Below are positions 1-28,848 of a stretch of DNA of 28,848 nt, in pieces. The notes beneath the pieces are model-generated. The model saw nothing but the letters and a program-made list of their open reading frames with translations. It made no database searches and was not told the DNA's origin. How positions within the stretch are numbered: the stretch's first letter is position 1; every line of letters starts with the position of its first letter. The position numbers and the translations under genes were made by a program. Source of the stretch: Candidatus Melainabacteria bacterium (lineage in GTDB: Bacteria > Cyanobacteriota > Vampirovibrionia > Obscuribacterales > Obscuribacteraceae); contig PLXC01000141.1 in assembly GCA_003151275.1 (NCBI GenBank), positions 1 through 28,848 of the forward strand, read 5' to 3'.

Positions 1-63
1 TCGGCTGCTACAACTTACGGAGCATTCGGTAAACTGTGAATAGTTTCCGTCATAGACAATGTG

Positions 64-837
64 ATGCCCTTGGAATTAATCGCAGTTCTATTTTTAGTAA
101 CGTCAGTCGCGGTAGTAGCGGGCATTACTCGCATGTCAAAACCTACCCGATCACCGGCGCCGCAGATTTTCGATCTTGGCATTGATGAGGCTTATCAGCG
201 CATCCTGAAACTACTCTCAAAAGAACACGTGGGTGCGCATCACTGGACGATTAAGGAAGCGATCGATAACGCATACATAATCACACAACTCGAGTATTCT
301 GAGACGGAGGCGCTGCGATTGCTAAACTGCAATGGCGTCTTCAATTTTGATTTTGAGAAAATAGACGATAGACAAACAATGGTTCGCTGGTCGTGCACAT
401 GGGACAGCTGGTGCGATAGCGCTGCCATAGCCAAGGTTGAGAAACTGAGCGATTCGTGGATTAAGACTACACTGTCAGACCCAGGTCACACCACAGCGCC
501 GATCATTCTGAATGCGGAATTCGATAGCAAGCTGAATCCAGATCTGGCATTCAAGAGACTGCTGCAGCGCCTGTCGACCAGTAACGACTCTACTAGTAAA
601 TGGGTGGTTCACGATTACGAACAACCATCCACAATACTTGCCAAACTTGATCACTTAGATTTGCACAAGAAACAAGTTCGCTGTAGTGCGGAAATCAAAT
701 TCGCATTTAATAGCAACGGCATCAAGACGAAGTTAATTTGCACCTACACAATTGATTCCAAATACAGCATGGAAAAGATTCAGCCGTTTAAGCAACTCAC
801 CGATGATTGGATTCAAATGGTTCTATGGTCGGCCTGA
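64..837 (+). CDS. Membrane-anchored orphan protein with duplicated domain
   Basis: I do not recognise this family. The protein (257 residues) opens with one hydrophobic helix (about residues 3-22) that reads as a signal anchor, followed by a soluble part. The soluble part contains two related units of about 100 residues (roughly 37-140 and 150-256). Each starts with an acidic-aromatic helix (DEAYQRILKLLS against DLAFKRLLQRLS), continues with a beta-rich stretch, and ends with a helix of the form 'L(S/T)D(S/D)WI'. This suggests an ancient tandem duplication of one alpha-beta domain, possibly a ligand- or lipid-binding fold; that is inference. GTG at 61 directly precedes ATG at 64 and either could start translation. 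I see no clear Shine-Dalgarno sequence. It is followed by a repeat-containing spacer, so it is probably transcribed alone. Confidence 0.7.
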   Translation: MPLELIAVLFLVTSVAVVAGITRMSKPTRSPAPQIFDLGIDEAYQRILKLLSKEHVGAHHWTIKEAIDNAYIITQLEYSETEALRLLNCNGVFNFDFEKIDDRQTMVRWSCTWDSWCDSAAIAKVEKLSDSWIKTTLSDPGHTTAPIILNAEFDSKLNPDLAFKRLLQRLSTSNDSTSKWVVHDYEQPSTILAKLDHLDLHKKQVRCSAEIKFAFNSNGIKTKLICTYTIDSKYSMEKIQPFKQLTDDWIQMVLWSA

Positions 838-843
838 ACAGTC

Positions 844-864
844 GGGAGTAGGGAGTGGGGAGTA
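844..864. repeat. Tandem heptamer GGGAGTR x3
   Basis: Three adjacent copies of the heptamer GGGAGT(A/G) lie just after the stop codon of the preceding gene. Short tandemly repeated heptamers of this kind are well known in intergenic regions of filamentous cyanobacteria. Whether the resemblance is homologous is inference. Confidence 0.75.
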
Positions 865-870
865 GTCATC

Positions 871-905
871 CCAATATTTTTACCGATATCGGTAAAAATA
901 CTTGG
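871..905. terminator. 26-bp perfect palindrome with CCAA/TTGG flanks
   Basis: Bases 875-900 form a perfect inverted repeat without spacer, centred on CCGATATCGG with A/T-rich outer arms (TTTTTA / TAAAAA). CCAA (871-874) and TTGG (902-905) add further pairing around a one-base bulge. As RNA it would fold into a long hairpin with U-rich 3' arm, so it may terminate the upstream gene. The absence of a loop also fits a protein-binding site or a mobile repeat. Confidence 0.5.
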
Positions 906-1108
906 GCGGGCACGAAGGTTCGAGCTTTCGCTCAAGCTTGACATGCCTCTCCACTAGCCGCTCGACCGCTGCGCAATTCGATTCAGAAACTGAGCACTAA
1001 ATTAGACGAGAAGGCAGCAAAGATTAAGTCCTGAACCGGCAAACCAAATAGCTGCTCGTTGCTCTTGCGCATTAAAGGCCAGACAAAACATCGACAAGAC
1101 AAAATCCT

Positions 1109-1126
1109 GGCACCAAATATAGTGCC
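1109..1126. repeat. GCACC-type palindrome, copy 1
   Basis: GGCACCAAATATAGTGCC is an 18-bp imperfect palindrome with an A/T-rich centre. It belongs to a dispersed family also seen at 3028, 16203, 18142 and 19914, always between genes. Confidence 0.6.
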
Positions 1127-1300
1127 AGCAGAACACGCATGGGACATCCAGACCGATATCAGAACGTAAGCTTTGAATGGACCGATCGCTTAACAATCGC
1201 GGCTAAAATGCAACTTTTCAAGGATCGATGCCGCTCCCTATCTTCCTTTAGGTTAAAATGATGAATTCCAGAGAAGTTATTGAAAGAGAGGGATCCATCC

Positions 1301-3016
1301 GTGACATCGTCAGCACCCGCATCCACAAAACCCGGCGATTTCATCAGGGACATCATCAACGATGACTTAGCAGCAGGGCGTCATGACAAAGTCCTAACAA
1401 GATTTCCTCCAGAGCCAAACGGCTTCTTGCACATTGGACATGCCAAGTCCATCTGTCTAAACTTTGGTCTCGCGAAAGAGTACCGAGAAAGATTGGGAAC
1501 CGGCACGCGCTGCCACTTGCGGTTTGACGACACAGATCCGGCAAAAGAAGATACTTTATTTGAAGACGGCATCCAGGCAGATGTGCGCTGGCTTGGCTTC
1601 GACTGGGACGGACTGTATCACGCCAGCGACTATTTCGAGCAAATGTACGATTACGGCGAACACCTGATCAAAGAGGGCAAAGCGTTTGTATGCAGCCTTA
1701 GCGATGCAGAAATCAAAGAGTATCGCGGCAATGTAACCACGCCTGGAAAAAATAGTCCGTACCGCGAGCGCAGTGTAGAAGAAAACTTGGACTTGTTTCG
1801 CCGCATGCGCAAAGGTGAATTCAAAGACGGCGAGCATGTCTTGCGCGGCAAGATTGACATGGCCAATCCGAACATGAAGATGCGCGATCCGATGCTCTAT
1901 CGGATCCGACATACAGCGCATCACATGACGGGCGATAAGTGGTGCATTTATCCAATGTACGACTATGCGCATCCGATTTCAGATGCCATCGAGGGCATCA
2001 CGCATAGCATCTGCACTTTGGAATTTGAGAATAATCGCGAGTTGTATGACTGGGCGATCGACAATTTGATCGACTATGCAAAGTTTCCGAGCCGTCCCCA
2101 TCAATACGAATTTGCTCGCCTCAACTTAAATTACACCGTACTGAGCAAGCGTCGCTTGTTGGAACTGGTTGAGGGGAATCATGTCAGCGGCTGGGATGAT
2201 CCCAGGTTGCCCACCATCGCGGGATTGCGGCGCCGTGGCTATACACCAGAAAGCATCCGCGCCTTTTGCGCCACCGTGGGAGTTGCGAAGGCCAACAGCA
2301 TTGTGGATATGGCTCAGCTAGAATTCTGTATCCGCGACGATCTCAACCAAACTGCGCCCAGAGTGCTGGCGGTGTTGAAGCCATTGAAAGTTGTCATCGA
2401 GAATTATCCTGATACCGAAGTTCAGGAACTTGATGCTGCATATTATCCACAAGACATGCCAAAAGAAGGCTCGCGAAAGGTGCCATTCTGCAAAGAATTG
2501 TATGTTGAACAAGACGATTTCATGCTTGAGCCAATCAAGGATTTCTACAGATTGGCGCCGGGCAAGGAAGTGCGATTACGTTACGCTTACTGCATTACAT
2601 GCACTGATGTGATTAAGGATGCAGACGGAAATGTCACTGAAATACGCTGCACTTATGATCCGGAAACGCTTGGTGCAAATCCTGTTGGACGCAAGGTAAA
2701 AGGCACCATTCACTGGGTTAGCGCTCGCCATGCAGTGGACGCAGAAGTTCGCCTGTATGACAGATTGCTCTCGGAGGAGGCGCCACCAGCAGGAAAAGAC
2801 AGCGAGTTTCTCAATGCCGTCAATCCAAATGCTCTGCAAGTTTTAACCGGCTGCAAGCTCGAGAGAAGCCTCTCCGAATCGAAGCCCGGTGAGCGCTTCC
2901 AATTTGAGCGACAGGGTTATTTTATTGCCGATGAGAAGGATCACAAGCCCGGTGCACCTGTGTTCAATCGCATCGTCACACTGAAAGATTCATGGGCTCG
3001 TTCGCAGAAAAAATAA
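1301..3016 (+). CDS. glnS: Glutaminyl-tRNA synthetase
   Basis: Class I aminoacyl-tRNA synthetase that charges tRNA-Gln with glutamine using ATP in the cytoplasm. The GlnRS signature [15 protein letters not shown] lies at about residues 36-50, with HIGH at 44-47. The second ATP-binding motif appears as VLSKRRL at about 280, the GlnRS/GluRS-type form of [16 protein letters not shown] and the acceptor-end segment around [17 protein letters not shown] are also typical, and the C-terminal beta-barrel anticodon-binding region is present. Length (571 residues) fits bacterial GlnRS. I chose GTG at 1301 because AGAGGGA lies 8-10 bases upstream; an in-frame TTG at 1280 would add seven residues with weaker support. 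The presence of GlnRS implies at least partly direct Gln-tRNA charging, unlike photosynthetic cyanobacteria, which use GatCAB; this is family knowledge plus inference. Confidence 0.97.
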
Positions 3017-3043
3017 CGTCATGACGTGCACCGTATGTAGTGC
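3016..3043. repeat. ACGTCATGACGT palindrome and GCACC-type palindrome, copy 2
   Basis: ACGTCATGACGT (3016-3027) is a perfect 12-bp palindrome at the glnS stop codon. It abuts GCACCGTATGTAGTGC (3028-3043), a member of the dispersed palindrome family. No T-run follows, so this is not a classical terminator. Confidence 0.55.
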
Positions 3044-3105
3044 TAATGATTAGGCGGGTCTGGCACCAAAAATGATGATCCAATGGTAGTTTCTCGACGA
3101 GAAAA

Positions 3106-3246
3106 TTATCTCTTAAACGCGCAGGATACTTGCACCCACTCGGGCTTGTCAAAACAGATTTCAAAAAAGTCATCCGGATATTGAAGACCAACATTTTTCA
3201 ATCTGCCAATGAACTCGTCGACAGCTTCTGACCAGAGCGGTCCCAA
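3106..3246 (-). other. In-frame 46-codon open tail after the Nudix gene stop
   Basis: Immediately after the TAG stop of the Nudix-domain gene, the same frame stays open for 46 codons and ends in TAA. The tail (including AVDEFIGRLKNVGLQYPDDF and ending FKR) has balanced, protein-like composition. It could be the original C-terminus cut off by a nonsense mutation, the remnant of another gene, or a small protein from TTG at 3246, although no ribosome-binding site is seen. No function is assigned. Confidence 0.35.
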
Positions 3247-5070
3247 CTATTGCGGTTTCGCCGACGAACTCATGATCCGCGAAAGATTGCGATAAGCCTC
3301 GAGCAGAGTTTGATGATGGTCGAATGCAAGAGTGTTCGGATCCTTCAAAAGTTGTTCCACATCCCTTACTTGCAAGCCACCCAAATCGTCATTGGCTGAC
3401 AATCCAGAGAGAGCACTCTTGTTGCCAAACACTCCATATTGAAAGTCGATGACCCTATTTCTGGTATCACGATTTAATGCGTCACCGATGCGCACCAGTG
3501 TAGGCTCACCCATTTTCAAACCAGTTTCTTCCGACATCTCTCGAGCAGCAGTTTGGGAGGGTAACTCGACTGACTTGCCATTAATATCGAGAAATCCGCC
3601 GGGAAGAGCTTCTTTACCTTGTTCCGGCGCCACTTTTCTGATTCCCGTAAGAACCTTCAAGCGCTGATCGTCTCCTTTGAACATGAATGCGACAGTAGAC
3701 GTGTGGTCCGGCATCGGTTGATCGTAAACATATTCGCCGGGTACATTTTCCGTCAACGCCGGCTTTATATCCGCTATAGGCGCCGCAGCCGTGATTGCTC
3801 TGTCGGCCGGAACTATCTGCGCGCCTGCTGATGTGGCGATAGTCTGGCGCAGTTTCAGCGCTTCGGCTGGAGTTAGGTCTACAGAATAGGTCGTGTTTAC
3901 AGAATCCGAAGTCGTTACACCGGCAACTTGGAGTCTGTCTTTTGGAATATCGACATTTAACTTGCGAAGCGATGTCAGAGCTCCGTCCGCGAGGCTCTCT
4001 TTCGTAGCGTCGATGGTGGAACTTGGAAGAGTAATACTGCCATCGGTGCCTTGCAGAGCCACTCTGGAACCATCCGGAAGATGCACATCGACAGACACCA
4101 CATCTGGTGCCTTAGCAAATCTGTATACATATTGGAGTTTACCTTCTGGCGAAAGACGAACATCACCTTGCCAGGCCTGCAGCTCAGGCGTACCAGGGTT
4201 CGAAATCCACTTGTGGTCCGTACCTTGGCGAATCATGCGAGTTCCATTGGATAGCTCTACGCTGTCAATTTGAGATTGTCCATTCGCCAGCTGACGCACC
4301 GAAATCTTTGCCGGATCGCCACTAGCAGTAGAAACCGTTCTGGTCTCACTTTTGGGCGCGGCTTCGGTATTATGGCCCTGCGTTAATTTTTCAAAGCCGT
4401 AGGATAAGCCACCCATGATGGCACCGCCGGCTCCCCAGGATTCTCCATCCTGCAGCATTTGGCTACCAGTAGCCAGTCCACGTCCATGCGTCAATGAATC
4501 TATATTGGCGTGAACGACGCCGCCGCCGGCTCCCGATATGCCACCGCGGACGATGCTATTAAATAACGTTGATTCGCCGAGCTTTGTTGCCCCTAGCCCA
4601 GCAGAAATTCCATCCATTGCCGCAAAGCTTGCTGCCTGCGTAGCACCGTTGGCGAGACGATTCCACTGGCTTTCGCCCGGCTTGAGCGGTGTCAAAACTG
4701 AGCCTGATAAGAATCCAGTAAGCGCGCTATTGCCTAGCCGCGTTGATAGCGCCGTAGAGTCCGCGCCCAATACCGAAGATGTTAGCTTGCCGCTTAGCTT
4801 GGACAAGAGGACGAAGTCGAAGATTACGCCCGCTGTTTCTCCGGCTGACTGAGCAAATTTATTTGCTCCTGATGCCTTCGAATCCAATTGCACTAAATCT
4901 AGCGCTGGTAAATGTCCAAGGCTCACCAACTGACCTATCCCGTTAATAGGTCGCTCAATGCCTCCGTTTACAAAACCTTTGGCGAACTGGACGCCGAAGT
5001 CCACCACGTCCGAAGAAATTTCTTGGATGCCGCGCTCTGCTGATTTAATTCTGGCAATTGCCGAAACCAA
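3247..5070 (-). CDS. Large orphan protein with C-terminal Nudix hydrolase domain
   Basis: The last ~160 of 607 residues (about 446-600) form a Nudix domain, a family that hydrolyses nucleoside diphosphates linked to another moiety. The box is visible at about 491-518 as GGFLD...EL...REMSEETGL, with the metal-binding REXXEE intact and a short insertion between GGFLD and the first Glu. The N-terminal ~230 residues are Ala/Gly/Ser-rich with small hydrophobic helices (GISGAGGGVV, GGAIMGGLSYGFEKL), resembling effector-like or membrane-interacting regions. The middle (about 255-430) is beta-rich with short repeats such as LPDGSRVALQGTDG. No signal peptide is seen. TTG at 5070 was chosen because AAGGAG lies six bases upstream; an upstream in-frame TTG at 5085 has no such site. 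Substrate is unknown. An exported or polymorphic toxin-like role is speculative. Confidence 0.8.
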   Translation of the reverse strand: MVSAIARIKSAERGIQEISSDVVDFGVQFAKGFVNGGIERPINGIGQLVSLGHLPALDLVQLDSKASGANKFAQSAGETAGVIFDFVLLSKLSGKLTSSVLGADSTALSTRLGNSALTGFLSGSVLTPLKPGESQWNRLANGATQAASFAAMDGISAGLGATKLGESTLFNSIVRGGISGAGGGVVHANIDSLTHGRGLATGSQMLQDGESWGAGGAIMGGLSYGFEKLTQGHNTEAAPKSETRTVSTASGDPAKISVRQLANGQSQIDSVELSNGTRMIRQGTDHKWISNPGTPELQAWQGDVRLSPEGKLQYVYRFAKAPDVVSVDVHLPDGSRVALQGTDGSITLPSSTIDATKESLADGALTSLRKLNVDIPKDRLQVAGVTTSDSVNTTYSVDLTPAEALKLRQTIATSAGAQIVPADRAITAAAPIADIKPALTENVPGEYVYDQPMPDHTSTVAFMFKGDDQRLKVLTGIRKVAPEQGKEALPGGFLDINGKSVELPSQTAAREMSEETGLKMGEPTLVRIGDALNRDTRNRVIDFQYGVFGNKSALSGLSANDDLGGLQVRDVEQLLKDPNTLAFDHHQTLLEAYRNLSRIMSSSAKPQ

Positions 5071-5244
5071 ATGAAGCTCCTTCAAACCTATTCCGCCGAG
5101 TGTTCTTCTCTATACGGTTCGGAGGAGAAGCTGGACACGGAAAAGAACAATTAAAGTTCTTGCAGAGTACTAAACAAGGTGTGGTGTGGGCATGACAGGA
5201 TTCAATAAAGATGAGCCAAACTCCGCCCGCAAGAACCAAGTCAC

Positions 5245-5273
5245 CAATCTAGACGATTTTCTTCGTCAGATTG
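5245..5273. terminator. Hairpin between higA and the Nudix gene
   Basis: CAATCT-a-GACGA pairs with TCGTC-AGATTG across a loop of about six bases, giving an 11-bp stem with one bulge. It lies downstream of higA. On the minus strand no T-run follows; on the plus strand TTTTTTT occurs at 5283-5289 after nine bases. Terminator function for higBA is possible but weakly supported. Confidence 0.35.
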
Positions 5274-5296
5274 CTGATGGAGTTTTTTTAGAGTAC

Positions 5297-5710
5297 TCAG
5301 TCTTTGGCTAGAAACAATGCCGGTGATACTTTGAAGTATTCAGCAAGTCGGAAAGCAGCGCGTTTGCTCAGACCTCTGTGTCCACCGAGGAATGCCGACA
5401 AATTCGATTTGTGGCCAACACAGTCGACAATGTCGGACTGTACTAGTCCATTAATTTCCAGAAGATATGCGAGCGCTTCCTGTGGCGCCAGCTTCGATGC
5501 CGGCTGCGGAATGCGTGATTCATACCGGGCGATGAGATCACCTAACACAGATAAATAATCAGCTTCACCGCTAGTCAGATTCCGACTATTGATAGCAAGT
5601 TTTTTCATGAGCTTAACTGCTTCTTCAAATTCTGACTTGGCGCGCAAAGGCACCAGTGGAAACTCGCTTACAAGCTGCATGTATGCTTTATCAACTCTTC
5701 CTACATTCAT
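5297..5710 (-). CDS. higA: HigA-type antitoxin with XRE helix-turn-helix
   Basis: The protein (137 residues) is the likely antitoxin of a type II toxin-antitoxin pair; it would bind and neutralise the HigB toxin and repress their shared promoter. The C-terminal half (about residues 80-137) is a Cro/C1-like helix-turn-helix ending in the HigA pattern: LLEINGLVQSDIVDCVG, then LSAFLGGHRGLSKRAAFRLA and FKVSPALFL. The N-terminal half is helical and probably contacts the toxin. ATG at 5710 overlaps the toxin stop by four bases (ATGA) and has AGGTGG just upstream, so translation is coupled. GTG at 5719 is a less likely start. The toxin-first order is typical of higBA. Confidence 0.88.
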   Translation of the reverse strand: MNVGRVDKAYMQLVSEFPLVPLRAKSEFEEAVKLMKKLAINSRNLTSGEADYLSVLGDLIARYESRIPQPASKLAPQEALAYLLEINGLVQSDIVDCVGHKSNLSAFLGGHRGLSKRAAFRLAEYFKVSPALFLAKD

Positions 5711-5997
5711 GCTTTCCACCTGTCATATTCTGAATGCGTCATTACCTGCAATACGAAAACGCGCTGAGCAAAGTAATCGATAAAGCTGACGAGCCGATAA
5801 TTGTTTCCACCGACGTTAAAAACAACTTGCTCTTTGACGTAATCTGCACTTCGAAATGTCTGACGTACTTCCGCAAAAGTCTTCCAGCCTGCAGCCTTGG
5901 TCACGGCAATCCAGCTTGTTATCGGTTTGCGGGCACTCGAGTGTCTACTTGCAAAATCATGCAATTCACTCATATTTATTATTTCCAACTCAAACAT
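5707..5997 (-). CDS. higB: HigB-type mRNA interferase toxin
   Basis: This 96-residue protein matches the HigB branch of the RelE superfamily, which cleaves mRNA on the ribosome when freed from its antitoxin. Visible family features are the N-terminal strand/helix (ELEII..., then HDFASRHSSARKPITSW), the block AGWKTFAEVRQTFRSADYV, the core strand FNVGGNNYRLVSFIDY, and the end VFVLQVMTHSEYDRW. Length fits the family. ATG at 5997 lines up with the usual HigB N-terminus; AAGGG directly precedes it, at closer than ideal spacing. The gene overlaps higA by four bases, and a 17-bp palindrome upstream is a likely operator. Confidence 0.9.
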   Translation of the reverse strand: MFELEIINMSELHDFASRHSSARKPITSWIAVTKAAGWKTFAEVRQTFRSADYVKEQVVFNVGGNNYRLVSFIDYFAQRVFVLQVMTHSEYDRWKA

Positions 5998-6007
5998 CCC
6001 TTACAAG

Positions 6008-6024
6008 GTTATCATTTTGATAAC
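6008..6024. promoter_or_regulatory. Candidate HigA operator palindrome
   Basis: GTTATCA-ttt-TGATAAC is a perfect 7-bp inverted repeat with a 3-bp centre, 11 bases upstream of the higB start. A second, weaker repeat, GTCC-N6-GGAC, follows at 6026-6039. HigA-type antitoxins bind palindromes over their own promoter, so autoregulation here is a reasonable inference. Confidence 0.6.
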
Positions 6025-6049
6025 TGTCCGTCAATGGACGACTGACTGG

Positions 6050-7234
6050 CTATAGGTTTGCAACGTTAAGGTTTGGACCTCTGAGCTTGAACGGTCCAAG
6101 ACTCCAATCAAGTTCCGCCTTTAACACCAACGCCATAAACTCGGATGTCGAGACATTATGGAAATCAGCGATGACCTTGTATTCACTCCAGGTTAGCGAC
6201 GTCGATTTGAGTCGATCAAGAATTTCCGTTGCAAATTGCACATTCACTGTGCAATTTTGCATTTGCTGTATGGTATGTCTGCCGTCAGTAATCAGGACAC
6301 CCCACCCTCTTTCCGCGCAATACTTACTCAAAGATTTCCACTTCAATCGATTCACTCTCAGTGGCATAAGAAAAGTTGGTTTAATTTCGACGACCACGTG
6401 TCGATGCTCTCTTAGCTCCACGAGAACATCGGGATAATAAGTACGTTCGTATCCATCCAACCGGTATGCAATCCCGAACGGTTGCTCTTGATACCAAATC
6501 ACATCTTCAACCTGCTCTAATTGAGCATAAAACCGCAACTCAAGCTTCGATTCATACTGCACATTTCTCTGCAATTTCTTGCTGTAAAATACGCCTGAAT
6601 TATCTCTATCCTCAAAAACATTCCGAGCGCGTCCGCCACCAACCGGCTCGCTAGCTAAAACCTGACTGTGAGCGTCAGTCCACATAATGTACTGAGATAA
6701 GTTTTGAAATCTTTCGGAAACGAGTAGACTTCGTGTTTTCTCTTTTTGCTCAAAGGCTTTCAATCGGCGAGTATCTCTGGCGCAGGATCTTGCGCGCGAA
6801 ACGAGTTCCTGGGCAAGTCGCATTGGAAAAGCTAAAGATGCGATAAGTGGAATTGCATGGGTACTTATTGGTAGATGTTTGAGTGAATCCTCACAGAAAT
6901 CGACAAGCCGTGTCGCGCATCCTTCGTCATATGGCAATATGATTTGCTCAATATAAGCGATCAACTTGGCGCAGGAAGATTGCTCATTTACGAGTTTGAG
7001 TTGTCGCTTAGCCTTGAAATGTACGCGAGACAGACAGCGACAAAGAATTTGCCTTATGCGCTCTCGAGTAACATTGAATTGAATGCCCATCTCAGCGAGG
7101 GTGGGTGTGTCGCCGCTCATTAGTCCAAACCGAAGTTGAGCTATTTCCAAATCTCTACCACGTAGCGCTTCATCGAGAGCCGGTCCCAAATAGTGAAAGA
7201 AGAAATCACTGTGTCCCTGATCGACGTTCTCCAT
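6050..7234 (-). CDS. Sigma-70 region 4-like HTH fused to TnsA-like endonuclease
   Basis: Residues ~22-72 of 394 resemble sigma-70 region 4: a helix giving LEIAQLRFGLMSGDTPTLAE, then the recognition helix VTRERIRQILCRCLSRV. Residues ~72-220 are helical and unassigned. Residues ~225-340 look like a PD-(D/E)XK nuclease of the TnsA N-terminal type: ESKLELRFY (E232), WYQEQPFGI, YYPDVLVE (D269), VVVEIKP (E283, K285), then a lysine/tyrosine helix and WGVLITDG. TnsA cuts DNA during Tn7-like transposition, but no TnsB, TnsC or other transposition gene lies nearby. It may therefore be a stand-alone DNA-binding nuclease, for example in defence or element regulation; that is inference. ATG at 7234 was chosen for the GAGGG upstream and the start of domain-like sequence; the frame stays open to 7396. 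Its 3' end faces the higB promoter across 52 bases. Confidence 0.72.
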   Translation of the reverse strand: MENVDQGHSDFFFHYLGPALDEALRGRDLEIAQLRFGLMSGDTPTLAEMGIQFNVTRERIRQILCRCLSRVHFKAKRQLKLVNEQSSCAKLIAYIEQIILPYDEGCATRLVDFCEDSLKHLPISTHAIPLIASLAFPMRLAQELVSRARSCARDTRRLKAFEQKEKTRSLLVSERFQNLSQYIMWTDAHSQVLASEPVGGGRARNVFEDRDNSGVFYSKKLQRNVQYESKLELRFYAQLEQVEDVIWYQEQPFGIAYRLDGYERTYYPDVLVELREHRHVVVEIKPTFLMPLRVNRLKWKSLSKYCAERGWGVLITDGRHTIQQMQNCTVNVQFATEILDRLKSTSLTWSEYKVIADFHNVSTSEFMALVLKAELDWSLGPFKLRGPNLNVANL

Positions 7235-7451
7235 CTCCTCACCCTCAACAACTTTGCAATTACAATTTATCCTCCGATCATCGCCATGGAACTGTGGAAT
7301 TATGCAAACGCTCTTGGGAAAATTGGGAATTCCACTTATCACTTCTTGCATTATCGAAAATGCAATTGGAATCGATTCGCCTCGTATTGATTGCAACCGC
7401 GCTAATTACATTAACCGTAGATCTTGAAATGGGTGCTTGAGTACCCGTCCG

Positions 7452-7487
7452 TAAACAAGTTGGATACAAGTCTTCAGTAGAGTCTTA
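7452..7487 (+). promoter_or_regulatory. Shared promoter-like block, copy A
   Basis: A 36-bp block starting TAAACAAGTTGGATACAAG matches the block at 11723-11758 at 29 of 36 positions without gaps. It can be read as a -35 box TTGGAT, a 17-bp spacer and a -10-like TCTTAG. It lies about 46 bases before the start of the YD-repeat-like gene. Confidence 0.6.
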
Positions 7488-7533
7488 GAACGATTCTAAC
7501 AAGCGCACTGGCGCGCAATGGGGAGATTTGATA

Positions 7534-8382
7534 ATGGGAAGAGATATCGCCGCAACGGCTAAAGATTTCGAGCAACATGCACAAAAGGGATATCTCCCAG
7601 AGAATCTTGCCCAGGAATTGCACAGCTTGAGCGATACCGATCGGCTAGCGGTTGCGAAACAGATTGATTGGGATATGAAACACCAGTCGAATCCATCGCT
7701 TCCAAAGGTTGAATTCTATGACTCCGGGGACCTCAAATCAATTGAAGCATCAGGGAAGTCAGGAACGTCCGATTTCACTGAACATACTGAACTGTATAAA
7801 GATTCCGGCAAAATCAAATCCGAATTGAACACGACGAACACCAAACTTTCCTACGAGCAAAGCACAGACATCGAGCTAGTAGAACGGGACTCGAACAGAC
7901 ATATGACGCACAAGTACGATTTGTCGACCAGAGTCAACGGAACGAAAGTGACAACCACTTCCGACGATGATCGCTGGGCATACGATGCGAAAAGCGGAAA
8001 ACAAATATCCCACGATGAGCAAACATCTTGGGGAAAGAAACTGCATGAAGAATTCGACGCAACGACTGGCAAGGAAAAATCTGCCGACGAGACCAATGCG
8101 AAAGGGACCGTACACCGCACCTATGACGCCACTACAGGTAATCTGAAGCAAGAAAACATCGTCAACTCCGATAAGACTCACGAGACACTCAAATACGACT
8201 CAAACGGAGACAAACTCTCCAGAGAAAAGCAATATGGAAACAATGGCGACAAGGGCACCCGTATTTGGACATATAGCCACAAAACTGGAAAAGAAAACTA
8301 CACTGAGTGGCGTGATCCTAGCGGCAGAGTCGAGAAAAATAACATAGACGAAGACGGTCACTACACGCGAGTTCAGGACTAG
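7534..8382 (+). CDS. YD-repeat-like hydrophilic orphan protein
   Basis: A 282-residue soluble protein without signal peptide. The first ~70 residues form a helical domain ending with LPKVEFYDSGDL. From about residue 145 on there are degenerate repeats of about 20-25 residues with the pattern (Y/F)D-x-x-(S/T)GK-x-x...; examples begin AYDAKSGKQ, FDATTGKEK, TYDATTGNL, KYDSNGDKL and TYSHKTGKE. This resembles YD/RHS-type or MORN-like beta repeats, but no RHS core or toxin domain is present. ATG at 7534 has GGGGAG nine bases upstream and is preferred over TTG at 7528. The same promoter-like block precedes the 218-residue gene at 11815, and both proteins share a short motif, (L/F)P(K/Q)(V/L)E(F/L)(Y/F)D. 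Function unknown. Confidence 0.8.
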   Translation: MGRDIAATAKDFEQHAQKGYLPENLAQELHSLSDTDRLAVAKQIDWDMKHQSNPSLPKVEFYDSGDLKSIEASGKSGTSDFTEHTELYKDSGKIKSELNTTNTKLSYEQSTDIELVERDSNRHMTHKYDLSTRVNGTKVTTTSDDDRWAYDAKSGKQISHDEQTSWGKKLHEEFDATTGKEKSADETNAKGTVHRTYDATTGNLKQENIVNSDKTHETLKYDSNGDKLSREKQYGNNGDKGTRIWTYSHKTGKENYTEWRDPSGRVEKNNIDEDGHYTRVQD

Positions 8383-8436
8383 CGGTCATTTGCTGAGCGA
8401 CGACTTATTCCTCGGGAGAGACAGATTTCAGTCCAC

Positions 8437-8453
8437 AGAACATCCTATGTTCT
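8437..8453. repeat. Small hairpin between convergent genes
   Basis: AGAACA-tccta-TGTTCT is a 6-bp inverted repeat overlapping the end of the minus-strand DUF4279 gene and lying downstream of the plus-strand gene. There is no T-run, so terminator function is only a possibility. Confidence 0.35.
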
Positions 8454-9174
8454 AGCTAGACGTAGGATCTGCGCCAACAAAAACATTTTGATACCAGTAC
8501 TTCTCTGGATCCTTGAACCAGTAGTCATTTTGCGGTGTCAGCTGCGATCGCAAAACAGACATAGGCACGTTGTAGCGATACAACAAGCCGATAAAATCAC
8601 GCAGAGCGGGCTCCGAAAGATAGCGAACGGAGAGATAGACAGTTAAGTTGGTTAGATGGCCGCGTACATCTTTCACGCCTTCAATCTCTGTCAACCATTT
8701 GAAGAAATGATCTTCATCAAGCTGACAATAATAGTGTGGTCCGGGAATAGTTAGCTCCGCTTCGTGTTCAGGTTCCTTCCATAAAACCGGCTCTGCTGGA
8801 CTGAACCATACGCTTATCCCGATGCCGGTTGCGCCCAATCGGGACAACAAATCATCTTCTATATAGAAATTGTCTTCGTAGACACGAACGTCGAGATACC
8901 CTCCCAAATCTTGAGTGCTAAGCGCCTTCAACTCTGCGTGCACCTTCTCCAACAATAAAATCCACTGTAATAAAAGTGTCTCTACACTCGGGTGACGCAA
9001 ATCATCGGAACACAACTGCCAGCCTGCAAAAGAGCTTCTTTGATGTGCTAATGCAGAACCATCGGCGTCACTACCAGCGCCTCTCCTCGAGGGCTGGATA
9101 CCAAGAACGCTGGAAATTAGCTCTGTATCGATATTCTGATTCGAAAAAACGAGCTGGATCGATGTGGATGGCAT
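8452..9174 (-). CDS. DUF4279-like protein
   Basis: A 240-residue cytoplasmic protein. The N-terminal ~125 residues resemble DUF4279: an opening strand (SIQLVFSNQNID), a helix ending SSVLGIQPSRRGAG, then SFAGWQLCSDD, a long helix (ETLLLQWILLLEKVHAELKA) and paired strands (LDVRVYED, GIGISVWFSP). DUF4279 proteins have no established activity and are often found near toxin or contact-dependent loci, so an immunity-like role is only a guess. The C-terminal ~110 residues (LDEDHFFKWLTEIEGVKDVRG onward, aromatic-rich end) look like a second domain I cannot name. No clear ribosome-binding site precedes the ATG at 9174. It is transcribed divergently from the TPR gene at 9339. Confidence 0.7.
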   Translation of the reverse strand: MPSTSIQLVFSNQNIDTELISSVLGIQPSRRGAGSDADGSALAHQRSSFAGWQLCSDDLRHPSVETLLLQWILLLEKVHAELKALSTQDLGGYLDVRVYEDNFYIEDDLLSRLGATGIGISVWFSPAEPVLWKEPEHEAELTIPGPHYYCQLDEDHFFKWLTEIEGVKDVRGHLTNLTVYLSVRYLSEPALRDFIGLLYRYNVPMSVLRSQLTPQNDYWFKDPEKYWYQNVFVGADPTSS

Positions 9175-9338
9175 GGTTGCTTGATTTGGTTGGTTGTGAT
9201 GGTACAGATGACATTCTACGTCGAGATTGGTTCATTTACTGCATCGATGAAATCGGCCAAGGAGAATCCAAAACAAATGTTTAGCCTCTGTATCGGGCAT
9301 AAAAACTAGGAGGTTGGCACTCGTCAGGGAGAACGGCA

Positions 9339-9953
9339 ATGAGCGAATCTTGGGCAACGCTTACGAGCATGGCTGAGTCTGCAGCGCGTGGAGGGAAGTA
9401 TGACGAAGCCAAGGATTGTTATCGGCAGGCACTCGCTGATGCAGATTCTCGCCGCGACGTTCAAAACGCTTATTACACAAGGTGCAACTTTGCAGGACTG
9501 CTCAGACTTCTGGATGAATATGTGCAAGCGGAGCAGCTGCTGCGAGAAGCGACGCAATTGCGTCATGATTATCCGCAGCAACTTGCGCTCGAACCAGTAT
9601 CGCCTCTTACCGACCTGGAAAGAATTCTTGTAAAACAAAACAGATTGGCTGAACTGGAGCAGCTTCATCGTGCCGATGCTGAAAAGATGTTTGCCGTTTA
9701 CGGAAGGGATTCCCTCGAGTACAAGATGAGTTTGATGAATCTGGCGAAGACATATGGCACGCACTTTAAGGACATGGAAAGGTGCAAGTCCCTTTTTAGA
9801 GAAGTTCTCGACTGGTCACACACAGCGGAACCAATCACGCGCAAAATGATTTACATGAACTTTGACGGTGTCCTTCGTGCTGCCGGACTCACTGCTGAAG
9901 CGGACGCCGCACAACAAGAGCTGTCCACGCTGCAACAACGGGCCTCTTCATGA
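9339..9953 (+). CDS. Small TPR protein
   Basis: A 204-residue soluble protein made almost entirely of helical pairs of tetratricopeptide type, a scaffold for protein-protein contacts. Repeat-like units include AARGGKYDEAKDCYRQALAD (about 13-32), LLDEYVQAEQLLREATQLR, LAELEQLHRADAEKMFAVYG and KDMERCKSLFREVL. No signal peptide or catalytic domain is seen. ATG at 9339 has AGGGAG seven bases upstream. Partner unknown. Confidence 0.85.
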   Translation: MSESWATLTSMAESAARGGKYDEAKDCYRQALADADSRRDVQNAYYTRCNFAGLLRLLDEYVQAEQLLREATQLRHDYPQQLALEPVSPLTDLERILVKQNRLAELEQLHRADAEKMFAVYGRDSLEYKMSLMNLAKTYGTHFKDMERCKSLFREVLDWSHTAEPITRKMIYMNFDGVLRAAGLTAEADAAQQELSTLQQRASS

Positions 9954-10056
9954 TCTGGAGCCTCAGGCAAACTCAATTTGTCCTGACGGTCCACACTCAT
10001 CAAAACCGGCTCAGAATCTAGGTTTTGAATCAGAAGTCGATCAGGCGGAGGAATAA

Positions 10057-10131
10057 ATGAAGTTCGTCCAGAATATACTGTCAAGTCTTCTCAACAACAG
10101 GGCCCTGAGAGAACGACGAGATGAGCTTTAG
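10057..10131 (+). CDS. Possible 24-residue small protein
   Basis: A short frame, MKFVQNILSSLLNNRALRER plus RDEL, starts at an ATG with a near-ideal ribosome-binding site (GCGGAGG, about 5-7 bases upstream). The N-terminal half is amphipathic or hydrophobic (FVQNILSSLL) and the C-terminal half is basic and charged. It lies 103 bases after the TPR gene and 57 bases before the next membrane-protein gene, on the same strand. It may be a genuine small protein or a leader peptide of that gene. No homology is claimed. Confidence 0.4.
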   Translation: MKFVQNILSSLLNNRALRERRDEL

Positions 10132-10188
10132 GCTTAGTTCTTTTGGTAAGTCGTGGAATCCCTTTAGCACGAACATGAGGGAGTAAAG

Positions 10189-10830
10189 ATGTACAAGGAA
10201 CCTGGGGATGACCTTAAGCAGGAAGAAGTGGAGCTAAATGCTAGTTCGTCTGTCGAAGACAAAGCTGAACTGCCGGCTGCGGTGGCGGCTTCAAATACTG
10301 CCTCCGGAGAACATGTGAGCGCAGAGATCAAGAAAGTAGACGATAAGAACACTGACGGTAAGAGGGAAAACGAAAAGCTGCGCACTAAGCGCCAGTTTAA
10401 TCTAATTGTGAAAGTCGGATCTGTGCTTGTGGTTCTATGTGTGTGTTTTGCGATGACCGCTACTTTTTTATTCGGGCTAAGAACTGCCACGCAATTGGTG
10501 CCAGTCTTTTTTGAATCTCCAGCCGTCAACAACATGGAGAATTTGAGCGGTTATGGTTGGAATTTTTTTCAAGGAGGCCAGGATCAAATTCGATTCAAGA
10601 CCAGTAGACCGGTAACATTGATAGACGCTGAAAAGTATAGAAAATTCGGACTAAAAGACCGTAAATTTATGGAGGCATACCATTCCGTCGTAGATCTCTT
10701 CCCTGTAGATCGAACGAATATGGAGGACCACTTGGGGCAAATAGAAGTTCTTTTCTGGTATGACCGGGGCCGGACGTTAGTTCACGATAAAACCACCGAT
10801 CTGTATTTATTTTGCTGCGAGCATGGATAG
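10189..10830 (+). CDS. Single-pass membrane protein of unknown function
   Basis: A 213-residue protein. Residues 1-67 are hydrophilic, rich in Glu/Lys/Ala, and end in a basic stretch (KLRTKRQ), so this part is probably cytoplasmic. One transmembrane helix covers about residues 74-98. The remaining ~115 residues would be extracytoplasmic and contain YGWNFFQGGQDQIRFKTSRP and a C-terminal LYLFCCEHG with two adjacent cysteines. I do not recognise a domain. ATG at 10189 has GGGAG six bases upstream. A small hairpin follows at 10863. Confidence 0.75.
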   Translation: MYKEPGDDLKQEEVELNASSSVEDKAELPAAVAASNTASGEHVSAEIKKVDDKNTDGKRENEKLRTKRQFNLIVKVGSVLVVLCVCFAMTATFLFGLRTATQLVPVFFESPAVNNMENLSGYGWNFFQGGQDQIRFKTSRPVTLIDAEKYRKFGLKDRKFMEAYHSVVDLFPVDRTNMEDHLGQIEVLFWYDRGRTLVHDKTTDLYLFCCEHG

Positions 10831-10862
10831 GTAGTGTCGTGCGCCCGCCTGGATCTTGTGAA

Positions 10863-10888
10863 TAAGGCTTCAGCCCCTTACGATTTTT
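10863..10888 (+). terminator. Possible intrinsic terminator
   Basis: TAAGGCT-tc-AGCCCCTTA forms a short stem with a two-base bulge, followed by CGATTTTT. It sits 32 bases after the stop of the membrane-protein gene, in a convergent spacer. Confidence 0.4.
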
Positions 10889-10993
10889 CGAACACATTGA
10901 ATTCGCCTGGAAATCGCAACACCTATTGATACTACCAATGGTATCGGTTACCTTTTATTGATTTCTAAATCCTTCTTTGATGATTGACTTAGT

Positions 10994-11554
10994 CTAGTTG
11001 GGTTTTGTTGCTTTGCTGGTTTTGATGATTAGGGCGATTTTGTCAGCAGTGAGCGGGTCTTCTTTCGCGTCAGCGTATCCTTGCCAGCGTACGATGCCGT
11101 CAGCGGAAATGACTAAAACCTGCGGAATTCCTTTCACGCCGACAGCATTGTACATCCTTTTGTCTGGTGCCGAGGCCACGCTGAAGTCAACTGTATTGTC
11201 CTTCAAAAATTTCTTGACGACTTTTCCTGATTCGTCGGTAATTCCGATGATTACTAAATCATCGCCGAATTTCTGCTTGAACTGGTTTAGCTCAGGAGTC
11301 AGCCTGCGGCAATCAGGGCACCATGTCGCCCAGAAATCCAGTATTACGACTTTTCCTTTCGTATGCGGAGCGGGACCGTTCAGCCACTTAGCTACGTGTA
11401 ACGCAGGAGCTTTTTTGCCGCGTAGATCATTTGTCGCATGAATCTTTTTGTCCATTACATAAGGCGGATAGCCTGGATCTTGGTCCGCTGCAAGAGCTGC
11501 AACGCCTGGATCTAGCAGTGTGAGGAATGCGCACAACGCAAGCAGAGCTTTCAT
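10994..11554 (-). CDS. Secreted TlpA-like thioredoxin
   Basis: A thiol-disulfide oxidoreductase of the TlpA/ResA/redoxin group (186 residues), acting outside the cytoplasmic membrane. An N-terminal signal peptide of about 22 residues ends near ALAAD. The thioredoxin fold shows VVILDFWATWCPDCRRLTPE with active-site cysteines C79 and C82, followed by LVIIGITDES and the cis-proline loop GVKGIPQVLVI (P144). The CPDC pair differs from thioredoxin's CGPC and suits a more specialised redox partner. Such proteins commonly reduce disulfides during cytochrome c maturation or envelope protein folding; the client here is unknown. ATG at 11554 has AGGAAG seven bases upstream. It is flanked by unrelated genes and is probably monocistronic. 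Confidence 0.92.
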   Translation of the reverse strand: MKALLALCAFLTLLDPGVAALAADQDPGYPPYVMDKKIHATNDLRGKKAPALHVAKWLNGPAPHTKGKVVILDFWATWCPDCRRLTPELNQFKQKFGDDLVIIGITDESGKVVKKFLKDNTVDFSVASAPDKRMYNAVGVKGIPQVLVISADGIVRWQGYADAKEDPLTADKIALIIKTSKATKPN

Positions 11555-11722
11555 TCTTTTCTTCCTAATGGAATTGAGTGACTTCGGATTCAGGTTGAAC
11601 TTGTCAGTCTAGCAGTCGAACTGGTTTAGCCACGTCACTACTGGGTGGCAAGAAAGCGTATACCGTTAGCGCTGCCACTAATCAAACCTCCGCAGTTAAC
11701 TCATGGCGGCAATTTCTGGACA

Positions 11723-11758
11723 TAAACAGGTTGGATACAAATCCCCTGTAGATTCCTA
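11723..11758 (+). promoter_or_regulatory. Shared promoter-like block, copy B
   Basis: A 36-bp block starting TAAACAGGTTGGATACAAA matches 7452-7487 at 29 of 36 positions. It gives a -35-like TTGGAT, a 17-bp spacer and a -10-like TCCTAT. It lies 56 bases before the ATG at 11815. Confidence 0.6.
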
Positions 11759-11814
11759 TGCAGAAACCCGAAGGCGTTAACTGAACCGAGTCGACAAGGC
11801 TCAAGGAGTACAAA

Positions 11815-12471
11815 ATGGCTGCACATGAACTCGATAACAAAGCTGAACAAATGGAATCGCGTCAGACGAGCAACCTCTCTTCCCTATTGCCCGAACTGCT
11901 CAATAATGGTTCATTCCGGCAGCTTAGTAAAGTGGAATCATCCGCAACAATTACCAACAACGGATTCCCACAACTTGAGTTATTTGATGGCACCGCCACA
12001 GTCATGAAAGCCGACAGCGCACTCAGACTCAGTAGCAAATACGAAACAGGAGCTGAGCTGACCAGTGACAGAGAGCTGAAACAAGCGGGGCTCAATCCAA
12101 AAGACGTAAAGCACAAAGTTGAGAAACAAGACGACGGATGGACAGCAGAAAGCACATCGGTCAAGTATCCAAACGGTATTGAAGTGACGGTAGCCGGTCG
12201 AACGAAACACACGCAGAACGGCCATGATGTCGTAATGGATCCTACGGCTACGATCAAAGAACCGCTGCCAAAGGGCTATCACAAGGACAAAGATGGTGCC
12301 ATCCTCGATGCTGACAATAAAAAGGTCGCGGAAATAAACAAAGATGGAACCGTCACCATTAAAGTTGGCAAAGATTACGTGACGCAAAGTCCGGCAGGTA
12401 TAACAGAAGAGACGGTTTTTGAACACAAGAACGGCTCAGGTATGGCTGGTCGTCTCAAACTGCAAGACTGA
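11815..12471 (+). CDS. Hydrophilic orphan protein
   Basis: A 218-residue soluble, lysine- and aspartate-rich protein without signal peptide or membrane helix. The N-terminal ~50 residues are helical (LSSLLPELLNNGSFRQLSKV). The rest is beta-strand-like with repeated turn motifs: SVKYPNGIEVTVAG, HKDKDGAILDADNKKVAEI, NKDGTVTIKVGKDYV. It ends in MAGRLKLQD. The motif FPQLELFDG resembles LPKVEFYDS in the gene at 7534, and both have the same promoter-like block, so I take them as distant members of one lineage-specific family. AAGGAG lies about six bases before the ATG. A strong intrinsic terminator follows. Confidence 0.8.
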   Translation: MAAHELDNKAEQMESRQTSNLSSLLPELLNNGSFRQLSKVESSATITNNGFPQLELFDGTATVMKADSALRLSSKYETGAELTSDRELKQAGLNPKDVKHKVEKQDDGWTAESTSVKYPNGIEVTVAGRTKHTQNGHDVVMDPTATIKEPLPKGYHKDKDGAILDADNKKVAEINKDGTVTIKVGKDYVTQSPAGITEETVFEHKNGSGMAGRLKLQD

Positions 12472-12497
12472 GAGCACTTTCCTTAACGACAGTGATT

Positions 12498-12533
12498 CGC
12501 CCCGTTCGAAGAGATCGAACGGGGCGATTTCTT
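12498..12533 (+). terminator. Strong intrinsic terminator
   Basis: CGCCCCGTTCGA (12498-12509) pairs perfectly with TCGAACGGGGCG (12515-12526) across the loop AGAGA, followed by ATTTCTT. The 12-bp G/C-rich stem sits 27 bases after the stop of the hydrophilic orphan gene. Confidence 0.85.
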
Positions 12534-12600
12534 GGCAAATGATCTAGATAAAGCTGTTATCCGTCAGTCATATCGGCACACGCGCAGACTCGATAAAAGG

Positions 12601-14175
12601 TCAGCGCGACGAGTTACAGATGGCAATCGAATCCTCAGGCAATGTTGGTTTGAGCTGGGTCCAATCGTTAGCAAACGGATGAAATATGAGGTTGCGCCCA
12701 TCCAGATCGATCTTCAAGGCTTCTCCGGCACCTTTAATTGGTTTGGAAGAAAGCAATTTGTAGCTAAGTTCGGGAAGCGGTCGATTGGTCATCTTAACTA
12801 AAGCATCGGAAAGCGGAATCATCGATTCGTCGATCAGTATTGTGGCGACAAAGGGGAACTTAGGAGAAATTGTGGTGAGAACAAGGCCTCTTATCTGCTT
12901 GAATGAGTTGATTATGATTGACCGTTTGCACGCACAGTTCAGTCCTTTGATAGCAAACTGTGCTTTGGTCAATTCCACCTGACCAAAATTTGGCAGAGTG
13001 CTTGGCAAATTGGAATGATGATCGGTACTAGCGATTTGCACGGGTTTCATTTTTGAAAGCAAATAGCCTGGCAGCTGATCCTGCACGTCAGCAGCGTTTG
13101 CTTTGCTAAGTTCTTGCACAAGTTCGTCAGCCTTGCCTTGCTCAGCAAGAACGCTAGCCAGTCCAAGACAATATATGGGTGGGCTAGCGTTTAATTTAAT
13201 GGCTTGCCTATAAGCCAGTTCCGCAGTGTTTAACCAAGCACCATATTTGGTGCGATCGTAAGCGACAAACCTTGCCTTGTCGTCCAATATCTGCGCAAGT
13301 CGAAAGAACGTTCCTGAATCATCGCTTTTATCAAGATTGCGCACGGCAGCAACCAAAATTTCCTGAGATGCTTCCGGCTTCAGCACAGATAGCGTCAATG
13401 CTGCTTGAACATAGATCTGCGCATCAGTGGGCTTGTTTTCCGAAATGACTTGATGCATCAATTCGTCTGCATGCTTCACGTCATTGTCGCGAATATAGGC
13501 CAAGAATAATTGAAAGAGTGCGGTCGATTTTTGTTCTGGAGTGTTCGCAAGTTTAACCGCGTTATTCGCCGTAATGGTCGCCAAATGGGGTTTGTCGAAA
13601 TAGAGAAGTGCTTGACCCAACTGGTATTGCCAGTCGAAGTCTGTTGACTTTCGAGACAACATCTCTTGCAAAATCAAAATGCTTTCATCGCGACGCCCCA
13701 TCAACATTAACGACTGTGCCTGTCCAATCCACGCTTTCCAATCGGAAGGATTCACATCTCTGCTTTTGGAAAAGCACACAAGCGCCGATTTTTGGTCACC
13801 CAGAGCTTGCTGCATAATTCCCAAGTTGACTAACGCGATTGAATTACGCGGCGCAAGTCTTGTCGCCATCCGGCCTTCGGCAAGAGCTTCTGGAGACTTC
13901 GAATCCTCAAACAGAAAATAGGAAAGAACCGCGTGAGGCAAGCACTTGCCTCTGTCCTGTTTCACAGCTTTCCGTTCCAAATCGATTGCTTGTTGAGTCT
14001 TCTTGTTCTCAAAAAGTTGAATCGCCTGTTTCGTCAGGTCATCTTCGTTGGACGTAACTTTGGCCATGCAACCGGTGGGGCTGCCTAACAGTAGACCCAC
14101 TAAGCATGCAAAAAAGAAGCAACGCAATTTCAACTGGTTACTGAGAAGCAGTTTGAAGCTGTTTTTGAGACCCAT
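12601..14175 (-). CDS. Exported TPR protein with C-terminal HMA-like domain
   Basis: A 524-residue protein from ATG 14175. Residues ~17-37 are a hydrophobic signal segment; LLLGSPTGC could be a poor lipobox. Residues ~45-370 are TPR-like helical repeats (ALAEGRMATRLAPRNSIALV, NLGIMQQALGDQKSALVCF, AELAYRQAIKLNASPPIYCL). Residues ~400-465 resemble a heavy-metal-associated fold: a strand (VELTKAQFAIKGLNCACKRS), helix, strand (FVATILIDES) and helix. The usual GMxCxxC is altered to GLNCAC, so metal binding is uncertain. The last ~55 residues (LSYKLLSS...FANDWTQLKPTLPEDS) recur as a fragment at 27418. Start is uncertain: the frame is open to 14298, and ATG 14238, inside the upstream gene, has GGAGG. 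From 14175 it lies 10 bases after the thaumatin-like gene and probably shares its operon. Confidence 0.78.
   Translation of the reverse strand: MGLKNSFKLLLSNQLKLRCFFFACLVGLLLGSPTGCMAKVTSNEDDLTKQAIQLFENKKTQQAIDLERKAVKQDRGKCLPHAVLSYFLFEDSKSPEALAEGRMATRLAPRNSIALVNLGIMQQALGDQKSALVCFSKSRDVNPSDWKAWIGQAQSLMLMGRRDESILILQEMLSRKSTDFDWQYQLGQALLYFDKPHLATITANNAVKLANTPEQKSTALFQLFLAYIRDNDVKHADELMHQVISENKPTDAQIYVQAALTLSVLKPEASQEILVAAVRNLDKSDDSGTFFRLAQILDDKARFVAYDRTKYGAWLNTAELAYRQAIKLNASPPIYCLGLASVLAEQGKADELVQELSKANAADVQDQLPGYLLSKMKPVQIASTDHHSNLPSTLPNFGQVELTKAQFAIKGLNCACKRSIIINSFKQIRGLVLTTISPKFPFVATILIDESMIPLSDALVKMTNRPLPELSYKLLSSKPIKGAGEALKIDLDGRNLIFHPFANDWTQLKPTLPEDSIAICNSSR
12627..12776. repeat. 150-bp duplicated segment, copy 1 (in the TPR-HMA gene)
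   Basis: This segment of the TPR-HMA gene matches 27418-27567 in the same orientation, with about 8 substitutions and no gaps over 150 bases (about 95% identity). Similarity stops sharply at both ends. This copy lies in the intact gene and encodes its C-terminal region. Confidence 0.9.
13238..13253. repeat. GCACC-type palindrome inside a coding region
   Basis: GCACCATATTTGGTGC resembles the dispersed intergenic palindromes but lies within the TPR-HMA gene, encoding part of RTKYGAWLN. It may be coincidence or a coding-region instance of the same target. Confidence 0.3.
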
Positions 14176-14185
14176 TTTGATGCCG

Positions 14186-15325
14186 TTACTGAGACCCACT
14201 TTGTATTTGTCCGAACGGATAGGCTTCCAGAGTGACATCAATGTCGCCTCCAAGAGGTGATGTTCCGCGCTGAATCTCACAAATTCCATAACCAACAAAT
14301 GGAATCGGTGGATTCGCGGCTATGTCATAAAGCTTCTTGTGATATTGAGGATCAAAGAATTTCGTGGCTGGAAGTGGTGGCACCCCTGGTGGCGGCGATT
14401 CGTAGGCAGTCAAAGCCGCATTGCGGTTCGCCGGTGCAACTGGGGGATTGGTATTGGCATTGTTGGGATAATAGTTGATTGCGTTGTCACATCCCACATC
14501 GAGACTGGGGTAAGTAAGTGGCGCGTTGTTGTCAGCTTGGAGGCAGCCCGATTTTTGTGTGCCGGGGGGAGACCCCGGAACCGTCAGATTTTGATAGCGC
14601 GAAGCGCAATTTGTGCAGCCATACGGATACACGCCAGGGTTTCCATAGTCGCCATAAAAGTTAGGAGTGGTGCCTGGGCTGTTACGTATTTGAGTTACAG
14701 GAATCAGTGCGCCTCCTGAAGTTTTGTAGGCACCGTTTTGCCACGCGCCCGGAACCTTCATTACCCACTGCGCATTGACGCCGTTAACTTCGCTGATGTC
14801 GACCGTGTCAAACGTGTTGTTTTTGACATTGAACTCGACGAAAGTTGCTCCAGATGGAACGGCAGCTGATGTCGATCCAAAGGTGAACGGATATGAGAAA
14901 CAACTATTGGAAAACCAGCAAGTAGACGGGTCCTGACCTTTCAAACTCGAGTCGACCGGGACCCACACAGCCAAATGAACTGGAGTTTGGGCATAGTTAG
15001 TTAGTTGCGCAGTCTGATTCGGTCCCAACATGAAATACCAAATCGCCGTATTTACTGGACCGTAGCAGTTCGGAGGGTTTCTTAGAGTGATTGGAACCTG
15101 GGTGGCTTTGTCGAGAACTGAGTTCGCATTGATGTTGCCCGTATAGTCTTGCAGCAGTATTACCTGCGTCTTGGGCAAACTTAGCGAATGGTGTATGTAG
15201 ATGTTGTTAGTGGAGGTGCTGCCGGTCCGATTTTGTGGTCTGGCAGAAGCATTCGGGGGCAGCGCGAAAGAGACTATAGTCATCGCCGCTGTCGCTGCAA
15301 CGGCAAACCATCTCAATGATCTCAT
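14186..15325 (-). CDS. Secreted thaumatin-like protein
   Basis: A 379-residue exported protein. The signal peptide runs from MRSLRWFAVAATAAMTIV to about NASA, with an Ala-x-Ala cleavage site near residue 28. The mature part is Asn/Pro/Thr/Gly-rich with paired cysteines (CWFSNSC, YGCTNCASRY, SGCLQ, VGCDN). The segment FVEFNVKNNTFDTVDISEVN followed by GVNA resembles the thaumatin-family core 'EFTL...DFYDVSLVDGFN', so I call a thaumatin-like fold. Members include plant PR-5 proteins and some bacterial proteins, often carbohydrate-binding or glucanase-like. Activity here is unknown. ATG at 15325 has GGAGG six bases upstream; an upstream ATG at 15349 is less likely. The TPR-HMA gene follows directly, which suggests joint expression in the envelope. 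Confidence 0.65.
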   Translation of the reverse strand: MRSLRWFAVAATAAMTIVSFALPPNASARPQNRTGSTSTNNIYIHHSLSLPKTQVILLQDYTGNINANSVLDKATQVPITLRNPPNCYGPVNTAIWYFMLGPNQTAQLTNYAQTPVHLAVWVPVDSSLKGQDPSTCWFSNSCFSYPFTFGSTSAAVPSGATFVEFNVKNNTFDTVDISEVNGVNAQWVMKVPGAWQNGAYKTSGGALIPVTQIRNSPGTTPNFYGDYGNPGVYPYGCTNCASRYQNLTVPGSPPGTQKSGCLQADNNAPLTYPSLDVGCDNAINYYPNNANTNPPVAPANRNAALTAYESPPPGVPPLPATKFFDPQYHKKLYDIAANPPIPFVGYGICEIQRGTSPLGGDIDVTLEAYPFGQIQSGSQ

Positions 15326-15762
15326 AGTGAACCTCCAAATTGAACTCATAGTTTACAGGCCAAATTGCTTAATCTCGACACTACAGAGCAAAATTTGCGC
15401 ACACACAACAAAACCGCCGCATTTGCAACCAAGTTCCAAGCAGGATTGGTATTTGAGCATCAAAAAATAAAATGGTGAAGGCGGAGTGTTTGGCGTCCCC
15501 GCTGATTCCTTCTAAAGGACCGAAAATGCCAGCCTGGTCTGCATCAACAACTTTAACACCAAAGAAGCGTTTCATCCGACTTGGTGTTTCACCTGACCAT
15601 ATCCTGCATATGCCTCAAGGCATACTACGATGCATCCGTTGGATTTGTTTAGAGCTCTGTTCAGCTAAACTAATGGACGTTCTGCTAGCCGTTGAGCGAT
15701 GTCGAATTGCAGTGCAGCTCTCTCCCCCCCTTCAATCATGGGACCCAGACCATGAACAATAA
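15326..15762. other. Intergenic stretch without a convincing gene
   Basis: This 437-bp stretch has short open frames on both strands but none with a good ribosome-binding site and family features. It holds inverted repeats ACACCAA...TTGGTGT (about 15559-15590) and TATGCC-tcaa-GGCATA (15609-15624). A minus-strand frame starting MKRFFGVKVVDADQAGIFGP near 15575 has protein-like composition and could be a remnant, but I cannot name it. The promoter of the thaumatin-like gene should lie at its left end. Confidence 0.5.
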
Positions 15763-16168
15763 GGCACCGGGGAGTGGCTCGCCCGCGAGATTGTAAGGGA
15801 CGTACAAAGAGGCCGAGCAAATTTTATAGTCAGTACCGGCGACCTTGTTTGGTGGGGCAAGCAGGGCGACCCGCCCTCAACAAACCCTTATTGGAAGCTG
15901 GTCTACGAGGAGGTCCTGAAGAATCTGCCGGCTCCAGACGATAAAATGCTCGCCGCCGGATCCAATTCTTCCGGGCAGAAGCCATTTCAAAGTACCGGAC
16001 GGTTACCCGAAGGATCTCTATTGGAAGGGAGCGGACCGCAAGGAAGACTACAACTACTTGCTTGTCGACGTACAGCCTGGAAAGAAAACGAAGTTTACCC
16101 TCAATCGCTTGCGTCCATGGTCTTCGGAGCCATTCGCGACTGTACAGCTGTTTGACTCCTCAAAATGA
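15763..16168 (+). pseudogene. Truncated, frameshifted metallophosphoesterase
   Basis: Two parts of a calcineurin-like metallophosphoesterase are visible in different frames. Bases ~15763-15965 encode GTGEWLAREIVRDVQRGRAN, then FIVSTGDLVWWGKQGDPPST and NPYWKLVYEEVLKNLPAPDD. This carries the family's GD metal-ligand motif and its usual spacing to a 'PYW...LP' helix. Bases ~15983-16168 encode, in another frame, FKVPDGYPKDLYWKGADRKE and a C-terminus ending VQLFDSSK, typical of the end of such proteins. The N-terminus, the GNHE motif and the catalytic middle are missing, and a TAA stop at 15760 closes the frame upstream. The gene is a remnant with 5' loss and a large internal deletion. Such enzymes cleave phosphomonoesters or diesters; this one cannot. 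Confidence 0.8.
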
Positions 16169-16202
16169 TGGTCATAGCGCCAAGAACAACAGCCTTGTTC
16201 TT

Positions 16203-16218
16203 GCACCTCATATAGTGC
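16203..16218. repeat. GCACC-type palindrome, copy 3
   Basis: GCACCTCATATAGTGC belongs to the dispersed palindrome family. It is followed by CCAACCAAAT, comparable to CTAATCAAAT after the copy at 18142. It lies in a 200-bp spacer between the metallophosphoesterase remnant and the zinc-ribbon gene. Confidence 0.6.
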
Positions 16219-16369
16219 CCAACCAAATCGCGCGCGCAGAAAGTATGCTTGACAGGGGTCAAGATGTTGGCACTAAAATTGCAAATGTTGCCGTGTGAAC
16301 GGATGTAGCATAAAATAACGCTCAACCGGTTTGCAAGCCGCGATGTGACCATAGGGGAATCAGGAAAAT

Positions 16370-16741
16370 ATGCAGAGTCTAGACGGAACAAAGCGTTGTC
16401 CAATGTGCGCATTTGAGGTGACTGAAGACGCGGCAGTATGCGGAAAGTGCGGTCTCTCACTGGTGGGGCAACAGCAGTTGTCACTTGGCAGTTTCAAGTT
16501 ATCTGCGCTTCCACCTGAAGGTGCAAATGTAGTTGAAGAGTCTCCTAAAATCAAAACAACCATCAGCTCCAGCCACGAAGAGAAGCCGCCGATTTTCGAC
16601 TCGCCATCGCCATCGCCATCACCTACACCATCTCCATCTCCATCTCCATCTCCATCATCTACACCACTGCCTACACCAGCCCCCGTGTTGCCGCCTCGCA
16701 AAGGATTTCTGGATTGGCTACGCAGCTTATTTAAACGATAA
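16370..16741 (+). CDS. Zinc-ribbon protein with Ser-Pro repeat linker
   Basis: A 123-residue protein. The N-terminus carries a compact zinc ribbon, CPMC (residues 10-13) and CGKCG (24-28), giving four cysteine ligands. The middle (about 77-107) is an almost pure Ser-Pro/Thr-Pro linker encoded by CCATCT-type hexamers. The C-terminus is an amphipathic basic helix, GFLDWLRSLFKR, that could touch a membrane. The layout suggests an adaptor linking two surfaces; no function is known. ATG at 16370 has AGGA six bases upstream. The next gene starts six bases after the stop, so the two probably form an operon. Confidence 0.75.
   Translation: MQSLDGTKRCPMCAFEVTEDAAVCGKCGLSLVGQQQLSLGSFKLSALPPEGANVVEESPKIKTTISSSHEEKPPIFDSPSPSPSPTPSPSPSPSPSSTPLPTPAPVLPPRKGFLDWLRSLFKR
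16601..16665. repeat. CCATCN hexanucleotide microsatellite
   Basis: Tandem CCATCG/CCATCT units encode the Ser-Pro repeats of the zinc-ribbon protein. Repeat-number changes would stay in frame and vary linker length between strains. Confidence 0.85.
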
Positions 16742-16747
16742 GAAGCC

Positions 16748-18136
16748 GTGGACTTTGTCATTTTGAGACATATTTCCTTTGTAAGCATCCTGATCATTCT
16801 TTTCTTGCACCCACAACTCTGTTGGTGCCAAGACAGCAATCAGCTCACAGACACAACGGCGCCTGCAAGCCAGGAACGAATTAACGCGATCGATCGATCT
16901 TTGCTGCTCGAATTCATCAAACTAGCGCGATTCAACATTCGATTTCATCAAGAAGCAAATCGGCACCAGAAATGGCGAGCATTGACATATGCGACCGGTC
17001 GGGAGGCTGGAACGGCTGTCTCGTTTGCCGCCAGTCTGATTGATCTCAAACAGCGAGTTCGTGGTCTAGACGATCCGTCTCTTATCTCTAGGAACACGCT
17101 AAAAAACGTAGTTACAACTTCACTTGTCGGCAATGCGATCAGCGGTTCGGCCTCAAGCTTAGAACTGGCACAGAACACATGGATCATGTTGCAGGCAGAC
17201 AAGCAAGGCTATTCCCCGAAGGCATCCATTGCCTTCGTAAAAGACATAGTTAAAACTACCGACAGATTTTTCGAGGAGCGGGAAAGTCTCGTCGCCATCT
17301 ATCCGTCGCAACTACAGCGACAGCGTCGAGTCTATGAAATCGAGGCTGTTCTACTCCATCAAATACGCCAACAGCTTATCTTCGAATTCAGCACATGGAG
17401 CTGTTTTTCCAGAGCTCAAGCGTGGCGAGAGAACACGTTCTACAGCATTGATGCGCTACAGAATTTCACAAGAATGAGCGCATCAGTAATTGGTCTGAAG
17501 GGCTTCACTCAACCTAACTTGGGTGGAGCCGCCGCTATCACTACAGTCGTCGCGAATACGGCCGCTACTCTCAATCCGCTCATATGCGGATTAGTCGGAC
17601 TGTCGATGCGTAAATATCAGCTCAAGAAACTGGCAAAGGAATTTTCGATCAATCGTCCCACTATGTCGGATGACTCGTTGACTGAGCTTAAGGTGAATGA
17701 AAAAGATTACCCGAAAGAGAGCGAAGCAAAATTGCTGGACGAGGCCATATCGATGGAAGAGAAGTCGGAGAGATTCGATCTGGTTTTGGACCGCGAAAGA
17801 AGAGAGATCGAGCGACTGCGACGAGTGGCACAGCAGCAGACTATCGCAGGACCGCTGATTGGTCTGACTAGTATGCCAGCCTCCATACTTGGCACCATCG
17901 CATTCTATGATTATCGAAATGACAGAGAGACGACTAACAAATTATTGTTTGCCGGTCGAATCTCGGCTCTGTCAGGGCAAGCGTACGCTCTCGTTCAAAC
18001 ACCGTACACGATGATTGCAGGCATGCGCAAAAACAGTCAACTGAAAAGACGTGGCGAATTGCCATCTCAACTGCTCGAAGAACGACTGAATAATCTTGAT
18101 CTGCTGGAAGAGCGAATTAAATCGAGATTACGATGA
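16748..18136 (+). CDS. Exported or membrane-associated orphan protein
   Basis: A 462-residue protein I do not recognise. Residues ~5-27 are a signal peptide or anchor (ILRHISFVSILIILFLH). A helical region follows (about 45-250). Hydrophobic segments lie at about 259-285 (AAAITTVVANTAATLNPLIC) and 366-388 (IAGPLIGLTSMPASILGTIA). Between them is a charged, probably coiled-coil stretch (about 325-365), and the C-terminus (LLEERLNNLDLLEERIKSRL) also looks coiled. GTG at 16748 was chosen because the signal segment begins there; its ribosome-binding site is weak, which fits coupling to the zinc-ribbon gene six bases upstream. The pair may work together at the envelope; that is inference. Confidence 0.7.
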   Translation: MDFVILRHISFVSILIILFLHPQLCWCQDSNQLTDTTAPASQERINAIDRSLLLEFIKLARFNIRFHQEANRHQKWRALTYATGREAGTAVSFAASLIDLKQRVRGLDDPSLISRNTLKNVVTTSLVGNAISGSASSLELAQNTWIMLQADKQGYSPKASIAFVKDIVKTTDRFFEERESLVAIYPSQLQRQRRVYEIEAVLLHQIRQQLIFEFSTWSCFSRAQAWRENTFYSIDALQNFTRMSASVIGLKGFTQPNLGGAAAITTVVANTAATLNPLICGLVGLSMRKYQLKKLAKEFSINRPTMSDDSLTELKVNEKDYPKESEAKLLDEAISMEEKSERFDLVLDRERREIERLRRVAQQQTIAGPLIGLTSMPASILGTIAFYDYRNDRETTNKLLFAGRISALSGQAYALVQTPYTMIAGMRKNSQLKRRGELPSQLLEERLNNLDLLEERIKSRLR

Positions 18137-18141
18137 CCGAT

Positions 18142-18155
18142 CACCGTATATAGTG
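18142..18155. repeat. GCACC-type palindrome, copy 4
   Basis: CACCGTATATAGTG followed by CCTAATCAAAT lies six bases after the stop of the membrane-associated orphan gene. Same family as copies at 1109, 3028, 16203 and 19914. Confidence 0.6.
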
Positions 18156-18199
18156 CCTAATCAAATGCCTGCAAGGATCGAACCGGGCATCACGGCCAT

Positions 18200-19152
18200 T
18201 TAGTCAGTCACCATGCCGCCCAAATCGGCAGTGGTCTGCTGGAGCTCTTTTAGCTTCAGTTGGTTAGCAGTGCCATGATTCATCAACCAGCTTCCAACTG
18301 CGTCGATTACAGGCGAACGCATGTGGGCGGTCTCTAACTGCAGGTGCCCAAAGTTCCCTCGCCATGCCAGATTTTGATCATCTGAAGGCATGCTGTTCAT
18401 CAATTCGGTTACATGCTTTGGAGAGACACAGCCATCGCGACTACCTTGAATTATCAACACGGGCAGATGTTTGTCCGTTGTCTTTCCCCAGCTAATTGTT
18501 TTGGCGACAAACTTGTCAGTGGACAGCAGCGCCTTTAGAGGCAGTTCCTGCAACACCATCGGATCATCCATAAGTCCTTGCCTGATTTGTCCCTTGCCTC
18601 GATACATAGCTTTATTGACTTTCACCGCCGGAGCCGACAGAACAATTCCGTTTACAAGCCCCGGATGTTCGCCAGCGAGCCGAACGCAAAAGGTACATCC
18701 CAAACTCCGCCAAGGGCGAGCAGGCGCAGATTAGGATACTTTGCCTTAATTAGCTCAGCCAGTTTGACTATGTCCTGATAACTCTTTTCGTGATTTACCT
18801 TGGTTTTGTCATCTTCTGCTGTGCTGAATTGCTTTTTATCGTCAAAGTGGCATCGCCCAAAACCGCGCATATCAAGGGAGACAAAACCAATTCCGTTGAC
18901 AGCAAGGCTGCGCGCCAGAATTCTGAACCGTCGACCGTGAAGGGTGAGCCCATGAACTCCGAGAACAATGGCTTTCGGCGGACCGTCTACCGGCATCCAT
19001 TCATAGGTCGGCATATCGAGGGCTTTAGTGAAGGCACCATCTTCGGTGTATGAATACTTGGCCGCTAAACGTACTTTCTGATCTATGATCCAAGGCAAGC
19101 TTTGCGCGCCAAAGGTCGACCAGCCTATGAAAAGGTCAGGCAGTGGGTGCAA
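18200..19152 (-). pseudogene. Alpha/beta hydrolase frameshifted at the nucleophile elbow
   Basis: Two overlapping frames together make one lysophospholipase-type serine hydrolase of about 315 residues. The N-terminal frame (from TTG 19152) carries PKAIVLGVHGLTLHGRRF (oxyanion region) and FVSLDMRGFGRC. It then runs to KYPNLRLLALGG, after which the frame is lost. The second frame resumes as LGCTFCVRLAGEHPGLVNG, then IVLSAPA, and supplies the acid and base regions LIIQGSRDGCVSP (Asp) and NFGHLQLE (His). The junction, near 18704-18711, falls exactly at the expected G-x-S-x-G. One missing base (for instance GGCGGGAGT shortened to GGCGGAGT) explains it. All other hallmarks are intact, so the mutation is recent or a sequencing error. 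The substrate would have been a lipid or small ester. Confidence 0.85.
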
Positions 19153-19268
19153 TAATTGCCCAACTCATCACTGCTATGATTGCTAGGCTTAATCGTCCCT
19201 CGGATGGATGGCTGATTGGCAGCCACAATTCTATGATTGACCAGAGTAGGACATAGAGGTGATGATAC

Positions 19269-19820
19269 TTGGGACTACTTGTTGTTCTTGCGGCGATAGG
19301 AATCGCCTTCGTCTTTTTGGTCTATGGTGGCGCCATGGTAGCAATGGATTCAAGCAGAGGCGTGCAAACGTCGCTGCCAACAAAGATGCCGGCACCGTGG
19401 CTGGTGGCTATTATGTGTTTGTTACTTGCGGGTGCTTTTTTCGCCTGGGAGAATTTTGACTATCAAAAGGCTGATCAAGCAAAGACCTGGCCGGTAACGA
19501 AGGGGACTGTGGAGAAAACCTGGGGTGAACATAGACGCAGTGGTGGAACGACTTACTACTGTAATTACTCGTATCAGTTGGACGGAAAGAAATACACGTC
19601 GTCACAAATTCATGTCGGTGATAATTACGATAACTGGCCTTTCGAAAAGGATAAAGAGTTGACAGTTCACTATAATCCAGCAGATCCATCCGATGCAGTA
19701 ATCAAGACATCATTGATCTTAAACTCAAAAGGAGCCTGGGCAATGGGCAGCCTCCTCATCGCGGGTCTTGCTTTCATCGCCGGGTTTGCATCTGACTATT
19801 CAGGCAAAAAGGCAAACTAG
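19269..19820 (+). CDS. DUF3592 membrane protein
   Basis: A 183-residue inner-membrane protein. Hydrophobic helices lie at about residues 3-24, 42-60 and 155-173, and the soluble domain sits between the second and third. The soluble part has the DUF3592 pattern: TWPVTKGTVEKTWGEHRRSG, YYCNYSYQLDGKKYTSSQIH, ELTVHYNPADPSDAVI. The family is widespread and its function is not established. TTG at 19269 was chosen because AGAGGTG lies about eight bases upstream and the frame gives a good first helix. It is transcribed divergently from the frameshifted hydrolase. Confidence 0.85.
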   Translation: MGLLVVLAAIGIAFVFLVYGGAMVAMDSSRGVQTSLPTKMPAPWLVAIMCLLLAGAFFAWENFDYQKADQAKTWPVTKGTVEKTWGEHRRSGGTTYYCNYSYQLDGKKYTSSQIHVGDNYDNWPFEKDKELTVHYNPADPSDAVIKTSLILNSKGAWAMGSLLIAGLAFIAGFASDYSGKKAN

Positions 19821-19913
19821 TGGGATTATTCGAGAAGACGGCTAGAGTTGCTCTAGAGAGTCGAAAAATGGTAATAATTATGTGAGGAGTCCGCATCAAA
19901 GGAGCAATCATTC

Positions 19914-19929
19914 GCACCGTATATGGTGC
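19914..19929. repeat. GCACC-type palindrome, copy 5
   Basis: GCACCGTATATGGTGC is the most symmetrical copy of the dispersed family (one mismatched pair next to the centre). It lies between the DUF3592 gene and the exonuclease remnant. Confidence 0.65.
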
Positions 19930-19998
19930 AACAGATCGCATTCAGGATTCGTTTTTTTTAACTGACTGGTAATTCAGCAGCCGCACCGGAGAACTTGC

Positions 19999-20420
19999 AT
20001 GACAGCGAAAATCGAAATATATGTCAGTACAGACATCGAGACTGACGGTCCAATTCCAGGGCCGCATTCCATGCTCAGTTTTGCCTCAGCAGCCTACACA
20101 CCGCAAAAGACTCTAATCAGCACTTTTGCTGCTAACCTCCTGGAATTACCAGGCGCCAGCGGTCATCCCAAGACTATGGACGGTATCTGATTAAGTTCAC
20201 GGGAGAAAGTCCATTTTCCCACTCAGCAGTCGATATAAAAACGTATTCCATGGCACTGTTGAAAAAGGGCTATAGAGACTCCAGCAAGCGCAATATGCCT
20301 AGAGAATGGTTTGACGATTTGCCCCATTCTCATGTCGCGCTCGACAATGCCCTTGAACAAGGTGCTATTTTTTGCAATATGCTGACCACCAATCTGGTCG
20401 TGGAAAATCTGACAATTTGA
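19999..20420 (+). pseudogene. DEDD-type 3'-5' exonuclease with internal deletion
   Basis: The intact family (RNase T / DnaQ-like) trims RNA or DNA from the 3' end. The N-terminal frame from ATG 19999 has the first acidic motif, [20 protein letters not shown] (D-x-E), and stops at TGA 20188-20190 after [10 protein letters not shown] second frame takes over at 20184 ([20 protein letters not shown]), continues through [20 protein letters not shown], which contains the late His-x4-Asp motif, and ends at TGA 20418. The segment that normally lies between, with the middle acidic motif, is absent. A deletion with frameshift therefore joined the two ends. The product would be inactive. It converges on the histidine kinase gene, 45 bases away. 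Confidence 0.85.
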
Positions 20421-20465
20421 TTATGCTCGGCGGCACTGTAGTGATCACGCCGAATGATCATTGCT

Positions 20466-22742
20466 TTATGTTGGATGGTCCGGAGAGATTAGTCCGCTAT
20501 CGGTACGACCAGCTGCGGCACTCGATTTCTGCGGCGTCGAGGCAAATGCTTCTTGCGGCATCATCGGTAGTTCCGCCCAGAATGTAGAACCCTTGTCGGG
20601 TTCGGATTCTACACCGATATTGCCGTTGTGCTGCTCAATGATTGCTTTGACGATAGCAAGCCCCAGCCCGGTGCCGGCTTTCTTTCTGGAACCACCGTCC
20701 AGTTGCTGGAATTTGTGAAAAAGCTTATGCATTTGTTCTCTGGCAATACCTGCACCATTGTCGATCACACTGAATCGGATCATGGATGAATCCATCTCAG
20801 TCACCTTGAGCGTCACCGTGCCTTGTTCAGGTGAATACTTGATGGCATTCGAGAGAAGATTTGTCAGCACCTCAATCATCCTGTCTTGATCGCAGATGAT
20901 GGGACCCTGCCAATCCACAGATTTGACAAGGCACACTCCATACTCTTGTGCCATGCCTTTAACTGCTTCCACTCCGAGCTCTGCCAGCTCCTGCGTGGTC
21001 ACTTCAGTAAGAGACAACTTGACCATTCCTGCTTCCATTTTGTCTATGTCCAATAGGTCATTGATCAGCCTGATCAGACGGTCGCATTCTTTTCGTCCAA
21101 TCGCCACCACTTTCTCGGCTTTCTGGGGCAAGGGACCGGATAACCCGCTCTCCATCAGCCGCAGTGAGGCGTGAATGGAGGTGAGCGGAGCACGCAGCTC
21201 ATGCGAGACTATTGAATAGAACTCTTTCAGACGTGCTTCTGCTTCCTTTCGTGCAGTTATGTCTTGTGAGATCCCGTAAACCGTTGTGTAACCGTTTGTC
21301 TTCGGGAACAAGTGTCCCCAGATCCAGTGCACACTCCCGTCACGATGTACGACGCGAAATTCCAGGCCGCGGGATTGCTCTTCCTCTGTTGCTTCTATCA
21401 TGAAGTGGCGTACTGCGGCGCGGTCGTCCTTGTGAACGTTCCTTAGAAACGAAAACCGGTTCTTAAGAACTTGCTCCGGGGTGACGTCGTACAACTGTTC
21501 AACCATCGGGCTGACGTATAACGCTCCTCGTTTATCATCGCGCGTGATTACGAAGGCTGCGTTGATATTTTCGGCCAGATGGCGGAACAAATCTTCGCTG
21601 CGCACAATTCGCTCTTTGTCTTGCTTTTGTTTTACTGCCACCGAAATACTGTCGGCCACATTTTCAAGAGAGACCAAAGTGCTCTTTGACAAACGACATC
21701 TGGCGAACAGTCCAATCACACCGATCAGCTCATTCTCAAGAATAAGTGGATAGCCGGCAAAAGCCACCATGCCTGTTTGTCGAGCCCAAGTCGGATTAGA
21801 TATTCGCGGATCATGCTGGAAGTCGTTAGTGAGAACTGGCTCTCGGGTCTTAGCAATTAACCCTATCTTCAATTGGTCCAGTAAGATACGGCTGTGTGCA
21901 CCATCCAGATGAGTGTACAATCCTGAGCTTGCCACCAGTTCCAGCACTTCTTCATTTCTGTTGAAGAGCCAGATCCGGGCGAAGGCCGCGTCTAAATCTC
22001 GCACCAATAGATCTGTGACCTTGCCCAGCATCGTCTCAAGCGGGAGATCTTCGGTCAACTGTTGATTTACAGTCGACATAAACGTGGCCAGCCTGGTCGC
22101 CTTTGTCTGAGCCTTGATGAAGTATAGAATCGGAAATGCACCACCAAGTACGATGAAGATGCAAATCGTCGCAAGGAACACGAGCATGAGCATGTTAAGG
22201 TCATTGTTGCGTGCCAGCTCATTTGATTGGCGGGCAAGAACTGATTTTTCTAGAACTCTTATTTTGGTGCTCGTTTGCTCGAGCGCCTCCAATGTTTGCA
22301 GGTGCTCAGGTTGTTGAATCAGTTTGGTGGCAGCCTCCAAACCCCGCCTGTTACGCAACTCAATTATCTGATCAAATTCCTTGGTTAAAGTCTTCAGGAT
22401 AGAGTCCATTCTCTCGTGCTCGACCTGACACTCTGGACTATCAGTTATCCGTCCTTCCAGCGTCGAGCCAAGCGCACGTAGCTTGCTCATTGAGTCTTTG
22501 TATCTAGCCAAATAGTTGAGCGCCCCAGTAAGGACGTAGCCGCGTTCAGCGACCTCAGCATCCCGCACATAGCGCAAAACGCGCTCAAGAGAATTGAGCG
22601 TTTCGTATGTGCGGATTACATTGTTGCGACTATAGATGACCGCTCGCTGTTGAAGGTAAGTCGACCACGTAGCCATTATTGTGGCAATCATGGCTACGAC
22701 AATGCCAAAGACTACAGCAACAGTGAACGGAGCAGCTTTCAT
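20466..22742 (-). CDS. CHASE3-GAF-PAS sensor histidine kinase
   Basis: A 758-residue membrane sensor. Transmembrane helices at about residues 7-29 and 184-207 enclose a CHASE3-type sensory domain (including RDAEVAERGYVLTG). Then come a GAF domain (about 230-370), a PAS/PAC domain (about 385-498, with FRVVHRDGSVHWIWG), the HisKA dimerisation helix with phospho-acceptor H514 (FYSIVSHELRAPLTSI), and the ATPase domain with N box (NLLSNAIKYS), DNGAG at 661 and GTGLGL at 690. All catalytic motifs are intact. It should phosphorylate a response regulator in reply to an envelope signal plus cytosolic GAF/PAS ligands. ATG at 22742 has GAGG seven bases upstream and is nine bases after the stand-alone receiver gene, clearly one operon. 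Confidence 0.95.
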   Translation of the reverse strand: MKAAPFTVAVVFGIVVAMIATIMATWSTYLQQRAVIYSRNNVIRTYETLNSLERVLRYVRDAEVAERGYVLTGALNYLARYKDSMSKLRALGSTLEGRITDSPECQVEHERMDSILKTLTKEFDQIIELRNRRGLEAATKLIQQPEHLQTLEALEQTSTKIRVLEKSVLARQSNELARNNDLNMLMLVFLATICIFIVLGGAFPILYFIKAQTKATRLATFMSTVNQQLTEDLPLETMLGKVTDLLVRDLDAAFARIWLFNRNEEVLELVASSGLYTHLDGAHSRILLDQLKIGLIAKTREPVLTNDFQHDPRISNPTWARQTGMVAFAGYPLILENELIGVIGLFARCRLSKSTLVSLENVADSISVAVKQKQDKERIVRSEDLFRHLAENINAAFVITRDDKRGALYVSPMVEQLYDVTPEQVLKNRFSFLRNVHKDDRAAVRHFMIEATEEEQSRGLEFRVVHRDGSVHWIWGHLFPKTNGYTTVYGISQDITARKEAEARLKEFYSIVSHELRAPLTSIHASLRLMESGLSGPLPQKAEKVVAIGRKECDRLIRLINDLLDIDKMEAGMVKLSLTEVTTQELAELGVEAVKGMAQEYGVCLVKSVDWQGPIICDQDRMIEVLTNLLSNAIKYSPEQGTVTLKVTEMDSSMIRFSVIDNGAGIAREQMHKLFHKFQQLDGGSRKKAGTGLGLAIVKAIIEQHNGNIGVESEPDKGSTFWAELPMMPQEAFASTPQKSSAAAGRTDSGLISPDHPT

Positions 22743-22751
22743 AGTTGAGCC

Positions 22752-23144
22752 TCAGTCTCGATGCGCAAGGATCTCTTCTATTTGCTCGGACAACGTGACT
22801 GGATCAAACGGTTTGGTGATCACCCCAGATAGACCGGATTTAAGAAATTGCTCCACCTCCTTGGGCTCAGTCTTTCCTGTCATTAGAATCACCGGTATGT
22901 CTTTCAATTCCGGATCTTCCTGCAATTTTGCAAAAGCTTCCAAGCCATTCATATCAGGCATTACGAAATCTAGAAGAATCAGATCGGGGTGAGACTTTTT
23001 AGCTTTCTCAAGTCCTTCGCTTGCTGAGGCTGCCAGCTCAATCTTCCAGTCGGTCATGCCTTCCAGACCCATTAAGGCAAGCTCGCGGACGCTGTCGTCG
23101 TCATCAATCAGCAAGACTTGCTGTAGCTTTACAGTGCTGTTCAT
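22752..23144 (-). CDS. Single-domain response regulator
   Basis: A 130-residue CheY-like receiver without output domain. The acidic pocket D14-D17, phospho-acceptor D59 (LILLDFVMPDMNG), switch residue T89 (ILMTG) and K111 (TKPFD) are all present. It most likely passes phosphate between the kinase and the HPt domain of the upstream regulator, or acts by protein contact. ATG at 23144 has GGGGGAG five bases upstream; the frame stays open to 23231, overlapping the previous gene, but those starts lack support. It lies between the two other phosphorelay genes. Confidence 0.93.
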   Translation of the reverse strand: MNSTVKLQQVLLIDDDDSVRELALMGLEGMTDWKIELAASASEGLEKAKKSHPDLILLDFVMPDMNGLEAFAKLQEDPELKDIPVILMTGKTEPKEVEQFLKSGLSGVITKPFDPVTLSEQIEEILAHRD

Positions 23145-23175
23145 AGTGCTCCCCCCCATTGCCATTCTATTCCGC

Positions 23176-25389
23176 TCAAAGTGTCGATTGATCTTCCGCA
23201 CCAGATTTGGTGGCTTGGACAAGAGCAGCAAGATTTGGCGACTGTCCTAGTCCACTCTTGGCTGCTGTCTGTATCTCGCTCAAGCTATCGGTCAGCAAAG
23301 GCGCATCCGGATGGTTCCCGTTGTGGAGGTTGCTCACAGCTTCTTCAATCAATTCTTGCAAGGAGCCGACAGTCGGCCCCAGTTGCACGTAGCCTACTGA
23401 TAATTGCCCATGCTTGATTTTCATTGTGCTAACAGCCTGGATCAGATCCCAGTCAGTGGACAGATATTTAAGACTGGCTTCAGTTGCGCTTGCATCGACA
23501 CCGGGCAAAAAGACGACAAACAAGTTATCCTGCCACCGGCAGCGCAGATCGCTGCGCCTGAAGCGCACCGTCAGTAGTTGCGCTAGTGTGGAGAATAAGT
23601 AATCGGTGGTGAAAGCCCCGCGTTCTTGATGCTCTCGATAGTGCTCGATGGACACTACCGCCAGGCTTGACGGCAAGCCCATCTTCTGCGAATGTGGCGC
23701 CGCAACTTTGAATTGCTTTTCGAACTGCTCCCGATGCATTAGCCCAGACATTTTTTCACTTAGGCTGACGGCTAACTGTGATTTCACTCTTGCAAGTAGC
23801 TCCGCGGGCAATACCGGCTTGGCCAGAAAGTCGTTGCCGCCTGCCTCATAGGCAGCCGCTCTGCCTGCGGCATTGCTTTTGGCTGTGACAAAGATAATGG
23901 GAAGATTAGACCATTGCTCTTGCAGGCGTAACATGCGGCAAACTTCATACCCGGTCAATCCAGGCATGATCACATCCAGAAGGATCAGATCGGGTGGAAA
24001 CTCGTTCAGTGCGTCAAGTATTGTGATTGGCTCGTTGATTGATTTGACCGTGTAGCCTGCGTCAGTAAGAATCGCTTCGGCGAATTTTGTCAGCATCGGA
24101 TCATCGTCCACGCAAAGAATTCGCGGCTTGGCATAAGTGCAATCTTGTTTCAAATAATCCAGAGCATCCCGGATGCATTGCCCTTCGTCGGGCTGCTCGA
24201 TAAAAGCGGAACAACCGGTGTAGATCAAATCTGCAAGAGTAGTCGACTCGGTTTTGGAGGCAACCAGACAAAAAGGTAATTGTGCCAGGCTGGCAGATGA
24301 AGAGCGCAACGAGCCTATGATCTGGTAAATCACTTTAGCCTTGCCGATGTTCAAGTCTATGAGCACGGCATCGTATTTCTTTCTCCTTTGCATCGACACA
24401 AGCTCGTGTAACTCGGGGGCGCGCTCCAGAGCAAATCCGGTTTCGCGACACGCTTCTTCCAACTTTGTCCACTCAAGCGTTGGGGCGCAGGCGAGCAAGG
24501 TCATTTGAGCGCCCGCATCGAGAATTCGGCTGGGCGCCTTAGACTGAGCCAATTGCCTGACGATCTGCGTTCCTTCCCCAACGCAGCGAATTATTTCTGA
24601 CCAGACTACTTCTTGCTCGGTCTCGCGGGCTTCAAGATCAATTGCCTTGAGAAGATTCTCTATTCGTTGCGCGCAATAGGACAGATCCACAAACCCGTAC
24701 GAACCAGTCGAGCCTTTTAGTTTATGGGCAAGATGAGCAACCTGGACGATCAAATTGGCGATGGGAGTCGCTCGCGCCGCCTGAGCTGCGACCGCAAGTT
24801 CATCCCAAATTGCCGGAATCTTTTCTACGTACGCAACCTTAGCTGCCTCAACCAATTTTCGCGTCTTTTCTTTTTTGCGCAGCTTTTCTAGCTCCGCACT
24901 CGAACCTTCCATCAGCCCTTCGCTGTGCTGTCCATCCTCTTCAAAGAACTCAGCCTGAGAACGCTCAGGCAGAAGCATCTCGATGCTGTGCAACAGCACC
25001 TCTTGTGTAATAGGCTTTTGCATGATCAAAGAAACTTTGAGCAAATTTCTCAAACGAGAAAACATTTTGGCATCGCACCAGGTGCCGGAGACGAAGATAA
25101 TTGGGAAATCGTACCCTTGCTCACGAATCTGTTGAATCCAAGTCATTCCATCGATTCCAGGCAGCCGGAAATCGACCAGGCCGAGGTGCGGCTTCTGAGT
25201 CTCGACAACGTCGGTTGCCTCATGTGCGCCTCTGGCCTCGATCACTTTGTATCCGTGTCCTTCGAGAATCTGTGTGATCAGTGCTCGGAAATATTGATCG
25301 TCATCAAGTACGAGGATTCGCTGACGGGAATCTTGATGAGCATCTGTCCGCCACTCCTCAAGTGTTTCTTCATGGAGACCATCTGACAT
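23176..25389 (-). CDS. Multi-receiver regulator: REC-HPt-REC-REC-degenerate GGDEF
   Basis: A 737-residue cytoplasmic phosphorelay protein. REC1 (about 23-140) has D73 (LVDFRLPGIDG). The HPt domain (about 175-285) has the phospho-acceptor H222 in LAHKLKGSTGSYGF. A divergent receiver (about 295-415) has D345 but lacks the usual acidic pair. REC3 (about 422-540) is canonical, with DDD at 428-430, D472 (LILLDVIMPGLTGYE), VTAK and K524. The C-terminal ~165 residues resemble a GGDEF domain, but the signature is RWQDNLF (618-624), so diguanylate cyclase activity is unlikely; it may be a c-di-GMP-independent interaction module. ATG at 25389 has GAGG eight bases upstream. It heads the operon and is followed by a lone receiver and a histidine kinase. 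Confidence 0.92.
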   Translation of the reverse strand: MSDGLHEETLEEWRTDAHQDSRQRILVLDDDQYFRALITQILEGHGYKVIEARGAHEATDVVETQKPHLGLVDFRLPGIDGMTWIQQIREQGYDFPIIFVSGTWCDAKMFSRLRNLLKVSLIMQKPITQEVLLHSIEMLLPERSQAEFFEEDGQHSEGLMEGSSAELEKLRKKEKTRKLVEAAKVAYVEKIPAIWDELAVAAQAARATPIANLIVQVAHLAHKLKGSTGSYGFVDLSYCAQRIENLLKAIDLEARETEQEVVWSEIIRCVGEGTQIVRQLAQSKAPSRILDAGAQMTLLACAPTLEWTKLEEACRETGFALERAPELHELVSMQRRKKYDAVLIDLNIGKAKVIYQIIGSLRSSSASLAQLPFCLVASKTESTTLADLIYTGCSAFIEQPDEGQCIRDALDYLKQDCTYAKPRILCVDDDPMLTKFAEAILTDAGYTVKSINEPITILDALNEFPPDLILLDVIMPGLTGYEVCRMLRLQEQWSNLPIIFVTAKSNAAGRAAAYEAGGNDFLAKPVLPAELLARVKSQLAVSLSEKMSGLMHREQFEKQFKVAAPHSQKMGLPSSLAVVSIEHYREHQERGAFTTDYLFSTLAQLLTVRFRRSDLRCRWQDNLFVVFLPGVDASATEASLKYLSTDWDLIQAVSTMKIKHGQLSVGYVQLGPTVGSLQELIEEAVSNLHNGNHPDAPLLTDSLSEIQTAAKSGLGQSPNLAALVQATKSGAEDQSTL

Positions 25390-25490
25390 TGCCCGAACCT
25401 CACTGACGCCTGAAACCAAGGATGAGCCCCCTCAGTTTTTTTGCCTAACCTCAATCTACCGGCTGCAATAAACGACTGCATCGGCCATTC

Positions 25491-25512
25491 GGTTCACTGG
25501 CGGTTCACTGGC
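25491..25512. repeat. 11-bp tandem repeat
   Basis: GGTTCACTGGC occurs twice in direct tandem, about 100 bases upstream of the phosphorelay operon. It could be a regulator half-site pair or simple slippage. Confidence 0.6.
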
Positions 25513-25669
25513 TACCCCTAAATGCTTAATCTGACGTGCCTGATGGTGGGATAGAGGGAATTCATCCTGGCGAATGGCATTTCAGTGCCAAAAAGGTGTC
25601 AGCTAGGGACTGCCAAGCATTAGCTCATCTAAAATCTGATGTTGAGTGAGTTAGCAAGATGATATCGGC

Positions 25670-26044
25670 TTGGTGGCTCTGACGGCGCTTGCCGTCTTGA
25701 CACCAAACGTTTTGGCACACAATGGGGACAAGTACACGAACACCCCTTTTGTGGTTGCGGCGTCGTGCACTCCTGGCCCTGGCACTGCCAATTACGTTTC
25801 TCAAAACGGAACACTCGGTATTTTGGTCACGAATGGTGATTTCAGCACTGGACGTACCGACGGACTCCCAAAATTGCAAAATTTCACAGGTACGGAAAGT
25901 GCCAAGGGTTATACGTTCTGCAGTGAGCTCGGCGGAGTTTGCGGGGGACTTCGTTTTAAGTCACCTGAAGACTGGTACAAGTTTGCCAACTCACATTACT
26001 TACTCGTGCAATTTAAAGTTGCCGCCCAAAATCCTGCGCTTTAA
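25670..26044 (+). CDS. Small secreted protein, start uncertain
   Basis: A 124-residue frame starting at TTG 25670 opens with a hydrophobic segment ending in LTPNVLAHNGD, a plausible signal-peptide end, but the usual positive N-terminal residues are missing. Just upstream, ATG 25659 in another frame encodes MISAWWL before a stop, so a one-base shift may have broken the original signal peptide. The mature part has four cysteines (AASCTPG, YTFCSELGGVCGG) and ends in YLLVQFKVAAQNPAL. I know no family for it. No clear ribosome-binding site is seen. It ends 17 bases from the convergent acyltransferase gene. Confidence 0.5.
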   Translation: MVALTALAVLTPNVLAHNGDKYTNTPFVVAASCTPGPGTANYVSQNGTLGILVTNGDFSTGRTDGLPKLQNFTGTESAKGYTFCSELGGVCGGLRFKSPEDWYKFANSHYLLVQFKVAAQNPAL

Positions 26045-26061
26045 AACCCCGTTAACAATCG

Positions 26062-27210
26062 TTAGCAGTATTTTTTAAGAGTTAGAAATTTACGCTCGAA
26101 TAATTCATAGCTACCATATGCCAGCAAGAAAGTAATAGCGGCTGTAACAAGCACATACAGCACGGCCATCATCGGCGTAAACTGAATTTTCAACGCACGA
26201 GACACAACAAGAAACACGATGTAATGATAAATGTAAATACCGTAGCTATATTTACCTAGCTTCATCATCACTTTTGACGACAAAATACCTTTCAGAGTTC
26301 CCCGTTTGGGAGACGTAAGAAGATTTAGAATGCAGCCAGCGAAAAATACTGAATAAACCGTTGAACCCAAAAGTTCGATGGGTTGCGAATCAAAAGGCAG
26401 ATTAAGAGCTAACACTGTAACTGCGCATGAGCCAAACATGGCCAAAACAAAAAATTTCTGAACGGACGATGGTGGTTTTAATTCGTGGCTGTATTCGAAC
26501 GTTGCGAGTAAGGCTCCGCTTGCCAGCGCATCCACGTGCGAAATAGGAAAGCAGTATACGGCGCAATGATGAAAACCGAATGTTAGAAGCATGAACCTTG
26601 TCGCAATCGCACTAAAAAATAGTGTGAAACACAATAGCCTAATGTTTTTTAGACTCAAGATTTTCACTAAAACCGGGAAAATAAAATAAAACTGTTCTTC
26701 GATGGAAAGTGACCAAAGATGATCCAGCGGTCCGTAGATCCATTTGTCGTGATGGAATAGCGAAAGATTGGTGGAATATAGCCACAGGCAAATTTGGTCC
26801 TGAACCGGTCCCATGCGAGCTGCAAACCACGTAATTATCGTAAGAATGAACAGAGTCGCATAGTACAAGGGAAAAATTCGAAGAGCACGACGAGCGTAAA
26901 AGCTGGCTAGGTAGTTCGACTTTGATTTGGTTGAGAGCAAGATTCTTGTAATCAAAAAACCCGACAAAACAAAGAATAACGTTACACCGCAGTAGCCAAA
27001 ATTAGCGATCCGCATAAGAACCTGCATACCTGCAGGGTAGTTCGCATGAGGAACAATTTGTAGATAATGAACCCAGTGATGCGCTGCAACCAACAGAATA
27101 GCTAAACCGCGAACTCCATCCAGGCACTTGACATGCTCGGGTTTGGTAGCAACTACTTCGGAAGTGAGTTGTTCTGTGTGTGTTTCTCGAGAGAGTATTG
27201 CCTGTGCCAT
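26062..27210 (-). CDS. Acyltransferase 3 family (OafA/YrhL-like)
   Basis: A 382-residue polytopic inner-membrane acyltransferase that typically moves acetyl or other acyl groups onto surface glycans such as O-antigen, capsule or exopolysaccharide. Family motifs are clear: LDGVRGLAILLVAAHHW (about residues 30-46, conserved His in HHW), FFVLSGFLITRILL, FYARRALRIFPLYY, and DHLWSLSIEEQFYFIFP. About ten transmembrane helices follow the usual pattern, ending in ITFLLAYGSYELFERKFL. Length fits a stand-alone acyltransferase without a C-terminal SGNH domain. No good ribosome-binding site is visible before ATG 27210. There are no neighbouring glycan genes, so the acceptor is unknown. Confidence 0.95.
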   Translation of the reverse strand: MAQAILSRETHTEQLTSEVVATKPEHVKCLDGVRGLAILLVAAHHWVHYLQIVPHANYPAGMQVLMRIANFGYCGVTLFFVLSGFLITRILLSTKSKSNYLASFYARRALRIFPLYYATLFILTIITWFAARMGPVQDQICLWLYSTNLSLFHHDKWIYGPLDHLWSLSIEEQFYFIFPVLVKILSLKNIRLLCFTLFFSAIATRFMLLTFGFHHCAVYCFPISHVDALASGALLATFEYSHELKPPSSVQKFFVLAMFGSCAVTVLALNLPFDSQPIELLGSTVYSVFFAGCILNLLTSPKRGTLKGILSSKVMMKLGKYSYGIYIYHYIVFLVVSRALKIQFTPMMAVLYVLVTAAITFLLAYGSYELFERKFLTLKKYC

Positions 27211-27997
27211 GCACGTAATTTTAAAGCTAATGTATCCCCCAGTCTAATTTGCCCTAGTCAAGCAGCTTTAAGTGAACCTCATACTCGCATAGAACTTAGA
27301 ACTACTCGGAAAACTTTCCACCCGACCTGCCAGCGAAACCTAACTTGTCGTATCGCAAACAAGGATGGATCAGCTGGGATGAGTTTCTTGGTGTTACTCC
27401 AGAGGACAGGAGACGGTTCGAATCCTCAGGCAATGTTGGTTTGAGCTGGGTCCAGTCGTTAGCAAACGGACGAAATATGAGGTTGTGCCCATCCAGATCG
27501 ATCCTCAAGGCTTCTCCGGCATCCCTAATTGGTTTGGAAGATAGCAATTTGTAGCTAAGTTCGGGAATCCTTGGAATAATGTTAGTGGTGGCAAGTGCAC
27601 ACTACTGTCAACTTATTATTAGTGCCCAACGAGTTCAACGGCCGCAGTAAGCGCCTCGTCATCGGTCATCTCATAACATTGAATCTGACATGGCTCGGGC
27701 GCTTGACCCATAGACGTGACCCGCATAACAACAACTACTAAACACCCACAGAAGCAGAACAACTTGAGAGTTGTGCTTTATATGCAACGGGAAATCAATC
27801 ACCCAAAGCGGTAGCACCTGTGGTGCAAAAGCAACACCTGATAAAGCTGAAGCCAGTAGCTCTTCCGCCGTATCGACAAACAGGAATCCGCAATTACTGA
27901 TCGTCGAAGCGCCGGTTAATATGGAACAAGGGTATAAATACATCCGAGGGCCAGAGAGCAGGCTGAGCGCATCCAGGAGTACAGAAGATCCCATATT
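27211..27997. other. 787-bp spacer between acyltransferase and kinase
   Basis: The gap holds the 150-bp gene fragment (27418-27567), a GCACC-tgt-GGTGC hairpin at 27814-27826, and the motif ATTAGTGCCCAAC near 27618, similar to sequence flanking the dispersed palindromes. Short frames exist, including a hydrophobic minus-strand frame at 27671-27994, but none has a ribosome-binding site or recognisable motif. The kinase promoter should lie at its right end. Confidence 0.55.
27418..27567. repeat. 150-bp duplicated segment, copy 2 (gene fragment)
   Basis: This is an isolated copy of the 3' coding part of the TPR-HMA gene (12627-12776). On the minus strand it still encodes PELSYKLLSSKPIRDAGEAL followed by the DWTQLKPTLPEDS segment, with about five amino-acid changes, and then runs into unrelated sequence. 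There is no start signal and no upstream gene body. It is a gene fragment left by duplication or recombination. Confidence 0.88.
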
Positions 27998-28848
27998 ATG
28001 CCTAGCGATCGTAAGGCCAGTAAAAAAGAGTGCCCAACTTGCGGATTAACGGTTCCTGCTGGCTTCGCTGACGATCGATGTCCCCATGATGGCAGCATTC
28101 TCTGTTGCGTTGCTAAGAAAATCGAGCAAGATCCACTGATTGGCAAACTGCTGCTTGACCGCTATCTCGTTCTCTCGGTAATTGGCACGGGCGGATGGAG
28201 TCAGGTCTATCGCGTTAAACACAGCGGATTGAACAAAGATATGGCCCTGAAAGTGCTGCATCCTCACCTGCTCAAGCACCAGGGTAATGTGGAGCGGTTC
28301 AGGAGAGAAGCCGAGTCTATCAGCCGGCTCAACCATCAATCAATTGCACAGGTCTATGATTTCGGCATGTTGGAAGATGGACGCCCGTATATGGCAATGG
28401 ACTATTTGCAAGGAGACACGCTTTCGGCATTGATAGAGCGCCGAGGAGCGATGGATTGGAAGCGCGCTGTACCTCTTTTTATCGAGGCGCTTGATGGGCT
28501 TGGTTATGCACATCGTAGGGGAATTTTGCATAGAGACTTGAAGCCAAGTAATTTCTTCATCTTGATCGAACAAGCCTCTGCAAGTGATCAACAAGAGCAG
28601 GAGCGCGTGAAAATTCTCGATTTTGGTTTGGCCAAAATTCTCTTTGGAGACGACAAGTATGAAGAGAGTCTCACTTCAACAGGAGACTGGATGGGCACGC
28701 CATCTTATATGAGCCCTGAGCAGTGTAGATCCGAGCCGCTCGACCGTCGTTCCGACATTTATTCCTTCGGTTACATCATGTACGAAGTTTTGAGTGGCAC
28801 AAAACCGTTTTCCGCTACCGGTCTTTACGAGATAATACAAGCGCACCT
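27998..28848 (+). CDS. Zinc-ribbon Ser/Thr protein kinase, 5' part
   Basis: The frame runs off the window edge, so only about 283 N-terminal residues are visible. Residues ~12-37 hold a zinc-ribbon-like motif (CPTCG, then RCPHDGSILCC). The Hanks-type kinase domain begins near 55. Its glycine-rich loop is VIGTGGWSQVYRV, the ATP-binding Lys is in MALKVL, and the alpha-C Glu is in FRREAESISRL. The catalytic loop is ILHRDLKPSNFF, the metal motif ILDFGLAK, and the activation-loop end GTPSYMSPEQC. RD-type residues are intact, so it should be active on Ser/Thr. Such kinases often carry TPR or membrane segments downstream, which lie outside this window. ATG at 27998 is the only start after the in-frame stop at 27935; its ribosome-binding site is weak. 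Confidence 0.95.
   Translation, partial: MPSDRKASKKECPTCGLTVPAGFADDRCPHDGSILCCVAKKIEQDPLIGKLLLDRYLVLSVIGTGGWSQVYRVKHSGLNKDMALKVLHPHLLKHQGNVERFRREAESISRLNHQSIAQVYDFGMLEDGRPYMAMDYLQGDTLSALIERRGAMDWKRAVPLFIEALDGLGYAHRRGILHRDLKPSNFFILIEQASASDQQEQERVKILDFGLAKILFGDDKYEESLTSTGDWMGTPSYMSPEQCRSEPLDRRSDIYSFGYIMYEVLSGTKPFSATGLYEIIQAH

Follow-up and report, generated by a model that had tools for sequence, protein, structure and literature searches.

Relation to Described Systems

Each half of the protein described here is already known from other systems. The protein is encoded in a 28,848-nucleotide stretch of DNA from Candidatus Melainabacteria bacterium, and this whole stretch is called the window below. 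In the TnsA proteins of Tn7 and of the CRISPR-associated transposon PseCAST the N-terminal domain is a PD-(D/E)XK nuclease. Such a domain, including its catalytic residues, was also found in the window protein, but the latter has no detectable TnsB partner and carries a sigma region 4 reader, and the C-terminal family of TnsA was not recognized in it by Pfam (no match up to E 1). The region 4 of RpoD/SigA has the same fold as its N-terminal part, and the residues contacting the -35 element are, judged from the alignment, selectively kept. In contrast to RpoD/SigA, sigma regions 1–3 were not detected in the window protein (Pfam found region 4 only), the domain is fused to a nuclease and an internal replacement of the beta-flap tip is predicted.

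Further similarities concern one half at a time. The available part of PMC7824862 describes the T4 gp4-type head-completion nuclease as TnsA-like, and the window protein has this domain in common with it (PHROG 218 match at 1.5e-12, together with viral fold matches). However, T4 gp4 is a virion protein, whereas the 50,697 phage records searched gave 28 partial matches to the window protein and none over at least 80% of the query; in IMG/VR, the best among the matches listed was to region 4. From the known anti-phage systems in PADLOC only MzaA (MZA defence system) matched the window protein, over 55 residues of region 4. In the NCBIfam search the region-4-like C-terminus of MzaA matched at 8.3e-12, but at residues 24–79 only and with a score of 44.7 bits where the cut-off is 800, and the protein is not a full-length MzaA. 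A SIGMA-HTH-like domain is likewise reported, in the available part of PMC12839542, for BrxL, a defence protein of BREX, which is a different enzyme; this likeness follows from the description and not from sequence comparison. Finally, in the winged-helix-fused restriction endonucleases (available part of PMC11037411) a nuclease is aimed by a fused DNA-binding domain, but the reader is different, that of the window protein coming from the promoter-recognition machinery. Of the titles and abstract openings listed by the literature search, outside subscription papers and preprints, none describes the joining of the two halves, their existence apart from Tn7, the retention of the promoter code or the substitute predicted for the flap tip; searches for the gene on IncI plasmids were included.

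Domain Organization of the Fusion Protein

The gene starts with an ATG at position 7234 of the window and encodes 394 amino acids plus a stop codon; its product is 100% identical to a database protein of the same length (P0001). The window averages 48.3% GC (s.d. 2.1% over sliding windows), so that the gene, with 45.4%, is not a GC outlier. The following features were assigned:

6050..7234, minus strand: whole gene, sigma-region-4/TnsA-type nuclease fusion (ORF and translation)
6995..7213, minus strand: sigma region 4 domain, residues 8–80 (Pfam match at residues 25–71)
7049..7066, minus strand: recognition helix R57-E58-R59-I60-R61-Q62, equivalent to R584-Q589 of E. coli sigma70 (RpoD alignment and conservation counts)
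6830..6868, minus strand: helix 123–135, predicted flap-tip replacement (inferred from alignment ranges)
6695..6823, minus strand: long helix 138–180 joining both halves (AlphaFold2 secondary structure)
6272..6646, minus strand: TnsA-type PD-(D/E)XK nuclease domain, residues 197–321
6539..6541, minus strand: codon of catalytic E232 (E in 43 of 43 rows)
6428..6430, minus strand: codon of catalytic D269 (D in 43 of 43 rows)
6380..6388, minus strand: codons of E283-x-K285, PD-(D/E)XK motif (E and K in 43 of 43 rows)
6071..6271, minus strand: helical domain at the C-terminus that includes a wing of two strands, residues 322–388 (AlphaFold2 secondary structure)

In the protein a long helix thus connects a region 4 of primary-sigma fold with a TnsA-type nuclease in which the four catalytic residues are kept. 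Both Pfam domains (Sigma70_r4 at 25–71 and Tn7_TnsA-like_N at 244–312) exceeded their curated cut-offs. The two halves were found again by NCBIfam, the top matches being to region 4 of MzaA and RpoD-type factors and to an actinobacterial TnsA-like family, all of them far under the family cut-offs. The AlphaFold2 model was confident (pLDDT 92.3), and together with the profiles it bore out the proposal of an earlier note on this DNA that the N-terminus is a sigma-70 region 4; this can now be refined to a region 4 of the primary-sigma type in which most of the -35-reading residues are retained.

The same note had read the C-terminal half as a TnsA-type nuclease with E232, D269 and E283-x-K285, and this reading held both by sequence and by fold: a failure of this half to match TnsA/PD-(D/E)XK folds was checked for and did not occur. 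All four residues were identical in the 43 aligned rows, E232 aligning with a glutamate of PseCAST TnsA, and the positions invariant in this alignment included R204, S218, K220, E228, S229, Q251, P268, K298, G310 and G312. The case for a nuclease is strong, and the protein is probably a DNA nuclease, as predicted from these features. The TnsA fold alignment ended at residue 321, and the modelled C-terminus was winged-helix-like by secondary structure; the fold-search lists did not assign the last 70 residues to any known fold, although one may still exist.

Retention of the -35-Reading Residues

The available part of PMC4943231 gives 16 positions through which region 4 of E. coli touches the -35 box. 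In the 55 members counted, these positions matched E. coli RpoD in 66% of the cells, compared to 28% for the other region-4 positions, and only 3 of 20,000 random 16-position sets equalled this retention. The residues reported to touch the -35 element are therefore selectively retained. This count supersedes an earlier one (68% versus 28% in 51 members), from which P0038, P0040 and P0042 had been excluded for having no annotated region 4 and which also lacked L003 and L007; the four members added were L003, L007, L215 and L216. L002, L005 and L015, whose examined portions contain no such domain, are absent from every region-4 count. Among the 77 sigma factors from the same protein search the values were 82% versus 55%, reached by 285 of 20,000 random sets, these factors being a non-neutral control, as they were themselves retrieved by similarity to the query.

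In the recognition helix the equivalents of R584, E585, R586, R588 and Q589 were kept in 48, 52, 54, 52 and 54 of the 55 members, respectively, and all five were present in the window protein and in 47 of the 55 members. Elsewhere among the listed contacts, D570 and Y571 were not kept and E574 and E575 partly. Eight members had at least one of the five residues altered, five of them at R584 only; the larger changes were found in L003 (all five), L216 (three) and L007 (two). Because of these eight members, three of which have changes beyond R584, reading of the -35 element would not be universal in the family. On the whole, -35-type recognition by region 4 is fairly probable and is held with moderate confidence.

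The models further suggest how the domain may be held in place. In a sigma4/beta-flap-tip chimera (7kug_D), 95 of 96 residues aligned to residues 8–136 of the window model, and the chimera again aligned over 95 of 96 residues to a second model, that of a Serratia grimesii member with 27% identity. These alignment ranges, on which the claim is based, suggest that the internal helix 123–135 takes the place of the RNA polymerase beta-flap tip on region 4; between the chimera and free sigma chains the Z differences were below 1, which are ties by the tool's own note.

Two members, P0023 (at 1.8e-14) and P0030, carry an N-terminal RNA polymerase alpha-CTD in front of sigma region 4. Both kept R265, N268, C269, G296 and E302 of E. 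coli alpha and had K298 and S299 changed, residues which we take to be DNA-binding. An extra N-terminal three-helix domain of about 60 residues precedes region 4 in L004, L006, L008, L011, L161 and the Streptomyces homologues. It looks Myb/SANT-like by eye; the three forms scanned gave no convincing Pfam match, and the fold lists named no known fold for the enterobacterial form, for which one may still exist.

Distribution of the Family

The search of about 5.8 billion proteins produced 130 matches, the first 43 of which, including the window protein, were taken as the family; the other 77 among the 120 matches listed had sigma-factor domains. Both Pfam domains were present in 39 of the 43 members, P0038, P0040 and P0042 having the nuclease only and P0043 a nuclease score under the cut-off. 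A single-protein search of genome contigs found no relatives, and an alignment-based search found 104, the best 80 of which were retained, most of them from about L014 onward matching region 4 only. The first 13 contig loci included an uncultured cyanobacterium, a Melainabacteria bin, Obscuribacterales, Methylococcales, Serratia, Buttiauxella, Yersinia and Streptomyces, with L002 and L005 matching across the nuclease half only. Cyanobacterial, gammaproteobacterial and actinobacterial DNA thus all contain homologues, as do plasmids of E. coli.

In the phylum search the whole-length alignment was swamped by sigma factors, and a nuclease-only alignment was then used on other groups. Strong members (E below 1e-40) were found in 1 of 77 genomes in the class of G003, 1 of 119 in the order of G004 and 4 of 81 in the genus of G009, including the central genomes and earlier finds, and are thus rare and sporadic in these groups. 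Weaker matches occurred in 3, 20 and 23 further genomes, respectively, mostly as short TnsA-sized frames. Separately, the Obscuribacterales locus L005 encodes at 9791–10627 (plus strand) a family nuclease without sigma region 4, and a second nuclease-only match was present in the same genome; other short TnsA-like ORFs of weak similarity (open frames of 217–259 aa) were seen in Enterobacterales (L207–L213).

Plasmid Copies and the Proposed Function

Among 72,556 plasmid records 392 matched, 266 of them over at least 80% of the query; 224 matches were from Escherichia and 53 from Shigella, with a Mycobacteroides plasmid ranking at the top. The gene was found in 256 of 5,426 complete E. coli genomes at 261 places, all on plasmids and none chromosomal, and, among the rows listed, was mostly annotated just as a TnsA-domain protein. 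The copies spanned at least 80% of the gene in 207 of the 256 genomes and less in 49, and because of these 49 the gene is presumably dispensable or costly. Among the rows listed, some shortened copies retain only both ends of the gene or only its first 307 bases.

On a conjugative plasmid typed IncI1/B/O (L161) the gene is located between excA and a hok/gef-type gene, within the transfer region. Two IncK2/Z plasmids without the gene have other DNA in this interval, the homology with L161 stopping near 11365 and restarting at 13207. According to the available part of PMC8004404, the fertility-inhibition gene finQ is inserted between trbA and pndA in IncI1 plasmids and, therefore, this plasmid neighbourhood would take up genes of inter-plasmid competition. 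The nuclease gene of the S. marcescens locus L011 is followed by an HNH_2 restriction-like gene and, farther on, by that of a large NTPase whose N-terminus weakly resembles restriction proteins. The cyanobacterial copy (L001) is probably plasmid-borne, as suggested by two DUF3854 proteins at this locus, one of them fused to a helicase.

We tentatively propose, with a confidence slightly short of even, that the protein is an endonuclease which acts alone, has spread horizontally and is aimed by a module borrowed from promoter recognition. Region 4 would bind promoter DNA of the -35-like (TTGACA) type with no need of RNA polymerase, since the built-in helix would replace the beta-flap tip that normally holds it, and in two members the added alpha-CTD would read a neighbouring UP element. 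Such binding would put the metal-dependent nuclease on nearby DNA, resulting in a nick or a cut. The role, as the least certain step, may be in inter-element conflict, in which phage or plasmid DNA entering the cell would be restricted or one plasmid would compete against another; this part of the reading is weak and evenly poised between true and false. Host promoters would be spared by some control, such as occupancy, low resting activity or a trigger. The altered recognition helices of some members, the L005 nuclease lacking region 4, the shortened plasmid copies, the lack of a recurring defence partner and the PADLOC match confined to MzaA count against this proposal. The earlier note had suggested a solitary defence or element-control nuclease: the gene did prove solitary, and a role in defence or control is plausible from the plasmid copies, the cyanobacterial copy and the HNH gene of S. 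marcescens.

A stand-alone copy of the upstream promoter-recognition unit of RNA polymerase, made up of sigma region 4, its own flap-tip substitute and in some members an alpha-CTD, serving as the targeting head of a nuclease, in a restriction-like system that targets the promoter itself, is a possible yet doubtful extension. If the -35 reading is true, DNA would be targeted via the promoter itself, which is hard for phages and plasmids to lose, and invaders relying on the host housekeeping polymerase could not easily give up the target. This would offer a testable function for the gene on the E. coli plasmids and raises the question how the host avoids cuts at its own promoters. The family also means that TnsA-type nucleases exist outside transposons with a reader of their own.

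Horizontal Transfer and a Possible Homing Activity

In Enterobacterales the synonymous divergence (dS) of the gene differed from that of rpoD: 0.14 versus 0.98 between S. grimesii and Y. frederiksenii, 0.23 versus 0.64 between S. grimesii and Buttiauxella, but 2.17 versus 0.83 between S. grimesii and S. marcescens. The homology of the S. grimesii and Y. frederiksenii loci was confined to 9249–11310 of L004 (about 2.06 kb), and a similar left end was present in three genomes (unit at L004 9249–11310, L008 9229–11296 and L006 about 9338–11180). A single-gene unit of about 2 kb has therefore been horizontally transferred among Serratia, Yersinia and Buttiauxella. The gene is under purifying selection (dN/dS 0.15–0.35 in eight pairs).

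A unit of this kind could also be a selfish homing-like gene whose nuclease cleaves DNA lacking the gene, at the insertion site or close by, and which repair then copies in, the site being given by sigma region 4 plus, in the enterobacterial and Streptomyces forms, the extra N-terminal domain. The single-gene unit of Serratia and Yersinia, with its similar left end in three chromosomal settings, the sporadic distribution of the family and the presence of one gene with no conserved partner would all fit. However, no convincing terminal repeats were found on the unit in L004 and L008, the flanks outside it look unrelated, a -35 element alone is too short and frequent to specify a homing site, and every E. 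coli copy is on a plasmid, which makes homing unlikely.

A tRNA-Asn gene was located about 3 kb (L004) and about 1 kb (L006) from the gene, and a tRNA-Pro gene 77 bp upstream of it in L010; none was found in the window or in the other 9 of the 12 loci. With tRNA near the gene in only 3 of these loci, integration at a tRNA gene is doubtful as a general rule.

WhiB Neighbours and a Possible Regulatory Role

Another alternative to the promoter-aimed endonuclease is a transcription regulator or anti-promoter roadblock, in which region 4 would compete for -35 elements or for RNA polymerase and the nuclease fold would be seldom used or serve only for binding. It would agree with the retained -35 contacts, with the alpha-CTD of two members and with WhiB genes found near the nuclease on the Mycobacteroides plasmid (L162 9064–9765, plus strand, two genes upstream; Pfam 3.4e-9) and in Streptomyces (L010 4566–4970, minus strand, opposite to the strand of the nuclease gene and about 4.4 kb upstream of it; Pfam 9.1e-26), WhiB proteins binding sigma region 4 in structures matched by the model. 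However, a dead nuclease would not need the four catalytic residues, which are identical in all 43 rows. Of the 11 loci searched for WhiB, 9 gave no match at E 1 or better; the weak match in L010 was confirmed as WhiB, that of L008 covers 16 residues and is chance-like, and WhiB genes are common in Streptomyces. A regulator is accordingly given a still lower probability than homing. WhiB was rejected as a recurrent partner, being found only on the Mycobacteroides plasmid and in L010.

Gene Neighbourhood and Tn7 Partners

As stated in the earlier note, Tn7 partners are missing beside the gene. Two TnsB-like queries, both proteins from the host genomes, gave nothing better than E 0.33 in the 13 homologue loci, two plasmid loci and the window, the view being partial at short contigs, some of only 3–12 kb (L003 3.4 kb, L002 7.2 kb). 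The homologues are, therefore, not always placed beside tnsB/tnsC, the alternative that had been raised: the loci examined show no tnsB. A Mu-transpos_C (TnsB-family) match was absent from 9 of the 13 host genomes and present somewhere in four, for G003 and G009 on another contig; the PF09299 search matched none of 14 control genomes, its sensitivity for Tn7 being shown only by the four positive genomes. An orphan TnsA, left over from a Tn7-like transposon or accessory to one, might be suggested by the TnsA-like Pfam family and fold of the nuclease domain and by the four positive genomes; this reading was rejected because of the absences above and is nearly excluded, the family also keeping its own sigma domain across phyla.

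Across all ORFs of 16 homologue loci and the window no conserved partner was found. The recurring neighbours were only common paralogues (identified by eye as LysR, ABC transporter and response regulator types) and a chromosomal stretch common to Serratia and Buttiauxella. HigBA and the Nudix gene, which had been considered part of the system, were rejected as partners, since neither recurs in this set.

Several other genes of the window, all on the minus strand, are of note. A HigB toxin (Pfam 1.4e-27) with an HTH partner at 5297–5997 starts 52 bp downstream of the nuclease gene, and the pair matched the PADLOC PD-Lambda-2 A and B models (5.2e-24 and 2.2e-11). The 612-aa ORF at 3247–5085 has a C-terminal NUDIX domain preceded by about 450 residues without a convincing Pfam match. 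The serine hydrolase (Hydrolase_4) at 18200–19152 is split across two overlapping ORFs matching different parts of the profile, and a small ORF at 27302–27547 carries, judged from the translations, a second copy of the C-terminus of the TPR protein encoded at 12601–14298, a partial duplication.
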